Source: Candidatus Pseudothioglobus singularis PS1
Lineage (GTDB): Bacteria; Pseudomonadota; Gammaproteobacteria; PS1; Pseudothioglobaceae
DNA length: 64,000 nt
Direction of reading: 5' to 3'
Assembly: GCF_001281385.1 (NCBI RefSeq)
Contig: NZ_CP006911.1
Coordinates: forward strand, 1,612,001-1,676,000
Positions 1-64,000 of this stretch are shown here, piece by piece. A program made the translations under genes and the position numbers. Numbering within the stretch: position 1 is the first letter of the stretch; each line of letters opens with the position of its first letter. The notes beneath the pieces were generated by a model that was not told the DNA's origin, ran no database searches, and saw only the letters and a program-made list of their open reading frames with translations.

Positions 1-765
1 GACTAGCTGATGATAATTTTGGGAAAGCTGCATCAAAGAGACAAGAGCATAATAAAAGCCTGATTCATCACCTGATACAATCTCAACATCATCACTCGTT
101 ATGGTAATTTTATAGGCAGAGTCATCAGAAAGATCCTGAAAAGTTAGCTTTAGTGATGTGGTTGCTTTCTTATTTATCTCGTTTGTTGAGTTAGATAAAA
201 GATTGAGATTAAGTCGATTACCAAGTTCTAAAGCTGATTGATAGGCACTTGTTATTATTTCCAGATTTTCAAACGCTACATTAATCGGCGAACACAGGTT
301 ACAAACACCTGCACTTGGATTCCATGAGTAAGGGTGTGGCACCAATCTAAAAGATTCATAATTTAATTTGTCTCCCAAAAAATTGGGAATTGGGGCCACG
401 GAGGAGATTCTTTCTAGATCTAAATCTATCATTTCAAGATTGATCAGATCTCCATTATCTTTTTTTAAAAAACAGCCTTGGGGTGACCATCGATGATTCA
501 TAGGCTTGTGCCTAGACTCTTCATAGGCATATTTAAAACTCCACTGTTCACCAGGCTTTAAAATCAACTCTTCAGAATGACATAACTCTGTATAACCACC
601 TGAACTTTTGACGACACTACAATTTTCAATCGCTTTTGAAGGTGCAAGTAAGCTAAAACAAAACCTAAAATTCTCTATCGAGTTATCAGAATTATTGCTC
701 AAGCTTGAACAAAAGTAATTGTCTGAATTGATTGATGTAGTCATCACAAAACCAGTTGTATTCAT
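1..765 (-). CDS. Beta-N-acetylhexosaminidase (GH20), N-terminal part, cut by window edge
   Basis: An open frame of 255 codons runs from an ATG at 765 to the left edge without a stop. Its last part reads ITITSDDVEIVSGDESGFYY followed by ALVSLMQLSQ, which is the small non-catalytic alpha/beta domain (GH20b) that precedes the GH20 barrel; the catalytic domain lies outside the window. The family removes terminal GlcNAc from chitin oligosaccharides or glycoconjugates. No clear signal peptide is visible at the start. Divergence from nagR-nagA-nagB and shared operator-like repeats support a GlcNAc-scavenging role. Family is fairly sure; substrate is inferred. Confidence 0.75.
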   Translation of the reverse strand, partial: MNTTGFVMTTSINSDNYFCSSLSNNSDNSIENFRFCFSLLAPSKAIENCSVVKSSGGYTELCHSEELILKPGEQWSFKYAYEESRHKPMNHRWSPQGCFLKKDNGDLINLEMIDLDLERISSVAPIPNFLGDKLNYESFRLVPHPYSWNPSAGVCNLCSPINVAFENLEIITSAYQSALELGNRLNLNLLSNSTNEINKKATTSLKLTFQDLSDDSAYKITITSDDVEIVSGDESGFYYALVSLMQLSQNYHQLV

Positions 766-827
766 CGTTATTTATCTTTCTCAAAATAGACTCATTGCAG
801 CGTCTAATTAGCACTTAGTCTAGTAAA

Positions 828-875
828 AATTGGTAATATAATGGTATTATATAACAGGTACTAAATAAAAAGCAA
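828..875 (-). promoter_or_regulatory. Promoter and operator-like repeats for the GH20 gene
   Basis: On the minus strand TTGCTT (875-870), an 18-base spacer and TATAAT (851-846) form a sigma70-type promoter. Directly downstream are two copies of an A/T-ATACCA-type box (plus strand AATGGTATT at 840-848 and AATTGGTAAT at 828-837), whose GGTA cores are 11 bp apart. The arrangement mirrors the one at the divergent nagR promoter, so it is a good candidate binding site for the adjacent GntR regulator. Binding is inferred. Confidence 0.6.
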
Positions 876-984
876 ATAAGATTTATTGATTAGTATTTAA
901 TTAATCTCATAAAGATCATTTAATCCAATATATATGATTATTATATGGGTAATAAACGCTTTTAAATATTTTATATTCTTGTTA

Positions 985-1035
985 TTGACTTTCTTTAGAC
1001 TATTAGAATATAATAATACCAATTAAATACCAATT
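985..1035 (+). promoter_or_regulatory. Promoter and operator-like repeats for nagR-nagA-nagB
   Basis: TTGACT (985-990), 18 bases, then TATAAT (1009-1014). Two direct copies of ATACCAATT follow at 1016-1024 and 1027-1035, exactly 11 bp apart and overlapping the expected start of transcription. A repressor bound there would block initiation. The same boxes sit at the divergent GH20 promoter, which suggests one regulator for both directions. Confidence 0.65.
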
Positions 1036-1046
1036 TAACTAAAAAT

Positions 1047-1067
1047 GCTGTTAATTTATTTAACAGC
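1047..1067 (+). promoter_or_regulatory. Leader hairpin upstream of nagR
   Basis: GCTGTTAA (1047-1054) and TTAACAGC (1060-1067) are a perfect 8-bp inverted repeat with a 5-base loop, ending 13 bases before the ATG. No Shine-Dalgarno sequence is seen here. It may be an RNA hairpin affecting translation or a second operator; the sequence does not decide. Confidence 0.4.
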
Positions 1068-1080
1068 TTAATTCAATCAT

Positions 1081-1833
1081 ATGGTGAGTACTGACAATTT
1101 AATTAACTTCTTAAGACCATCTGGTGATAGTTCTGAATCTCTATACAAACAATTATCTCGCTCACTAAATAGTGCCATTCAAGAGGGAATTTTAAAGCCT
1201 GGTGATGCGCTTATGCCAGAGAGGGATTTGGCTTCTAATTTAAAAATGTCTCGCATCACTGTCCGTAAGGCGATAGATCAGCTTGTAGAAATTGGAATGC
1301 TTATTAAGAGACAAGGTGCTGGAACAGTTGTATCTGAAAATGTTGACCTTGTTCTTCACAAAAACCTCTCCTCTTTAAATAGTTTTACCGCTGATATGAA
1401 GAAAAGAGGCCTTGAGTCCTACTCAAGAATTACTCTTAGAGAGGAAGGCAAAGCTACCGCGAAGGAAGCGTTGATAATGAACTTAAATGAAGATGACTTT
1501 GTGCATAGACTCAATCGAGTTCGATACCTAGTTAATGAGCCACTTCTTTATGAAATAGCTGTCATACCTGCGTCAATCATTTCAATAACCTCTGCCATTG
1601 ACAATTCTTTATATGAACTTCTTGAATCCAAAAAAATGAACCCAGTCACTGCAAAACAAAATATTCACGCGATTATTGCAGATGATAATTTAGCTGATAA
1701 GCTTGAAGTCAATCCTGGAAGTGCTATTTTATTTGTTGAAAGAAAGGGTAAAGATGCCAATGGTCGAGTGGTCGAATATACCCAATCCTACTATCGTGGT
1801 GATCGCTATGATTATGTGGTCGAATTAGGATGA
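1081..1833 (+). CDS. nagR: GntR-family (UTRA) regulator of amino-sugar genes, NagR/NagQ-like
   Basis: A 250-residue protein. A winged helix-turn-helix of GntR type spans about residues 18-82 (ALMPERDLASNLKMSRITVR), followed by a UTRA effector-binding domain to the end (VEYTQSYYRGDRYDY is the typical closing motif). Relatives of the HutC/NagR group bind phosphorylated sugars, often GlcN6P or GlcNAc6P, and release DNA. The gene heads the nagA-nagB operon and overlaps nagA by 4 bases (ATGA). Paired direct repeats just downstream of its own -10 box suggest autoregulation. The effector is inferred from context. Confidence 0.8.
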   Translation: MVSTDNLINFLRPSGDSSESLYKQLSRSLNSAIQEGILKPGDALMPERDLASNLKMSRITVRKAIDQLVEIGMLIKRQGAGTVVSENVDLVLHKNLSSLNSFTADMKKRGLESYSRITLREEGKATAKEALIMNLNEDDFVHRLNRVRYLVNEPLLYEIAVIPASIISITSAIDNSLYELLESKKMNPVTAKQNIHAIIADDNLADKLEVNPGSAILFVERKGKDANGRVVEYTQSYYRGDRYDYVVELG

Positions 1834-2978
1834 AACAAGCAATCACAGGCTCGAAGCTTTTCAACGGTATAGATTTTATTGAGCATAAAGCACTCCTCAT
1901 TGAAGATCAACATATTGCTGGAATTGTAAATAAAGATGCTATACCCACTGACTTCCAAGTCAAAAAACTAGATGGTGGCATCTTGTCTCCAGGCTTTATT
2001 GATCTTCAAGTTAATGGAGGTGGTGGAAAGTTATTTAATAACTCTCCAGACAAGGAAAGCCTTAATACAATAATATCTGCACATCAATATTTTGGCACTA
2101 CAAGTATTATGCCAACAGTCATCAGTGACTCGTTAAATATTTTGCAAAAATGCACTGACACTATCTCTAACGAGATTGATAATAATCACTCACTACTTGG
2201 CATTCACATTGAGGGGCCATTTTTCAATGTAAAGTATAGAGGGGTCCACCAAAAACAATATATTAATACCATTAATGCTTCATATTTAAATCTATTTGAG
2301 ACACTCGATAAGTTTCCAGTCATGCTTACGCTTGCTCCCGAATGTATATCGATCAAGCAGCTTAAACATCTTAATTCTTTAGGTTTTAAAATTCTGGCAG
2401 GTCACACCGACGCAAACTACGATCAGCTCGAAGAAGCGGTTAAATATGGCTTAGATGGCTTCACTCATCTCTTTAATGCAATGGGCCAAATTTCAGCACG
2501 AGAGCCAGGTGTTGTCGGATCTGCATTTGATTTTGATGAAACATCCGCAAGTATTATTGTTGATTTACACCATGTTCATCCTTCTTTAATTAATCTCTCG
2601 TTCAAACAAAAACCAAAAGGAAAACTCTTTTTTGTCTCAGATTCTATGGCAACCATTAATCATGGGGAGCCCTCATTTGAGCTTTATGATGAAGTGGTTA
2701 GTGAGTCAAATGGACGCATTATTAATTCAGAAGGTAAACTTGCAGGCTCATCCATTACTCAAATTGATGCCATTAAAAATGCGTATCAAAAATGCAGCAT
2801 TCCCCTAGAAAGTGCAATCTCTATGGCAACACTTTATCCAGCAGAATATTTAGGTGTGTCTAACTATATTGGCCAGTTAAAAAAAGGGTACCGAGCAGAT
2901 CTTGCTCATTTTGACTCAAACTTTCATGTACAAAATGTTTGGCTCGCAGGAAAGCAAATAAAAGAGGATCCGCAATGA
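1830..2978 (+). CDS. nagA: N-acetylglucosamine-6-phosphate deacetylase
   Basis: 382 residues, usual length for the family. It deacetylates GlcNAc6P to GlcN6P in the cytoplasm. The amidohydrolase core is visible: GFIDLQVNGGGG at about 55-66, HIEGP with metal ligand E128, AGHTDA with H192, FTHLFNAM with H213 and catalytic D271 in FFVSDSMA. Its ATG overlaps the stop of nagR and its stop overlaps the ATG of nagB, so the three genes are translationally coupled. Confidence 0.92.
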   Translation: MKQAITGSKLFNGIDFIEHKALLIEDQHIAGIVNKDAIPTDFQVKKLDGGILSPGFIDLQVNGGGGKLFNNSPDKESLNTIISAHQYFGTTSIMPTVISDSLNILQKCTDTISNEIDNNHSLLGIHIEGPFFNVKYRGVHQKQYINTINASYLNLFETLDKFPVMLTLAPECISIKQLKHLNSLGFKILAGHTDANYDQLEEAVKYGLDGFTHLFNAMGQISAREPGVVGSAFDFDETSASIIVDLHHVHPSLINLSFKQKPKGKLFFVSDSMATINHGEPSFELYDEVVSESNGRIINSEGKLAGSSITQIDAIKNAYQKCSIPLESAISMATLYPAEYLGVSNYIGQLKKGYRADLAHFDSNFHVQNVWLAGKQIKEDPQ

Positions 2979-3754
2979 GAGTAGTAATACTTCCAACTGA
3001 AAAAGAGGCGAGTGATTTTGCAGCGGACTTTATTGAAAAATTTATAACTGAAAAAAATGATTCAGTTCTTGGGCTGGCCACAGGAAGTTCAGTTTTATTA
3101 ACCTATGATGCAATCATTGATAAATATAATGAAGGAAATCTAAGTTTTAAAAATGTCATTTCTTTCAACTTAGATGAGTATGTCGGACTAGAGCCTAATC
3201 ATAAGCAAAGCTACAGGCATTACATGAGTGAAAAACTATTCAGTCATATTGATATTAATGAAAATAATATTCATATACCTGAATGCCTAGATGGAGATTT
3301 TGAATCGACATGTGAAAATTATGAGTCCAAAATAAAAAGTCATGGCGGTATTGATCTTCAGCTTTTAGGGGTTGGGTCTAACGGTCATATTGGCTTCAAT
3401 GAACCAACTTCAAGCCTTAACTCTAGAACTAGAGTAAAAACACTCACTAAAAATACAATTGCAAATAATGCGCGCTTCTTTGATGCTTCAGAGCCACAGC
3501 CTTCCATTGCAATTACGATGGGAATAGGAACTATTATGGATGCGAAAAATATCTTACTACTTGGGCTTGGTCAGCATAAGAGTAAAGCGGTCGCTGATCT
3601 AGTTGAGGGTCCATTATCATCTTTTTGCCCCGGTAGTGTTCTTCAATATCATGAAAATGCTATCATTGTTCTTGATCAGCTTGCTGCATCAAATCTTAAG
3701 CTCTATGATTATTACGTTCATAGTGAAAAAATGAATGTAGAATATATGGCATAA
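2975..3754 (+). CDS. nagB: Glucosamine-6-phosphate deaminase
   Basis: Converts GlcN6P to fructose-6-phosphate and ammonia, feeding glycolysis. I chose the ATG at 2975, overlapping the nagA stop, because AGAGGA lies just upstream and the protein then starts MRVVILPTEKEAS as expected (259 residues). LATGSS phosphate loop near 34-39, FNLDEYVGL with D67/E68, and GVGSNGHIGFNEP with H138 and E143 are present. The NGH variant, rather than DGH, is common in bacterial NagB, so it is not a defect. Confidence 0.93.
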   Translation: MRVVILPTEKEASDFAADFIEKFITEKNDSVLGLATGSSVLLTYDAIIDKYNEGNLSFKNVISFNLDEYVGLEPNHKQSYRHYMSEKLFSHIDINENNIHIPECLDGDFESTCENYESKIKSHGGIDLQLLGVGSNGHIGFNEPTSSLNSRTRVKTLTKNTIANNARFFDASEPQPSIAITMGIGTIMDAKNILLLGLGQHKSKAVADLVEGPLSSFCPGSVLQYHENAIIVLDQLAASNLKLYDYYVHSEKMNVEYMA

Positions 3755-3788
3755 ACCAAGTTCTTTATAGGTTAATGAGGAGCATCAA

Positions 3789-4505
3789 ATGAGTCTAATT
3801 TTTAAACAATTATTTGAAAGGGAGAGCTGTACCTATACCTACCTTATTGCAGATAGTTTGACCAAAGAGGCTGCCATTATTGATGCTGTGGATATTATGA
3901 TTGAGAGGGATACTGCCTTATTGAAAGAACTTGAACTTGACCTAAAATTCATTATTGAGACGCATATTCATGCTGATCATATAACTAGTGCTTGTCCACT
4001 TAAAAAATACTATCCCAATGCAAGAATCGTATTAGGAATGGAAAATATTGATGCAGAAGCCTGCGCAGATATTATGGTAAGTGAAGGACATCTTCTTCCA
4101 ATTGGTTCATATGAAATAAAGGCAATTGAAACACCTGGACACACTATAGGCTGCATGTCATATATTGTAGAGGATAAAGTTTTAACAGGAGATGCACTTT
4201 TTATCAGAAGCACAGGGCGCTGTGATTTCCAAGGAGGCTCAGCAGAAACGTTATATGAATCTATTCATAAACTCTACAAGCTAGCTGACAACACTGAAGT
4301 CTATCCAGCACATGACTATAACGGCCTATCTGTGAGCACAATCGGTGAAGAAAAAAAATTTAATACGATGATCAAAGACTCTTATGATCAAGATAGATTT
4401 ATTCAAAATGTAAATAATTTAGATCTATCACTTCCAAAAAAAATTAAAGTAGCTGTTCCAGCAAATCAGAGCTGTGGTCTAGTCCCAGAAGCAGCTTTAA
4501 TCTAG
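3789..4505 (+). CDS. Persulfide dioxygenase (ETHE1-like metallo-beta-lactamase fold)
   Basis: 238 residues, single domain, cytoplasmic. It carries THIHADH, PGHTIGC, TGDALFIRSTGRCDFQGG and VYPAHDYNG, the signature series of ETHE1-type mononuclear iron enzymes that oxidise glutathione persulfide to sulfite. No rhodanese domain is fused. A good ribosome site (GAGGAG, 3776-3781) precedes the ATG. The gene follows nagB by 34 bases with no obvious terminator, though sulfur metabolism and amino-sugar use are not otherwise linked. It fits a lineage with sulfide or organosulfur oxidation. A glyoxalase II role is less likely given the GDALFIRSTGR motif. Confidence 0.85.
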   Translation: MSLIFKQLFERESCTYTYLIADSLTKEAAIIDAVDIMIERDTALLKELELDLKFIIETHIHADHITSACPLKKYYPNARIVLGMENIDAEACADIMVSEGHLLPIGSYEIKAIETPGHTIGCMSYIVEDKVLTGDALFIRSTGRCDFQGGSAETLYESIHKLYKLADNTEVYPAHDYNGLSVSTIGEEKKFNTMIKDSYDQDRFIQNVNNLDLSLPKKIKVAVPANQSCGLVPEAALI

Positions 4506-4984
4506 AAGAAACTCATTTTTTTTTCTGTTTTAATGAGTGGAAGCTGCTGCCTTGAAAATGTTTGCTTAAGAACAACAGTGGACTCAATGCTAGAAACACA
4601 GCGCAAATTTCCAAATGATTGCTTAATAAAACTCTCATAACTTAACAGGTCATTAGATATAATCTTAAGAAGATAATCGTGAGAGCCTGAAATAACTGAG
4701 CACTCAAGCACTTCGGGAAAGTCTTTTACAGCACCTTCAAACATATCAGCATTATCGTTAGAGTTTTCAGTGAGCCTTACAAAAACATAAACAATAGCAT
4801 TAAAGCCTAAACTATCTGCACTTAAATTAGCACTATAGCCACTGATGACCCCAGAATTTTCAAGTTTTTTGACTCGCCTGAGGCAGGGCGTGTCAGACAT
4901 ATTAAGTTTAATAGCTAACTCTGAAATTGGAATTCTTCCATTCTTCTGTAGTATTGATAAGATGTGTAAGTCTTTAGAGTCCAT
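4502..4984 (-). CDS. Lrp/AsnC-family transcriptional regulator
   Basis: 160 residues: an N-terminal helix-turn-helix (about 1-60, LHILSILQKNGRIPISELA and MSDTPCLRRVKKLE) and a C-terminal AsnC/RAM ligand domain (about 66-145). Such proteins sense amino acids and often control a neighbouring catabolic gene. It is divergent from the dioxygenase/kynureninase-like fusion at 5151, which makes that gene the likeliest target and tryptophan or kynurenine a plausible ligand (inference). Its 3'-end overlaps the preceding gene tail to tail by 4 bases. Confidence 0.85.
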   Translation of the reverse strand: MDSKDLHILSILQKNGRIPISELAIKLNMSDTPCLRRVKKLENSGVISGYSANLSADSLGFNAIVYVFVRLTENSNDNADMFEGAVKDFPEVLECSVISGSHDYLLKIISNDLLSYESFIKQSFGNLRCVSSIESTVVLKQTFSRQQLPLIKTEKKMSFF

Positions 4985-5044
4985 AGCAAGATTTATTATT
5001 ATTTCAATATATATTAACTATATTCTATATTATTTATAATAATA

Positions 5045-5095
5045 TTAGTGAATTAATTCATTTAAATAAATTTTAAGGGTTGATTTTAGTGAATT
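5045..5095 (+). promoter_or_regulatory. Repeated box between the lrp-like gene and the fusion gene
   Basis: TTAGTGAATT occurs twice in the same orientation, at 5045-5054 and 5086-5095, 41 bp apart (about four helical turns). The first copy runs into a perfect 12-bp palindrome TGAATTAATTCA (5049-5060). Phased A/T-rich boxes of this kind are typical for octameric Lrp-type regulators. Function is inferred from position. Confidence 0.4.
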
Positions 5096-5150
5096 TAATT
5101 TCTACTCTGATGATAATATAAGCCTTTTTTTATATATATAGAAATTACTC

Positions 5151-7451
5151 ATGACACCTAATTCTCTTACCTTTGACCACTGGATTAGAAATCGCTTTGT
5201 TGAGCTCAATACAGAGCTTGAGTTACTCTATAAAAATCAAAATGAACGCATTAATGTGAATCAAGTGGGTGATCAAATAAAAAAAACACTTGAAGATGAA
5301 GGACGTGATCTCATCAAACAACTTCTATCGGAGGGTAATACAGATGAAGGCTTTGATAATGCTTTTGACCTTTTAGGAAATGTTGGGCTTTACATGGCGG
5401 CATGTCGAAGACATGAAATAACTGACCCATCTAAAGACTCATCATCGCCCTTGAAAGAAGCTTCTGGGCTTGCAATGAATATTGGTGCATCGATAGGTGT
5501 GGTGCCTCGCTTTGCAACAGCTCATCTATCAACTCACAACAAAGCTGTCGATGGAGTCTACAAGAGCTTTACGAGTTTGCCTGCTGAAAAACTCTTCCTT
5601 GATTACAATACGAAAGCCATTCTTGCTTATAAACGAGCTGCAGATGCCCTCCTTAAACTTCACTCACTTGGTATCTCGCATCCAATGTGCCAGGAACTGC
5701 TCCAAGTTGTAAAAGTATCCCTGATCGATGTCATTCAATCCAATCAATTTCTCTTTGATCAATTAAGTGTTGATGATTTTTTCTTCAGTGTAAGGCCCTA
5801 CTACAAGCCCTATCATGTTGGATTTCAAGTTTATCGGGGAGCTAATGCTGGCGATTTTGCAGGAATCAATGTCATTGATATTCTACTGGGACTATGTTTA
5901 GCAAAAGAGCCTGCTTACTCCCAAATGCTTGTTGATAAGTTTATGTATATGATGCCTGAAGACCAGGGTATTTTAAGGGACTGCATGAGAAGAACAAGCT
6001 TTATGGATGACTTTTTAAACGCTACTGATAGTAACGCAAAATGGTATCAGGATAATCTTACTTTATTCTTAGAAATTTGTGAACTACATGGTAAAGCCGC
6101 AACACAGCACCATAATCAACTCGTCGAAAAGTATATCGCAACACCTTCTAATTCTTTAAAGGAGACTCAGCTCGATAACATTACAGCGAGTGGCCCTCCT
6201 CTTGAAGTTTTAATTAGTGCACTTGAGAAACTAAGAGATAGAAGAGCTGCAGCAGATCGAAATGACATACCCACCCGATTTAAAGATATTGAAACTCTTA
6301 AAAATAGATTGAAAAAGCATTCAACCCAATATAAGAATTACAAAAAAGACTTTATATTAACAAACGCTAATTACCTTCTAAATCACTCGGTTGGAAGGCC
6401 ACTCAAGGACACTGAAACGATTTTTACTAATCAGTTTTTTGAACCTTGGTCCAGCTCTCTCGATGAGCCATGGAATCAATGGCTTCCAGTCATTGATCAC
6501 TTTACAAATGAATTAGCTCAGCTATTCAATGCTAAAAAAGAGGAGTTCTGTCCGCAGATTAACCTCTCTTCAGGGCTCACTAAAATATTACAGTCCTTCG
6601 AAGAAAATCAAAACAAAAAAATGGTTGTTTTGATGAGTGAAGTCGATTTTCCGGGCATGGGATTTGTCTTGCAAAAAGCATTACCTATTCATTCTAAAAT
6701 CAGGTTCATTCCCTCTAATGAGGATGTGACTGATTACACTGTTTGGGAGAAATATCTGACAGATGAAATTGATATGGTCTTTATCAGTCATGCTTATTCA
6801 AATACTGGTCAGCTCTCCCCAATAGATAATGTACTCTCTTTTGCTAGATCCAAAAATATATTATCAATACTGGATGTCGCGCAATCCGTTGGCATTGTTC
6901 CAATTAATCTAGAGGCTTTAGAGCCTGATTTTATGATTGGATCATCGGTAAAGTGGCTTTGCGGTGGACCGGGGTCAGCATACTTGTGGGTCAACTCTAA
7001 ACGTCTTCCTTATTGCAAACCCAGAGATGTGGGCTGGTTTAGTCATGAAAATCCATTTGAATTTGATATTCATGATTTTAGATATAAAGACACTGCCATG
7101 AGGTTTTGGGGAGGAACGCCATCGATTGCTCCTTACGTCATTGCAGCGCATAGCATCAATTATTTCAATCAAATAGGAATTAAAAAAATTCGGCAGCATA
7201 ATCAAATGCTCATTGAAAAAGTCTCAGGAGAGTTTGATGTTGAATTTGTATCTCCAAGGGAAGAGGCAAAGCGAGGAGGCACCATGATCCTTGATTTTAA
7301 AAATAATCAAGAGAGGATCTTAAGCCGCCTTAAAGAAAATAACATTAGTGTTGATGTTCGCAGTCAAGGCATACGCATCTCGCCTCACATTTATAATGAT
7401 GAGGCAAATATGAGTCATCTTATTGAAGTTATTAAAACAACAAAGTTTTAA
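5151..7451 (+). CDS. Fusion protein: PrnB/indole-dioxygenase-like haem domain plus kynureninase-like PLP domain
   Basis: 766 residues, two enzyme-like halves. Residues about 1-375 resemble the PrnB family (IDO/TDO haem dioxygenase superfamily): IGVVPRFATAHLSTHN (116-130), RPYYKPYHVGFQVYRGANAG (215-234) and ELHGKAATQHH (311-321), where H313 is a candidate proximal haem ligand. Residues about 400-766 are a fold-type I class V transferase: DVAQSVG (575-581), SSVKWLCGGPGSAYL with K601 as probable Schiff-base lysine, and RFWGGTPSIAPY (651-662), the kynureninase-like closing motif. The halves would suit oxidative opening of an indole ring and cleavage of the product, but no formamidase is adjacent. 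No signal peptide. Fold assignments are good; the reaction is inferred. Confidence 0.75.
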   Translation: MTPNSLTFDHWIRNRFVELNTELELLYKNQNERINVNQVGDQIKKTLEDEGRDLIKQLLSEGNTDEGFDNAFDLLGNVGLYMAACRRHEITDPSKDSSSPLKEASGLAMNIGASIGVVPRFATAHLSTHNKAVDGVYKSFTSLPAEKLFLDYNTKAILAYKRAADALLKLHSLGISHPMCQELLQVVKVSLIDVIQSNQFLFDQLSVDDFFFSVRPYYKPYHVGFQVYRGANAGDFAGINVIDILLGLCLAKEPAYSQMLVDKFMYMMPEDQGILRDCMRRTSFMDDFLNATDSNAKWYQDNLTLFLEICELHGKAATQHHNQLVEKYIATPSNSLKETQLDNITASGPPLEVLISALEKLRDRRAAADRNDIPTRFKDIETLKNRLKKHSTQYKNYKKDFILTNANYLLNHSVGRPLKDTETIFTNQFFEPWSSSLDEPWNQWLPVIDHFTNELAQLFNAKKEEFCPQINLSSGLTKILQSFEENQNKKMVVLMSEVDFPGMGFVLQKALPIHSKIRFIPSNEDVTDYTVWEKYLTDEIDMVFISHAYSNTGQLSPIDNVLSFARSKNILSILDVAQSVGIVPINLEALEPDFMIGSSVKWLCGGPGSAYLWVNSKRLPYCKPRDVGWFSHENPFEFDIHDFRYKDTAMRFWGGTPSIAPYVIAAHSINYFNQIGIKKIRQHNQMLIEKVSGEFDVEFVSPREEAKRGGTMILDFKNNQERILSRLKENNISVDVRSQGIRISPHIYNDEANMSHLIEVIKTTKF

Positions 7452-7493
7452 ATAGACTTTATCGAGCCTCATTCCTTATTAAAATAGATAGCT

Positions 7494-7880
7494 ATGGATA
7501 TTACAACTCCCGCACTTCTCTTTCCTGCAATCTCTTTGTTATTTGTAGCCTATACAAACCGCCTTCACTCACTGAGTGTCTTAATTCGGGCGATGACAAC
7601 TGAAGGGAGCGATGAGTCCAAGACAAAGCACGCAGATGAGCAACTGAATATTCTTGAAAAGCGTGTGATCTATATTAGAAGGATGCAGGTTTTTGGCGTA
7701 ATGAGTTTTATTTTTAACTTGATGACCATTATTTTGGTCTACTTAAAATATTACATACTCGCCAACTACATTTTTGGTTTTGGCCTATTGATGCTCTCTG
7801 GCTCTTTATTTTTTGCGCTTCTTGAAACAATAATATCAACAAAGGCGCTCGACATTCATCTAAAGAATTATAAGTCCTAG
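7494..7880 (+). CDS. DUF2721 family membrane protein
   Basis: 128 residues. The start TPALLFPAISLLFVAYTNR and following LSVLIRAM match the DUF2721 pattern. Hydrophobic segments lie near 5-22, 65-85 and 90-112, with a charged stretch between (about 30-60). Function is unknown. It follows the fusion gene by 42 bases on the same strand and may be co-transcribed. Its stop overlaps the 3'-end of the convergent ureohydrolase. Confidence 0.75.
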   Translation: MDITTPALLFPAISLLFVAYTNRLHSLSVLIRAMTTEGSDESKTKHADEQLNILEKRVIYIRRMQVFGVMSFIFNLMTIILVYLKYYILANYIFGFGLLMLSGSLFFALLETIISTKALDIHLKNYKS

Positions 7881-8875
7881 GTTTTATCGCCCATATTGTC
7901 AGCGATTAAACACACCATCTCAAACATGATTGAATTCGCTACATGTGAGGTAATCTGGTTAGGTGAGTCCACTGTTGGCATGAGACAAACTACGTCACCC
8001 CCAATAATATTTTTACCACGAAGACCTTGAAGCATCTTGAGGACATCTGGCATTTTAAAGCCTTCGATAGCAGGCTCGAGGTTAGACACACCAGGAGCTA
8101 CTGTCACATCTAGACAGTCTAAATCAAATGTAATATAGATAGGCGCATCACCAACGCGCTCTTGAATCATTTCTATGCATTTATCAACACCAAATTCATC
8201 AAAGTTATCCTTGGTAATGATCTCATAGCCCAGCTCATAGCTTGAATCCAACCAGTCAAGCGTTCTCGTGTTTCCCCTGATTCCAACTTGGATACTTTTT
8301 GACGCATCTACAAACCCATCTCTAACCAAATAGCTCGCCCAGTGTGCTGCGGATTTGACTGCACCTAAAAAATGATCAAGCTGGTGAAAGGCGTCTGTGT
8401 GCGCATCGAAATGAACCAATACAGCCTTTTTCCCATTGGTTAGTTTGGATTTTGGGCCTGCAATGGCCTGCAAGATCCCGCCTGTAATTGAATGGTCCCC
8501 ACCAATTGAAACTGGGCGAACGCCAGACTCAGCAAGCACTTCATAAAACTCCGTTATTCTCTCAATGCACTGCTCGTTATTGTTAGCTTCAGGAAGCGGA
8601 ACATCGCCAAAATCCCTAATTTCGCACATCTCCCATGGAGAGATGCCAAACTTTAAATGACCCCTTCTCCCCTGAGCTGAAATGTTTCTTACCGCTCTTG
8701 GACCTAAGTGCTGATCACGCTGAGTCGTTCCATTTCCTGTGCTATGAGGCACTCCAACAAGTGCAATATCACAGCCTTCGGGCTCAGGCTTATGTGGACA
8801 ACGAAAAAGTGTTGGCACGCCCCACCAATATAGGCCATTCATCATTGCCGAGTTGTCTCTTGTTTTCTTATCCAT
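7877..8875 (-). CDS. Ureohydrolase (agmatinase/arginase family)
   Basis: 332 residues. Binuclear manganese site motifs are present in order: GGDHSITGG, HFDAHTD and TFDLDCLDVTVAPG. These enzymes hydrolyse a guanidino group to urea (agmatine, guanidinobutyrate, arginine and others). The third motif has Val where many agmatinases have Pro (DLDCLDV), so the substrate should not be taken as agmatine without testing. The C-terminal half is well conserved and the length is slightly above the usual 300-320. Convergent with DUF2721. Confidence 0.85.
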   Translation of the reverse strand: MDKKTRDNSAMMNGLYWWGVPTLFRCPHKPEPEGCDIALVGVPHSTGNGTTQRDQHLGPRAVRNISAQGRRGHLKFGISPWEMCEIRDFGDVPLPEANNNEQCIERITEFYEVLAESGVRPVSIGGDHSITGGILQAIAGPKSKLTNGKKAVLVHFDAHTDAFHQLDHFLGAVKSAAHWASYLVRDGFVDASKSIQVGIRGNTRTLDWLDSSYELGYEIITKDNFDEFGVDKCIEMIQERVGDAPIYITFDLDCLDVTVAPGVSNLEPAIEGFKMPDVLKMLQGLRGKNIIGGDVVCLMPTVDSPNQITSHVANSIMFEMVCLIADNMGDKT

Positions 8876-8892
8876 TAATAATTATTAAAAAT

Positions 8893-9456
8893 TTACTCAA
8901 ATTTTTCGCTAACCTTAACTAGAATAGCTTCTTTGTATGGCACCTTTAACTCCTGTGATGCCCACGCAGCAAAACCTAAATCAACTTGCTGCTCCCATGT
9001 TTCAATAGGATTTTTAAAGATTGTAACAGAGGATTCTGTTGGCGCTGATAAAAATAACGCCATCTCTTCTGCTTCCTCCATTTGATTATCTTGAGAGACA
9101 TATTCACTAATGTTGATAAATTTTGCAACATCAGTCATCCAGTAAATACATCCTCTATACTCTTCGGCAAGATTGATTCCTTTAATATAATCTTGAGTCA
9201 AGCCTGTAATTGCCTCAGTTTGAGCAGCAGTGATTTGCCCATTGGTCATCTCAGTATCAGTTCCATCAATTTGGTGATAGGCGTAGATTCTATTCATCAG
9301 CGCCTCTCCTGCAGTGAGGCCAGACATCTCAGGCCTGGTCAGCTCAATATAAATAAGAGCAGAGCACCTGATTGCTCTATCTGCAACTTCTTTATCCGCA
9401 TGGGCTGGCATTACAAAACCAATTAAAAGTGTGAAAGCAATGAGTAGATTCTTCAT
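8893..9456 (-). CDS. Secreted protein of unknown function
   Basis: I start at the ATG at 9456 because it gives a clean signal peptide, MKNLLIAFTLLIGFVMPAHA, whereas the longer frame (to 9510) adds 18 residues with a second hydrophobic run. The mature part of about 167 residues is soluble and acidic, with two cysteines. I do not recognise the family. It ends 17 bases upstream of the start of the ureohydrolase gene on the same strand, so the two may be co-transcribed. Confidence 0.7.
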   Translation of the reverse strand: MKNLLIAFTLLIGFVMPAHADKEVADRAIRCSALIYIELTRPEMSGLTAGEALMNRIYAYHQIDGTDTEMTNGQITAAQTEAITGLTQDYIKGINLAEEYRGCIYWMTDVAKFINISEYVSQDNQMEEAEEMALFLSAPTESSVTIFKNPIETWEQQVDLGFAAWASQELKVPYKEAILVKVSEKFE

Positions 9457-9586
9457 ATTTTTTAATAGAAATTTGATAAATAAGCGATAAAGTATAACCA
9501 AAATAAACATCTAAATTACATCTAAATCACATCTTTAGAATAGGTTAATTGCTAAAATTGAAACTTTTATTAAATAACAACTATTT

Positions 9587-10303
9587 ATGTCAAACAAACA
9601 CCTCATATTTGGAGCAACTGGGGCAATAGGCTCTAGTCTGGCTAAACAACTAAAGGAGTCTAGCCAGGATGCACATCTCGTTGCCAGAAATGAAGATGAG
9701 CTTAAATCTATTTCAGAGAATCTGGGTTTTACTTTCACAGTTGCTGATGTTTTGGAGGATGGCTTTATAGATAAAATTAAGTCTGATACATCGGAATTTA
9801 ATATTAATGGACTTGCTTACTGTATCGGCTCGATTGACTTAAAACCCCTCAAGAGAGTAACTGAATCTGACTTACATCAGTGTATGAAACTAAATCTTTA
9901 CTCAGCGATCGAGGCAATCAAAGGCTTTCAAGATGATCTAAAAAAGAATCATGGGTCGATTGTACTGTTCTCGTCTGTGGCTGCGCAAAAAGGCTTCACA
10001 AATCATACAATTATTGCATCTGCCAAAGCTGCTATTGAGGGCTTAACGGTGACCCTTGCTGCAGAGTTTGCCCCAAGTATTCGCGTCAACTGCATAGCGC
10101 CAAGTCTGACTGATTCAAAGATTTCTCAGTCGATGCTTAAAAGTGAAGTGGTTGCCGAGGCACTTGCTAAGGCTCACCCGCTCAAGAGACTGGGCGAAGG
10201 AAAAGACTCGGCCTCTCTTGCTGGTTTTCTTCTAGGTGAAGGAAGCTCTTGGGTTACAGGTCAAATAATTGGAGTTGATGGGGGTCGCTCTAGACTTTCT
10301 TAG
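9587..10303 (+). CDS. Short-chain dehydrogenase/reductase, atypical active site
   Basis: 238 residues. The nucleotide loop GATGAIGSSLA (9-19), the LVAR stretch and the C-terminal VTGQIIGVDGG are typical of classical SDRs. S129/S130 and K147 occupy the catalytic serine and lysine positions, but the residue four before K147 is I143, not the usual Tyr. This may be a variant SDR subfamily rather than a broken gene, since the frame is intact and the ends are well conserved. Substrate unknown. It stands alone on the plus strand between minus-strand genes. Confidence 0.85.
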   Translation: MSNKHLIFGATGAIGSSLAKQLKESSQDAHLVARNEDELKSISENLGFTFTVADVLEDGFIDKIKSDTSEFNINGLAYCIGSIDLKPLKRVTESDLHQCMKLNLYSAIEAIKGFQDDLKKNHGSIVLFSSVAAQKGFTNHTIIASAKAAIEGLTVTLAAEFAPSIRVNCIAPSLTDSKISQSMLKSEVVAEALAKAHPLKRLGEGKDSASLAGFLLGEGSSWVTGQIIGVDGGRSRLS

Positions 10304-10341
10304 TCTAAAGCAACCCGCGTGAAAGAGATAATAGAATTTAA

Positions 10342-11319
10342 TTAATTTGTAACAGTCAAATAGATTCTAGGCGCGCCCGAACCAAGAAGGCGTATGTCGT
10401 TATCATTTCCATCACTAAATTCAAGACTATTTGCAGCGGTTGCTACAATACTCATAGCAAAAGTGGAATTTTCCGTGACGACATAAGAGGTCGACAGGGC
10501 TGTTGTCCAAGCAATTTTGGCTGCATTCGCACAAGTTGTTGCAAACGCTTCAGCAGCTGTCAGTAAGTTAACGGTTGGTATCCCGCGAGTCGACCCTGTG
10601 CCCTCAATTGCAAAGGTAACTTTATCACCATTAGCAGCCAAAGCAGAACAATTTTCCTCACTAAACTTGGTTAAAAGCTCGTACGTAGTAACAACCGTGC
10701 CTTCAGCGGTACCGCAGTCCATTGTTTTAACATTATCTGCCAAAGAGGTACCATGTGCTGTAGTAAATGCAGCACCACCAGTTGGATAACTAGAAGCCCT
10801 CATGCCAGCGTTACTGCTCCAACAATAAGTTCCGCCATTACCATCACCAGACGATCCATCAACATCGTTACTAAATGTACCTGACCATTTCATGCCAAGT
10901 TTGGAGCTTAACTGAACATACAAGTATGGATAGGTTCCTGGCTCAATATAGAATTCTGGTATAGGTAGCGTTGCACTAACACCCTTCTGGATATCAAGTT
11001 CAATGCCTGCAGCACTCTCAAAGAACATCTGACAACTACTCAAGTCATTGAGATCAGGGTCTGCTGTGCAAAGACCAAATTTATAAATATTTAATTTGTA
11101 GATATCAGGGGTAATGAGACAGCTATCCTTTGCTGTATTAGCAGCAACTTCTTCATCAGCAGTGTCATCCTTCACAGGAGTAGTTGAGTTTCCACTCACA
11201 GTAACAATGGCCCCATCTCCGTTAACAACACATAGTGCACTGGCACTATTTGAAAATGCTATTGCCGCTAAAAATAAGGTGGCTAATAAAATGATTTTAT
11301 TTAAGTTTAGTGTTTTCAT
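10342..11319 (-). CDS. Secreted cysteine-rich protein downstream of an inverse autotransporter barrel
   Basis: 325 residues with a signal peptide ending near SASA (about residue 28). The mature chain is rich in Ser, Thr, Gly and Ala, has about nine cysteines and ends in YLTVTN, giving the look of an extracellular beta-rich protein. I do not recognise the family. Its ATG lies one base after the stop of the barrel gene, so the two are translationally coupled. The likely role is a surface or secreted partner of that barrel; this is inference from coupling. Confidence 0.75.
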   Translation of the reverse strand: MKTLNLNKIILLATLFLAAIAFSNSASALCVVNGDGAIVTVSGNSTTPVKDDTADEEVAANTAKDSCLITPDIYKLNIYKFGLCTADPDLNDLSSCQMFFESAAGIELDIQKGVSATLPIPEFYIEPGTYPYLYVQLSSKLGMKWSGTFSNDVDGSSGDGNGGTYCWSSNAGMRASSYPTGGAAFTTAHGTSLADNVKTMDCGTAEGTVVTTYELLTKFSEENCSALAANGDKVTFAIEGTGSTRGIPTVNLLTAAEAFATTCANAAKIAWTTALSTSYVVTENSTFAMSIVATAANSLEFSDGNDNDIRLLGSGAPRIYLTVTN

Positions 11320-11320
11320 A

Positions 11321-12247
11321 TTAGATTCCAGTTACTGTTAATGTGCCGGACCTTTTCTTGACAAGCTGATTTTCACGCTTAACAAGGTCATACCTTTCAG
11401 CACCAAGCTTCTTAAACTCGTAAGCCTTATCAGACAAAGTAAAGAGGGTTGGTCTTACGTGTTTTTCTTGACCAAATGCCCAAGTGAAGTTCAGTGAAAT
11501 GCTGTCAGTATCCTTCTTAGCGGCATCTTTATAATCAGTGCGGACGTAATTCAAAGATAAGTTATCAGATAAGCTTCCGCCTAAAGAGTACTTTCTCATC
11601 TTTTGATCTTTCAGGCCATCGATACCATCCCACTGCACTGCGTTCATACCGAACATCATGCCGGGAAGGTAAGGAAGCGCAACCTTGAAGCCCATGTCCC
11701 TTCCATCTAAAACCTTTGAGTCAGTTCCGCTCTTGTCCTTTATATACCCAGTAGTACCTTTATATATATTGACTCTGGACTCTAAGACTGAACTTACTAC
11801 TTCAAATCCTACGCCGTTTCGTTTGTGATCATCTGGAAACTCGTGATCATAAAATGCATTAACCCCGGTCATCCAGGTTTCATCAGCATTAAGTCTTCTG
11901 TAACCAAAACCAAGATTTAAAGTGGTTCTCTTATCAAACCGATTAAGATTGATCTGGTTAAAAAGAAAAGAGTTAGGGTTATCACCGAAGGCTTTTAGAA
12001 CACCTATATCAACACTCGAATCGCCCTCTTTTAAATTAGTACTGACCTCTACCGTGTCAAAATTAGGACTCAGAATTGCTCCAATACCAGAAGAGATAAA
12101 AGATCCAGTAGCTCCCGTCATTCTGCTCATTAATGAGGACTTAATCTGCTCAGAATCATCCGCATGTACCGTCAAGGAAAACCCTAGTGACATTGTCAAG
12201 ATAGAGCTAAGTAAAACCTTAGATACCTTATTACTTGATAATTTCAT
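11321..12247 (-). CDS. Inverse autotransporter beta-barrel protein (intimin/invasin-type) without passenger
   Basis: 308 residues from the ATG at 12247 (an upstream ATG at 12265 adds six residues). A signal peptide ends at SLTVHA. The barrel region shows TTLNLGFGYRR, WMTGVNAFYDHEF, RNGVGFEV and LPYLPGMMFG, the recognisable inverse-autotransporter domain of intimin and invasin. After the barrel, AERYDLVKRENQLVKK matches the usual plug/linker, then the protein stops within 15 residues. Intimins normally continue into Ig-like passenger domains. Here the next gene encodes a separate secreted protein instead. Outer-membrane location is expected. Confidence 0.85.
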   Translation of the reverse strand: MKLSSNKVSKVLLSSILTMSLGFSLTVHADDSEQIKSSLMSRMTGATGSFISSGIGAILSPNFDTVEVSTNLKEGDSSVDIGVLKAFGDNPNSFLFNQINLNRFDKRTTLNLGFGYRRLNADETWMTGVNAFYDHEFPDDHKRNGVGFEVVSSVLESRVNIYKGTTGYIKDKSGTDSKVLDGRDMGFKVALPYLPGMMFGMNAVQWDGIDGLKDQKMRKYSLGGSLSDNLSLNYVRTDYKDAAKKDTDSISLNFTWAFGQEKHVRPTLFTLSDKAYEFKKLGAERYDLVKRENQLVKKRSGTLTVTGI

Positions 12248-12337
12248 AAAAGAAATACCCATCATTAAATGGTGTAATTATATATCAAGAGACATATATA
12301 TGATAGAAGTTAAGAAGAGCTCCGTTCTTGAGCCAAT

Positions 12338-13345
12338 CTAACTAAGCTTAGAAATCTTCTCAAATAATTCTTTTGAAATAGTAATACTCTGAGAGCTTTC
12401 ACGGATTTTTCTCTTTTCTAAACGTTTATTACCAGGAAGTCTCGTTGATGGCTGCTCAAGAATTGAAGAAACGATAGTCTCTGTTCTCTCAGAGAATTGA
12501 TCACCTGCAAAAAAGCTAGGATCAATTGCTATGATGAGCTGCCCAACTCCTGGCGCATCTCCATCAGCATTTAAAAATGAGCTTGCCTCAAAACCAAAAT
12601 TTGAACCTGTTAGTCCTGCGGCTAATATTTCTACCATGAGCGCAAGAGCACTTCCTTTGGCGTCTCCTATCGGAAGCATCGCACCCTCTAAAGCTTTCTT
12701 TGGATCAGTCGTGGGCTTACCTTCACTGTCAATGGCCCAGCCCTCTGGAATCTTTTCATCCTGTTGGTTCGCAACCATGACCTTACCGCGAGCAACTTTA
12801 CTCAAACTCATATCGATAACGAGTGGCGCCTCGCCCTCTCGTGGCGTTGAGAATGCTATTGGGTTGGTTCCAAATAGAGGTTTAGTACCTCCCCAAGGCG
12901 AAATCGCTTTCGGGGTATTGCCAAACATTAAGCCTATAAGGCCATGATCAGCCAAAATCTCCACATGTCTTCCAGCCTGACCAAAGTGATGGGAGCGCGT
13001 TATACTAGCAGCAGCGATTCCAAAGTTTTTACAGGTAGTCGTTATCTCTTTTAATGCCAATGAAATAGCAGGGTAGGCAAAGCCATTTTTAGCGTCAATT
13101 CTTATAACGCTGCCCTTTGAACTAATGATTGATGGCGCCTCAGCTCCTTTAACCTTGCCTGCAGTCAGCTGCTCAACATAAGAGGGTACTCGTGAAAGTC
13201 CATGCCCCGCTTGTCCATCAAACTCAGCACTGATTAATGCATCAGCAACCTCTTTGGCATTTTCTTCTGAAGTATTATTATTAACTAGAGCGTTGAATGC
13301 TAAATCCCACCCCTCTTTTTCAGAAATTTGCAAAGTTTTTATCAT
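12338..13345 (-). CDS. Ldh-family (malate/L-lactate/ureidoglycolate-type) NAD(P)H oxidoreductase
   Basis: 335 residues, usual length. EFDGQAGHGLSRVPSYVEQL near 50-69, SHHFGQAGRHVEI, NPIAFSTPR and DMSLSKVARGKV identify the malate/lactate dehydrogenase 2 family, distinct in fold from classical LDH. Members reduce 2-keto acids, delta-1-piperideine-2-carboxylate, ureidoglycolate or sulfolactate; nothing here fixes the substrate. Cytoplasmic. It is upstream of the inverse autotransporter gene on the same strand, 90 bases apart. Confidence 0.88.
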   Translation of the reverse strand: MIKTLQISEKEGWDLAFNALVNNNTSEENAKEVADALISAEFDGQAGHGLSRVPSYVEQLTAGKVKGAEAPSIISSKGSVIRIDAKNGFAYPAISLALKEITTTCKNFGIAAASITRSHHFGQAGRHVEILADHGLIGLMFGNTPKAISPWGGTKPLFGTNPIAFSTPREGEAPLVIDMSLSKVARGKVMVANQQDEKIPEGWAIDSEGKPTTDPKKALEGAMLPIGDAKGSALALMVEILAAGLTGSNFGFEASSFLNADGDAPGVGQLIIAIDPSFFAGDQFSERTETIVSSILEQPSTRLPGNKRLEKRKIRESSQSITISKELFEKISKLS

Positions 13346-13413
13346 AATAGTTCCTATAAATTTAGAAAGTAAATTATAGTTATCTTAAGACAAATTAAGT
13401 ATATTTATTTCAG

Positions 13414-13650
13414 ATGATAGAGCTATCATTAAAAACAAGAGTGAGTTTTTACCTGAGTGGTGGCTGGCTTCTTTTTTCATTTTTCATAGCGACCACCTAC
13501 TCCAAACTCAATAACCAAATCATTGTGGGTTGGTTTGACTTATACAATGTCTACTGGCACATATTTTTTATCGTTGGCACTCCAGTTTGGCTATACTGGT
13601 TTGGAATAAAGCCTTATCGGTTGATAAAAAAAATTCGCCAAAAAAACTAA
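13414..13650 (+). CDS. Small two-helix membrane protein, coupled to a C-N hydrolase
   Basis: 78 residues with two hydrophobic segments (about 15-30 and 48-66) and a basic tail. No family recognised. Its TAA overlaps the ATG of the next gene (TAATG), which indicates translational coupling. Confidence 0.7.
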   Translation: MIELSLKTRVSFYLSGGWLLFSFFIATTYSKLNNQIIVGWFDLYNVYWHIFFIVGTPVWLYWFGIKPYRLIKKIRQKN

Positions 13651-14423
13651 TGAAAATAAATATCGGAATTTTTCAATATGAAATGCAGGATGAGATTCCT
13701 CTTGAAAAGATAGGCAGACTTGAAACCCAATTAAATAATAATCCCCAATTAGATTTAGTCGTATGTCCTGAGTTATTTATATCCGGTTATGGAAGTTTTG
13801 AAAAAATACAACAATATAGTGAAACCAGTGATGGTAAATATGCCAATAGAATATCATCCCTAGCAATAGAAACTAATACTGCAATTATTTATGGTTACCC
13901 AGAGATAAGTGATGATAGGCTTTTCAATTCAGCTCAACTTTTTGACTCTTTAGGCCTATCAATGGCTAACCATCGTAAAAAAATGTTGCCACCAACCGCG
14001 GATGAGTCAAAAATATTTACACCTGGTCAGGATAGCTCTATCGTCTCAATCAGTGGCATCAAAATAGCAATCGTTATATGTTATGAGTTAGAGTTTCCAG
14101 AGCTCATAAGAGACTTAGCAATGCAAGATGTCCAGTTAATCATTTGCCCAACTGGGCAGTCGTCGAATTGGCCAGCAGCTGCTATTCATAACTGCAGAAC
14201 AAGAGCATTCGAGAATGGCATATTCGTAGCATATGCAAACTCAACAGGCAAGCTGAATAATATTAACTTCATGGGTGGGAGTAAGATTATCGGTCCAGAT
14301 GGGATAGATCTTGTTAGCGCAGAACAAGGGGAAAAACTGATTTGCACTGAGATTGATACCGATGATATTTTATTAGTGCGCGAAAAACTACCTTATCTAG
14401 ATGATTCAAGAAAACTCTATTAA
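13650..14423 (+). CDS. Carbon-nitrogen hydrolase (nitrilase superfamily)
   Basis: 257 residues. The Glu-Lys-Cys triad is visible: VVCPELFISGY (Glu), NHRKKMLP (Lys) and VICYELEFPE (Cys). The family cleaves amides or nitriles in the cytoplasm; the size and motif set fit an aliphatic amidase, N-carbamoyl or omega-amidase type enzyme, but the substrate cannot be read. I start at 13650, where the ATG overlaps the upstream stop and the protein begins MKINIGIFQYEM; an in-frame start at 13587 would overlap the previous gene by 64 bases. Confidence 0.88.
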   Translation: MKINIGIFQYEMQDEIPLEKIGRLETQLNNNPQLDLVVCPELFISGYGSFEKIQQYSETSDGKYANRISSLAIETNTAIIYGYPEISDDRLFNSAQLFDSLGLSMANHRKKMLPPTADESKIFTPGQDSSIVSISGIKIAIVICYELEFPELIRDLAMQDVQLIICPTGQSSNWPAAAIHNCRTRAFENGIFVAYANSTGKLNNINFMGGSKIIGPDGIDLVSAEQGEKLICTEIDTDDILLVREKLPYLDDSRKLY

Positions 14424-14461
14424 TTTAAACTTTGGAATATAAATATAAGATTAAAACTATT

Positions 14462-14980
14462 TCACTCACATGAAGAGTTGTCTAGGCCCCATGGGGTTTT
14501 AGTATTACAAAAAATTGTGCCATTAAGGATTGCCCCTCTTAGATTTGCATTTGTCAGGTTTGCACCGGTAAGATTGGCTAGCGTTAAATCTGCCTTGCTT
14601 AAATCTGCTTGTCTTAGGTCAGCTCCAATCAACCAGGCCTCCTTAAGGGTTACGCCAAAAAGATTGGCTGCAAAAAATGAAGTATTCTCTAAATTAGCCC
14701 CTTCAAAGTTAGCTCCAAATAAGCTTGATCCTTCAAAGTTTGCGCCACTTAAGTTTGCGCCACTGAGTTTAGCTTCAATAAAGTTTGCACCACTCAAGTT
14801 TGCACCAGAGAGGTTGGCACGAATAAAATTGGTGGCGCGAAGGTCACAGCCCTTACATTGATTCAGTTGATTTAATATATCAGTATTAAAACCAACATCT
14901 TGCCAGTCATCAGCTCCATCTGCATTAGCAGAACTAGCGATAGTCATAGAAAGAAAGAAAAAGAGTAGAAAATTTTTCAC
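14462..14980 (-). CDS. Secreted pentapeptide-repeat protein
   Basis: 172 residues: a signal peptide (about 1-20, ending SSANA), then some 20 tandem A(N/D)LXX pentapeptides such as LSGANLSGANF and ANLTGANLTNANL, which fold as a right-handed quadrilateral beta helix. Two cysteines precede the repeats (NQCKGCDLR) and two close the chain. Similar periplasmic proteins are common in marine bacteria, with no settled function. Confidence 0.85.
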   Translation of the reverse strand: MKNFLLFFFLSMTIASSANADGADDWQDVGFNTDILNQLNQCKGCDLRATNFIRANLSGANLSGANFIEAKLSGANLSGANFEGSSLFGANFEGANLENTSFFAANLFGVTLKEAWLIGADLRQADLSKADLTLANLTGANLTNANLRGAILNGTIFCNTKTPWGLDNSSCE

Positions 14981-15064
14981 AATGTCTTATATTTGTAGAA
15001 TTTAATTATTTGTTATAGAATACCATAGACTCATAAAAAAAATTTGACATATAGGAGAAGCACA

Positions 15065-15430
15065 ATGGCTAATTTAGTAAGAAAATCTTTTGACAACCCA
15101 GATGATTCCGTAACGCCTGATAAAACTAGCGTAGCAACATTAGAGTTTGGCTCAGTAAAAGCAAATAGAATTACACTTCAACCAGGATGGATGTGGTCGG
15201 AATGCATCAAGCCTCATGTTGGTGGTGAGAGTTGCCAGGCAGGACATCTAGGAACATGCATCCAAGGCACCATGCGTGTCACTCATGATGATGGTACAGA
15301 GATGATTGTAAAAGCTGGTGATGCATACTCTATATCTCCAGGGCATGATGGTGAAATAATTAGTGACGAACCATTTATAGGCTATGAGTTCAATAACCAG
15401 GGCAAGTCATTTGCAGTTTGGGATAGCTAA
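15065..15430 (+). CDS. Cupin-domain protein
   Basis: 121 residues. A single small cupin barrel: GWMWSECIKPHVGG, GHLGTCIQGTMRV and VKAGDAYSISPGHDGEI match the two conserved cupin motifs, with possible metal-binding histidines. No catalytic role can be assigned. The ATG at 15065 is preferred over 15044 because AGGAG (15053-15057) sits at the right distance. Confidence 0.8.
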   Translation: MANLVRKSFDNPDDSVTPDKTSVATLEFGSVKANRITLQPGWMWSECIKPHVGGESCQAGHLGTCIQGTMRVTHDDGTEMIVKAGDAYSISPGHDGEIISDEPFIGYEFNNQGKSFAVWDS

Positions 15431-15452
15431 ATAGTAGTTGACTGAAAGAGTC

Positions 15453-16145
15453 TTATATTCTGTCAGGCACATGATAGTTATACTCGCCTGTTGATGACTC
15501 TTCATAGGCATAAGTCATTTTTTTCCAATCCTGGACTCCGGACTGGCTGCTAATATTATTGTATAAATCAGTTAACATCTTAAATGACTTAGATAAATCT
15601 TTTGGTATGTCATCAAGCACACCCTGAGCAATCCAACCGAGCATACTCCAAACAGCAATATCGGCAATAGTCATCTCTTCTCCAACAAACCAGCCTGAGT
15701 TATTTGAGTTCAACAGCTCCTCTAAGTATCCAAAGTATTGACTTAAGGGGCCGCGACTTAATTCAATTCTCATTTGTTTTTTTAAGACTGGATCATTTTC
15801 TCGCATTGAAGGGTTTATAAGTACATTGATATCAGTCACCGTATCAATAATCTGATCTACCTGACCAGCCTCTAACATATCTTTAGGATACATCCCACTC
15901 ACCTTGCCACAGATCCTTGCAATGGCCCCAGTCTGAGCGATGCTTTGCCCATCCACAACTAAAACTGGCAGTTGTCTAAAGGGTATGATGGTTCCATCTT
16001 TTAGCCTACCATGCTCTTTAAGATACTTGTTGTCATCACTTGTAATTCTGAAGTCTTCAAACTTTATGTTAGAGAGAAATAAGGGAAGTCTTGCAACTTC
16101 AGCACGCCAAAATGGCATATCAAAATAGATAAGTTTTATTTCCAA
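15453..16145 (-). CDS. Glutathione S-transferase-like protein
   Basis: 230 residues. The N-terminal thioredoxin-like half begins KLIYFDMPFWRAEVARLPL and has PVLVVDGQSIAQTGAIARIC, the cis-Pro and glutathione gamma-glutamyl site of sigma-like GSTs. The C-terminal helical half contains GEEMTIADIAVWSMLGWI. The usual catalytic Tyr near the N-terminus appears as Y8 (LIYFD). Substrate unknown. Convergent with the cupin gene. Confidence 0.85.
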   Translation of the reverse strand: MEIKLIYFDMPFWRAEVARLPLFLSNIKFEDFRITSDDNKYLKEHGRLKDGTIIPFRQLPVLVVDGQSIAQTGAIARICGKVSGMYPKDMLEAGQVDQIIDTVTDINVLINPSMRENDPVLKKQMRIELSRGPLSQYFGYLEELLNSNNSGWFVGEEMTIADIAVWSMLGWIAQGVLDDIPKDLSKSFKMLTDLYNNISSQSGVQDWKKMTYAYEESSTGEYNYHVPDRI

Positions 16146-16241
16146 TGTAATCGCTCCGGTTTAATTAAATTTATAGTTAATAATACTATCAACTTATTGA
16201 CATATATGTAGAGATATTTATAAAAGTAGATCAAAAAAAAC

Positions 16242-16287
16242 CATGATAATATCATGTATTTATTATTTAGTTCTTTGTTGGTATAAT
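16242..16287 (+). promoter_or_regulatory. Proteorhodopsin promoter with upstream palindrome
   Basis: An extended -10 (TGGTATAAT, 16279-16287) lies 67 bases before the proteorhodopsin start. About 25 bp upstream is a perfect 15-bp palindrome, CATGATA-A-TATCATG (16242-16256), placed where an activator or repressor would touch the -35 region. The -35 hexamer is weak, which fits an activator-dependent promoter (inference). Confidence 0.5.
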
Positions 16288-16353
16288 CCGAAACTGTAGA
16301 AAAAGGGGCTACAAGAAAATTTAAATTTTTATCTTTTTAGTTAAGGAGTTAAT

Positions 16354-17061
16354 ATGGAAGGCATGTTACAAGCTGGAGATTTTGTTGGCGTCTCATTTTG
16401 GTTAGTATCTGTTGCTATGGTCGCTGCGACAGTGTTCTTTTTTTATGAAGGAATGTCAGTAAAAAAAGAGTGGAAACTTTCAATGACAATTGCAGGACTA
16501 GTGACACTAGTTGCAGCAATTCATTACTACTATATGAGAGACTATTGGGTTGCTTCAGTAATTGCTGGCACTCCAGATTCTCCTATAGTTTATAGATATA
16601 TTGACTGGTTAATCACTGTACCTTTATTAATGATTGAATTCTTCATTATTCTTAAAGCAGTTGGTGCCAGCATCTCAACAAACTCTTTCTGGAGACTGTT
16701 AGTTGGTACTCTAGTTATGCTTATCGGTGGATTTGCAGGTGAGTTAATGCTGATCTCAGCTTCCCTAGGATTTATTATAGGAATGGTAGGTTGGGCAATC
16801 ATCATCTGGGAAATCTTCGGTGGTGAAGCAAGTAAGGCTGCAGAGGCTAATGCAGGAGTTAAATCTGCCTTCAACGCACTAAGACTTATTGTTTTAGTTG
16901 GTTGGGCAATCTACCCTCTAGGATATATCTTTGGATATATGATGGGCAGTGTTGACTCAGGATCACTAAACATTATTTACAACCTTGCAGATTTTGTTAA
17001 CAAGATTCTGTTTGGTTTAATTATATGGAATGTAGCAGTAAGAGAGTCTAGCGACGCTTAA
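16354..17061 (+). CDS. Proteorhodopsin, green-tuned proton pump
   Basis: 235 residues, seven hydrophobic helices. H57, D84 (Schiff-base counter-ion), T88, L92, E95 (proton donor) and retinal lysine K217 match H75, D97, T101, L105, E108 and K231 of the SAR86 protein, so this is a DTE-type outward proton pump; Leu at the tuning position predicts green absorption. The ribosome site AAGGAG (16343-16348) is well placed. The gene is monocistronic: a strong terminator follows. No carotenoid or retinal synthesis gene (crtEBIY, blh) is in the window, so chromophore synthesis must be encoded elsewhere. Confidence 0.97.
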   Translation: MEGMLQAGDFVGVSFWLVSVAMVAATVFFFYEGMSVKKEWKLSMTIAGLVTLVAAIHYYYMRDYWVASVIAGTPDSPIVYRYIDWLITVPLLMIEFFIILKAVGASISTNSFWRLLVGTLVMLIGGFAGELMLISASLGFIIGMVGWAIIIWEIFGGEASKAAEANAGVKSAFNALRLIVLVGWAIYPLGYIFGYMMGSVDSGSLNIIYNLADFVNKILFGLIIWNVAVRESSDA

Positions 17062-17077
17062 CACTCTTTGCTCAATT

Positions 17078-17107
17078 AAAGCCCTCTTATTTAGAGGGCT
17101 TTTTTTT
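17078..17107 (+). terminator. Rho-independent terminator of proteorhodopsin
   Basis: A 10-bp perfect stem (AAAGCCCTCT at 17078-17087 with AGAGGGCTTT at 17093-17102), a 5-base loop and a run of eight T form a textbook terminator. Confidence 0.92.
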
Positions 17108-17155
17108 ACTCAAAAGAAAATTAAGTCTCTCCATAATTCTAGATTAGAGATCACT

Positions 17156-17275
17156 ATGAAGCCTGAAAAGATTTGTAAGACTTGTGGTAAGCCCTTTACC
17201 TGGAGAAAGAAATGGCGAAAGGACTGGGATAATGTTCTGTATTGCAGTGAGAGATGCAGGCGAAACAAAACATAA
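17156..17275 (+). CDS. DUF2256 zinc-finger-like small protein
   Basis: 39 residues: CKTCGKPFTWRKKW and YCSERCRRNK match DUF2256, with two CxxC-type pairs likely to bind zinc. The family is often found beside cryptochrome/photolyase genes; none is present in this window, although proteorhodopsin is directly upstream. Function unknown. ATG at 17156, no strong ribosome site. Confidence 0.85.
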   Translation: MKPEKICKTCGKPFTWRKKWRKDWDNVLYCSERCRRNKT

Positions 17276-17297
17276 ATAGTCTTGATGCTTCAAATAA

Positions 17298-17324
17298 GAA
17301 AGGCCCTAATAATTAGGACCTTTC
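17298..17324. terminator. Bidirectional terminator
   Basis: GAAAGGCCCTAAT (17298-17310) is followed almost at once by its complement (17311-17324) with one mismatch. It lies between the plus-strand DUF2256 gene and the minus-strand gene ending at 17344, so it can serve both. Confidence 0.75.
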
Positions 17325-17343
17325 ATTATTGACTCTTTAAATT

Positions 17344-17712
17344 TTATCTAGATTTCCAAAAAAACAAAATTGCAAAAATTACATCAGGGCCTAAATTTCC
17401 AATGAGGTTCGCACCGTCAGAAGGAAACACGCCTGTCATCATCTGGTAAACGCTTAAAATCAAATATACTACATGCCATAGAGCGAAGAACATACCGACT
17501 GACTTTAAGTTATCGCCAACCCAATTTGGCATCTGCCAACTGATATAAGCAATAGCGATGACCATTAATGACATGCCCTGCATCATATTTGCTGCAAGCG
17601 CATTTTCACCGACATTGAATCCTGCCATCAAAGAAGCTGGCGACAATAACATCCCAATACCAAAGATTGCCATCAAGGCAGCTTGAAGTCTGAAAACTAA
17701 AGATAAACTCAT
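17344..17712 (-). CDS. Small four-helix membrane protein, paralogue of the gene at 49170
   Basis: 122 residues with four hydrophobic segments. It shares length and the motifs NWVGDNLKSVGM and ILFFWK with the protein at 49170-49538 (SWVGDNLMKVGM, ALFFWK). No function known to me. The two genes are 32 kb apart and each is next to a terminator, so they look like independently transcribed members of one small family. Confidence 0.75.
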   Translation of the reverse strand: MSLSLVFRLQAALMAIFGIGMLLSPASLMAGFNVGENALAANMMQGMSLMVIAIAYISWQMPNWVGDNLKSVGMFFALWHVVYLILSVYQMMTGVFPSDGANLIGNLGPDVIFAILFFWKSR

Positions 17713-17970
17713 AATAACCCCTTATTATTAAAAGAAATTTTAATATACCATAAACCTTTAATTCATATTAAGGGTGGATAAAAGAATCTTAAAATTAAGC
17801 TCATTATGACATCTAAATTTAGTATACTGATTAATAAGGTAGGGTATAAATTTAAAAATTACTTTCTCCTAAAGCAATTGTTAAATATCTTCTTTCTTAG
17901 AAATAAACCCTGCCTTATAATATCGATCTAATCAGGATTAAGATAAGAACATAGTAAGGACATTAAAATT

Positions 17971-18059
17971 TACAGCAAGCTTTCAAAGCCGACGCGTCTT
18001 ACTAGCTTTGGTGTGAGAGTTCTTGCTGTAGGTCTTTCATGCCAATCTCACCTTGGCAT
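17971..18059. other. Structured non-coding element with possible pseudoknot
   Basis: In a gap of about 350 bases without a gene (17713-18065), two hairpins stand close together. The first pairs TACAGCAAG (17971-17979) with CTTGCTGTA (18022-18030), with an inner pair CAAAGC/GCTTTG (17984-17989/18005-18010). The second pairs ATGCCAA (18039-18045) with TTGGCAT (18053-18059). Its loop TCTCAC (18046-18051) is complementary to GTGAGA (18013-18018) inside the first. No T-run follows, so it is not a simple terminator. It lies just downstream of the Sel1-type gene's stop on the minus strand. The rest of the gap is A/T-rich with nothing recognised. Confidence 0.45.
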
Positions 18060-18065
18060 TGGAGT

Positions 18066-18500
18066 TTAAATTTTATCTAACTCATTGATGTTATATAGCT
18101 CTTCTGCAACCTTACTATATTTTTCATAGGTGCTATCCATAGCTTTCTCAAGCCACTTCTTTGCCTCTTGCATATCCTGATTAACACCTATCCCCCCTAT
18201 GTATGAAGCGCCGATTGAGAATTGCGCAGGTGCGTAACCCAAGTTGGCAGATTTGAGCCACCACTCGAAGGCAGATTCATCGCTCTGAACAACCCACATA
18301 CCTTCCTTCATGTACATCGTGCCAAACTCGAACATTGCCTTGGGGTGGCCTCTTGTTGCGAGCTGGCTGATTTTATATAGCTCTTTTGCAGATTTCTCAT
18401 ACTCACCTGCTTGATCATATGCAAGAGCTCTTTTGAGGTCAGCGTTGACATTAAAAGATAGAACTAGAAATGGTATAAATAATAAACTTAATATTTTCAT
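18066..18500 (-). CDS. Sel1-like repeat secreted protein
   Basis: 144 residues: signal peptide (about 1-20, ending NVNA), then Sel1/TPR-type helical repeats (GHPKAMFEFGTMYMKEGM, YAPAQFSIGASYIGGIGVNQ, EAKKWLEKAM). Such solenoids mediate protein contacts in the periplasm. An AAAGAAC box shared with three other small secreted protein genes lies 46 bases upstream of its ATG. Confidence 0.82.
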   Translation of the reverse strand: MKILSLLFIPFLVLSFNVNADLKRALAYDQAGEYEKSAKELYKISQLATRGHPKAMFEFGTMYMKEGMWVVQSDESAFEWWLKSANLGYAPAQFSIGASYIGGIGVNQDMQEAKKWLEKAMDSTYEKYSKVAEELYNINELDKI

Positions 18501-18545
18501 GACACATGATAGTGGTCAGACATGAAGATTAAATGTAGATTAAGA

Positions 18546-18552
18546 GTTCTTT
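18546..18552 (-). promoter_or_regulatory. AAAGAAC upstream box (copy 1)
   Basis: On the minus strand TCTAAAGAACTCTTAATC then TACAT, 46 bases before the Sel1-type gene. The same box with similar flanks is upstream of genes starting at 21075, 24047 and 26271. It may be a common activator or sigma-factor site. Confidence 0.45.
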
Positions 18553-18674
18553 AGATAAAGATATTTATAACATCAAAAGCACTAACCATAGGCCCCACCA
18601 AAGCGACTTTGAATAATAATCTCTTTAGCGACTGAAGTTCTCACTTTGAATTTACGTAATAAATATCTCAAAGA

Positions 18675-19025
18675 TTAAAACGCCTTATCAACTGTTATAG
18701 ATTTCTCATTGCCAAAAGTATCAATCTTTAAGTTAGTTCCAGAGCGCGTTGAATATATTGGCCCCTTCCCCATAAGCATTTTATTCCACCTTTTTAATTT
18801 AAGGAATCGTTCGCTTTCTTTGGAGATTGATACTTCAGATTTTTTAAATGAAATCCCCTCATCACAAATAATGTCTCTAGCTTCTAGCTCAAAAATTACC
18901 TGGGCAGATAGGGGGGGATCTTTTGCAAATATACAAATCTGGTCATCGCTAAAATCACTGACATCTAAAGATGCAAAAACAAATTGACTGATAAGTACTA
19001 GTGAAATAAAAAAAAATGTTCTCAT
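18675..19025 (-). CDS. Small secreted protein, C31/R50/C54 family (member 1)
   Basis: 116 residues with a signal peptide ending near residue 18. The mature start SDFSDDQIC, then R50 and C54 (EARDIIC), matches two other proteins in this window (20779-21075 and 23742-24047) at the same residue numbers. The two cysteines, 23 apart, probably form a disulfide. The C-terminal 60 residues are basic and differ from the other members. This member lacks the AAAGAAC upstream box. Function unknown. Confidence 0.7.
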   Translation of the reverse strand: MRTFFFISLVLISQFVFASLDVSDFSDDQICIFAKDPPLSAQVIFELEARDIICDEGISFKKSEVSISKESERFLKLKRWNKMLMGKGPIYSTRSGTNLKIDTFGNEKSITVDKAF

Positions 19026-19118
19026 TATGAATGTAAATTATAAAGTGTATCTGTCGCAATAAATATTTTGTCAATCACGCTAAATGTATATTTTTTTTTA
19101 CATAGAGTATATTATTTA

Positions 19119-19139
19119 ATACATAATGTATGTTATACT
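19119..19139 (+). promoter_or_regulatory. Palindromic operator-like site over the promoter of the 19167 operon
   Basis: ATACAT-A-ATGTAT (19119-19131) is a perfect inverted repeat that ends three bases before a -10-like TATACT (19134-19139). The operon encodes an XRE-type regulator, so autorepression is likely. Confidence 0.45.
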
Positions 19140-19166
19140 TTACATTAATTAGTAACACTTCGCATA

Positions 19167-19586
19167 ATGAATATCAAAATTAGAAATACTTTTGCAGAGA
19201 TAATAGGCGCATTAATTGCGATGACTTGGATGTGGCTTCAGTTAACTGATGCCTCAACAATGACAATAGAGTTGGTCTCTAAAGTCCTAGCTCAGGGAAT
19301 TGGAATCAGCATTATTCTAATTATTATCCTTCATATCGTTTTCAATATACTATCGTCAATCATCTCAGGTCAATACGAAAAAGATATTGATGATGAAAGG
19401 GATAAAATTTATGAACTCTATGCCTTACAGCTAAGCAGTGTTATATTTGGAATCTCGATTGTAACAACACTTGTCTTATTGGGTTGGTTTAATCTTTCTA
19501 TCAATACAGGCCTTATTGTTATTACTTTTGCAGGTTTTATAGGAAGTATTATTAGTCTTTTCTTAAAAATTTACCTCTACAGATAG
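19167..19586 (+). CDS. Four-helix membrane protein paired with an XRE regulator
   Basis: 139 residues with four hydrophobic segments (about 10-25, 38-65, 85-105, 112-135) and a charged cytoplasmic loop (QYEKDIDDERDKIYELY) between helices 2 and 3. This layout, followed two bases later by a small Cro/CI-type gene, is a common bacterial pair (DUF2178-like), thought to sense envelope or redox state. Function is not established. Confidence 0.7.
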   Translation: MNIKIRNTFAEIIGALIAMTWMWLQLTDASTMTIELVSKVLAQGIGISIILIIILHIVFNILSSIISGQYEKDIDDERDKIYELYALQLSSVIFGISIVTTLVLLGWFNLSINTGLIVITFAGFIGSIISLFLKIYLYR

Positions 19587-19588
19587 TA

Positions 19589-19804
19589 ATGATTAAGAAA
19601 AAGATTCATATAGAAAATGCCGTTAGAAAGCTCAGGTTTAATAGTAATGAAATGACGCAGCAAGGACTTGCAGAACTTGTTGGCGTCTCAAGACAGACGA
19701 TCGTTGCTATTGAAAAGTATAAGTACACCCCCTCACTAGATCTAGCATTTAAGATTGCGCTGGCATTTGATAGGGAAATACAAGAAGTTTTTTTTATAAA
19801 CTAA
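19589..19804 (+). CDS. Small XRE/Cro-family transcriptional regulator
   Basis: 71 residues, essentially one helix-turn-helix domain: MTQQGLAELVGVSRQTIVAI then EKYKYTPSLDLAFKIALAF. This is the short YozG/YgzD-like type that usually follows a membrane partner gene. Likely regulates its own operon through the palindrome at 19119-19131 (inference). Confidence 0.88.
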   Translation: MIKKKIHIENAVRKLRFNSNEMTQQGLAELVGVSRQTIVAIEKYKYTPSLDLAFKIALAFDREIQEVFFIN

Positions 19805-19826
19805 TAATTAATACCAGGAGGAAGTA

Positions 19827-20012
19827 ATGGAAATATCTGAACTAGATCCACAAATAAAAGATACTCAAGACGAACTCATAATGCATCAACAAAAGACTCA
19901 AAAGTTTAAAGAGTACGTGCAAGGTCTTTACATCGATGTCTATACGCAGGATGAATTTACTAGGAGGGTTGATGCAATTTTTAATGAAACCTTTAAGAGA
20001 GATGAAAAATGA
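19827..20012 (+). CDS. Small acidic protein of unknown function
   Basis: 61 residues, mostly helical in appearance (KDTQDELIMHQQKTQKFKEY), with no signal or membrane segment. A strong AGGAGG (about 19816-19821) precedes the ATG, and its stop overlaps the next start (ATGA), both signs of a real gene. Part of the 19167-20763 gene set. Confidence 0.7.
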   Translation: MEISELDPQIKDTQDELIMHQQKTQKFKEYVQGLYIDVYTQDEFTRRVDAIFNETFKRDEK

Positions 20013-20164
20013 CAAATGAAAAAAATCAGTTGATCGAGCAACTCAGCCGTATTGACAATAATCTAGAAAAACTCCAAAAAAACTCAAATAGAATCAGTGA
20101 TAATATGGGCCTTATATGGTTAATACTCGTGGGTTATATTATCTATATAGAATTTTTTAAATAA
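20009..20164 (+). CDS. Small tail-anchored membrane protein
   Basis: 51 residues: a coiled-coil-like N-terminal part (NQLIEQLSRIDNNLEKLQKN) and one C-terminal hydrophobic helix (GLIWLILVGYIIYI). The ATG overlaps the preceding stop. No family recognised. Confidence 0.65.
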   Translation: MTNEKNQLIEQLSRIDNNLEKLQKNSNRISDNMGLIWLILVGYIIYIEFFK

Positions 20165-20190
20165 TTCATTATTTTTTTTATAGAGGAAGC

Positions 20191-20763
20191 ATGCAAGAGT
20201 ATCCCGTAAATTTAAAAATTGATTATCCTGAATCATCGGATCGGTTAACTGCCGTCTTTAGGCTGATTCTAGTCATTCCGATTATCATTATCCTAGCCCT
20301 GATTTCAACCTATGCTGAAGCCTTATCCTTTGCGATCGCAATGATGATTCTCTTTAAAGAAAAATACCCGAAGTGGTGGTTTGACTGGAACATTGGCATC
20401 ACTAAATTTGCATATAGAATTGTGGCTTATGTTTTCCTTATGAGAGATGAGTACCCCTCAACGGATGATGATCAATCAGTACACCTAACTATCCCCTTTC
20501 CCGATGTTAAACAAGATCTAAAGAGATGGATGCCACTCGTTAAATGGATCCTCGTAATCCCTCATATCATTGCGCTAATCATTATTTTTATTGGTGTTGT
20601 ACTAGGCACAATTTTTGCTTTAATCGCTATCTTATTTACAGGTAAATATCCAATAGCCATATTTAGATTTAATGAAGGTTTTTTAAGATGGTCATTAAGG
20701 GTTAGCGCATTTGCTCTTCTTTTGACAACGGATAAGTACCCACCATTTAGGCTTAGCGAGTAA
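20191..20763 (+). CDS. DUF4389 membrane protein
   Basis: 190 residues. Two internal units, each with hydrophobic helices followed by a tract ending in DEYPS/DKYPPF, match the DUF4389 layout (RLTAVFRLILVIP, then MPLVKWILVIPH). Unknown function. Ribosome site AGAGGA upstream. It closes the plus-strand set that begins at 19167. Confidence 0.82.
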   Translation: MQEYPVNLKIDYPESSDRLTAVFRLILVIPIIIILALISTYAEALSFAIAMMILFKEKYPKWWFDWNIGITKFAYRIVAYVFLMRDEYPSTDDDQSVHLTIPFPDVKQDLKRWMPLVKWILVIPHIIALIIIFIGVVLGTIFALIAILFTGKYPIAIFRFNEGFLRWSLRVSAFALLLTTDKYPPFRLSE

Positions 20764-20778
20764 ACCTTTAAAGCGACC

Positions 20779-21075
20779 CTAATATGAGTAAGACTTATCT
20801 TTATCGTTTGTCGTCACAGGAATTAAAGAAGGATCTGGCGAAGGAAAAGTTGTCCCAACTCCTGAAGTGACTAATTTATCATCTGGCAAAGAAGAAACCT
20901 CAACACCTCCGTAACAAATGATCTCTCTCTTAAGAACTTCTTTCTGAATATATTCAGGAGTTGCTGCCGACTCCATCCATCCACACAAATCATCATTAGA
21001 CCAGTCATCCAAAAGAGCGCCATGTGAAGTGCTTGCAAAACCTAGAACAAAAGCAATTAAATATCGACTTTTCAT
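20779..21075 (-). CDS. Small secreted protein, C31/R50/C54 family (member 2)
   Basis: 98 residues with a signal peptide (about 1-19). The mature protein opens DDWSNDDLCGW, continues PEYIQKEVLKREIICYGG with R50 and C54, and ends in a low-complexity tail that contains GTTFPSP, shared with member 3 (GTVFPSP). The upstream region carries an AAAGAAC box 70 bases before the ATG. Function unknown. Confidence 0.75.
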   Translation of the reverse strand: MKSRYLIAFVLGFASTSHGALLDDWSNDDLCGWMESAATPEYIQKEVLKREIICYGGVEVSSLPDDKLVTSGVGTTFPSPDPSLIPVTTNDKDKSYSY

Positions 21076-21144
21076 AATAAGATAAGTTTATAAAAAAAAC
21101 ACCTAATATATGCTGTTTCCTCCAAGAATCAATGTAAATTGAGT

Positions 21145-21151
21145 GTTCTTT
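21145..21151 (-). promoter_or_regulatory. AAAGAAC upstream box (copy 2)
   Basis: Minus strand TAAAAGAACACTCAATTTAC, 70 bases upstream of the secreted-family gene at 21075. Compare the copies near 18546, 24095 and 26344. Confidence 0.4.
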
Positions 21152-21187
21152 TAATGAAAACCATAGTTTTTCAATATTTTAGAACTA

Positions 21188-22381
21188 ATGTACGACATTA
21201 CTCGTAAAAAATATAACGGTGAAATGAAGTTTACTGTTACACGCGCCTATACTCATAAGACTGTCGCTGAGCTCAGAGAGGAGCTACTTCGCGTCAAAAG
21301 TATTGTTGATTACTGGAAAGACAAATCGGATAAAAGAGCATTTGGTGAAATAAAAGCTGGCAATATTTCCTTTGAAAAATGGAGAGAAATATATGCAAGT
21401 TTTGGCTGGATAGAGCTTGAAGAATACCGGTGCTTCTATAACCCTAATAGTGTCAGTATTGACGAAGAAATCATTACAGCACTTCCCTCCATAGAGGGTA
21501 ATAGTGACAATGAGCAGAGTGGTACTTGGGCCTCTTATGAACTAGATAAATCATATTCATCATTTTGGAAAGTATGGAATAAATACTATCAGAAATGGTG
21601 TTTTAGACTCAACAAACTTGAGATGGCACGCTTTGATATGAGAAGAGTTTCACAGACTCAAACAACCAGAATTGAGGAAGCCCTTTTTGTTCTTCTAGGA
21701 CTAAGTCCATCGGTTCAAGGCACCGAGGGTTTTGAAAACTTTAGTCTGAGTGAGAGACTATTTGAAACTGATAGTATTGAATATCAAGACTACCAAGGCA
21801 ATAAACTAGTTATTAATAGTAACCTCTATTCAAATGATGATTACGGACATCTTGAATGGTATCTGAAACAAAAAAAGGAGTATGTACTCATTGAAAGGCT
21901 TGCAACAAGAGGTCAGCCATCTGACTTTAGTGACAGACTCTCATCTTCTAAATTTAACGAGTGGGCATACAAAAATAACTATATCGAGGACAGGGTTCCT
22001 ATGATCAGAAATACTGTTGAAAGTCCATTTGGTGAGGGCTTTGCATTCAGTCTTTTCAGTGGGTTAGTGGAAGTTGGCTATCTCAAGGGATCTTTTGATT
22101 GCATGTGGAATCTTGCAGATGGCATGTCATGGATGTCACTCCACTACCTTGCTAATGAGATTGTGAACAGAAAACTCATTCAAACCAATAGTCCTTTTGA
22201 ACATATTAAAAAATATATTCACTACGCGTCAACTTATCCACTTGAAGATCAATTTTTTAAGCCAGCAATTGATAAATTTAGTGAAACAGATGATGAAAAA
22301 ATCTTTAAACAAGAATGTGATTTAATAAACTCAGCTCTAGATAACATTGAGCCAAATAAAGCTATTAATTATGGAGAGTAA
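21188..22381 (+). CDS. Uncharacterised 397-residue protein
   Basis: A full-length, uninterrupted frame with ordinary base use. It is rich in Trp, Tyr and charged residues, has no signal peptide or membrane helix, and looks like a globular cytoplasmic protein. I recognise no domain. Its stop is immediately followed by the ATG of a 57-residue gene, which in turn overlaps a TIGR03643-family gene, so the three form one operon. Confidence 0.75.
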   Translation: MYDITRKKYNGEMKFTVTRAYTHKTVAELREELLRVKSIVDYWKDKSDKRAFGEIKAGNISFEKWREIYASFGWIELEEYRCFYNPNSVSIDEEIITALPSIEGNSDNEQSGTWASYELDKSYSSFWKVWNKYYQKWCFRLNKLEMARFDMRRVSQTQTTRIEEALFVLLGLSPSVQGTEGFENFSLSERLFETDSIEYQDYQGNKLVINSNLYSNDDYGHLEWYLKQKKEYVLIERLATRGQPSDFSDRLSSSKFNEWAYKNNYIEDRVPMIRNTVESPFGEGFAFSLFSGLVEVGYLKGSFDCMWNLADGMSWMSLHYLANEIVNRKLIQTNSPFEHIKKYIHYASTYPLEDQFFKPAIDKFSETDDEKIFKQECDLINSALDNIEPNKAINYGE

Positions 22382-22555
22382 ATGAAAGTACTAAAAGTTT
22401 TAGATGCCGAATTGGTCCTCATTGACCTTGAAGTCAATCTAGGGGATAGAAAACAAAATAGTCCGACTCTGTGTGCCAGGTTCAAAGACAAAATTATTCC
22501 CTTAAACACTCCAGATGGTAGGCCTATTCTGATGAATGAGGATAATGCCATATGA
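22382..22555 (+). CDS. Small protein of unknown function
   Basis: 57 residues, starting on the base after the preceding stop and overlapping the next start by 4 bases (ATGA). The chain begins MKVLKVLDAELVLIDLEVNL and looks like a small beta-rich fold. No family recognised; the tight packing between two genes is the main support. Confidence 0.6.
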   Translation: MKVLKVLDAELVLIDLEVNLGDRKQNSPTLCARFKDKIIPLNTPDGRPILMNEDNAI

Positions 22556-22749
22556 TCGATACGAATGAGCTAATTGAGATGGCCTGGAGTGATGATGTCA
22601 CATTTTCAGACATAGAGAGGGATCTCGGAATCAAGGAACCCGAAGTTAAGCGGATCATGCAAGCAAATCTTAAATCAAGCTCCTATAAGCTCTGGCGAAA
22701 AAGAGTTCGCTGGATTAAGGAAAAACAAAAGAAATCAAAAAAAATTTAA
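22552..22749 (+). CDS. TIGR03643/DUF2805 family protein
   Basis: 65 residues. LIEMAWSDDVTFSDIERDLG, EVKRIMQANLKSSSYKLWRK and RVRW match the TIGR03643 family, a small helix-turn-helix-like protein often found near cryptochrome/photolyase and DUF2256 genes. A basic tail suggests nucleic-acid contact. Function unknown. Confidence 0.85.
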   Translation: MIDTNELIEMAWSDDVTFSDIERDLGIKEPEVKRIMQANLKSSSYKLWRKRVRWIKEKQKKSKKI

Positions 22750-22878
22750 ACCTTAGCTTATAGATCATAATTAGCCTTATTAAGAGAAGTCTTTGAAAAT
22801 GCTTACTATGGGAAAAGTACAACTGATTACCTAACCTTTAATGATGTTAAAAGTTTCTCCTCAGGCTAAACTGATAAA

Positions 22879-23478
22879 TTAAAAATAGAAGCTGACCTCA
22901 GAGACAGAGACATCAGACTTAAAATCTCGTCCATAAGCAACGATTCCAAAGTCTCTTATGTCATTAATGTCCAGCTTGGAGGTCTTTGAGGTTGAACGCT
23001 TAAATGCACTAAACGGCATCTCTACTTGACTCCAATCAGGACCCGCCTTAAAAGTATGATAATAGTAATCACTTGGCCTCCAAGTGAAATAAGTGCGGAT
23101 CATAACGTGGTAGGTCTCTCCGTTACCGCGAACATTTAATCGAACCCCTTGAAGCTCTTGACCCCCTTTATTAGCATCATGAATTAGCTGAAACATCTTT
23201 GGCTTTTTAAATAGAGAGACAGCAGAACGTAACTGAATGAACCCCCCATTGTTCCTTGTGCTCACATCACCAGTGAGCCTTGCAAATGAGGTATCCCCAT
23301 CTTTTTCCAAGTAAACATTGCCCTCAGAAACGCCCCCCATGACGCGATCACTAACGTACTTCCAGTCGCTAACTGCACCCTCCTGAATTGGAAACACAAG
23401 ATCATTCTGTGCTAGAGAAACAGTCGCTATAAAAGACAGCAAAATGAATGCTATAAATTGTTTCGCAGTATTTACCAC
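22879..23478 (-). CDS. CIA30-family (complex I intermediate-associated protein 30) secreted protein
   Basis: The domain reads SDWKYVSDRVMGGVSEGNV, NNGGFIQLRS, GNGETYHVMIRT and WSQVEMPFSAFKRS, typical of the galactose-binding-like CIA30 fold. I choose a GTG start at 23478 that overlaps the upstream stop (GTGGTAA) and yields a signal peptide ending at VSLAQ (199 residues); an ATG at 23544 would overlap the upstream gene by 73 bases and spoil the signal peptide. Bacterial members are not shown to assemble complex I. Coupled to the 69-residue gene before it. Confidence 0.82.
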   Translation of the reverse strand: MVNTAKQFIAFILLSFIATVSLAQNDLVFPIQEGAVSDWKYVSDRVMGGVSEGNVYLEKDGDTSFARLTGDVSTRNNGGFIQLRSAVSLFKKPKMFQLIHDANKGGQELQGVRLNVRGNGETYHVMIRTYFTWRPSDYYYHTFKAGPDWSQVEMPFSAFKRSTSKTSKLDINDIRDFGIVAYGRDFKSDVSVSEVSFYF

Positions 23479-23681
23479 CAGCCTAATGCTCTTCCATTTC
23501 CTGCAATAATGAGGACACAGGTGACTATATGAAGAACAATCCAAAATGTTCTGAAAGCCAGTGCCTTTTTGACATCTGTCTGTGTAATGGGTAAAAACTC
23601 AGGCTTATCCTCATCGTTGACACCAATTGGCATCCCAACTGTCCTTGCCCAAACTTTTAAAAATCGTCTCTGACCACTCAT
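23472..23681 (-). CDS. Small single-helix membrane protein upstream of CIA30
   Basis: 69 residues: a basic N-terminus (MSGQRRFLKVWARTVG), an acidic middle and one hydrophobic segment (FWIVLHIVTCVLIIAG) followed by GRALGWW. No family recognised. Translationally coupled to the CIA30 gene. Confidence 0.65.
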   Translation of the reverse strand: MSGQRRFLKVWARTVGMPIGVNDEDKPEFLPITQTDVKKALAFRTFWIVLHIVTCVLIIAGNGRALGWW

Positions 23682-23741
23682 ACTATTATTGAATCTAATA
23701 ATTAATTTGAAAAGTTTAAAGTAATTATTCCAAAGGAAGGA

Positions 23742-24047
23742 TTAAAGCGTTATCTTGTAGTTAAATATAAATCTTAGGCCGCTCGATTTCTTTTTCTCTT
23801 TAATTACAGGCGATGGAAAGACTGTTCCATACTCGTTATAGGCTGGAGTTTCTAGTGCATATTGACTTGATTCTTGATTCTCATAACAAATTACCTCTCT
23901 CAAATCGATCTCTTGAGAAATAGGATCAGGAATGGACACAGAATCGACCCATCTGCATAGGTCTTCAGAAGTCCAATCACTTAAATCGTTTGCTAAAGAA
24001 GTATTCATAAAACCTAATGAGAAAACTAATATAATAATTTTTTTCAT
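23742..24047 (-). CDS. Small secreted protein, C31/R50/C54 family (member 3)
   Basis: 101 residues, signal peptide to about residue 19 (TSLA). The mature start LSDWTSEDLCRW, then DPISQEIDLREVICYEN with R50 and C54, lines up without gaps with members 1 and 2. The tail has GTVFPSP and a basic end. An AAAGAAC box is 48 bases upstream of the ATG. Function unknown; a periplasmic or exported disulfide mini-domain is likely. Confidence 0.75.
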   Translation of the reverse strand: MKKIIILVFSLGFMNTSLANDLSDWTSEDLCRWVDSVSIPDPISQEIDLREVICYENQESSQYALETPAYNEYGTVFPSPVIKEKKKSSGLRFIFNYKITL

Positions 24048-24094
24048 AAACTTTATTATAAGGAATCAAGAAACAAGAAACGTGAAGATTGAGA

Positions 24095-24101
24095 GTTCTT
24101 T
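24095..24101 (-). promoter_or_regulatory. AAAGAAC upstream box (copy 3)
   Basis: Minus strand CTAAAGAACTCTCAATCTTC, 48 bases upstream of the gene starting at 24047; a TTATAAT-like -10 follows near the start. Closely similar to the copy at 18546-18552 in sequence and spacing. Confidence 0.45.
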
Positions 24102-24118
24102 AGATAAAGCCTTCAAGA

Positions 24119-24292
24119 CTACTTGGCGCTCTTCCATGTGCCACCATAGTGATAAGAGTCTTCGTACCTGACCTTTATCTTCTCAAGGCACCCTCCACAA
24201 AGAAATGACCACTCTCTCTGCTGATATTTACAACGATACAGTGTGTTTTTCTCTTTTCTACAATTAGAGCACTCTTTAGTTCTAACTCTCAT
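24119..24292 (-). CDS. Small zinc-ribbon protein
   Basis: 57 residues. CSNC (8-11), C21 and CGGC (32-35) are candidate zinc ligands; the end VRYEDSYHYGGTWKS looks conserved in composition. Probably cytoplasmic. I recall similar small conserved proteins but cannot name a family. It is on the minus strand upstream of the secreted-family gene. Confidence 0.65.
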   Translation of the reverse strand: MRVRTKECSNCRKEKNTLYRCKYQQREWSFLCGGCLEKIKVRYEDSYHYGGTWKSAK

Positions 24293-24380
24293 TCAAATTT
24301 GATTGAAAACTTCTGGATAGTGTATATTGAATCATAAATAGATAAGGGGCTAATATTAACATAACCAGGAATTTAAAAAT

Positions 24381-24923
24381 ATGACTACAGCAACTCAAGT
24401 TTCAAGGAACAAGAACATTTTATATTTTGCTATAGGCTCTACTGTAGCATTCATGCTCTATATCACATTTGTTTTAACTCCTGTTGGAGCATGCTTCAAT
24501 CTTGATAGCGGCTCAAATTCATTGGGCCTTTCTTTTTCTTACACAAAGGATATGGTTCTCAGCTTCTTTGAATCCAGATCTCAAGAGCAGCTTAAGTGTT
24601 ATAGCCGATTCCTTCAAATTTGGGATGCAATATTTGCAATTATTTATACACTGATGTATGCATCATGGATTGTGTGGCTCTTTAATAATAAGAGATGGTT
24701 AGCATTAGTTCCTATTCTTGGAATGGTCTCTGATTGGTCTGAGAACTATATTGAATTAATAATGATTAAAACCTATTCAAATGCTGGAGATATAGGCGAA
24801 ACAATAGTTTCTATAGGTTCTGGAATAAATTCATTTAAATGGGTCTTATCAAGCCTAACTTATTTGATAATTCTGATTGGAATAATTTTCGCAATAAGAA
24901 AATTTTTTACAAAACCTAAATAG
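24381..24923 (+). CDS. Uncharacterised four-helix membrane protein
   Basis: 180 residues with hydrophobic segments near 15-32, 90-108, 112-128 and 155-175, and a soluble loop between the first two. No motif recognised. It stands alone on the plus strand. Confidence 0.65.
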   Translation: MTTATQVSRNKNILYFAIGSTVAFMLYITFVLTPVGACFNLDSGSNSLGLSFSYTKDMVLSFFESRSQEQLKCYSRFLQIWDAIFAIIYTLMYASWIVWLFNNKRWLALVPILGMVSDWSENYIELIMIKTYSNAGDIGETIVSIGSGINSFKWVLSSLTYLIILIGIIFAIRKFFTKPK

Positions 24924-25004
24924 GCATTATAAAAAAATTTATTTTTTTCTTTATTGGTAAGACCAAGCTAAAGTAAAAAATTCTAAAATAATGTTGGACT
25001 TTAT

Positions 25005-25844
25005 ATGAAAGATATCGCTTCATCAACAAATACCCTATTGGCAGCACTCACATATGCTGGTACACACATAAATAAGGACCTCCAAGGAAAAGCTTGGGTC
25101 GGTCACACGCCATTTGCCTATTGGTTGGTTGCTGCCCTCAAACCAAAAATATTAGTCGAGCTTGGTACGCATGGTGGGGGATCATATTTTAGCTTCTGTC
25201 AGAGTGTAGTAGACAACAAGTTGGACACAAAAACATACGCGATAGATACCTGGATGGGTGAGAAGCAAGCAGGTTTTTACTCTGAATCTTTATTTAAGAA
25301 GGTGATGGATTTTAACATTGAGCATTTTGATAACTTTTCAACTTTGATGAAAATGACATTCGATGAGGCGCTGAATGAATTTGATGATAATTCAGTAGAT
25401 TTATTACACATAGATGGCTTTCACTCCTATGAGGCTGTAAGTAATGATTTTTGCACATGGTATCCAAAATTATCCAAAGAAGCAATAGTTCTTTTTCATG
25501 ATACTCATGAGATTAAGCCAGGATTCGGTGTCCATCAGTTTTGGGATGAACTAAAAAAAGAACATCGAGAACAGTGCTTTGAATTTAAGCATTCTCATGG
25601 ATTGGGAATGTGTTTTCCAAAAAGTTCAAAAGCAGCAATTAACTTTAAAAAAGAGTTTAGTTTAGATTTAGAGAAAATATTTAACTTATTCTCTATCATT
25701 GGAGATGATATTTATTACAATATAAATGGGCGATACTCTCTGCAAAAAAACTTCCAATTAAGCATAGATGATTTGGTAAAAATTCTTAAAAAATTAAAAA
25801 CTGATAACCCTGAACTTTCTAATGAACTAAAGTCATTATTCTAA
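25005..25844 (+). CDS. Class I SAM-dependent methyltransferase (Methyltransf_24 type)
   Basis: 279 residues. PKILVELGTHGGGSYFSF is the SAM-binding motif I; TYAIDTWMGE and SVDLLHIDGFHSYEAVSNDF are the acidic loop and motif IV; VLFHDTHE closes the core. This group often acts on sugars or appears with glycosyltransferases, but no such gene is adjacent, so the substrate is open. Confidence 0.8.
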   Translation: MKDIASSTNTLLAALTYAGTHINKDLQGKAWVGHTPFAYWLVAALKPKILVELGTHGGGSYFSFCQSVVDNKLDTKTYAIDTWMGEKQAGFYSESLFKKVMDFNIEHFDNFSTLMKMTFDEALNEFDDNSVDLLHIDGFHSYEAVSNDFCTWYPKLSKEAIVLFHDTHEIKPGFGVHQFWDELKKEHREQCFEFKHSHGLGMCFPKSSKAAINFKKEFSLDLEKIFNLFSIIGDDIYYNINGRYSLQKNFQLSIDDLVKILKKLKTDNPELSNELKSLF

Positions 25845-25884
25845 GTCACACTGTAAACAAGTACAAAAAAAAATTACTGAGAAG

Positions 25885-25920
25885 ATCAAAGTCCAAACTT
25901 CGTTTAATGTGTGAGGGAAG
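25885..25920 (+). repeat. 36-bp intergenic repeat, copy A
   Basis: Reads AAAGTCCAAACTTCGTTT then AATGTGTGAGGGAAG. Two further copies lie at 26380-26416 and 27880-27917 with about 80-90% identity. All are between genes and in the same orientation. Confidence 0.6.
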
Positions 25921-25977
25921 TTCTGTATATATTTCTACGAGCTCTGAGAAGGCTTCACTGGAGCCCTAGAAGTGAGA

Positions 25978-26010
25978 ATAAATATGCCCTAATAGTTAAG
26001 GCATATTTAT
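25978..26010. terminator. Hairpin, likely bidirectional terminator
   Basis: ATAAATATGCC (25978-25988) and GGCATATTTAT (26000-26010) form a perfect 11-bp stem. It is 16 bases past the stop of the minus-strand gene ending at 26026. Confidence 0.6.
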
Positions 26011-26025
26011 CAGATTATTTGCAGT

Positions 26026-26271
26026 TTAGACATCCAATAGTCTTAAAGCGCCATTCAGTAAGTCTTCTGACATGCCATGGTCACCAGAGTCATGCGCTTT
26101 GACACCTTGCTCATGTAGCATAAGGGCAAAACTAATTAAAGTTGCATGCTTTGTTTGGTCTAGTGTTGCAATTTTATCTTCAACTTCTGATTTGAGCATT
26201 GGACATGCCCCAGCAAAAGCCATAGAAGGCAAAAGTAAAATCATAAAAGTAATAGAGAGTAATTTTTTCAT
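26026..26271 (-). CDS. Small secreted helical protein
   Basis: 81 residues: signal peptide ending MAFA (about 1-20), then a helical chain with one cysteine (GACPMLKSEVEDKIATL). The mature part HATLISFALMLHEQGVKAHD and DLLNGALRLL suggests a short helical hairpin. Unknown function. An AAAGAAC box sits 73 bases upstream. Confidence 0.68.
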   Translation of the reverse strand: MKKLLSITFMILLLPSMAFAGACPMLKSEVEDKIATLDQTKHATLISFALMLHEQGVKAHDSGDHGMSEDLLNGALRLLDV

Positions 26272-26343
26272 TTCGTCATTCCTAAGTTAATATAAGGAAG
26301 TTGAGTTTAGAATAACTTCAAATCTATCAAGTGAAGTTTAGAC

Positions 26344-26350
26344 GTTCTTT
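26344..26350 (-). promoter_or_regulatory. AAAGAAC upstream box (copy 4)
   Basis: Minus strand TGTAAAGAACGTCTAAACTT, 73 bases upstream of the gene starting at 26271. The weakest match in its flank of the four copies. Confidence 0.35.
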
Positions 26351-26379
26351 ACAAAAAGATTTCGTGAAGTTAGTTTTGA

Positions 26380-26416
26380 ACCAAAGTCCAAATTTCGTTT
26401 GATATGTGAGGGGGGG
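26380..26416 (+). repeat. 36-bp intergenic repeat, copy B
   Basis: Reads AAAGTCCAAATTTCGTTTG then ATATGTGAGGGGGG; same orientation as copies A and C. Confidence 0.6.
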
Positions 26417-26432
26417 TCATTTAGATAAATAA

Positions 26433-26666
26433 TTATTTACTACAAACCGTTTCATAAATAGTTGCATAATTTGATGCTGCGGTTGAATAAAACATTGCTT
26501 TTTTCTCTTTCTCTTTCTTCCACTCTGTATCAGCGAGAAGAACGAAAGTTCCAATTGATTCATATATTTTTTGGCAAGTTTCTTGTGAATAAGGTTCTAT
26601 TTCTTTATTCGCAAGGGCGTTGTTAGTCATTATTAAACAGATTGCTAAAGATGAAATAAATCTCAT
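26433..26666 (-). CDS. Small secreted protein of unknown function
   Basis: 77 residues with a signal peptide ending NALA (about 19) and a mature helical part with two cysteines (ETCQKIYESIG and ETVCSK) that could pair. A good ribosome site (AAGGAGA) precedes the ATG. No family recognised. Confidence 0.68.
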   Translation of the reverse strand: MRFISSLAICLIMTNNALANKEIEPYSQETCQKIYESIGTFVLLADTEWKKEKEKKAMFYSTAASNYATIYETVCSK

Positions 26667-26728
26667 AATGTCTCCTTAAATACAAAATTTAATTTTACTG
26701 TTTTTTTAAAGACTTAAATTCAAACCTC

Positions 26729-27856
26729 TTATATTATTTTATTGGCGTACCATTCAGAAAAAGTTGCAACATTTGCCTCCATTAATGTCGAGAATTGCCC
26801 CTGAAGCGAAGTGGACTTATTGAGGCCCTTCTGTTGATTTTCAAGTGCGACAATATCTTCGTCTAACGCATCATCAAGTCGCTGATAATATGACTGGGAC
26901 TTTTCTTTAAAACCAGGAAGTGTTGTTGTATTTTTTGGAAAACAAATACTTTGTCTAATACGACAACTCATTGAAGTAATTGGGCTTGCTTCATAGACCC
27001 AAATTGCTTCTTGACTTGCTGCAAAAGTCATATTTGGAAAGATCCAACTGTACCTTGCTCCAAGGCTCCAGGGGGCCTCCAAATTTTCCATTATCGGTAA
27101 AGCGTTAATTTGATCCACCTCTAGTAGTGCCCCTGTGCCCGCGGTAAATCCAAATTGACTTGCAAAATCTCCCGTTGTTTTATCTGCTTCTTCAGGCTTG
27201 TTATAAAGATTATCGATGCTAGTTGGATGTACATTATTCAAATGATAGTATTCATTAAAGACATCTAAAAATGCTTTCCAATTACACTGAACTTCAAAAG
27301 TTGCACGTCTAGTTGTAACCAATTCATTCATAGACCAAGGCTGATGTAATTCAGAAAAATTACCAAGCTGCTTAGATAAATCTGTTGGCTTATTTCCCAG
27401 AAAAACAAATAGGAATCCCTGCAATTCTTTTAATTTATACTCAATTAAAGAATGCTCTTCAAAATCAAAACTGGGATTTTCTGCCATTGTTTTAGCGTGC
27501 ATTAAATTACCATCTAGTGAGTAAGTCCACCCATGAAAAGGGCAGCTGATAGCTTGACATTGGCCAGTTCCATCCAATAGTTTTGCGCCTCTATGGCGGC
27601 AAGTATTTGCATAAAGCCTCAATTCTTTGTCTTGATTACGTATCAAAACTAAGGCTTGACCGCAAAGCTCAAATACCTCATATTCTCCTGGATTTTCTAG
27701 CCTATCGGACCTGCCCAACCCAAGCCACTGATTAGAAAAAATACGCTCTTGCTCTTGGGTTAAGATTGAGTCCTCCCAGTAGCATTCGTAAGGTAGACTT
27801 CGTCTTTGAGGAGGTGGCAACTTACAAAGCTTTATACGTTCAAGTAGTTTTTTCAT
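26729..27856 (-). CDS. Rieske-type ring-hydroxylating/demethylating oxygenase, catalytic subunit
   Basis: 375 residues. The Rieske [2Fe-2S] ligands are C86-x-H88 (TCRHRGAKL) and C105-x2-H108 (SCPFHGWTY); the mononuclear iron ligands H205 and H210 lie in FNEYYHLNNVHPTS. Sequence style is close to the choline, carnitine and betaine monooxygenase or demethylase group. The partner reductase is not adjacent, so it must come from elsewhere. Substrate cannot be read; a quaternary amine is a reasonable guess. Confidence 0.85.
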   Translation of the reverse strand: MKKLLERIKLCKLPPPQRRSLPYECYWEDSILTQEQERIFSNQWLGLGRSDRLENPGEYEVFELCGQALVLIRNQDKELRLYANTCRHRGAKLLDGTGQCQAISCPFHGWTYSLDGNLMHAKTMAENPSFDFEEHSLIEYKLKELQGFLFVFLGNKPTDLSKQLGNFSELHQPWSMNELVTTRRATFEVQCNWKAFLDVFNEYYHLNNVHPTSIDNLYNKPEEADKTTGDFASQFGFTAGTGALLEVDQINALPIMENLEAPWSLGARYSWIFPNMTFAASQEAIWVYEASPITSMSCRIRQSICFPKNTTTLPGFKEKSQSYYQRLDDALDEDIVALENQQKGLNKSTSLQGQFSTLMEANVATFSEWYANKII

Positions 27857-27879
27857 ACTTGGATTTTAAGTCAAATAGA

Positions 27880-27917
27880 ACTAAAGTCAAAACTTCTTTT
27901 GATGTGTGAGGGAGGGA
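27880..27917 (+). repeat. 36-bp intergenic repeat, copy C
   Basis: Reads AAAGTCAAAACTTCTTTTG then ATGTGTGAGGGAGGG. A further, weaker trace follows at about 27963-27990 (ATCAAAGTCTGAATAAATAT), whose tail recalls bases after copy A. The remaining bases to 28131 hold no gene. Confidence 0.6.
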
Positions 27918-28131
27918 TTATTAATACTTAGCCGAGTTCAATAGGAGGCTCCCCCACTAGGCATCAAAGTCTGAATAAATATGCGAGGGATGGTTGCTCT
28001 GAACTTAGAATGTATAGCTATAAATTAATATTTATACATTCGTAGCTTATTCTCCTCTTTATCTTTAGTAATTTAAGTATATGATTCTCTCTATTTCTAA
28101 ATAAATTAAAGAAAAGTAGGAGTTCTTTACT

Positions 28132-28620
28132 ATGAACACTCAATTCAAATTAAGAATTAAAGGATTTACATTGATTGAACTGCTAATTGTAGTTGCTATT
28201 ATTGGTATTCTTGCTGGAGTTGGTGTTCCAATGTACAACGGCTATATGGCTAGTGCCAAAGTGCAAAGTGCCACAACAAACCACAACAACATAAAATCTT
28301 TTGTGGCAGCTACGCTGACTAAATGTTCTACAGGTTCTTCAAGTGTTGTTCTGGGTAGTTCTACCCGATATTGTAATCAAAGTACGGCCAATTGGGCTAG
28401 TTATTTCATAACATACTTTAACTCTATTAACAAGAACCCATATGGTAAGAACGTATTTAATGGAACCGACTCTGCCACATCTTCTGGAGGCCCGAGATTA
28501 GGCCTAACTGGGATTGGGTCTTCTGGAAATCGCATTGCTATAAGAACAAATATCGGCAATGAATCTGGGGGAAGTGCCTTCATCCCAGACTCTGGCTGGA
28601 TTTACATTACAAAAGAGTAA
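28132..28620 (+). CDS. Type IV pilin-like prepilin
   Basis: 162 residues. The class III leader ends at G/F in IKGFTLIELLIVVAIIGILA, with the +5 Glu that pilins need; the hydrophobic N-terminal helix is followed by a globular Ser/Gly-rich domain with two cysteines. PilB, PilC and PilD genes, usual neighbours between pilA and coaE, are not here. It may be the major pilin or a pseudopilin for DNA uptake. Confidence 0.88.
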   Translation: MNTQFKLRIKGFTLIELLIVVAIIGILAGVGVPMYNGYMASAKVQSATTNHNNIKSFVAATLTKCSTGSSSVVLGSSTRYCNQSTANWASYFITYFNSINKNPYGKNVFNGTDSATSSGGPRLGLTGIGSSGNRIAIRTNIGNESGGSAFIPDSGWIYITKE

Positions 28621-28663
28621 TATTATTATTAATACTTAGCCGTATAAACTATTTGAACAATTA

Positions 28664-28768
28664 TTATAATTCAAGCAGTGTCTCATAGTCAGAAAATGAA
28701 ACATCTGCAAACCTTACATAAGGCTTTGGATTGCCATTACCAATACATTTATTTGATTTAGGTGAAAT
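28664..28768 (-). pseudogene. Possible gene remnant (3'-end only)
   Basis: An open stretch of about 34 codons ends at 28664 and reads GNPKPYVRFADVSFSDYETL, which looks like real protein, but an in-frame stop just upstream and no ATG leave it without a start. It may be the end of a decayed gene. The gap 28621-29006 otherwise holds only tRNA-Met. Confidence 0.25.
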
Positions 28769-28789
28769 GGCTTAAAGCCTTATGGGATA

Positions 28790-28866
28790 TGGTGGTTATG
28801 GGTGGACTTGAACCACCGACCCCAGCATTATGAATGCTGTGCTCTAACCAGCTGAGCTACATAACC
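28790..28866 (-). tRNA. tRNA-Met (CAU), elongator
   Basis: A full cloverleaf can be folded on the minus strand: acceptor GGTTATG with CATAACC, D-arm AGCTCAGCTGGTTAGAGC, anticodon arm CAGCATTCATAATGCTG with anticodon CAT, T-arm GGTGGTTCAAGTCCACC and an encoded CCA. A paired first acceptor base and overall similarity to E. coli elongator tRNA-Met separate it from the initiator at 43148. A CAU tRNA-Ile2 is less likely by sequence but not excluded. Confidence 0.9.
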
Positions 28867-29006
28867 AAAAAGAGCGCCTATTATCGAAATTTTTACCTCA
28901 AAAGTCAAGCTAAATAACAAATTTGAGCAATAATATTATCATTCCAATAGTCTCAACTTCATTTAGCTATAAAATTTAAGTTTTATTAATATTAATTCTT
29001 AACCAT

Positions 29007-29621
29007 ATGGCCGGTAAAGTTCTTAAAGTAGCGCTGACTGGAGGCATTGCCTCAGGCAAGAGCTTGGTGAGTGACTTGCTTGCAATATATGGATGTCATA
29101 TTATTGATCTAGATGTAATATCTCGTGAAGTTGTATTGCCCGGAACTGAGGGGCTTAATGAGCTAGTAGAATCCTTTGGCGATTCGATCCTTTTGAGTGA
29201 CGGATCACTTGATCGAAAAAATCTTCGGGATGTTCTTTATAAAAAGGGACGAAATAGGGCTAAGATTGAGCAAATATTACACCCCAAAATACTTCAAAAA
29301 ATGAAGTCTTCGATGGAGATTTTCAAAGAAGGTGTTATGGTTGTAGTCATCCCTCTCTTGGTTGAAAAAGAATTATGGGGTCCATTTGATAGAGCTATCG
29401 TTGTCGATTGTGATGTTGATATACAGATAAATCGTCTAACTGCTAGGGAGAATATTGATAGTGCAAAAGCACATACCATGCTATTAGCCCAAGCTAGTAG
29501 GGAGCAGCGAGTCCAACTAGGTGACCATCTGCCTACTGACATTATTGATAATAACTCAAAGATCAGTGATCTTAAAGATAGTATAGAAAGTCTTAGTCAA
29601 AAACTGTTTGCTATAGTTTGA
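29007..29621 (+). CDS. coaE: Dephospho-CoA kinase
   Basis: 204 residues. Catalyses the last step of CoA synthesis, ATP-dependent 3'-phosphorylation of dephospho-CoA. The P-loop LTGGIASGKS (about 10-19), IIDLDVISREVV (Asp pair) and LLVEK with RLTAREN lid are all present. Cytoplasmic. It is convergent with the ABC permease gene. Confidence 0.93.
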   Translation: MAGKVLKVALTGGIASGKSLVSDLLAIYGCHIIDLDVISREVVLPGTEGLNELVESFGDSILLSDGSLDRKNLRDVLYKKGRNRAKIEQILHPKILQKMKSSMEIFKEGVMVVVIPLLVEKELWGPFDRAIVVDCDVDIQINRLTARENIDSAKAHTMLLAQASREQRVQLGDHLPTDIIDNNSKISDLKDSIESLSQKLFAIV

Positions 29622-29638
29622 TTCTCTACTAAAAAGAA

Positions 29639-32173
29639 TTACTCGTTTCGAATGAGCGGGTAAACTTTGGGGTTAAATATACTTCGATTAGCCAGAAGAA
29701 TTAGTATAAATGATGTCAATGCAGTTGATAATAATATCCAAAGGGTCAGCCCAAAATCAAATTGCCAAGTCAGCTGCAAAGCATTCTCTACAACTAAGTA
29801 AGAACTTATAACTGCAACAGAGGTAGCAAAAAATATTAAAGTGCCATAGATGACAGCAAACTCCATTGTCATTGCCTTAAGGATTGTTGGAAAGTCTACC
29901 CCCAATATTTTGTAGATCAAATTGTTATAGCGCCTGAATGTTGTTTGCACCAAAACTGCACTCACAATAACAATTAACCCAATAATAATAACTATGAGTG
30001 ATATTGCAGTCACTGCTATGAATATTTTATTTAACACATCACTAACTTGGGATAGGATTCTATCAATCTTTATAGCAGATACATTTGGAAATTTTTCAAC
30101 AACCATTGCCAAAACATCGCCAGATGGCAACTCAGTCTTTAATGTTCCAACAAACTCATGAGGAAGTTTGTTTGCAAAAGCTTTATTGATGATGATGGCA
30201 AAATTAATGGATATGTCCCGATAATCAACCTCTCTAAAGTTCTTAATAGTGCCAGTCACATCTCGACCTAGGATATTGAGCACTATCTTGTCATTAATAT
30301 TCATCCCAAGGTCATATGCAGCCCGACTGTCCATTGATATAAACATCTCGCTTTCATTACCTGGCTCCCACCACTCTCCCTCAACAATAGGATTGTCTGG
30401 CTTTGGCTTTTCAGACCAAGAAATTCGCCTATCGCCTCTTACAACCCAAGCGGACCTGTTACTCCTGGAAACAATCTCCTCAATAGGTATATCATTTAAT
30501 GAGATAAATGATGCGCTCGCCATCGGACTAAATTCAAGCTCTGCATTTGGGTCAACTCCTTCAATAAATGACTGGAGATCCCCTTGAATGTCTTTATCAA
30601 TGCTCACAAAAAATAAGTCTGGAGCCATAGATGGAATGCTATCTGAAATTTCTTTTTTTAAGTTGTTAGCAACAAAACTTAAGGTTAATAATAGAGTTAA
30701 CCCTATTCCTAAAGAGATTGTCATAATTGGTGCTAATGATTTTTTAGCAACAATATTTCTATAGGCTATCCTATAGCTGTTATTTGAAAATTTATGAAAG
30801 CGCTTAATAAATATGATTAATAATTTTGATACGCCATAAAAAATTAGCATGGTTGTAAAAAAAGCCACGAAGTAAAAAACTGTATAAAGCTTCTGGTCAG
30901 TTTGATTAACAAAGTAGGTAGTCAAAATAATGACCAAAACACCCAATAAGAGAATATTTTTAACAGAGAAATTTAAGCTTACAGGATTAAAAGAATTACG
31001 AAATAAAGAGGCCGCTTTAATTTCACTAATGGAATACAGCGAGGGAATAGAGAAAATTAATACAACCAAGAGTCCAATGAATAGGATGTTGAGATATCCA
31101 ACCAGGCTAAAGGTTGGCTGCAGATCAATACCAAGAGACTTGGGCAACAGCTCGTTCGCCAACAATGGACTAAAGACTCCCAGTAAGTAGGCAACAATCG
31201 AGGTCGATAACAGAATCAATATGATTTCATAAAAATACATTGTTTGAATAAAGCTAGACGGAAATCCAATCGATTTTTTGACCGCTATGCTAGTATTATT
31301 TTGATTTACGAATGATAAGAGTGTATTACTAATTCCAATACCTGCAATCACCATTGCGCTTACAGAGACCAGGTTTAAAAAGTTTGAAAAGTTGTCTATC
31401 ACACTGCTTAGTCGACGCCCACTCTGCCCGGGAAGTCGAGTTTTGATTGTATCATCGTAGGCAATAATGGAGTTAACTATGGTTTCTGGTTCTTGAGTCT
31501 GACTTGAATTATTAAATTTAATTCTATACTTATGGTCAAGAAAACTGCCTCCTGAGCTAAGCCCAAATTGCTCATAACTATCCATACTGATAATCGCGAA
31601 TTCTCCAAAAACAGCACTTTCTGCTAGGTCTGGTACTGACGAGACAAGTCCAGCAACTTCAAATTTTTGACCCATTATTGTTACGTCGTCACCTGGGCCA
31701 ACATTTAGAAGGTTTTGTATGCTTTCATTTATTAGAACATGTGGCTTTAGTGAAGAAGAGAAAATGATATTAGCCGCCTCCTCAGGAATTGTCTCAATCT
31801 CGCCATAAAGTGGGTAGTTATTGTCAACTGCCCTTAGCTCAGTAAATACTGGAGACTCGCCTTCCTTTGAAAGCATCGTTGCAAACTCAATAGCGGCGCT
31901 TACTTTTCCAAGGGCATTGAACTGATCAATAACCTTAGGAGGCAACGGTTCAATATCACTGTCAATCTGAATATCCCCACCCAAAAGCTCCTTGGCGTTG
32001 CTTGCTATTTCAGTATTTAAAGCCTCCTTAACTGAAAAGGTTAATGAGAGCAGCAACAAACTAACAAAAAGAGTTGAGGTAATAACCCATAATTTTTTAT
32101 AGCTTCTTGAGAAGTCTCTGAGCGCGTACTTATTAATTAATTTGAATTGCTGAATATCAAACAATCTGACCAT
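29639..32173 (-). CDS. FtsX-like ABC transporter permease (YbbP-like)
   Basis: 844 residues with an N-terminal helix, a large periplasmic domain, several hydrophobic helices (about 260-420), a second soluble domain and three C-terminal helices, the duplicated MacB/FtsX layout of YbbP. It overlaps the ATPase gene by 17 bases. In E. coli ybbA-ybbP is also next to tesA; the system probably exports or extracts envelope lipids or hydrophobic compounds, but this is unproven. Confidence 0.88.
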   Translation of the reverse strand: MVRLFDIQQFKLINKYALRDFSRSYKKLWVITSTLFVSLLLLSLTFSVKEALNTEIASNAKELLGGDIQIDSDIEPLPPKVIDQFNALGKVSAAIEFATMLSKEGESPVFTELRAVDNNYPLYGEIETIPEEAANIIFSSSLKPHVLINESIQNLLNVGPGDDVTIMGQKFEVAGLVSSVPDLAESAVFGEFAIISMDSYEQFGLSSGGSFLDHKYRIKFNNSSQTQEPETIVNSIIAYDDTIKTRLPGQSGRRLSSVIDNFSNFLNLVSVSAMVIAGIGISNTLLSFVNQNNTSIAVKKSIGFPSSFIQTMYFYEIILILLSTSIVAYLLGVFSPLLANELLPKSLGIDLQPTFSLVGYLNILFIGLLVVLIFSIPSLYSISEIKAASLFRNSFNPVSLNFSVKNILLLGVLVIILTTYFVNQTDQKLYTVFYFVAFFTTMLIFYGVSKLLIIFIKRFHKFSNNSYRIAYRNIVAKKSLAPIMTISLGIGLTLLLTLSFVANNLKKEISDSIPSMAPDLFFVSIDKDIQGDLQSFIEGVDPNAELEFSPMASASFISLNDIPIEEIVSRSNRSAWVVRGDRRISWSEKPKPDNPIVEGEWWEPGNESEMFISMDSRAAYDLGMNINDKIVLNILGRDVTGTIKNFREVDYRDISINFAIIINKAFANKLPHEFVGTLKTELPSGDVLAMVVEKFPNVSAIKIDRILSQVSDVLNKIFIAVTAISLIVIIIGLIVIVSAVLVQTTFRRYNNLIYKILGVDFPTILKAMTMEFAVIYGTLIFFATSVAVISSYLVVENALQLTWQFDFGLTLWILLSTALTSFILILLANRSIFNPKVYPLIRNE

Positions 32174-32822
32174 CCTTTATTTCAATGATGCGGTCACATC
32201 GATTCGCTATTGAATTGTCATGTGTGACTATGACTAATGAGGTTTGGCTTTTTTTTGTATAGTCAAAGAGTAAATCCATCATGCTATCAGAGTTCACTGT
32301 ATCAAGATTACCAGTAGGCTCATCCGCTAGAATAATTTTTGGTTTATTAATTAAAGCTCTGGCAATGGCGACTCTTTGTTGTTCGCCACCAGAGAGTTCA
32401 CTAGGGAGATGATGTAGTCTATGGGATAGTCCAAATTCTCCAAGAAGTGTCTCTGCATTTTTTTCAAGATTATATTGTTGATTAGCTTCAAGAGATAATA
32501 GGACATTCTCGACAGCTGTCAGATTTGGAATTAAATAGAAGGACTGAAATACAATACCAATATTTTTTCTTCGAACTTCTGATAATTCACTTTCCTTCAG
32601 TCCGACAATTTCCTGATTATTAATTTGAATTGACCCCTTGGAGGCAGTCTCTAGGCCTGAGGCAAGCATAATAATTGAAGTCTTTCCAGAGCCGCTTGGC
32701 CCTACTACAGAAACAACCTCCTCACTATCTACTGAGAAATCAATCCCTTTTAAAACTTCTACAGCATCATCTTTTACGCCATAACTTAATGAAACATTAT
32801 TGAACTGTATCGCTGCACTCAT
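32157..32822 (-). CDS. ABC transporter ATP-binding protein (YbbA-like, LolD type)
   Basis: 221 residues, one nucleotide-binding domain: Walker [10 protein letters not shown], signature [15 protein letters not shown], Walker [13 protein letters not shown] and H-loop VIVTHD. The TGNLD extension is typical of LolD/MacB-class ATPases that work with FtsX-like permeases. Divergent from tesA with 27 bases between. Confidence 0.92.
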
Positions 32823-32849
32823 TATTCAATCTAATATAAAATTCAGCGC

Positions 32850-33491
32850 ATGATTATCTCAAAAAAAAACAGCCTTAAATCAGTATTTATTGGATTACTG
32901 TTAATATTTTTTATATCAAATGTATATGCAGAAAATTCATTAAAAGTGATGCTCTACGGTGACAGCCTAATGGCTGGATATGGCTTACCTCAAAATGAGA
33001 ATTTAGCTTCTGAACTTACAAGACATTTTAAAGGAAGCAATCCTTCATTAACATTCATCAATGCCAGTATTTCTGGAAATACCTCTAAGAATGGCCTATC
33101 AAGAGTGGACTGGTCCCTTGGGGATAAACCAAATATAGTGATTTTATGTTTAGGCGCTAACGACATGTTGAGAGGACTTGATCCAGTCCTCACTAATAAT
33201 AACCTTGATGTAATAATTACTAAATTCAAAACCAATAATGCCATTGTAATATTAGCTGGAATGCTTTCTCCTGAGAGCATGGGCCCAGATTATCAATCTG
33301 CATTTGATGGCATTTATCCGGAGCTATCAAAAAAGCATAGCCTAATTTTTATGCCTTTCTTATTGGAAGGGGTTGCCCTAGAAAAAAGTTTATTACTTGC
33401 TGACTATAAGCATCCGAATGCCATGGGAATTGAGGTAATAGCTACAAACTTAAATCCTTACATTGTTGAAGCATTATCAAGATTGAAATAA
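32850..33491 (+). CDS. tesA: Periplasmic GDSL lysophospholipase/acyl-CoA thioesterase
   Basis: 213 residues with a signal peptide ending VYA (about 27). SGNH-hydrolase blocks: YGDSLMAGYGL (catalytic Ser), SGNTSKNG, LGANDMLRG and DYKHPNAMG (Asp-x2-His). Hydrolyses acyl esters or thioesters in the periplasm. The divergent order with ybbA-ybbP is the same as in E. coli, supporting the name. Confidence 0.9.
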   Translation: MIISKKNSLKSVFIGLLLIFFISNVYAENSLKVMLYGDSLMAGYGLPQNENLASELTRHFKGSNPSLTFINASISGNTSKNGLSRVDWSLGDKPNIVILCLGANDMLRGLDPVLTNNNLDVIITKFKTNNAIVILAGMLSPESMGPDYQSAFDGIYPELSKKHSLIFMPFLLEGVALEKSLLLADYKHPNAMGIEVIATNLNPYIVEALSRLK

Positions 33492-33496
33492 CAATA

Positions 33497-33811
33497 TTAT
33501 TTAATCAGTAAACGATCTACTGTATTACCGCCCTCAAGATGGGACTCAAGAATCTCGTCAATATCCTCTTCATCAATATACTGATACCAAACATTATCTG
33601 GATATACAACTACCACAGGGCCATTTTCACACCGTCCAAGACAGCGTGACTCACTAACTCCAAGACGTCCTTCACCGAGTGACGCATTGGCGCGACACTT
33701 ATCTTTGGCATAACGATACATTTCTTTCGCGCCACTCTGAGAGCAGCACTGCTTGCCATCGGTCCGAATATTGTTGCAGAAAAAAATATGACGCTTGTAA
33801 AATTTACTCAT
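33497..33811 (-). CDS. Thioredoxin-like [2Fe-2S] ferredoxin
   Basis: 104 residues. FFCNNIRTDGKQCCSQSG and SRCLGRCENGPVVVVYPD supply the four cysteines of the thioredoxin-fold [2Fe-2S] family (as in NuoE-type and Aa Fd4 proteins). Redox partner unknown. Its ATG overlaps the end of rsmI. Confidence 0.85.
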   Translation of the reverse strand: MSKFYKRHIFFCNNIRTDGKQCCSQSGAKEMYRYAKDKCRANASLGEGRLGVSESRCLGRCENGPVVVVYPDNVWYQYIDEEDIDEILESHLEGGNTVDRLLIK

Positions 33812-34638
33812 AACGCTAAAGCTCTTTTATAACAATGTTTTTTATCAATGCCAGTAATCTTGGCTGCTAACTTAGCAGCCTTTGAAGTCCCCATTTCAGA
33901 ACACAGGATAGACAATATTTTATCGAGATGGTGCTCAGACTCAATAAGATCTATTTTATCAGCAGAAGCAACTAAAATCACAAATTCACCCTTTTGATGG
34001 CTAATATCTGCGTCAAGATATTCAATTAAATTTGGTAATCTATCTGTCAGAATTGTTTCAAAAGATTTTGTCAACTCTTTTGCAAGACATACCTCGCGAC
34101 TCTCTCCAAAAACCTCAAGCATATTCTCTAATGTGGATAAGATTCGTTTTGGTGACTCATAGAATATGATGGTTTCATCTAGGTTTATTTTTGTTTGAAG
34201 AAACTTTAGTCTAGCTACTGGCTTTGATGGAAGAAAGCCAAAAAATGTAAAACTGTTACTAGCCAATCCTGATGAGGATAAAGCAGTTATGAGAGCACTT
34301 GGCCCCGGAATTGGAACTACCTCGATGTTAGCTTTTTTAGCCTTTGTGACTAAGTGATAGCCAGGGTCACTGATAAGCGGCGTTCCTGCATCACTAATCA
34401 TTGCTATCGATTTACCTTCATTAATCTCATTAATGATTGACCCTGTCTTATCTTTCTCGTTGTGCTCGTGAAAGGCCCTTAAAGATGTTCCAATTTCATA
34501 ATGTGCAAAAAGTTTTTTACTGTGACGAGTATCCTCAGCCAAAACGAGGTCTACACTTTTAAGGATATCAACTGCTCTAATTGAAATATCGCCCAGGTTT
34601 CCAATTGGGGTAGCAACAACATAAAGCTTTCCAGTCAT
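33808..34638 (-). CDS. rsmI: 16S rRNA (cytidine1402-2'-O)-methyltransferase
   Basis: 276 residues. VVATPIGNLGDISIRA, LAEDTRHSKKL, SDAGTPLISDPGY and PGPSALITAL are the tetrapyrrole-methylase-fold motifs of RsmI (YraL), which 2'-O-methylates C1402 in the ribosomal P site. Start at 34638 fits the conserved N-terminus MTGKLYVVATP. Confidence 0.94.
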   Translation of the reverse strand: MTGKLYVVATPIGNLGDISIRAVDILKSVDLVLAEDTRHSKKLFAHYEIGTSLRAFHEHNEKDKTGSIINEINEGKSIAMISDAGTPLISDPGYHLVTKAKKANIEVVPIPGPSALITALSSSGLASNSFTFFGFLPSKPVARLKFLQTKINLDETIIFYESPKRILSTLENMLEVFGESREVCLAKELTKSFETILTDRLPNLIEYLDADISHQKGEFVILVASADKIDLIESEHHLDKILSILCSEMGTSKAAKLAAKITGIDKKHCYKRALAL

Positions 34639-34798
34639 ATAATGTTTTTTAAATAAGTATTCTTTGTAGTATTATGCTTTATTAGTGATAACTAAGATTT
34701 AAATTTATCTCTCTTTGCGTGATAACATCATGAATCTACTTTAAAATATATATCAAGAAATCTATTTCACTTTATCAAGCTGAGAATAAGGAGCAACA

Positions 34799-35521
34799 AT
34801 GAAAAGAGTTATTATCTTATGCGCAATAATGACCACTTCTTCAATTTTAAGTTCGTGCACTCCTATAGTCCAAGGTGCTGCGGCTGTTAGTACAGTTGCA
34901 ACCATGTCGAATGATCGAAGAACAATGGGTGAAATCCTAGATGATAAAACGCTATATATTGATTTAGGAAATCTTGTTGCTAAAGATCAAATGTTAGAAG
35001 ATGCTCATATTAACTTTAACGTCTACAACCAGGCTGTTTTAATTACTGGTGAAGCGCCTGATGAGAATACTTTAGATTATCTTGAGAGCATTGTTAAAAG
35101 CAAATCCTCTAAAATAAGTCAGCTAATCAATGAGGTTGATGTGATGCCCAATAGCTCCTATCTAGATAGGGCTAAAGATGGAGTCATTACTGTACAAATT
35201 GAAACATTATTTTTTGATCAAGAGGTTTTTCATCCTAGCCATGTATCAGTTCGGACAGAGAGGAGTGTTGTTTACTTGATGGGCTCTGTTACAAAAAGAG
35301 AGGCTGAACATGCTACTAATGTTGCAAGTAAAGCAAAGAATGTTAAGAAGGTCGTTAAGCTATTCAATTATCTTATGGTAAGACCTGCTAAAGAAATTGA
35401 AAAAGACAACAAGAGAAAAGAAGCAGCTGTTAAAAGAGCTGAGCTAGAGGCCAAAAAAGCTGAGCTAGAGGCCAAACAAAATGAGCTAAACCAGCAGCTT
35501 TACGAACTAGGCTCTGACTAG
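34799..35521 (+). CDS. BON-domain outer-membrane lipoprotein (DolP/YraP-like)
   Basis: 240 residues. The lipobox is LSSC (about 17-20), followed by two BON domains (about 50-115 and 125-190) with the conserved INFNVYNQAVLITGEAP and VRTERSVVYLMGSVT. The tail is an Ala/Glu/Lys helix with two tandem AELEAKKAELEAK units. E. coli dolP also lies near rsmI, although lpoA, yraN and diaA are absent between them here. Role: outer-membrane integrity. Confidence 0.87.
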   Translation: MKRVIILCAIMTTSSILSSCTPIVQGAAAVSTVATMSNDRRTMGEILDDKTLYIDLGNLVAKDQMLEDAHINFNVYNQAVLITGEAPDENTLDYLESIVKSKSSKISQLINEVDVMPNSSYLDRAKDGVITVQIETLFFDQEVFHPSHVSVRTERSVVYLMGSVTKREAEHATNVASKAKNVKKVVKLFNYLMVRPAKEIEKDNKRKEAAVKRAELEAKKAELEAKQNELNQQLYELGSD

Positions 35522-36091
35522 CCTTTTTATTGGTGCAAACGTAAATCGGTGCTGTCCGCTTATAGGGCCATGTTTTACTAGGGCTTCGAGATGCTCTTTA
35601 GTTCCGTAACCCTTATGATTTGAAAACCCGTATTCAGGATAAATTTTATCGAGCTCCTTCATTTGTCTATCTCTAGTCACCTTAGCAATGATAGAGGCTG
35701 CTGATATTACTGGCTCAATTAAATCACCCTTAATAATCGCTTCACAATTTTCAACGTCTGGACATCTGTTTCCGTCAACAAGGACTTTGAAGGCTTGCTC
35801 TTGGGTTTGGCTCATGAGTTGATGCTGTAATGTGTTAACTGCTCTTTTCATAGCCATCATGGTAGCCTGCAATATATTGATCTCATCTATCTCGATGCTG
35901 TTTGATTCAGCTGAAGCCCAGTAACACTTTTTTGTAATTTGAGCATATAGATCTTCACGTCTTTTTTCAGACAGTTTCTTCGAATCAGTAAGACCATCGA
36001 TTTGAAAACTAGGAGGAAAAGCAACAGCAGCAGCCACGACACTTCCAACCAGTGGGCCTCTTCCAGCCTCATCAACACCAATGAAAATCAT
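35507..36091 (-). CDS. rnhB: Ribonuclease HII
   Basis: 194 residues. GVDEAGRGPLVGSVVAAAV at the start, DGLTDSKKLSEKRRE, VDGNRCP and SIIAKVTRDR with the catalytic D/E set mark RNase HII, which removes RNA from RNA-DNA hybrids. It is the last gene of the rimP-nusA-infB set and overlaps the BON lipoprotein gene tail to tail by 15 bases. Confidence 0.94.
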   Translation of the reverse strand: MIFIGVDEAGRGPLVGSVVAAAVAFPPSFQIDGLTDSKKLSEKRREDLYAQITKKCYWASAESNSIEIDEINILQATMMAMKRAVNTLQHQLMSQTQEQAFKVLVDGNRCPDVENCEAIIKGDLIEPVISAASIIAKVTRDRQMKELDKIYPEYGFSNHKGYGTKEHLEALVKHGPISGQHRFTFAPIKRLVRA

Positions 36092-36102
36092 AATATAATC
36101 AC

Positions 36103-37368
36103 TTATAGGCCCTTAAATCCTATATCTGTACGGTAATAACTCCCATCCCAGTTAACCTTATTGACCAAGTTGTATGCTTTTTCTTGAGCCTCTTCTAGGT
36201 TCAATCCAAGAGATGTTGCACATAAAACGCGCCCGCCATTAGTTAGAATATTGCCATCCTCTAGTTTTGTACCTGCATGGAAAACTTTGGATTCAGATGA
36301 AGCATCAGGTATGGTGATGGTCTCACCCTTCTGATAAGAATTTGGATAACCATTAGCCGCCATCACAACGCCCAAAGCAGTTTTTTCATCCCAGTCAGCC
36401 GACTCTAGATCTAAATTACCTTTAGTTGCAGCCATACATAATTTCGCCAGATTAGTTTTCAGACGCATCATGATTGGTTGAGTTTCTGGATCTCCAAACC
36501 GGCAGTTATACTCAAGTACTTTGACCTTTTCATTATGATCAATCATAAGTCCTGCATACAAAAAACCAGTATAGGGCATACCCTCTTTTTTCATTGCGCT
36601 TACTGTTGGCTTGATCACATTTTCCATAGCATCTTTAAATATTAACTCACTTACAACTGGTGCAGGAGAGTAGGCACCCATGCCTCCAGTATTAGGACCT
36701 TTGTCATCATTATCACGAGCTTTGTGGTCTTGAGATGTTGCCATCGGAAGTATATTATTTCCATCTACCATAACAATAAAACTTGCCTCTTCACCTCTTA
36801 AAAACTCCTCTATAACAACCCTTGATCCAGCCTCTCCAAATCGGTTACCATCAAGCATGTCATTGATTGCACTAGTCGCTTCACTAAGCGTATTTGCAAT
36901 AATGACACCCTTGCCAGCAGCCAATCCATCCGCCTTAATGACAATTGGCAAGCCCTTTTCTTTTACATATTCAATGGCTGGTAAAGTTTTAGTAAAAACC
37001 TCATAGTAAGCAGTAGGTATATTATTTCTGGCTAAAAAATCCTTACAAAATGCTTTAGAGCCCTCTAACTGAGAGGCAAGCTTGGATGGACCAAATATTG
37101 GAAGGTTTTTATCTTGAAACTCATCAACAATCCCAAGTACCAGCGGGGCCTCTGGACCTACAATCGTAATATCGATCAACTCACTCTGTGCAAATTTAAT
37201 GAGTCCTGGAATGTCCTCAGATTCAATCTGGATATTGTATATCTTATTTTCTAAAGCTGAGCCTGCATTGCCTGGAGCCACAAATACTTGCCCCACCTCA
37301 TCAAATTGAGCACATTGCCATGCTAATGCATGCTCTCTTCCACCAGAACCAATAATTAAAACTTTCAT
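36103..37368 (-). CDS. purD: Phosphoribosylamine-glycine ligase
   Basis: 421 residues, standard length. ATP-grasp enzyme of purine synthesis: starts MKVLIIGSGGREHALAW, has KADGLAAGKGVIIA, DHKARDNDDKGPNTGGMGAY and YNCRFGDPETQ. In many bacteria purD follows purH; here it follows truB by 22 bases, a rearranged location. Confidence 0.96.
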   Translation of the reverse strand: MKVLIIGSGGREHALAWQCAQFDEVGQVFVAPGNAGSALENKIYNIQIESEDIPGLIKFAQSELIDITIVGPEAPLVLGIVDEFQDKNLPIFGPSKLASQLEGSKAFCKDFLARNNIPTAYYEVFTKTLPAIEYVKEKGLPIVIKADGLAAGKGVIIANTLSEATSAINDMLDGNRFGEAGSRVVIEEFLRGEEASFIVMVDGNNILPMATSQDHKARDNDDKGPNTGGMGAYSPAPVVSELIFKDAMENVIKPTVSAMKKEGMPYTGFLYAGLMIDHNEKVKVLEYNCRFGDPETQPIMMRLKTNLAKLCMAATKGNLDLESADWDEKTALGVVMAANGYPNSYQKGETITIPDASSESKVFHAGTKLEDGNILTNGGRVLCATSLGLNLEEAQEKAYNLVNKVNWDGSYYRTDIGFKGL

Positions 37369-37390
37369 CTTGTTCCTATTTTAATTCTAA

Positions 37391-38305
37391 CTAATTTATA
37401 AAAAGCCTTTTTGGTAAAACCTCGGATAAGTTGTTGCTTTGGCCAATTCCGATAAATTCTTTATTCTCATCATAAAGCTTAACTTTTTGATCGCTATCTA
37501 AGCCAGGAAAGGTTATTTTTCTTCCAAACTTAATGTCAATTGACTGCTCCAAATTTAAATAAACACTATTTACAGTTGGGAGCATTTTATCTGCTCCAAT
37601 CAGAACAGGATCTATATTAGATAAGCTATCTCCTTTGAGAATCTCCAGCTCTTCAAACGTTTTTCCCTGGGCAATGTCAAAGTGAGCAAACCCGATCCTC
37701 CTAAGCTCAATCACATAGCCACCACAGCCTAATAATTTACCAATATCCTCGATAAGTGTTCTAATATAGGTGCCCTTTGAACATGACACTTCAAGAGTTA
37801 ATATATCTGCATCAAAATCCTTAAAAAGGATTTCATGAATACTGACTTCTCTTGCTTCTCTTTCAACCTCAATACCCTTTCTAGCAAGTTTATATAGAGG
37901 TGTTCCTTCTCTCTTAAGTGCAGAGTACATTGGTGGTATTTGCTTAATGCTACCAATAAGATTGAGCAGTGTGCTTTTGATAGTGGCATCGTCAACATCT
38001 TTAGTTGAACCATACTCAGACAGTTCTCCCTCAGAGTCACCAGTGTTGCTGACTTGACCTAATTTTCCCCTAACAAAATATCGCTTATCTCCATCGAGTA
38101 AAAACTGTGCAATCTTTGTTGCCTGGCCAAAACAAATCGGAAGAAGACCACTCGCCAAGGGGTCAAGGCTACCAGTGTGGCCTGCTTTATTGGCATTAAA
38201 TAGGTATTTCACATCTTGCAAGGCTGAATTAGAACTACAACCACTCGCTTTATCTAAAAGCAAAACTCCGTTAATGTCTCTACCTTTTTTATTGCGTCTA
38301 GACAC
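37391..38305 (-). CDS. truB: tRNA pseudouridine(55) synthase
   Basis: 304 residues. GVLLLDKASGCSSNSAL, KAGHTGSLDPLASGLLPIC with the catalytic Asp, and SKGTYIRTLIEDIG are TruB motifs; a PUA-like C-terminal domain follows. Makes pseudouridine 55 in tRNA. Follows rbfA closely. Confidence 0.95.
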   Translation of the reverse strand: MSRRNKKGRDINGVLLLDKASGCSSNSALQDVKYLFNANKAGHTGSLDPLASGLLPICFGQATKIAQFLLDGDKRYFVRGKLGQVSNTGDSEGELSEYGSTKDVDDATIKSTLLNLIGSIKQIPPMYSALKREGTPLYKLARKGIEVEREAREVSIHEILFKDFDADILTLEVSCSKGTYIRTLIEDIGKLLGCGGYVIELRRIGFAHFDIAQGKTFEELEILKGDSLSNIDPVLIGADKMLPTVNSVYLNLEQSIDIKFGRKITFPGLDSDQKVKLYDENKEFIGIGQSNNLSEVLPKRLFIN

Positions 38306-38316
38306 GATTCAATGAT

Positions 38317-38655
38317 TTAAAGCTTATTTAGAAGGTCATCCATTCTAGCGCCAGTATTTGGAGCAGTATCATAAATAAAATTCAGCGATGGCGTATGCCT
38401 AAGGTCAAGTGCTTTGGATAAAGAGGACCTAAAAAAACCACTGGCCTTGTTAAGTAGATGACTGACATCATTATGAGATTCATCATCAACAGAGAAAAAA
38501 ACTTTAGCACTTGTCAAATCACGACTCACGATGACGTCTGTAATAATCACATCTTTTAGCCTTGGATCTTTAGTTCCAGTTGACAGCAATAGAACGAGCT
38601 CACGCTTAATCAACTCATTAACCCTTTCCGCTCTAAAGCTAGCTTGCTGCGGCAT
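38317..38655 (-). CDS. rbfA: 30S ribosome-binding factor A
   Basis: 112 residues. RAERVNELIKRELVLLLS at the start and RHTPSLNFIYDTA near the end match RbfA, a KH-like factor for 16S rRNA 5'-end maturation and cold growth. Sits between infB and truB as in enterobacteria. Confidence 0.93.
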   Translation of the reverse strand: MPQQASFRAERVNELIKRELVLLLSTGTKDPRLKDVIITDVIVSRDLTSAKVFFSVDDESHNDVSHLLNKASGFFRSSLSKALDLRHTPSLNFIYDTAPNTGARMDDLLNKL

Positions 38656-38669
38656 TTATACTATACCTC

Positions 38670-41108
38670 TTAGAGTGAACGTGCTCGTTCAATTCGTTCG
38701 AAGACTTCTATCTGGTCGCCAGGCTGGACATCGGTATAGTTAAGGACACCAATACCGCACTCAGTTCCAGATTTCACCTCTTTCACATCATCTTTGAAGC
38801 GCCTTAGTGACTCTAGTTCACCTTCATAAATCACGACACTCTCTCGTAAAACACGAATTGGACTATCTTTCCTTACAACGCCTTCTTCAACCATACAACC
38901 AGCAATATCACCAAACTTAGGTGATCTAAATACATCTTTCACGCCTGCTATTCCGATAATATTTTCGCTCAACTCTGGACTGAGCAATCCACCCATGATT
39001 GCTTTAATGTCATCAATCAGGTTATAAATAATGCTGTAATATTCGACCCTGACACCCTCAGTATCTGCTGTTTTTCTAGCCACGGCATCCGCTCTGACGT
39101 TAAAGCCAAGGACAATTGCTTCGGAGGCGCTTGCTAATGAAATATCAGTGTTATTGATTGCCCCCACACCTGAAGAGACGACCTTGACTTTTACCTCATC
39201 AGTTGACAGCTCCTCTAAAGCTTCAACAAGAGCCTGCGCTGAGCCTCTTACGTCTGATTTAATTAATACGTTAACTGTAGAGACCTCTCCCTCTTCCATT
39301 TTTGAGAAGAAGTTATCCATTTTTTCAGCTTGCTGCTTCTGGAGTTTAGTCTCACGATCCTTTGTTTTTCTGAACTCTGCGACCTCTCTAGCTTTTCTCT
39401 CACTTTCGACGACTAGAACCTCTGCACCAGAGTCTGGCACTCCCGAAAGACCTAAAATCTCAACGGGTAAAGATGGTCCCGCTTGATTAATCGGCTTACC
39501 ATTATCATCAATAATTTGTTTAACCTTTCCGAACTCAAGGCCTGCAATAACGATATCACCTTTTTTAAGTGTGCCCGACTGAATCAGAACAGTCGTTACT
39601 TTTCCTCGCCCCTTATCTAAACGGGCTTCTAGAACAACACCGCTGGCTGGCTTGTCAATAACTGCACTGATCTCAGACATTTCAGCTGTCAAGGTAATGC
39701 TCTCAAGAAGCTCATCAATACCTTCACCTGTATGCGCCGAAACTCCGACCATTAGTACGTCACCACCCCATTCATCAGCGATAACATCATGAGTGGATAA
39801 GACTTGTTTTATCTTATCAATATCAGAACCTTCTTTATCAATTTTATTAATAGCAACTATGATTGGCACATTTGAATCTTTCGCGTGCTTGATAGACTCA
39901 ATGGTCTGAGGCATTACGCCATCATCCGCGGCAACAACAAGAATAACAATATCAGTCGCAGATGCACCTCTATGTCGCATCTTTGAAAACGCGGCGTGAC
40001 CTGGTGTATCGATAAATGTAATTAAGCTGCCCTTTTGTTCAACCTGATATGCACCAATGTGCTGAGTAATACCGCCTGCCTCAACCGAAGTCACTTTAGA
40101 CTTGCGAATATAGTCAAGGAGTGATGTTTTTCCATGATCAACATGGCCCATGATTGTTACAATAGGTGGTCTTGGAGCAGATTCTGAATCAGTGCTAGCT
40201 TCCTGGACAAGTGTATCTTCAACTGTTTCCTCACTGCTTGCAATAGGGGTGTGCCCCATCTCTTCTACAACCAGCATTGCTGTATCTTGATCAATAACAT
40301 CATTAAGCGTTGCCATAACGCCCATCCCCATCATTACCTTTAAGACCTCTCCAGCCTTCGTTGTCATCTTAAGTGCTAGCTCAGATATTTTGATAGTCTC
40401 AGGAATTAAAACTTCATGTTTGATTGGCTCAACAGGTTTGTGAAAACCATGCTGTGCCTGCTCATCTTGAACTTTTTGTGAAATCTGTGTTCTTTCTTTT
40501 TTCTTAAGCTTCCTGTTAGGATTGTGCTTTGCAACGTGAAGCTCTTTACGCTTTGGTGCTGAATCTGATGCTGATCTAAGCCTCTTTGGACCTTTCTTTT
40601 TGTCTTGTGCTTTGTCAGCTTCAAGCTTTTCTTTATCTTTTTTAGCTTGCTCTTCCTTCTCAGTTAATTCTTTTTGAGTTTTTTGAGCCTGTATCTCTTC
40701 ATTCTTTACTTTTTGCTGACGCACCATATCATTTCGCTTTGCATCATGCTCTTCATCTTTTTGTTCAGCAAGTCTTCCCGCCTCCAGAGCCTCTTTAGCC
40801 TTTAATATTGCAGCATCATCCACCCCATTCGATTGAGCAACTTGTGGCACTTCACGCTTCTTTTTAACCTGAATTTTAACGCCACCTGTTGATAAGCTTG
40901 CAGCTGGCTTTGTTGTTTTTCTTGTAACGGAGATACTTGATTTTGTTGCTGAGCGTTTACTCAAACTTGACATTAAAATCTGTCTTTCTTCGGCAGAAAT
41001 ATTTGACTCTGCTGTCTTTCCAGAAATACCTGCGCTTGACAAGATAGAAATAACTTGATCAGGTGACTTCTTGAGTAATTTTGATAAACTTTCTACAGTA
41101 TGTGCCAT
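38670..41108 (-). CDS. infB: Translation initiation factor IF-2
   Basis: 812 residues. An N-terminal IF2N domain ([19 protein letters not shown]) and a highly charged Lys/Glu linker (about 85-240) precede the GTPase core: [28 protein letters not shown] and NKIDK, then domains II-IV. Brings fMet-tRNA to the 30S subunit. Shorter linker than E. coli IF-2 alpha. Confidence 0.97.
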
Positions 41109-41158
41109 ATTTCTACCTATTTATTTCAGTTATTTTTACTAAATATCAACCCTATCAA

Positions 41159-42634
41159 TTAGTCAAACCAGCCTTCTTTTTCTCTGGCTGCCATGATAAC
41201 AGCAGATGCAGTATCATTTCCAATATCTTGAATGTCCAATAATTCGACAATTGATAGTTCAGCTAACTCGTCAACAGTGCTAATTTCAGCGTCTACTAGT
41301 GCTTGCGCTAATGCATCATCAACACCCTCAACACCAAGTAAAACTTCTGATGCTTCTGCATCATTTAATGCCTTAACCAACTGAGCATCCTGAGCTCTCT
41401 CTTGAAGCTCACCAACCATCTCAGAATCAAATTCTTCAATCTTAGACAGAATTTCTGATTCCGCCTCAGCAATCTCATCAAGATTGGTATAGCCTTCATC
41501 TATTAATACGCCTGCAACTTCAGCATCAACGCCTAGTTTTTCAGCAAGCTTCTCTCCGGTTTTCTGAAGCTCTTTGGCTTGTAATTCGTCCGCATCACTC
41601 AGTGACATGACATTCAGCTTCCAACCCGTTAATTTGCTAGCGAGCTTGATATTTTGACCACCCCTTCCAATGGCAAGTGCCAACTGGTCTTCTTCAACTG
41701 CAATGTCCATAGACCCTTTTTCCTCATCAACGACAATTGAACTCACCTCTGCAGGTGCCATTGCATTGATCACAAACTGGGCGGGATCTTCATCCCAAAG
41801 AATAATATCAACCCTTTCGCCATTAAGCTCATTTGAAACTGCCTGAACGCGAGCACCCCTCATTCCAATGCATGAGCCAATTGGATCAATGCGCTTGTCT
41901 TTTGCCTTAACAGCTAACTTTGAACGAAGGCCTGGATCTCTTGCCCCTGCTTTAATTTCTATGACGCCCTCACTAATTTCGGGAACTTCCATTTCAAACA
42001 GCTGAATCATCATGTCGTTTACAGTTCTGCTTAGGAAAATTTGAGCACCGCGTGGTGTCGATTTCACCTCTTTGATATAAGCTCTCAAACGATCATTCTT
42101 TCTAATTGACTCATTTGGGATGAGGTCATATTTTGAAACCATGCCATCAATTCCGCCCATATCAACGTATACATTACCTCGGTCTACTCTTTTAACAGTG
42201 ACCATCACAACCTCACCAACGCGCTGAGAGTAGTTATCAACGACAACCGTTCTTTCAGCCTCACGAACCTTTTGAATAATGACTTGCTTGGCAACTTGCG
42301 CTGCGATTCTGCCAAACTCGATAGATTCCATTGGCTCTTCAACAAAAGCGTCAATATCTAGTCCATTAGCATCAGCTTGATAAATGTGAAGCTCTGGATC
42401 AAACATATTTCCATCATCATCAACAAACTCCTCGCCATCTTCGATGACTTGCCACTGCCTAAAGGTTTTAAACTCACCTGTGTGCCTATCAACCTCGACA
42501 CGAACCTCAATGTTGCTGCGCTTCTTTGTTGCAACTGCTAAGGCCTCTTCTAATGACTCAAGAACATCCTCTTTTGTGATATTCTTTTCATTTGAGATTG
42601 CCTCAATCATTAAAAATAACTCTTTGCCATCCAT
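41159..42634 (-). CDS. nusA: Transcription termination/antitermination factor NusA
   Basis: 491 residues with N-terminal RNAP-binding domain (about 1-125), S1 domain (RVGEVVMVTVKRVDRGNVYV), two KH domains (DPIGSCIGMRGARVQAVSNE; LAIGRGGQNIKLASKLTGW) and two C-terminal acidic repeats rich in Glu and Asp. Cytoplasmic; binds RNA polymerase. Follows rimP by 9 bases. Confidence 0.96.
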   Translation of the reverse strand: MDGKELFLMIEAISNEKNITKEDVLESLEEALAVATKKRSNIEVRVEVDRHTGEFKTFRQWQVIEDGEEFVDDDGNMFDPELHIYQADANGLDIDAFVEEPMESIEFGRIAAQVAKQVIIQKVREAERTVVVDNYSQRVGEVVMVTVKRVDRGNVYVDMGGIDGMVSKYDLIPNESIRKNDRLRAYIKEVKSTPRGAQIFLSRTVNDMMIQLFEMEVPEISEGVIEIKAGARDPGLRSKLAVKAKDKRIDPIGSCIGMRGARVQAVSNELNGERVDIILWDEDPAQFVINAMAPAEVSSIVVDEEKGSMDIAVEEDQLALAIGRGGQNIKLASKLTGWKLNVMSLSDADELQAKELQKTGEKLAEKLGVDAEVAGVLIDEGYTNLDEIAEAESEILSKIEEFDSEMVGELQERAQDAQLVKALNDAEASEVLLGVEGVDDALAQALVDAEISTVDELAELSIVELLDIQDIGNDTASAVIMAAREKEGWFD

Positions 42635-42643
42635 GGGCTTCTC

Positions 42644-43105
42644 CTAAAAATGAGCAACTAAATTTGCTTTTTCAATTAAATCTAAATCTAATGTGACAGG
42701 GCCAAGCTCTGTCACTAATTCTAGTGAATTACTTTTTTCACTCACGCTTCCAATGGCGCCAGTAAAATTTCTTCTTCCTTCTATCGGCCTGAATGTTCTC
42801 AATCGAACGTCATGCCCTAAAAAACGCATGTAATGTGCGACAACAAAAAGAGGCCTCTCAATGCCTGGTGAAGACACTTCAAGATTGTACTGCCCAGTAA
42901 TTGGGTCCTCAACATCCATTATTGCACTTACTTGGCGAGACACAATCTCACAATCATCGACACCAATACCATCCTCTGAGTCTATATAAAGCCTCAATAT
43001 AGAGTGCTTTCCACTAGGGACATATTCAATACCTAGCAGCTCATAGCCCAAGTCTTTAATACTTGGGTTAATTATTGAAAGCACTTTATCCGCTATCTTA
43101 GCCAC
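42644..43105 (-). CDS. rimP: Ribosome maturation factor RimP
   Basis: 153 residues. YELLGIEYVPSGKHSILRLY, DDCEIVSRQVSAIMDVEDPI and YNLEVSSPGIERPL are typical of RimP, needed for 30S assembly. First protein gene of the operon, after tRNA-fMet and a terminator-like hairpin. Confidence 0.94.
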   Translation of the reverse strand: MAKIADKVLSIINPSIKDLGYELLGIEYVPSGKHSILRLYIDSEDGIGVDDCEIVSRQVSAIMDVEDPITGQYNLEVSSPGIERPLFVVAHYMRFLGHDVRLRTFRPIEGRRNFTGAIGSVSEKSNSLELVTELGPVTLDLDLIEKANLVAHF

Positions 43106-43118
43106 AAAAAACTCCTAA

Positions 43119-43142
43119 TAAAAACCCCCAAAAGAGGGGGTC
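43119..43142 (-). terminator. Terminator between tRNA-fMet and rimP
   Basis: Minus strand CCCCC-TCTTTT-GGGGG followed by TTTTT. It could terminate the tRNA transcript, with partial read-through into rimP-nusA as known for metY in E. coli. Read-through here is inference. Confidence 0.75.
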
Positions 43143-43147
43143 TAAAT

Positions 43148-43224
<77 letters not shown>

Positions 43225-43322
43225 CTAAAGAGGCGAAATTATACGCCCAAAACCTCGCTACTTCAACATAATTTGGCCATCATGCCTATTATTATTGAAA
43301 CTGATTGCATTATAATATGCCG

Positions 43323-44279
43323 ATGAAGCCAATTAGACTCGGTGTATTGATGGATGATATTTCCAGCATTAAGCCACACAAAGACTCTACTTTTGCAATG
43401 ATGCTTGAGGCGCAGGCGCGTCATTGGGAAATCTATACCTTTGACAGCTCAGACATGTATTACTCAGATGGCAAGGTTATTGCGGATTCAAGAAAAACCT
43501 TGGTGAATGATTCTGAGTCAGACTGGCATTCCCGTGAAGATGCACAACCCCTTTCATTAGGCGCGCTAGATGCTGTATTTATGCGCAAAGATCCGCCTTT
43601 CGATATGGATTATATTTATGCAACTTATCTCCTAGAGCAACTAGAATCGGATGGCGTTCTGGTGGTCAATAAACCTAGTTCTTTGAGGGATGCAAACGAA
43701 AAACTATTTGCCCTTAATTTTCCAGAATGCATTCCGAAAACCCTTGTTAGCTCAAATATTGAAAAACTGAATACCTTTATTAATGAGATAAAAACGGTCG
43801 TCGTTAAACCCCTTGACGGCATGGGAGGGACTGATATATACAAACTCTCCCATGGAGATCATAATATTGAAGAAGTACTTCAAAAGATTACCAATAATCA
43901 AAGTCGTTACATTATGGCGCAAGAATTTTTGCCAGAAATAAAAGAGGGTGATAAACGCATCCTTTTAATCAATGGCAAGCCTGTTGACTATGCACTAGCA
44001 AGGCTTCCTGCTGAGGGTAACTTTAAAGGAAACTTAGCCGCAGGCGCTAAAGGAGTTGGACAGCCTTTGTCAGAGAGAGATCGCTACCTATGCTCACAGA
44101 TCGCGCCAATGCTAATTAAAAAAGAGTTGATGTTTGTGGGTCTTGATGTCATTGGTGATTATATTACTGAGATTAACGTGACCAGTCCTACCTGTATTCG
44201 AGAACTCGACAAACAATTTGGTCTCAATATATCAGCGATGCTTTTAGATGAAGTTGAAGATAGGTTATCCCTGCGCTAG
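43323..44279 (+). CDS. gshB: Glutathione synthetase
   Basis: 318 residues. Ligates glycine to gamma-glutamylcysteine with ATP. I use the ATG at 43323 because the protein then begins MKPIRLGVLMDDI as in the family (upstream in-frame ATGs at 43305 and 43317 exist). DSTFAMMLEAQ, VVNKPSSLRDANEKL, VVKPLDGMGGTDIY and the ATP-grasp end TEINVTSPTCIREL are present. Confidence 0.94.
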   Translation: MKPIRLGVLMDDISSIKPHKDSTFAMMLEAQARHWEIYTFDSSDMYYSDGKVIADSRKTLVNDSESDWHSREDAQPLSLGALDAVFMRKDPPFDMDYIYATYLLEQLESDGVLVVNKPSSLRDANEKLFALNFPECIPKTLVSSNIEKLNTFINEIKTVVVKPLDGMGGTDIYKLSHGDHNIEEVLQKITNNQSRYIMAQEFLPEIKEGDKRILLINGKPVDYALARLPAEGNFKGNLAAGAKGVGQPLSERDRYLCSQIAPMLIKKELMFVGLDVIGDYITEINVTSPTCIRELDKQFGLNISAMLLDEVEDRLSLR

Positions 44280-44666
44280 ATTAAATCCATATTTTGCAAG
44301 CATGACTCCCAGACTTGCGGCCAGAAGTGAGAGGCCTAAATTTAATAAGATATTAATCAGTGCCTGAGAGTAATCTCCGGCGCTAAGCATCTCAACGGAC
44401 TCAATAGAAAGCGCTGACATCGTTGTTAGAGAGCCCGCAAGGCCGACAAGAAGCATCAAGCGATAGGTTTCACTCAGGTAGAGTTTTTCTAAGACAAGTA
44501 CAATTAAAATGCCTGCAAGAAATGATCCAATGATATTAGAAATTAGGGTTCCATAAGGGACACCGTTCCCAAGATATTGAATGGATAAAATGCCTATATA
44601 GTATCGACAGGTAGCGCCAATTGTGGCGCCTATACCGATACTCGCAATAGATGAAAAAGTGCTCAT
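44265..44666 (-). CDS. crcB: Fluoride channel CrcB/FluC
   Basis: 133 residues, four hydrophobic helices. IGATIGATCRYYIG, YGTLISNIIGSFLAG (with the pore-lining Asn) and LLVGLAGSLTTMSALSIE are the Fluc signature segments. Forms a dual-topology dimer that exports fluoride. Overlaps rarA by 4 bases and gshB tail to tail by 15. Confidence 0.9.
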   Translation of the reverse strand: MSTFSSIASIGIGATIGATCRYYIGILSIQYLGNGVPYGTLISNIIGSFLAGILIVLVLEKLYLSETYRLMLLVGLAGSLTTMSALSIESVEMLSAGDYSQALINILLNLGLSLLAASLGVMLAKYGFNLAQG

Positions 44667-45916
44667 AAATCTGACCTAAGCTGATCTAATTTTTCTTTAA
44701 TTTTAATCTCTAGGCCTCTATCAGTGGGCTCATAATAGATCTTTTCTCCCATCTCATCTGGAAAATAAGTCTGCCCCTTACTATAAGCATTGGGCTCATG
44801 ATGCGCATAACGATAATCCTTTCCATGGCCGAGCTCTTCCATGAGCTTCGTGCTTGCATTTCTAAGATGGATAGGCACCTCTAGGTCATTGGTTTCTTTC
44901 GCCTCTGTGATGGCCTCATTAAAGGCAGTATAAACCGCATTTGATTTTGGTGCGCATGCACAAAATACCGCCGCCTGGGCAATCGCACGGTTCCCCTCCT
45001 TGTCCCCCAAGCGCTCATAAACATCCCATGCATTCACCGTGATTTGAAGCGCCCTTGGATCAGCGTTGCCAATGTCTTCAGAGGCAATTGCAAGGAGCCT
45101 CCTCGCAATAACTTTCGGGTCGCAGCCTGAAACAATCATCCTTGCCATCCAATAAAGAGCGCCATCTGGAGAAGATCCTCTGACTGACTTGTGAAAGGCT
45201 GAAAGCTGCTCATAATAAATATCACCCCCTTTATCAAAACTGCTGACTTTACTTTGGAGCGTTTTGACAATATCTTTTTTGCTTAACGCGTGATTAGATT
45301 TATGCGTTAACTGCTCAATAATATTGATGAGTCTGCGCGCATCGCCGTCACTACTATCGATAATAAGAGACAAGGAGCCGTCATTCTCAAGAGTAATGGC
45401 TTGGTCAGTCATAGCCCTCATGGCAATACTTTCAAGCTCCTTGCTACTTAGCTTATTTAGGATATAGACTCTTGCCCTTGATAGCACTGAAGAGTTAATT
45501 TCAAAAGAGGGGTTCTCAGTCGTTGCACCAATTAAAGTAATCAGACCCGACTCAATGTGAGGCAAAAAAGCGTCCTGCTGCGCTTTATTGAATCGATGGA
45601 TCTCGTCTACAAATAGGATCGTGCTTGTATCATTTTGCTTATAGAGTTCAGCGTGCTTAATAACATTTCGAAGCTCTTTGATGCCGTCCAAGACAGCTGA
45701 CATCTGCTCAAAATGTGCGCCCATCTGAGCGCAGATAATTCTTGCTAGGGTTGTCTTTCCTACGCCCGAAGGCCCCCACAAAATCATAGAGTGAAGCTGC
45801 TTGTCACTTAATGCTTTGCCAATTGGCTTGTCAGAATCAAGCAAGTGACGCTGCCCAATAAAATCATTTAGTTCTGATGGTCTTAATTTTTCAGCTAATG
45901 GCTTATAGGTCGACAT
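44663..45916 (-). CDS. rarA: Replication-associated recombination protein RarA (MgsA)
   Basis: 417 residues. AAA+ ATPase: LRPSELNDFIGQRHLL, Walker A WGPSGVGKTTLARI, Walker B FVDEIHRFNKAQQDAFLPH, then the MgsA tetramerisation domain with SVRGSSPDGALYWMARMI. Acts at stalled replication forks. Full length. Confidence 0.95.
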   Translation of the reverse strand: MSTYKPLAEKLRPSELNDFIGQRHLLDSDKPIGKALSDKQLHSMILWGPSGVGKTTLARIICAQMGAHFEQMSAVLDGIKELRNVIKHAELYKQNDTSTILFVDEIHRFNKAQQDAFLPHIESGLITLIGATTENPSFEINSSVLSRARVYILNKLSSKELESIAMRAMTDQAITLENDGSLSLIIDSSDGDARRLINIIEQLTHKSNHALSKKDIVKTLQSKVSSFDKGGDIYYEQLSAFHKSVRGSSPDGALYWMARMIVSGCDPKVIARRLLAIASEDIGNADPRALQITVNAWDVYERLGDKEGNRAIAQAAVFCACAPKSNAVYTAFNEAITEAKETNDLEVPIHLRNASTKLMEELGHGKDYRYAHHEPNAYSKGQTYFPDEMGEKIYYEPTDRGLEIKIKEKLDQLRSDL

Positions 45917-45968
45917 CTTGATTTAGATTAATTAAAATAAGGTGGTATTGTCTCATTATAATTTAGAT

Positions 45969-47138
45969 ATGTTTTTAAGATTTTTTTGTCTTGTTTTTCT
46001 AACCACAAGCGTTTTTGCAAATTCACAGTCTTTTGAAGACTTTCTTGATCAGGTTCGCAAATCTGCAACCGAACAGGGCGTTTCAAAAGTAACCCTTGAC
46101 AAGGCCTTCTTGGGCCTAGTAGAGCCAAAGCCTGAAATTATTGATTCTGATAAATCTCAAGCTGAGTTTACTCAAAATTTTTGGCGTTATGTCAACAAAA
46201 GGGTTAGCAAGACCCGGCTCAATAATGGCAATGATACATTAAATCAAAATGCCACATTACTCAACAAAGCCTCTCAAAAATATGGTGTCCCGGCTCATCT
46301 CATCGTAGCCTTTATGGGCCTTGAGAGTAATTATGGAAACTACATGGGTAACGAGAGGCTTATTCAATCTTTAGCAACTCTAGCCTATGATCCAAGGCGC
46401 TCAAAATTCTTCACAAGAGAGCTCATTGCCGCCCTAAAACTGATGGATAAAAAAACCATCCCGATTGATGCGACTGGCTCATGGGCAGGGGCAATGGGTG
46501 CTGTTCAGTTCATGCCGACCAATGTCATTGCTTATGGCGTTGATGCCAACAATGATGGCAAGGTTGACCTCTGGAATAACAAGGAAGATATCTACGCAAG
46601 TGCTGCAAACTTTCTCAGTGAGCTTGGCTGGAAAAAAGGCGAGAAATGGGGCCGTGAAGCTTTAATACCTAAAAACTTTGACTACCGATTAACTGGCTTA
46701 AATGTTGAAAAGACGGTGAATGAATGGGCAGCACTTGGTGTTCTTAAAGGGAATCGATCAGCCCTTCCAAAATCTAATTTTAAGGCCTCATTAATTGTTC
46801 CGATGGGCCATAAAGGTCCTGCTTTTTTGGTCTACAGAAATTTTGAAGTGATTATGGGTTGGAACCGCTCAATCCTTTATGCACTCTCTGTAGCCTACTT
46901 ATCGGATAGACTGAACGGCGCTGGAAGACTCTCTGCAAAACCACTGGATGAGCCACTTCTGAGTAGAGAAGATGTGATGCAGATTCAAAACACCCTGAAC
47001 CTCTTAGGCTATGACACCGGTACGCCTGATGGAATGGCTGGACCCAAAACAAGACAGGCCACCAGAAAATTCCAATCTGATATCGGCTTTGTGGCAGATG
47101 GCTACGTTGGATACGAACTATTTCAACAACTCCAATGA
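45969..47138 (+). CDS. Lytic murein transglycosylase with peptidoglycan-binding domain (MltB-type)
   Basis: 389 residues from the ATG at 45969, which gives a signal peptide ending SVFA; the frame also opens at 45942. SLT_2/MltB domain: VAFMGLESNYGNYMG (catalytic Glu), SWAGAMGAVQFMPTN and DLWNNKEDIYASAANFLSEL. A PG_binding_1 domain closes the chain (IQNTLNLLGYDTGTPDGMAG). No lipobox, so a soluble periplasmic form. Its 3'-end overlaps ruvX by 4 bases. Confidence 0.92.
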   Translation: MFLRFFCLVFLTTSVFANSQSFEDFLDQVRKSATEQGVSKVTLDKAFLGLVEPKPEIIDSDKSQAEFTQNFWRYVNKRVSKTRLNNGNDTLNQNATLLNKASQKYGVPAHLIVAFMGLESNYGNYMGNERLIQSLATLAYDPRRSKFFTRELIAALKLMDKKTIPIDATGSWAGAMGAVQFMPTNVIAYGVDANNDGKVDLWNNKEDIYASAANFLSELGWKKGEKWGREALIPKNFDYRLTGLNVEKTVNEWAALGVLKGNRSALPKSNFKASLIVPMGHKGPAFLVYRNFEVIMGWNRSILYALSVAYLSDRLNGAGRLSAKPLDEPLLSREDVMQIQNTLNLLGYDTGTPDGMAGPKTRQATRKFQSDIGFVADGYVGYELFQQLQ

Positions 47139-47563
47139 CCATCAAAACCTATCTTGGTTTTGATGTTGGTACGAAACGAACAGGCGTAGCTATTGCAAAT
47201 AGTCTAACCGCCCAGGCGAATGGAATTGACACTGTCATTCACAACAAGGATGGCTCAACAAACTGGAAAGATCTTCAACATCTTATCAGTCAGCATAGTC
47301 CAGATGGATTCATCGTTGGACTCCCACTTGATAAGGACAATCAAGAGCAGGAAATGACTTTCATCGCAAAATCATTTGCAAGAAAGCTGGAGGAGCGTTT
47401 TAACATTCCTGTCTTTTTTATCGACGAATATTTATCCTCTTCAGAGGCAAAAAACCAACTAAAATGGCACTACGCTCACAAAAACGCTGATAGGGCTGAT
47501 GTAGATAAACGATCAGCTGAACTAATTTTGCAGACTTGGCTCAATGAAACCACACACGATTAG
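47135..47563 (+). CDS. RuvX/YqgF-family pre-16S rRNA nuclease
   Basis: 142 residues. Starts YLGFDVGTKRTGVAIAN and has FIVGLPLDKD, VFFIDEYLSSSEA and DKRSAELILQTWL, the RNase H-like fold of YqgF, which trims the 16S rRNA 5'-end. Overlaps both mltB-type and pyrB genes. Confidence 0.93.
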   Translation: MTIKTYLGFDVGTKRTGVAIANSLTAQANGIDTVIHNKDGSTNWKDLQHLISQHSPDGFIVGLPLDKDNQEQEMTFIAKSFARKLEERFNIPVFFIDEYLSSSEAKNQLKWHYAHKNADRADVDKRSAELILQTWLNETTHD

Positions 47564-48503
47564 CAACGATGCACAGCTCAACTCGAATGGAAGGTTATCT
47601 CATCTATTAGGGCTAGAAGGCCTTCCCAAAAATCAAATTGAAAAAATACTCGATGTTGCCGATGATCTGATAGATAAAAAAGGCAACCTTCAAAAAACTA
47701 AAATCTTGAGGGATATGTCGGTTGCCAATCTCTTCTTTGAACCCTCAACACGAACACGAAACACCTTTGAGATTGCTGGAAAGAGGACCAGCGCCAAAAC
47801 GATAAACGTAGACCTGGCGAACTCGGCGACCAAGAAGAATGAGACCTTGATGGATACAATGCATACCCTCAAGGCGATGCAGATTGATATGTTTGTCATC
47901 AGGCATAAGCAAAATGGCCTTCCGCATCATGTCGCTGAAAATATAAAGGGCGTGTCCATCATCAATGCTGGTGATGGCATCAATGCGCATCCAACTCAGG
48001 CGCTATTAGATGTGCTCACTATTCGTCAACACAAGAAGGCGTTTGATAATCTATCGGTCGCCATTGTTGGTGATATTAGGCACTCTCGCGTAGCGCGGTC
48101 CGGAATACAAGCCATGAAAACTTTGGGAACAACGGATATTCGTTTGATTGCTCCTGAGACGCTTCATTACAAAGAAGAGACTCCAGGGTTAGAGCGCTTT
48201 GATAATCTGGATCAGGGTATTGAGGGGGCTGATGTTATTATCTCTTTGAGGCTACAAAAAGAGAGAATGATTGCCGCAGATATCCCTGATGAACAGACCT
48301 ATTTTGAAGGATTTGGCCTTACTAATGAAAGATTGAAGCTTGCTAAACCCGATGCAATTGTGATGCATCCTGGACCCGTTAATAGAGGCATAGAGCTGAG
48401 CTCTAATGTTGCTGATGGACCTCAATCGGTGATACTTCAACAGGTGACCAACGGCATTGCAGTGCGCATGGCTGTTATGGAAATACTTGCTGGTGCTTTT
48501 TAA
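47544..48503 (+). CDS. pyrB: Aspartate carbamoyltransferase catalytic chain
   Basis: 319 residues. FFEPSTRTRNTFEIAGKR, NAGDGINAHPTQALLDVLTI and MHPGPVNRG are the carbamoyl-phosphate and aspartate site motifs. Second step of pyrimidine synthesis. The ruvX-pyrB order is usual in gammaproteobacteria (with pyrR or pyrC elsewhere). No pyrI follows, so it is likely the unregulated or DHO-associated class. Confidence 0.95.
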   Translation: MKPHTISNDAQLNSNGRLSHLLGLEGLPKNQIEKILDVADDLIDKKGNLQKTKILRDMSVANLFFEPSTRTRNTFEIAGKRTSAKTINVDLANSATKKNETLMDTMHTLKAMQIDMFVIRHKQNGLPHHVAENIKGVSIINAGDGINAHPTQALLDVLTIRQHKKAFDNLSVAIVGDIRHSRVARSGIQAMKTLGTTDIRLIAPETLHYKEETPGLERFDNLDQGIEGADVIISLRLQKERMIAADIPDEQTYFEGFGLTNERLKLAKPDAIVMHPGPVNRGIELSSNVADGPQSVILQQVTNGIAVRMAVMEILAGAF

Positions 48504-48506
48504 ATC

Positions 48507-49064
48507 ATGAGCCAGTCCATTAATTATGATCTTGCAAAAGATGCACTTCATAAACTCAACACCGACGATACGATCTCATCTGCGCACGGCCTACTATGCG
48601 GCTTTTATTGTGTCAAACAAGATATCCATCTGGATGAATGGCTCAATGAAATCCTAGTGAGCATTGATCTTAACAACCTCCTTGAAAAGGAAGCGCGCCA
48701 GGTACTAGCCGAGATATTCAACAATACCAGTGAGCAACTTGGCGACCCAACGCTCAACTTTTGGCCTGTGATTGCAGACGATGACTCGCCTCTCAGGGAG
48801 CAGGCAAATACACTGATTGAATGGTGCCAAGGGTACCTAGTGGGCCTAGGCCTTAGCTCAGTAGAGACCTCTGATGAAGAGGTAACAGAGATGATTAAAG
48901 ATATCAGTGAAATATCTCAGCTTGATGCAGATCTTCTGGATACTGATGATAATACTGAGGATTTTTATGAGATCGTTGAGTTCGTTAGAATTGGCGTTTT
49001 ATTTATTCAAGAAACGCTTCAGCCCTCAAAACAGGACTTTATTAGCCCAACCCAACTCCACTGA
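48507..49064 (+). CDS. UPF0149 (YgfB/YecA) family protein
   Basis: 185 residues. ISSAHGLLCGFYCV, WCQGYLVGLGL and EFVRIGVLFIQETLQP are the UPF0149 motifs. Acidic, helical, cytoplasmic; its role is poorly known. Starts 3 bases after pyrB. Confidence 0.9.
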   Translation: MSQSINYDLAKDALHKLNTDDTISSAHGLLCGFYCVKQDIHLDEWLNEILVSIDLNNLLEKEARQVLAEIFNNTSEQLGDPTLNFWPVIADDDSPLREQANTLIEWCQGYLVGLGLSSVETSDEEVTEMIKDISEISQLDADLLDTDDNTEDFYEIVEFVRIGVLFIQETLQPSKQDFISPTQLH

Positions 49065-49169
49065 AAGTTATCATTTGATTTAATAGGAATCATTCTTATT
49101 AAGGCTTATAATATCAATTAGCTCATTAGGGCTGATCTATAAAAACTTTAATAACTTTAGGAGTAAGGA

Positions 49170-49538
49170 ATGACTTTATCAAATTTATTTAAAGCACAAG
49201 CAATCTTTGTCTGGCTCTATGCAGCATTATTTTGGGTGGCACCTGAGATGGCTGCTCAAGGACCTGGCTGGACTTTAACACCTAATATGGTTTCTTTTGG
49301 ACAAATCTTAGCGATTCCATTATTTGCTCTAGGATTGTTCTCATGGATGGCACCAAGCTGGGTTGGAGACAACCTAATGAAAGTTGGAATGATCTTTGGT
49401 GTATACATTAACCTTGGTCTCGTTGCAGTTCAGGTATTACATATATCAACTGGAGCAGCTAAATTTGACCCAATGGGAATGATACCAGCTCTAATTTTAG
49501 CAGCATTATTCTTTTGGAAAACTCGCGCTTCAAGCTAG
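49170..49538 (+). CDS. Small four-helix membrane protein, paralogue of the gene at 17344
   Basis: 122 residues, four hydrophobic segments, with SWVGDNLMKVGM and LAALFFWKTR matching the protein at 17344-17712. A ribosome site (TAGGAG) precedes the ATG and a terminator follows, so it is a single-gene unit. Function unknown. Confidence 0.75.
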   Translation: MTLSNLFKAQAIFVWLYAALFWVAPEMAAQGPGWTLTPNMVSFGQILAIPLFALGLFSWMAPSWVGDNLMKVGMIFGVYINLGLVAVQVLHISTGAAKFDPMGMIPALILAALFFWKTRASS

Positions 49539-49554
49539 ATAGTAAGTTATAAAA

Positions 49555-49588
49555 AAAGCCGAATTAAACTTTGGTCTAATTCGGCTTT
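49555..49588. terminator. Bidirectional terminator
   Basis: AAAGCCGAATTA (49555-49566) and TAATTCGGCTTT (49577-49588) form a perfect 12-bp stem with a 10-base loop and flanking A and T runs. It serves the plus-strand membrane gene and the minus-strand tRNA-Phe. Confidence 0.88.
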
Positions 49589-49593
49589 AAATA

Positions 49594-49669
49594 TGGTGGC
49601 CACACCTAGAATTGAACTAGGGACACAGGGATTTTCAGTCCCTTGCTCTACCAACTGAGCTATATGGCC
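49594..49669 (-). tRNA. tRNA-Phe (GAA)
   Basis: Minus-strand cloverleaf: acceptor GGCCATA with TGTGGCC, D-arm GCTCAGTTGGTAGAGC, anticodon arm GGGACTGAAAATCCC with anticodon GAA, T-arm CTAGTTCAATTCTAG and encoded CCA. Confidence 0.95.
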
Positions 49670-49739
49670 AAATCGCGTAATTATACACAAGGCAAATCAT
49701 AATTGAGTTTGAATTTAAAGGCTCTAAGCCTTGCCTAGT

Positions 49740-50711
<972 letters not shown>

Positions 50712-50734
50712 TCAAATGAGTATTATAAGCTGTC

Positions 50735-53050
50735 TTGAAAAAAAATAATAAACGAACCACTCAAAATACCCCTATAAATAATCCGCGCTCAAAACTCGTC
50801 AGCGAATCTATTTTTATTTTGCTTTTGACTGCTGGGGCTGTTTTTTTTATTGCACTAATAACAAGTGCACCGTCTGAAGACCCCTGGACTGGGGGAGCAG
50901 TCCTTAGCAAGCCAGTAATGAATAGCGCAGGAATATTTGGTGCCTACTTAAGTGACATTAGCATTGGAATATTGGGATATGTCTCTTATGTAATTCCAAT
51001 ATCTGTTATATGGTTGGGCTATAACTTTCATCGAGATGCAAACAAAGAAAGGCAGAGCCAGCTTACCTTCCTAATTCGTCTCATTTCTTATTTTATAATG
51101 CTGTTCTTTATTGCAGCGCTTGCACATCAATATGCACCTGAAATAAAAGTGATGGATGGACTAAAAGAAACCTTTTTGGCTGGCGGGATGATCGGTAAAT
51201 CAATGCATGAGCTCCTCTTTTATGACCTTTTTGAGGACTCTTCAACACTCATTTATGTTGGAATCATACTGGTGAGTTTTAGTATCGCGACTAGCGCTTC
51301 TTGGAAAAATATTACTACCTCACTGTTCAAAAATCGTCTCAATACAAGAGAAAAGACTCAAGACAAGCCAAAGAAGGAAAAAATAAAGCCAGAAATCATT
51401 AGCTCTAAACCCGCTTCTGCAGACTCCGTCAAAATAGATAAAACCAATAAAGCAGAGAAAGCTGAAAAACCTAAGAAGGCTGAGAAGCCTCAAAAAGAAC
51501 AAGGCAGCAACCTATTTAAATCTGGCACTTCGGGTGGTCTGCCAGGCTTATCATTACTTGATGATGTTGATAACTCTGGTCTTGGCTACACAGAAGAGTT
51601 TTTGGTTGAAATGGGTCAGCAAGTTGAAATTAAGCTGAAAGACTTTGGTTTTGATGTCACCATCACAGCAGTCACCCCAGGCCCTGTTGTCACTCAATTT
51701 GAAATATCTCTAGCACCTGGCATTAAAGTCAGTCAAATTATGAACCTTAACAAAGATCTCGCCAGAGCGCTTCTTGTTGAGAGCGTAAGAATCGTGGATG
51801 TGATTCCTGGAAAGCCAGTCATTGGACTTGAAATACCAAATAACAATCGCGAGATGATCGGCCTTAAAGAAATTCTCTCAAGTGAGGCTTTTTCCAAGGC
51901 AAAATCTACACTCTCTATGGGCCTTGGTAAGGATATTAATGGCTTACCAGTAGTAGTTGATCTTGCAAAAATGCCTCACTTACTGGTAGCCGGTGCGACA
52001 GGAATGGGCAAGTCAGTAGGCCTCAATGCGATTATTTTAAGTATCCTCTATAAAGCTTCACCTGAGCAAGTCAGACTGATCATGATTGACCCTAAAATTG
52101 TAGAGTTGGCCTCATATGCTGACATACCTCACCTTCTAACCCCAGTAGTGACAAACATGAATGAAGCTGCAAGTGCGCTCTGGTGGTGCGTCAATGAAAT
52201 GGAAAGGCGTTATAGTCTCCTTGCAAAGTTTGGCGTTAGAAATATTGAATCATTCAACGAAAAACAGCGGCTCGCTAAAAAGTCTGGCAAGCCACTTTTA
52301 GACCCCTCTTTTAATCCAGAAATTGCAAAAGAAGGAGAGAAGCACCCAGAACTTGAAGCGCTACCTCTGATTGTCATCGTGATTGATGAATACGCTGACA
52401 TGTTGGGTGCACTAGCACAAGAAGATAAAGCTAAATCAAAACGAGTTGAGAGCCTCATTGTTCGCATTGCACAAAAAGCACGTGCTGCAGGTATGCATCT
52501 AATTGTTGCCACGCAGAGACCGAGTGTTGACGTGATAACGGGCCTTATCAAATCCAATATTCCAACAAGAGTATCGTTCAAAGTCTCCTCTAAAACAGAC
52601 TCTAGAACAATCTTAGATCAGTCTGGCGCCGAACAGCTCCTGGGTATGGGTGATATGCTCTATATGGCTCCAGGAATGTCTCATCTCACTAGAGTTCATG
52701 GCGCCTTTGTTGAAGATAGCGAGATACTGAGAGTTGTCAAACACCTTAAAAAACACTCAAATCCTAACTATTTAGATGGCATATTAAATCCCAAATCTGA
52801 GCCAACGAGTGACAATGGATCTAGCCAAGCTAGTGGTGAACTTGATCCACTCTTTGATGAAGCTGTTCAGATTGTTACATCAACAAGAAGGGCATCCATA
52901 TCAAGCCTTCAAAGAAGAATGCGAATTGGCTACAACCGTGCGGCCAGAATTATTGAAGATATGGAGTCAAGTGGAATTGTTAGCGCCATGAATAGTGCTG
53001 GAAATCGAGATGTTATAGCTCCTGAACCAATTGAACCAGATGGAAACTAA
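50735..53050 (+). CDS. ftsK: DNA translocase FtsK
   Basis: 771 residues from a TTG start codon at 50735. Four N-terminal membrane helices (about 22-190), a short Lys/Glu/Pro linker, then the motor with Walker A VAGATGMGKSVGLNAI and VIVIDEYADMLGAL, and a C-terminal gamma winged helix (SSLQRRMRIGYNRAARII) that reads KOPS sites. Moves chromosome dimers at the septum. The linker is shorter than in E. coli, as in many small marine genomes. Confidence 0.95.
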   Translation: MKKNNKRTTQNTPINNPRSKLVSESIFILLLTAGAVFFIALITSAPSEDPWTGGAVLSKPVMNSAGIFGAYLSDISIGILGYVSYVIPISVIWLGYNFHRDANKERQSQLTFLIRLISYFIMLFFIAALAHQYAPEIKVMDGLKETFLAGGMIGKSMHELLFYDLFEDSSTLIYVGIILVSFSIATSASWKNITTSLFKNRLNTREKTQDKPKKEKIKPEIISSKPASADSVKIDKTNKAEKAEKPKKAEKPQKEQGSNLFKSGTSGGLPGLSLLDDVDNSGLGYTEEFLVEMGQQVEIKLKDFGFDVTITAVTPGPVVTQFEISLAPGIKVSQIMNLNKDLARALLVESVRIVDVIPGKPVIGLEIPNNNREMIGLKEILSSEAFSKAKSTLSMGLGKDINGLPVVVDLAKMPHLLVAGATGMGKSVGLNAIILSILYKASPEQVRLIMIDPKIVELASYADIPHLLTPVVTNMNEAASALWWCVNEMERRYSLLAKFGVRNIESFNEKQRLAKKSGKPLLDPSFNPEIAKEGEKHPELEALPLIVIVIDEYADMLGALAQEDKAKSKRVESLIVRIAQKARAAGMHLIVATQRPSVDVITGLIKSNIPTRVSFKVSSKTDSRTILDQSGAEQLLGMGDMLYMAPGMSHLTRVHGAFVEDSEILRVVKHLKKHSNPNYLDGILNPKSEPTSDNGSSQASGELDPLFDEAVQIVTSTRRASISSLQRRMRIGYNRAARIIEDMESSGIVSAMNSAGNRDVIAPEPIEPDGN

Positions 53051-53131
53051 TTAAGAAACCTTTCGACCTAAAAGAATCTTTTGAATTTAGTACGAATTCA
53101 TCTTTATTTCAGTTAATGATTTACTTTATGG

Positions 53132-53272
53132 CTAGCCGACAAAAGACTCTGCTGCAGGAAGATACTGAAGCAATGTTAATATTCCGAGATATACAACTAT
53201 AAACATCGCTGCCATTACTCCCAAACATACAGCAACTAACTTTGGAATATCCCTAATCTCTTGATTACTCAT
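53132..53272 (-). CDS. Tiny single-helix membrane protein
   Basis: 46 residues, one hydrophobic helix (AVCLGVMAAMFIVVYLGILT) after a charged start (MSNQEIRDIPK). Its ATG follows the stop of the 33-residue gene by one base. An in-frame start at 53320 overlaps that gene and is not preferred. Size and shape recall small subunits of respiratory complexes, but no family is recognised. Confidence 0.55.
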   Translation of the reverse strand: MSNQEIRDIPKLVAVCLGVMAAMFIVVYLGILTLLQYLPAAESFVG

Positions 53273-53273
53273 A

Positions 53274-53375
53274 TTAAGTAAGCTCTTTAAATAGAAGGCC
53301 AACAAAGACCAAGCCTGCAATAAAAATGCTTATACAAAATGCGCCCATAAATAATGGGCTAAATAGTATATCCAT
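53274..53375 (-). CDS. Tiny single-helix membrane protein
   Basis: 33 residues, mostly one hydrophobic helix (ISIFIAGLVFVGLLF) ending KELT. A clear ribosome site (GAGGAGA) lies before the ATG. Coupled to the 46-residue gene downstream. No family recognised. Confidence 0.55.
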   Translation of the reverse strand: MDILFSPLFMGAFCISIFIAGLVFVGLLFKELT

Positions 53376-53450
53376 AATCTCCTCAAAAAATAATTCGAAA
53401 GTTAAAAAGTGTTATGACGCCTAAAACCTGAAAGTAGAGAAAAAAGGAGT

Positions 53451-53864
53451 TTGTCTGCAGTAATTACTCTATTTCCAAGTTCAAGACGCCAAAACGCTTT
53501 GAATGGTATGTCAAATGAACGTGTGAAGGCGATCAGCCGCTTAAGAGACACCTCTATCATTTTATTGATAGTCGTTACAGCTGGCCTTGGTTTAAATACT
53601 ATTTTTGACTCTTACCATCATGCATCCCAAAAAGATGTGTCTGAGATGTTACTTCTATCAGAATACTTAAAGAGTGTTGCGACCTTGAGGGCTAACGCTT
53701 CTCTGATTGAAAATGTTGGGATAGCTTACAAAGTCCACATGCTGGTAGGTATGACTATTTTCTTAATATTTCCATTTACAAGGCTTGTACATGTTTGGAG
53801 TGTTCCTGTGACATATTTAAAACGCCCTTATCAGATCGTTCGATCTAAAATTTCAGGCAGATAG
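53451..53864 (+). pseudogene. Remnant of respiratory nitrate reductase gamma subunit (NarI), N-terminus missing
   Basis: The frame (137 residues from a doubtful TTG; or 118 from the ATG at 53508) matches only the last half of NarI: SNERVKAISRLRDTSIILLI, IAYKVHMLVGMTIFL, FPFTRLVHVWSVPVTYL and YQIVRS. H96 and H114 are 18 apart, like haem ligands H187 and H205 of E. coli NarI, but the first three helices with the other two haem ligands are absent. The three other narGHJ genes are not in the window. Most likely a decayed remnant; a shortened functional cytochrome is possible. Confidence 0.7.
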
Positions 53865-53966
53865 TCTTAAGACTTGACGTGCTAATTAATTTAAAGTTAC
53901 TTCTATTTGGAGGTTTAATTACCTCATATGTATTCTGTATATCTATCTTAGAACAAGAGAAATACC

Positions 53967-53995
53967 TTGACCAAAGTTTTTTGATACTATATAGT
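53967..53995 (+). promoter_or_regulatory. Strong sigma70 promoter of the dpp operon
   Basis: TTGACC (53967-53972), exactly 17 bases, TATAGT (53990-53995). Transcription should begin near 54002, right at the left foot of the hairpin at 54004-54037. Confidence 0.7.
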
Positions 53996-54003
53996 TGTAG
54001 TAA

Positions 54004-54037
54004 AACCAACAAACATTTTTGTTAGTTGGTTTTTTTG
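54004..54037 (+). terminator. Terminator-like hairpin at the extreme 5'-end of the dppA message
   Basis: AACCAAC (54004-54010) pairs with GTTGGTT (54025-54031), with a further three inner pairs past one mismatch, followed by a seven-T run. It may end transcription from upstream (narI remnant) or, being at the dpp start point, protect the 5'-end of the dppA RNA. Confidence 0.7.
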
Positions 54038-54089
54038 TTTAGCAATTCTATAACCTAGCCAGACTAGGTATTAAATTAAGGAGAAATAT

Positions 54090-55676
54090 ATGAAAAAATC
54101 ACTACTTGCCGCTGGGCTTGGTCTCAGTATGGCATTAAGTGGAGTAGCACAAGCCAAAACAATGGTTTTTTGTTCTGAAGGAAGTCCTGAAGGCTTTACA
54201 CCTTCGCTTTACTCAGCCGGGACGACATTTGACGCTTCTTCACAAACTATTTTCAATCGCCTTGTCCAGTTTGAGACAGGCACAACAAAAGTAATCCCTG
54301 GTTTAGCTGAATCTTGGTCTGCATCTGATGATGGACTAGAGTACACGTTTAACTTACGTAAAGGTGTCAAGTTCCATTCAACACCTTACTTTACTCCAAC
54401 TCGTGACTTTAACGCAGATGACATCATGTTTAGCTTCAACAGACAGTGGGATAAAGATCATCCTTATTATGCTGTAGGTGGAGAGCACTTGTATTTTGGA
54501 TGGATGGGTATGGATGGATTAATTGGGTCCATTGATAAAATTGATGACCATACAGTTAAGTTCACTTTGACTAAGCCTGAATCACCTTTTGTTTCAAATT
54601 TAGCTATGGACTTTGCTTCAATATTATCAGCTGAGTATGCAGACAATTTGACTGCCTCTGGGAATCAAGCTGATATTGACTTCAAACCAGTTGGTACGGG
54701 CCCATTTGTCTTTAAGTCTTACAAGAAGGATTCAATGATTCGTTATGAAGCCTTTGATGACTATTGGGACGGTAGATCTAACATTGATAAGCTAGTTTTT
54801 GCTATCACTACTGACTCTAGTGTTCGTTATCAAAAACTTAAGGCAGGAGAATGTCACGTGATGCCTTATCCTAACCCTGCTGATGTTGCAGAGATGCAGG
54901 CAGATCCAGAAATCAATGTCCTAGAACAAGAAGGCTTAAATGTTGGTTACTTAGCATTTAACACTGAGAAGGCGCCATTTGACCAAAAGATGGTTCGTCA
55001 AGCTCTAAGCATGGCTATCAACAAGCAAGCAATCTTGGATATCGTTTTTGAGGGTGCGGGCTCTGTTGCAAAAAACCCAATTCCACCAACCATGTGGTCT
55101 TATAACCATGCGGTTAGAGATTACGCTTATGATCCAGCTGGTGCAAAATCAATGCTAGACGCCGCTGGTGTAAGTGGACTCAAGACAAATATCTGGGCGA
55201 TGCCAGTTCAGCGTCCTTATAACCCTAACGCCCGTCGTATGGCTGAACTAATTCAGGCTGACTGGGCTGCTGTAGGTGTTGACGCTGAAATTGTTACATT
55301 TGAGTGGGGTGAGTACCTCAAGCGCTCAAATGCTGGCGAACACGACACAGTGTTATTGGGTTGGACTGGAGACAATGGTGATCCAGACAACTTCATGGGT
55401 GTTTTATTAGGTTGTGCCGCTGCCAAATCTGGTGGTAACCGTGCACGCTGGTGCCATGAGGAATTTGATTCTCTCCTAAATGAAGCAAGACAGTTAACTG
55501 ATCAAGCTGAAAGAACTGTTTTATATGAAGCAGCACAGGAGATCTTCAAAGAGGAAGCACCATGGGTAACTATTGCGCACTCAGTTGCATTTAAACCTGT
55601 TCGCGCTGAAGTGACAGGATTTAAAGTTCACCCACTTGGAAGCCACATCTTTTATGATGGTGTCGACCTAAAATAA
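54090..55676 (+). CDS. ABC transporter substrate-binding protein, peptide/family 5 (DppA-like)
   Basis: 528 residues with a signal peptide ending VAQA (about 22). SBP_bac_5 features: VFCSEGSPEGFTPSLYSAGT, GLAESWSASDDGLEYTFNLR, VGTGPFVFKSYKKDS and YNPNARRMAELIQADW. Binds a peptide-like solute in the periplasm and presents it to the DppBC-like channel. Closest in style to dipeptide-binding DppA, though haem or other solutes are also bound in this family. A ribosome site AAGGAG precedes the ATG. Confidence 0.9.
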   Translation: MKKSLLAAGLGLSMALSGVAQAKTMVFCSEGSPEGFTPSLYSAGTTFDASSQTIFNRLVQFETGTTKVIPGLAESWSASDDGLEYTFNLRKGVKFHSTPYFTPTRDFNADDIMFSFNRQWDKDHPYYAVGGEHLYFGWMGMDGLIGSIDKIDDHTVKFTLTKPESPFVSNLAMDFASILSAEYADNLTASGNQADIDFKPVGTGPFVFKSYKKDSMIRYEAFDDYWDGRSNIDKLVFAITTDSSVRYQKLKAGECHVMPYPNPADVAEMQADPEINVLEQEGLNVGYLAFNTEKAPFDQKMVRQALSMAINKQAILDIVFEGAGSVAKNPIPPTMWSYNHAVRDYAYDPAGAKSMLDAAGVSGLKTNIWAMPVQRPYNPNARRMAELIQADWAAVGVDAEIVTFEWGEYLKRSNAGEHDTVLLGWTGDNGDPDNFMGVLLGCAAAKSGGNRARWCHEEFDSLLNEARQLTDQAERTVLYEAAQEIFKEEAPWVTIAHSVAFKPVRAEVTGFKVHPLGSHIFYDGVDLK

Positions 55677-55684
55677 ATAACATT

Positions 55685-55713
55685 TTGACGCGGATATCTA
55701 ATATCCGCGTCAA
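55685..55713 (+). promoter_or_regulatory. Perfect 13-bp hairpin after dppA
   Basis: TTGACGCGGATAT (55685-55697) and its exact complement (55701-55713) with a 3-base loop, no full T-run. In such operons (binding protein first) hairpins stabilise the upstream message or cut read-through, giving more binding protein than channel. That role is inferred. Confidence 0.7.
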
Positions 55714-55736
55714 TTTATATTTAAGTTGTTAGACCT

Positions 55737-55765
55737 AATAGCTACGTGTTTTTTTAGTAGCTATT
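55737..55765 (+). promoter_or_regulatory. Second hairpin between dppA and dppB
   Basis: AATAGCTAC (55737-55745) pairs perfectly with GTAGCTATT (55757-55765), with a T-rich 11-base loop. It lies 34 bases before dppB. Confidence 0.5.
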
Positions 55766-55799
55766 TAGCCTACCAATTTAAGCCACACACAAAGTAACT

Positions 55800-56819
55800 A
55801 TGCTTCGCTTTTTAATTAACCGTCTAATGTTGCTGGTGCCAGTATTCTTTGGCGTCACGCTGGTTGCCTTTGGCTTTATCAGGGTTCTTCCTGGAGACCC
55901 AGTTGAGGTTCTTGCTGGTGAAAGAGGACTGAGTACAGAAAGACACGCTGAACTTCTCGCACAACTTGGCTTTGATAAGCCGATATGGCAACAGTATCTA
56001 AACTATTTGACTGACATACTTCATGGAGATTTGGGCACCTCTTTAATCACGAATAGGCCTGTCGTTGAGGAGTTTTTTGAACTATTTCCTGCTACTGCTG
56101 AGCTTGGAGTCTGTGCAATCTTATTTGCCCTCATTATTGGTGTTCCTGCGGGGATAATTGCAGCCATAAAAAGAGGCTCTTGGGTAGACCAAGGAATAAT
56201 GAGCATCTCCTTGACGGGTTACTCTATGCCAATATTTTGGTGGGGCCTGCTCCTTATAATCCTTTTTTCAAATACATTGCATCTTACGCCTGTGTCTGGC
56301 AGACTCTCTTTTTTATTTGATGTGCCTCCAGTGACAGGGTTTATGCTTATTGACACTCTTCTCAGTGACGAAGAAGGCTCTTTTTTAAATGCTCTTCATC
56401 ATCTAGTCTTACCATCTATTGTCTTGGGAACAATACCCCTCGCTGTTATTGCTCGCCAAACACGTTCAGCCATGCTCGAAGTATTAAGCGAGGATTATGT
56501 TCGCACTGCTCGAGCAAAAGGCTTATCAACCTTTAGAATAATTGGAGTTCATGCGCTCAGAAACGCAATGATTACTGTAGTCACAGTTATAGGGCTTCAG
56601 GTAGCTGTGTTGCTTGCTGGAGCAATTCTTACAGAGACTATTTTTGGATGGCCAGGGATCGGGAAGTGGATTATATTTTCAGTCTTTAGTAGAGACTACT
56701 TTGCAGTCCAAGGTGGGCTCTTGTTAATTGCGACAAGCATTATGATTGTTAATTTAATTGTCGATCTTTTATATGGCCTAATAAACCCTAGAATCCTTCA
56801 TCAGAAGTCTAAATCATGA
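55800..56819 (+). CDS. ABC peptide transporter permease (DppB-like)
   Basis: 339 residues, six hydrophobic helices. LLVPVFFGVTLVAFGFIRVL at the start, the cytoplasmic EDYVRTARAKGLSTFRII EAA-type loop and ETIFGWPGIGKWIIFSVFSRD are typical. Overlaps dppC by 4 bases (ATGA). Confidence 0.92.
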   Translation: MLRFLINRLMLLVPVFFGVTLVAFGFIRVLPGDPVEVLAGERGLSTERHAELLAQLGFDKPIWQQYLNYLTDILHGDLGTSLITNRPVVEEFFELFPATAELGVCAILFALIIGVPAGIIAAIKRGSWVDQGIMSISLTGYSMPIFWWGLLLIILFSNTLHLTPVSGRLSFLFDVPPVTGFMLIDTLLSDEEGSFLNALHHLVLPSIVLGTIPLAVIARQTRSAMLEVLSEDYVRTARAKGLSTFRIIGVHALRNAMITVVTVIGLQVAVLLAGAILTETIFGWPGIGKWIIFSVFSRDYFAVQGGLLLIATSIMIVNLIVDLLYGLINPRILHQKSKS

Positions 56820-57712
56820 ATACTGAGACTACGCCAGCGACCTCAATAAGAAGCCAACAATGGAAAGAGTTTTGGTTCTATTTCAGCGTAAGCAAAACTG
56901 CTGTGGCAGGATTGATATTTTTAATTTTAGTAATATTAATGGCCATATTTGCAGATGTCATTAGCCCTCATGGCCCTGCTGAACAATTCAGAGAGTATGC
57001 AAAACTTCCACCCTCATGGATGGAAGGAGGGCAAGCGCAGTTCTTCCTTGGAACTGATTATGCGGGTCGGGACATGTGGTCAAGAATTATCCATGGGTCG
57101 CGAATGTCCTTGCTTGCTGGCTGTGTAGTAGTCGTTTTGTCTCTATCAATTGGGGTCCTATTAGGCCTTATAGCAGGCTATCGTGGAGGCTGGATTGAGA
57201 CTTTTATAATGCGGGTGATGGATACAATTATGGCTGTGCCAGGGCTCCTATTAGCGTTAGTACTCGTAGCCGTATTAGGGCCAGGACTGTTAAATGCAAT
57301 GATTGCTATTGCAATTACATATACGCCCTCTTTTGTGAGGCTAACAAGAGCATCAACGTTAACCGAATTAAATCGTGATTATGTCACAGCAAGTAGAGTA
57401 GCAGGAGCGAGCCCAACACGACTAATGTTTGTAAGCATTCTTCCAAATTGCATGGCGCCAATCATTGTTCAGGGGACACTCAGCTTTTCTACAGCCATTC
57501 TTGATACTGCTGCGCTAGGTTTTTTAGGCATGGGTGCTCAAGCGCCAATCCCTGAGTGGGGGACTTTAATTGCTGAGAATAGAGATCTAATTTTGAACGC
57601 ACCATGGACCGTCACCTTTCCTGGGGTTGCTATTTTGTTGGCAGTTCTTGCAATAAACCTAGTGGGCGATGGCTTGCGAGATGCCCTTGATCCAAAACTT
57701 AAAAGGTCTTAA
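56816..57712 (+). CDS. ABC peptide transporter permease (DppC-like)
   Basis: 298 residues, six hydrophobic helices. FLGTDYAGRDMWSRIIHGSR, RDYVTASRVAGASPTRLMF (EAA loop) and GMGAQAPIPEWGTLIAENR are the DppC marks. Forms the channel with the DppB-like partner. Confidence 0.92.
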   Translation: MNTETTPATSIRSQQWKEFWFYFSVSKTAVAGLIFLILVILMAIFADVISPHGPAEQFREYAKLPPSWMEGGQAQFFLGTDYAGRDMWSRIIHGSRMSLLAGCVVVVLSLSIGVLLGLIAGYRGGWIETFIMRVMDTIMAVPGLLLALVLVAVLGPGLLNAMIAIAITYTPSFVRLTRASTLTELNRDYVTASRVAGASPTRLMFVSILPNCMAPIIVQGTLSFSTAILDTAALGFLGMGAQAPIPEWGTLIAENRDLILNAPWTVTFPGVAILLAVLAINLVGDGLRDALDPKLKRS

Positions 57713-57714
57713 TA

Positions 57715-58686
57715 ATGGCTCTATTAGAAATTAAAAATTTAACTGTTGATTTTGCCACTGCAACTGGCTCGCTGAGGGCAGTTGATGGAATCAATCTAAC
57801 AATAGACGAAGGTGAAATTGTAGCAGTTGTTGGAGAGTCTGGATCTGGAAAATCCGTTGGAATGCTTGCAATGATGGGACTTCTTCCATGGACGTCTACT
57901 GTAACCGCTGACCATATGATTTTTGATGGGCAGGATTTGCTTAACATGTCGGATAAAGAACGCAGGAAAATTATTGGCAAAGATATAAGTATGATTTTTC
58001 AAGAGCCCATGACAAGCCTTAACCCCTGCTTCACTGTTGGCTATCAAATCACTGAGGTTCTAGCTCAGCATTTTGGCGGAAAAAGAAGAAGTTATAACAA
58101 CAAAGCAATAGAACTGCTAAATCAGGTAGGTATTCCAGCTGCTCAGAGCCGACTGAATTCATACCCTCATCAACTTTCTGGTGGAATGTGTCAGAGAGTC
58201 ATGATTGCCATGATGATTGCCTGCCAGCCAAAACTCCTTATTGCTGACGAACCTACAACAGCTTTAGATGTAACTATCCAAGCTCAAATACTTGAGTTAT
58301 TAATAGAGCTTCAGAAGAGCCAAGGAATGGCGTTAGTGTTAATCACACATGATATGGCCGTTGTAGCCGAAACAGCGGAGCGTGTTGTGGTGCTTTACGC
58401 GGGTCAGCAGGTTGAACAGCGAACAGTAAAACAGTTATTTAAAGAACCAAAACATCCATACTCTGAGGCACTTCTAAACGCTCTTCCTGAAAGGGCAAAT
58501 GATAAACTTTTAAATGCAATACCAGGCGTCGTTCCAGGCCAGATGGATAGACCCCAGGGCTGCCTATTTAGTCCAAGATGTGAGTATGCGACAAGCATTT
58601 GTAAAGAAAAAAGTCCAAACCTAAATGACGGAATATTGTGTCACTTTCCTCTTGGAGAGGAGTCTCTTAAAGTGGAGTCTCAATAA
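57715..58686 (+). CDS. ABC peptide transporter ATPase (DppD-like)
   Basis: 323 residues. Walker [13 protein letters not shown], signature [15 protein letters not shown], Walker [13 protein letters not shown], then the oligopeptide/dipeptide C-terminal extension with cysteines ([15 protein letters not shown]). Its stop overlaps the ATG of the next ATPase (TAATG). Confidence 0.93.
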
Positions 58687-59663
58687 TGTCTGAACCTATA
58701 ATTAAAGCTCGCAATCTTCATAAGTACTATGAAATAAAAGATGGATTACTTCACGCACCTCAAGATTTAAAGGCACTCTCTGGTGTTAGCTTTGATTTAT
58801 TTGAGGGTCAAACCCTAGCTGTGGTTGGTGAGTCTGGCTGTGGTAAATCTACATTGGCTCGCCTTCTTACATCGATTGAGAGTCCAACCTCTGGATATTT
58901 AAGTGTTGACGGAATAGATATGGCAGACTCACAAGACAAACTAATGTCTAAAAAGCTTAGACAAACAGTTCAAATGGTCTTCCAAGATCCATTTGGATCA
59001 CTAAATCCTAGGCAAAAAGTGGGTGATATTATTCAGGAGCCGCTCCTAATAAATACTGAGTTAAGTGCTACTGAAAGGAGAGAGAAGGCATTAGATATTA
59101 TGAGACTGGTGGGCCTCAAGGAAGAGCATTTTCATCGTTACCCTCATATGTTCTCAGGTGGACAAAGGCAAAGAATCGCAATAGCAAGAGCCCTCATATT
59201 AAAACCAAAGGTTGTTGTTCTTGATGAACCTGTATCAGCGCTCGATGTATCTATTCAAGCACAGGTCATCAATCTTCTAATAGAGCTTCAAAAGGAACTT
59301 GGACTTGCTTATGTTTTTATCTCTCATGATCTAAGCGTTGTGCGTCATATTGCTGATGATATCTTAGTCATGTACTTAGGCAAGCCTGTTGAACAAGGGC
59401 CTAGTAAGGTCATCTTTAAAACTCCTAAGCATCCCTACACTCAGGCTCTTTTATCGGCAACACCTAGCACCAATGTAGACAAAAACAAAAAACGCATAAA
59501 GCTTACTGGTGAGTTGCCTTCGCCAATAGAGCCTCCAAGTGGATGCACTTTTAACCCGCGATGTCAACATGCTCAAAAGAGCTGCAAAACATCTGAGCCG
59601 GTTATGGAAACTTATGGCAAATCACAAGCCGCCTGTCTTGCGCTTGACGAGGGTCGAATATAA
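58686..59663 (+). CDS. ABC peptide transporter ATPase (DppF-like)
   Basis: 325 residues. Walker A VVGESGCGKSTLARL, signature FSGGQRQRIAIARAL, Walker B VVLDEPVSALD and a C-terminal GCTFNPRCQHAQKSC extension. Second ATPase of the pair. Confidence 0.93.
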   Translation: MSEPIIKARNLHKYYEIKDGLLHAPQDLKALSGVSFDLFEGQTLAVVGESGCGKSTLARLLTSIESPTSGYLSVDGIDMADSQDKLMSKKLRQTVQMVFQDPFGSLNPRQKVGDIIQEPLLINTELSATERREKALDIMRLVGLKEEHFHRYPHMFSGGQRQRIAIARALILKPKVVVLDEPVSALDVSIQAQVINLLIELQKELGLAYVFISHDLSVVRHIADDILVMYLGKPVEQGPSKVIFKTPKHPYTQALLSATPSTNVDKNKKRIKLTGELPSPIEPPSGCTFNPRCQHAQKSCKTSEPVMETYGKSQAACLALDEGRI

Positions 59664-59689
59664 TAATAAGCGATAATAGGAAAAACCTT

Positions 59690-60775
59690 ATGTCAAATAA
59701 ATTATTAAAACTTAAAAAATTAATGAAGGAAAACGAGGTTGATCTATTAGCCCTGGGTCCTGGAACTCATATGAGATGGCTTTTAGGATTTAACCCTTAT
59801 CCTGATGAAAGGCCTTGCATGCTTTTGTTGGGATTAGAAAAGGATGCGTTTCTAATGCCATCGGTTAATGCAGAAGATGCTATGAAGCGTTCAGATATTA
59901 AAATGTTTAGCTGGAATGATGAAAGCGGTCCTAGTAAAGCGCTGGTTGAAGCTCTTATTTTTACCGGTTCATCAAATGCAAAACATATTGCAATAGATGA
60001 GGCAATGCGCTCTCACTTCGCTTTAATACTTATTGACGCATTACCAAAACCAACCTATGAGTTTACTAACTCTACGATTGGCGCACTCAGGATGCGCAAA
60101 GATGCTGATGAATTTGTTAACCTTAAAGAGAATGCATTGATTGATGATCGCGCAATGCAAGCTGGCTTTGCAGCAATTAAAAAAGGTGTAACTGAACTCG
60201 AAATAGGTGAGGCAATTAACACACACTTTATTTCTGAAGGCGCAAAACCTCAGTTTTGTATTGTAGGGTCTGGCCCAAATGGCGCTTTTCCACATCATCA
60301 TACTGGAAATAGAAAAGTAGAAAATGGTGACGTAGTACTGATTGATATTGGGGGTAGAAAAGGCACTTTTCCAAGTGACATGACTCGCATGTCTGTTCTG
60401 GGTGAGCCGCCAAAAGATTATCTTGAGGTTCATGCGATTGTAGAACGTGCAGTGCAAGCAGCAATGGCGGCAGCAAAACCAGGAGTTATGGCCAAAGATG
60501 TAGATGCTGCAGCAAGGGATGTTATTACTGAGGCCGGGTATGGAGAATTTTTTGTTCATAGGACGGGACACGGTCTTGGCATTGATATTCACGAGCCACC
60601 CTATATCACTGCAACTTCTGAAGTTGTCCTAGATGAGGGAATGGTGTTCTCAATCGAACCAGGAATTTATCTTCAGGGTAGGTTTGGTGTTCGCCTAGAA
60701 GAGATTGTTATTTTAAGGGCTGATGGGCCCGAAATTCTTTCGGAACTCACTCGAAAAACGAACTTTATAACGTAG
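59690..60775 (+). CDS. M24-family metallopeptidase (Xaa-Pro peptidase/creatinase-like)
   Basis: 361 residues: an N-terminal creatinase-like domain (about 1-130) and a pita-bread domain. The five metal ligands are present: two Asp in IDIGGRKGTFPSDMTRM, His in HRTGHGLGIDIHEPP, Glu in SIEPGIYL and Glu in VRLEEIV, so it should be an active metallohydrolase, probably cleaving X-Pro bonds or a related amide. Its position 27 bases after the peptide transporter suggests that it processes the imported solute. Confidence 0.88.
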   Translation: MSNKLLKLKKLMKENEVDLLALGPGTHMRWLLGFNPYPDERPCMLLLGLEKDAFLMPSVNAEDAMKRSDIKMFSWNDESGPSKALVEALIFTGSSNAKHIAIDEAMRSHFALILIDALPKPTYEFTNSTIGALRMRKDADEFVNLKENALIDDRAMQAGFAAIKKGVTELEIGEAINTHFISEGAKPQFCIVGSGPNGAFPHHHTGNRKVENGDVVLIDIGGRKGTFPSDMTRMSVLGEPPKDYLEVHAIVERAVQAAMAAAKPGVMAKDVDAAARDVITEAGYGEFFVHRTGHGLGIDIHEPPYITATSEVVLDEGMVFSIEPGIYLQGRFGVRLEEIVILRADGPEILSELTRKTNFIT

Positions 60776-60856
60776 TCAAAAAGCGCCAAAAAAACATCTG
60801 CAACATATTGAAAAATGTGTATTATTTTGCATTCTGTTTAATGGTTATTAGTAGCT

Positions 60857-61996
60857 ATGAAAAAAGAATTTAGTTTTGGAACACAGGTTAGAAAATCTCC
60901 ATATTTTGATGCGACTGTGCGTTGGGGAGCAAAGGGATTTTCGGTCTATAACCATATGTATATTCCTAGAGACTTTGGTGACCCTGTTCAAAACTTTTGG
61001 AATCTTGTTAATGATGCAATACTTTGTGATGTTGCAGTTGAGCGCCAAGTTGAAATAACTGGCCCTGATGCGGCTCAATTTGTCCAACTACTAACGCCAA
61101 GAAATCTTTCAGAATGTGCGGTAGGACAATGTAAATATGTACTAATTACTGATGAAAATGGTGGCGTGTTGAATGATCCAGTTCTATTAAGACTTGCTGA
61201 AAATCATTTCTGGCTTTCTTTGGCTGACAGCGACATCTTGATGTGGGCCAAAGGAGTAGCGGTTAACTCTGGGTTAGATGTTAATTTAGGTGAGCCTGAT
61301 GTTTCACCACTGCAACTCCAGGGCCCAAGGTCTGGTGAAATTGCTAAAGCAATATTTGGTGAGCGAATAGATAGCCTTAAATATTACTGGCTTAAGGAAT
61401 TTGAACTCAATGGTATTCCATTAATCATATCTAGAACAGGCTGGTCAAGTGAGCTTGGTTATGAAATCTATCTTCGCGATGGATCTCGTGGAAACGAGCT
61501 TTGGGATCATATTATGGAGATCGGAGAGCCTATGGGATTAGTTCCAGGCCATACCTCTACGATAAGAAGAATAGAGGGCGGCATGCTCTCATATCAGGCT
61601 GATATGGACTACACAGTAAATCCGTTCGAGCTTGGATTGGGGCGTCTTGTTGATCTTGAGATGGATGCCAACTTTATTGGCAAAGAGGCGCTTAAAAAAA
61701 TTAAATCTGAAGGAGTTAAGCGACACCAAGTTGGAATAGAAATCTCATGCACACCGCTTAAGCACCCAAACACAAGCTATTGGCCAATTTTGGTTGAATC
61801 AGAAGAAGTCGGGTATATAACTTCAGCGGTTTATTCGCCGCGACTTGACAAAAATATTGCACTTGCTATGATGGATGTTAACCACTCGGCCATAGATACT
61901 GCTGCAGAGACGACAACCCCAGAAGGTAATTTTCCTATCAAGGTTGTCCAGAAGCCATTCTATGACCCCAAGAAGAAAATTACCTCGGGATCTTAG
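60857..61996 (+). CDS. DmdA/GcvT-family folate-dependent aminomethyl/demethylase
   Basis: 379 residues. VAVERQVEITGPDAAQFVQL, LNDPVLLRLAENHFWLSLAD, LQLQGPRSGEIA, SRTGWSSELGYEIY and RIEGGMLSYQADMDYTVNPF resemble DMSP demethylase DmdA more than glycine-cleavage T protein. DmdA moves a methyl group from dimethylsulfoniopropionate to tetrahydrofolate. Whether this is DmdA, or another methylated-amine demethylase, cannot be settled by eye. It lies between M24 peptidase and OsmC genes. Confidence 0.75.
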   Translation: MKKEFSFGTQVRKSPYFDATVRWGAKGFSVYNHMYIPRDFGDPVQNFWNLVNDAILCDVAVERQVEITGPDAAQFVQLLTPRNLSECAVGQCKYVLITDENGGVLNDPVLLRLAENHFWLSLADSDILMWAKGVAVNSGLDVNLGEPDVSPLQLQGPRSGEIAKAIFGERIDSLKYYWLKEFELNGIPLIISRTGWSSELGYEIYLRDGSRGNELWDHIMEIGEPMGLVPGHTSTIRRIEGGMLSYQADMDYTVNPFELGLGRLVDLEMDANFIGKEALKKIKSEGVKRHQVGIEISCTPLKHPNTSYWPILVESEEVGYITSAVYSPRLDKNIALAMMDVNHSAIDTAAETTTPEGNFPIKVVQKPFYDPKKKITSGS

Positions 61997-62024
61997 CCCG
62001 AGTAAATAGGATTAGGAGAAATTT

Positions 62025-62477
62025 GTGTCTGAACTATCTATCGACCTCAGCTGGAACAGAAAAGAAGAAGAGCTCTCTCCTGGAAAGTTTTCCAGCGAAC
62101 ATCAGGTTACTTATAACGAACAATATAAAGTAATAGCGGATACTGCTCCTGACTGGGGAGGGTCTGCCAATAACACCAATCCAGAGCAGGCGCTCGCTGC
62201 CTCATTAAGCAGCTGTCACATGATGACTTTTTTAGCTCTTGCTGCAAAAACTAAGTGGCCCGTCAATTCTTACATTGACCATGCTGTTGCTCATCTGGGT
62301 AAAAATAGCAAGAAACAGATGGTTGTTAACCGAATTGATTTAAATCCAGTAGTCTCGTTCGATAGCGGCTTTGAAGTCAGTGATGAAGAATTAGCAAAAA
62401 TGCATGATAGGGCCCACAGATATTGCTTTATAGCTAATACATTAGACTCTGAAGTCGAGGTCAATATCAACATTTAA
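62025..62477 (+). CDS. OsmC/Ohr-family protein
   Basis: 150 residues from a GTG start at 62025 behind a good AGGAG (62014-62018). Two active cysteines are in SLSSCHMMTFLALAA and HRYCFIANT, the thiol-peroxidase pair of OsmC/YhfA types. Reduces organic hydroperoxides. Possibly protects the pathway enzymes. Confidence 0.88.
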   Translation: MSELSIDLSWNRKEEELSPGKFSSEHQVTYNEQYKVIADTAPDWGGSANNTNPEQALAASLSSCHMMTFLALAAKTKWPVNSYIDHAVAHLGKNSKKQMVVNRIDLNPVVSFDSGFEVSDEELAKMHDRAHRYCFIANTLDSEVEVNINI

Positions 62478-62517
62478 AAAGTTGGCAATGCGTTTCTGCT
62501 AATATGGAGCCTAAATT

Positions 62518-63342
62518 ATGAGCAGCAATAATAACAACGAAGCTAATACCGATGATTCAATTTTGCTTGAAGAATTTATAGATAATGGCCTATACCGCTT
62601 AACACTTAACGACACCAAAAAGAGAAACGCTCTTTCAGAAGAGATGATGGCCAAACTCAAATCCTTGCTCACAGATTCTACGGACAATAAATCCATAAGA
62701 GTAATAATAATTGCGGGCAACGGACCAGCGTTTTGCTCAGGACATGACTTAAAACAAATGACTGCCGGAAGAGACAACGATGACCAAGGTCTTACCTACT
62801 TTAAAAAAGTATTTGCATCTTGCTCAGAGCTAATGCAAATGATTGTTGAGCACCCCAAACCAATCATTGCTGAAGTTTCAGGCGTCGCAGCAGCAGCAGG
62901 ATGCCAGCTTGTTGCCTGTTGTGATCTTGCTGTAGCTGGAAAGTCTGCTCGATTTATTACTCCGGGCGTAAACATAGGGCTATTCTGCTCCACCCCAATG
63001 GTTGCACTGTCCAGAAATGTATCCAACAAAGCAGCGATGGAGATGCTCCTGACCGGTGAAATGGTAAGTGCAGATAAAGCGGAACACATTGGACTTATAA
63101 ACCGAGTTACAGATGATGCTGATTTGAAACAAGAGACAACAGCTCTGGCAGAACTTATTGCCTCAAAATCTAGTCTGACATTAAAGATTGGAAAGGAAGC
63201 CTTTTATAAACAAAAAGATATGCCTCTTTCAGAGGCTTATGACTTCGCGTCAAAGGTCATGGTAGAAAACATGTTAGAACATGATGCTAAGGAGGGCATT
63301 GGCTCGTTCCTAGAAAAGCGCAAACCTAAATGGCAAAATTAG
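62518..63342 (+). CDS. Enoyl-CoA hydratase/isomerase family (ECHDC3-like)
   Basis: 274 residues. Crotonase fold: oxyanion-hole segment FCSGHDLKQM, GVAAAAGCQLVACCDLAVAG and RFITPGVNIGLFCSTPM. The last is the ECHDC3-type variant, in which the usual catalytic Glu positions seem to hold other residues, so hydratase activity is not assured. Overlaps or abuts the synthetase gene downstream. Confidence 0.88.
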   Translation: MSSNNNNEANTDDSILLEEFIDNGLYRLTLNDTKKRNALSEEMMAKLKSLLTDSTDNKSIRVIIIAGNGPAFCSGHDLKQMTAGRDNDDQGLTYFKKVFASCSELMQMIVEHPKPIIAEVSGVAAAAGCQLVACCDLAVAGKSARFITPGVNIGLFCSTPMVALSRNVSNKAAMEMLLTGEMVSADKAEHIGLINRVTDDADLKQETTALAELIASKSSLTLKIGKEAFYKQKDMPLSEAYDFASKVMVENMLEHDAKEGIGSFLEKRKPKWQN

Positions 63343-63347
63343 TGGCA

Positions 63348-64000
63348 ATGAATAATCCTTATAATACTAATCTTGATCGAAATCCTGCCAACTTTCAGCC
63401 ACTTACGCCGCTAACATTTTTAGAACGTGCGGCATCGGTATACCCAAATCATACTGCTATCGTTCATGGTAAATTAAGACGCAACTACAGCGACTTTTAT
63501 AGTCGCTCTCGACAACTTGCCTCTGCACTCTCTGAACAGGGCATTGCTCGAGGCGATACTGTCTCGGTAATATTATCAAACACACCCGCGATGCTGGAGG
63601 CCCATTATGGCGTTCCAATGTGTGGCGCAGTTTTACACAGCATTAACACGCGCCTTGATCCAGATACTATTGCGTATCAGCTAGACCACGCAAACTCCAA
63701 GGCTTTAATAGTTGATCGTGAATTTCTAAAAACCGCTAAAACGTCACTGGAACTTGCTGGAGTATCGCCGATTTTGATTGAGTTTAATGATAGCGAATAC
63801 CCCATCAAAGAATCATTGCCTGGGGCAATAGAGTATGGGGAATTTTTATTAAAGGGCGATAAAAATTACAATTGGCTCATGCCTGAGGATGAATGGGATG
63901 CAATCTCCTTAAACTACACTTCTGGCACAACTGGAAACCCCAAAGGCGTTGTCTCTCATCATCGAGGAGCCTATCTTTTGGCACAAGGAAATGCGATGAT
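63348..64000 (+). CDS. AMP-dependent acyl-CoA synthetase, 5'-part, cut by window edge
   Basis: About 218 codons to the right edge. The protein starts MNNPYNTNLDRNPANFQPLT and carries FLERAASVYPNHTAIVHG and the AMP-binding core LNYTSGTTGNPKGVVSHHRG. It belongs to the ANL acyl-CoA ligase family; the substrate is a short or methylated acyl group by context only. Starts at 63330 and 63342 are also possible; 63348 fits the family's N-terminus best. Confidence 0.85.
   Translation, partial: MNNPYNTNLDRNPANFQPLTPLTFLERAASVYPNHTAIVHGKLRRNYSDFYSRSRQLASALSEQGIARGDTVSVILSNTPAMLEAHYGVPMCGAVLHSINTRLDPDTIAYQLDHANSKALIVDREFLKTAKTSLELAGVSPILIEFNDSEYPIKESLPGAIEYGEFLLKGDKNYNWLMPEDEWDAISLNYTSGTTGNPKGVVSHHRGAYLLAQGNAM

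Follow-up and report, generated by a model that had tools for sequence, protein, structure and literature searches.

A single open reading frame of Candidatus Pseudothioglobus singularis PS1 joins a PrnB-family haem domain to a kynureninase-like PLP enzyme, and its product is probably a bifunctional tryptophan-catabolic enzyme that would open the indole ring and then carry out a kynureninase-like cleavage. The gene lies in a 64,000-nucleotide stretch of DNA, here called the window (Table 1). The N-terminal (N) domain would bind haem and O2 and would most likely turn L-tryptophan into N-formylkynurenine by opening its indole ring, in place of the canonical tryptophan 2,3-dioxygenase (TDO). The C-terminal (C) domain would form an aldimine on K601 and cleave the ring-opened product in its side chain to yield alanine plus an anthranilate-type compound, which would be anthranilate itself or, without prior deformylation, N-formylanthranilate. 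Fusion would tether the two steps 1:1. We infer this substrate, these products and this order of steps from what the two domains are and from where their genes occur, and as a prediction from sequence the chemistry is plausible.

Table 1. Position of the fusion gene, its parts and the divergent regulator gene in the window.
Feature	Position	Strand	Remarks
Fused PrnB-like haem domain and kynureninase-like PLP enzyme	5151..7451	+	766 aa, ATG to stop
PrnB-family (PF08933) haem domain, residues 4-386	5160..6308	+	Pfam 615 bits; fold match to SO4414
H313 codon, presumed proximal haem ligand	6087..6089	+	kept in 82/83 relatives
Linker, ~12 residues (386-397)	6306..6341	+	poorly conserved; low model confidence
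Kynureninase-like fold-type I PLP domain, residues 398-764 (about 395-766)	6342..7442	+	fold match 1QZ9
K601 codon, PLP-binding lysine; preceded by V600 (Tyr in kynureninases)	6951..6953	+	
Divergent Lrp/AsnC-family regulator, 160 aa	4502..4984	-	Pfam

A first-pass annotation had described one polypeptide with a PrnB/IDO-like haem half and a kynureninase-like PLP half, and both Pfam and structure searches confirm the two folds. The PrnB match (E 5.5e-185; gathering cut-off 27 bits) covers model positions 3-386 of 387, which places the N domain in that family. In the second half, Aminotran_5 is matched at residues 453-736 (E 1.6e-25) and KYNU_C at 680-760 (E 3.5e-8). The motifs that had been named are also in place: H313 and YRGANAGDF (228-236) in the first half, K601 and FWGGTPS (652-658) in the second. 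Neither half falls into an unrelated fold, the best structural matches being 2NWB and 1QZ9, and the two key residues are retained among relatives (H313 as in Table 1, K601 in 76 of 76 members of the PLP family). The AlphaFold2 model has a mean pLDDT of 88 but a pTM of only 0.57, with pLDDT below 50 at residues 391-393, so the single domains can be used while their mutual placement cannot.

Eight Ca. Pseudothioglobus species, that of the window among them, encode the fused form without any internal stop; the other seven proteins are 74-76% identical to the window protein. Identity between the window protein and the other fused species is 82-83% in the N domain and 68-70% in the C domain, and linkers of fused orthologues share 15-46%. 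Where synonymous distances are unsaturated (some are saturated), dN/dS is well below 1 in both halves. The presence of the same frame in seven further species, together with purifying selection on both halves, shows that the fusion is not a product of chance or of assembly.

Outside this genus, the two enzymes are encoded by split neighbouring genes in Shewanella, Pseudoalteromonas, Colwellia, Thalassotalea, Moritella, Ferrimonas, Endozoicomonas, Cellvibrionaceae and Arenicellales. At 66 such loci the two genes overlap by up to 98 bases or stand up to 159 bases apart, most of them lying within some 10 bases of each other in either direction. A tree of 55 N domains groups the fused forms in one clade (support 100/100), whose sister is an unfused copy found in a Pseudothioglobaceae bin. 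Taken with the adjacent split pairs elsewhere, this shows that the fusion arose once, in Ca. Pseudothioglobus, from a pre-existing adjacent pair. One split pair (G411) was considered as a lost fusion and rejected: its copy branches sister to the fused clade, the same genome also has a piece of an N domain next to an Lrp gene where a contig ends, and contamination is possible. The first-pass annotation knew of no such fusion, and our literature search, mostly of open-access rather than subscription journals, found none described; however, the unfused gene pair is widespread. The novelty is thus confined to a late, single-origin joining, and the enzyme combination itself is not new.

The closest solved structure to the N domain is SO4414 of Shewanella oneidensis, which is 66-67% identical over the whole domain and belongs to the same PF08933 subfamily. 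VIA-align of the modelled domain against 2NWB gives a Z-score of 48.8, an rmsd of 2.0 and 67% identity. That entry is titled 'Putative 2,3-dioxygenase (SO4414) ... in complex with ferric heme', and a second structure, 1ZEE, is also available. The fold and this haem-bound near relative place the N domain in the TDO/IDO/PrnB superfamily of histidine-ligated haem-dependent aromatic oxygenases. By analogy with that superfamily, rather than from coordinates, H313 would be the proximal iron ligand. SO4414 differs from the fusion in being free-standing, its partner being a separate gene in relatives. Although its crystal structures date from 2005-2006, the literature searched reports no function for it, and searches on SO4414/SO4413, DUF1864 and N-formylanthranilate returned nothing relevant. 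DUF1864 is, we take it, the earlier name of Pfam family PF08933. A comparative-genomics paper on corals (PMC6214176) includes it in a table of domains, and so the family may also be present in corals or their associates.

Two variants within the wider family were also observed. In one genome (G376), the PrnB-like protein (L007, 1492-2661) has Phe at the H313 position, which is His in the 82 others, and may have lost haem ligation, judging from this substitution; that genome has KynB and carries its PLP homologue at an unlinked site. At two other loci (L107, 1412-4840; L108, 677-4108), the haem protein has another set of neighbours: the PrnB-like gene is convergent with genes for a SufS-like class-V PLP enzyme and a CDGSH/cupin protein, and L107 also has a sodium:neurotransmitter-type symporter close by. 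The PLP gene at these loci was considered as a kynureninase and rejected, since its SufS-like score is higher.

What ties the haem half to tryptophan is chiefly its relationship to TDO. The protein has no Pfam or NCBIfam match to the TDO family (PF03301/TIGR03036), and yet the reaction proposed for the N domain is identical and TDO replaces the PrnB-like gene in other genomes. Among 117 genomes of one genus, 57 carry the PrnB-like gene, 25 a TDO-family gene and none both. The genus was taken as Shewanella from the tree and from TDO-like scores identical to those of named S. algae-group loci. A TDO-family gene is thus found in 0 of 57 PrnB-like genomes and in 25 of the 60 others (Fisher p 3e-9, uncorrected for relatedness), a pattern that could stem partly from shared ancestry. 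TDO is also absent from 12 further PrnB-like genomes (0/12) and from the complete window genome.

Replacement can be seen at individual loci. In the S. algae group, the gene immediately after a TDO-family gene encodes a member of the same PLP family as the fusion (38% identity). The TDO-like protein there keeps the distal and proximal His, but its QYR and GTGGSSG motifs are gone; it may not be a true TDO, and is possibly a TDO-fold enzyme of changed specificity, as far as its motifs tell. For this reason the S. algae-group swap does not by itself prove TDO chemistry. At three of these loci (L128-L130, 5253-7128), the short, 244-residue TDO-family protein overlaps the start of the PLP-family gene. 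A member of the window's own genus without the fusion (G425) has adjacent genes for a canonical kynureninase, a TDO and an alpha/beta hydrolase. Together, the exclusion and the two swaps indicate that the PrnB-like protein is most likely a functional stand-in for TDO. Canonical TDOs of other Shewanella adjoin a kynureninase-like PLP gene unlike this one, or else genes for an alpha/beta hydrolase and a flavin monooxygenase. At L161, L162, L163 and L165, the neighbour of the canonical TDO is a third, highly diverged class-V PLP protein of 395-417 residues, which barely matches KYNU_C and is possibly another kynureninase substitute.

The gene neighbourhood is also conserved. The Lrp-type regulator reported earlier as divergent from the fusion is indeed an Lrp/AsnC gene (Table 1), and a similar divergent gene lies upstream in 47 of the 73 related loci with enough upstream sequence; the Lrp-type protein is a candidate regulator of the pair. 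A tryptophan/tyrosine permease gene (PF03222) follows immediately downstream in Arenicellales and Endozoicomonas-type loci. A comparative regulon study predicts that TyrR in Shewanellaceae controls 'tryptophan (tdo-kyn)' degradation genes (PMC5343134). These genes are probably the same PrnB-like and PLP pair, because most Shewanella examined lack a TDO-family gene. Like the fusion, they are read as tryptophan degradation; unlike it, they are split, and the study names them as a prediction only. A TyrR-box scan upstream of 30 loci and in the window gave scattered weak matches (9-10 of 12 bases). Further along the window, two adjacent genes (11321-12265 and 10342-11319, both on the minus strand) encode exported-looking proteins, the first of which resembles, as an impression from its residues, an inverse-autotransporter-type beta-barrel.

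Assignment of the PLP half, a class-V domain, is less direct. Its best fold match is kynureninase 1QZ9 of Pseudomonas fluorescens (Z 42.3, 20% identity, 369 residues aligned), and all 76 family members share Lys601, Asp575, Phe500, Trp629, Thr656 and Arg742. These align with kynureninase Lys227, Asp201, Phe129, Trp256, Thr282 and the carboxylate-binding Arg, respectively. Alignment A1 misplaces roughly the first 38 residues of the PLP rows from split loci. However, the half scores 103 bits against kynureninase TIGR01814, for which the cut-off is 246.4, and is only about 24% identical to kynureninases (1QZ9; human 3E9K). Three further kynureninase residues are replaced throughout the 76 members: Asp132 mostly by Met, His204 always by Gln and Tyr226 by Val, Ile or Leu (Met, Gln and Val in the fusion). 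All three are kept in the ten kynureninases compared: that of P. fluorescens, five proteins scoring above the family cut-off and four assigned by similarity. By these measures the PLP half is a distinct family, outside kynureninase as defined. It may still work like a kynureninase, and because those three residues are missing in every member, its chemistry or substrate may differ. The earlier proposal that the protein opens an indole ring and then cleaves the product is therefore still the best-supported reading, with both domain assignments holding, but the second half is no kynureninase proper.

Two further observations count against a bifunctional enzyme. Some alphaproteobacteria have a PrnB-like gene without a linked PLP gene. 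A true kynureninase is also encoded separately in the window genome (G000:C1:1178490-1179659; L131 6440-7687; TIGR01814 339 bits); it sits in a molybdopterin-gene neighbourhood, in a genome without TDO or a KynB-type formamidase.

No formamidase had been noticed next to the fusion, and this absence reaches the whole complete window genome, which has neither a KynB-type gene nor an AFMID-like alpha/beta hydrolase at E <= 1e-5. Both types are also missing from three complete split-pair genomes, and KynB-type genes from four complete PrnB-like genomes besides that of the window and 11 of 15 genomes reached through relatives. An arginase/agmatinase-family gene (7877-8875, minus strand), convergent with a DUF2721 gene downstream of the fusion and kept in six fused relatives, was considered as the missing formamidase and rejected, as it lies beside the fusion within the genus only and not by split pairs elsewhere.

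One version of the bifunctional reading does without this step: the PLP domain would act directly on N-formylkynurenine, yielding N-formylanthranilate and alanine with no prior formamidase. Besides the missing genes, the three residues replaced across the family would suit a changed substrate. Against this, unrelated hydrolases are able to deformylate N-formylkynurenine, and PrnB-like and KynB-family genes occur together in two alphaproteobacteria and two gammaproteobacteria. Since two other fused genomes (G404, G415) hold alpha/beta hydrolases of the general AFMID-like type, the absence is only suggestive as evidence for a formamidase-free route. Direct cleavage is thus conceivable, though we lean against it. 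We are slightly more doubtful of the full form of that route, in which PrnB-type haem proteins would join TDO and IDO as a third tryptophan dioxygenase lineage, the PLP partner would be a kynureninase of a new kind acting directly on N-formylkynurenine, and one polypeptide would hold both steps in a marine bacterial lineage.

An improbable alternative is that the N domain turns a tryptophan into an aminophenylpyrrole-type product by PrnB-like oxidative rearrangement, or catalyses some other haem oxygenation, and that the PLP domain processes the product in a biosynthetic route. The N domain shares a Pfam family, as well as its superfamily, with PrnB (2V7I, 9DFG), which rearranges 7-chlorotryptophan and itself yields a non-oxygenated product (PMC11791213). 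However, it scores just 37 bits against pyrrolnitrin PrnB, over residues 67-274 only. No tryptophan halogenase exceeds the family cut-off in the window genome, where the sole match spans 46 residues at 20 bits, and no pyrrolnitrin-type cluster lies nearby. The small, conserved and catabolic-looking operon with its local Lrp-type regulator, and the substitution of TDO for the PrnB-like gene, also argue against biosynthesis. Finally, it is very unlikely that the PLP half is of the cysteine-desulfurase or C-S lyase type, functionally unrelated to the haem half and fused for co-expression only: SufS and C-DES do follow closely in sequence and fold (Z about 38-40) and Gln 578 is common to the desulfurase-like class-V proteins compared, but kynureninase is the best match by both measures, the SufS family score is 81 bits against a cut-off of 475, residues 731-760 contain no Cys where SufS has its catalytic one, the invariant GWFSH, GGTP and Arg motifs align with kynureninase, and the pairing with the haem gene is kept across many genera.

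In summary, two things were known before: the haem-bound fold of SO4414, and a predicted role in tryptophan degradation for a gene pair that is probably this one. New are the origin of the fusion in a single event from a conserved gene pair, the finding that the PrnB-like gene and TDO exclude each other, and the departure of the PLP active site from the canonical one. The fusion, the conserved pair and the exclusion lead to a specific assignment, that of a PrnB-type tryptophan dioxygenase, and the altered active site of its partner makes the question of the missing formamidase addressable. If the assignment is true, tryptophan catabolism would gain a third haem-enzyme lineage, and the possible use of tryptophan by many marine bacteria without TDO would be accounted for. 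The fusion would also offer a natural enzyme in which to ask whether PrnB-like haem centres manage TDO chemistry.
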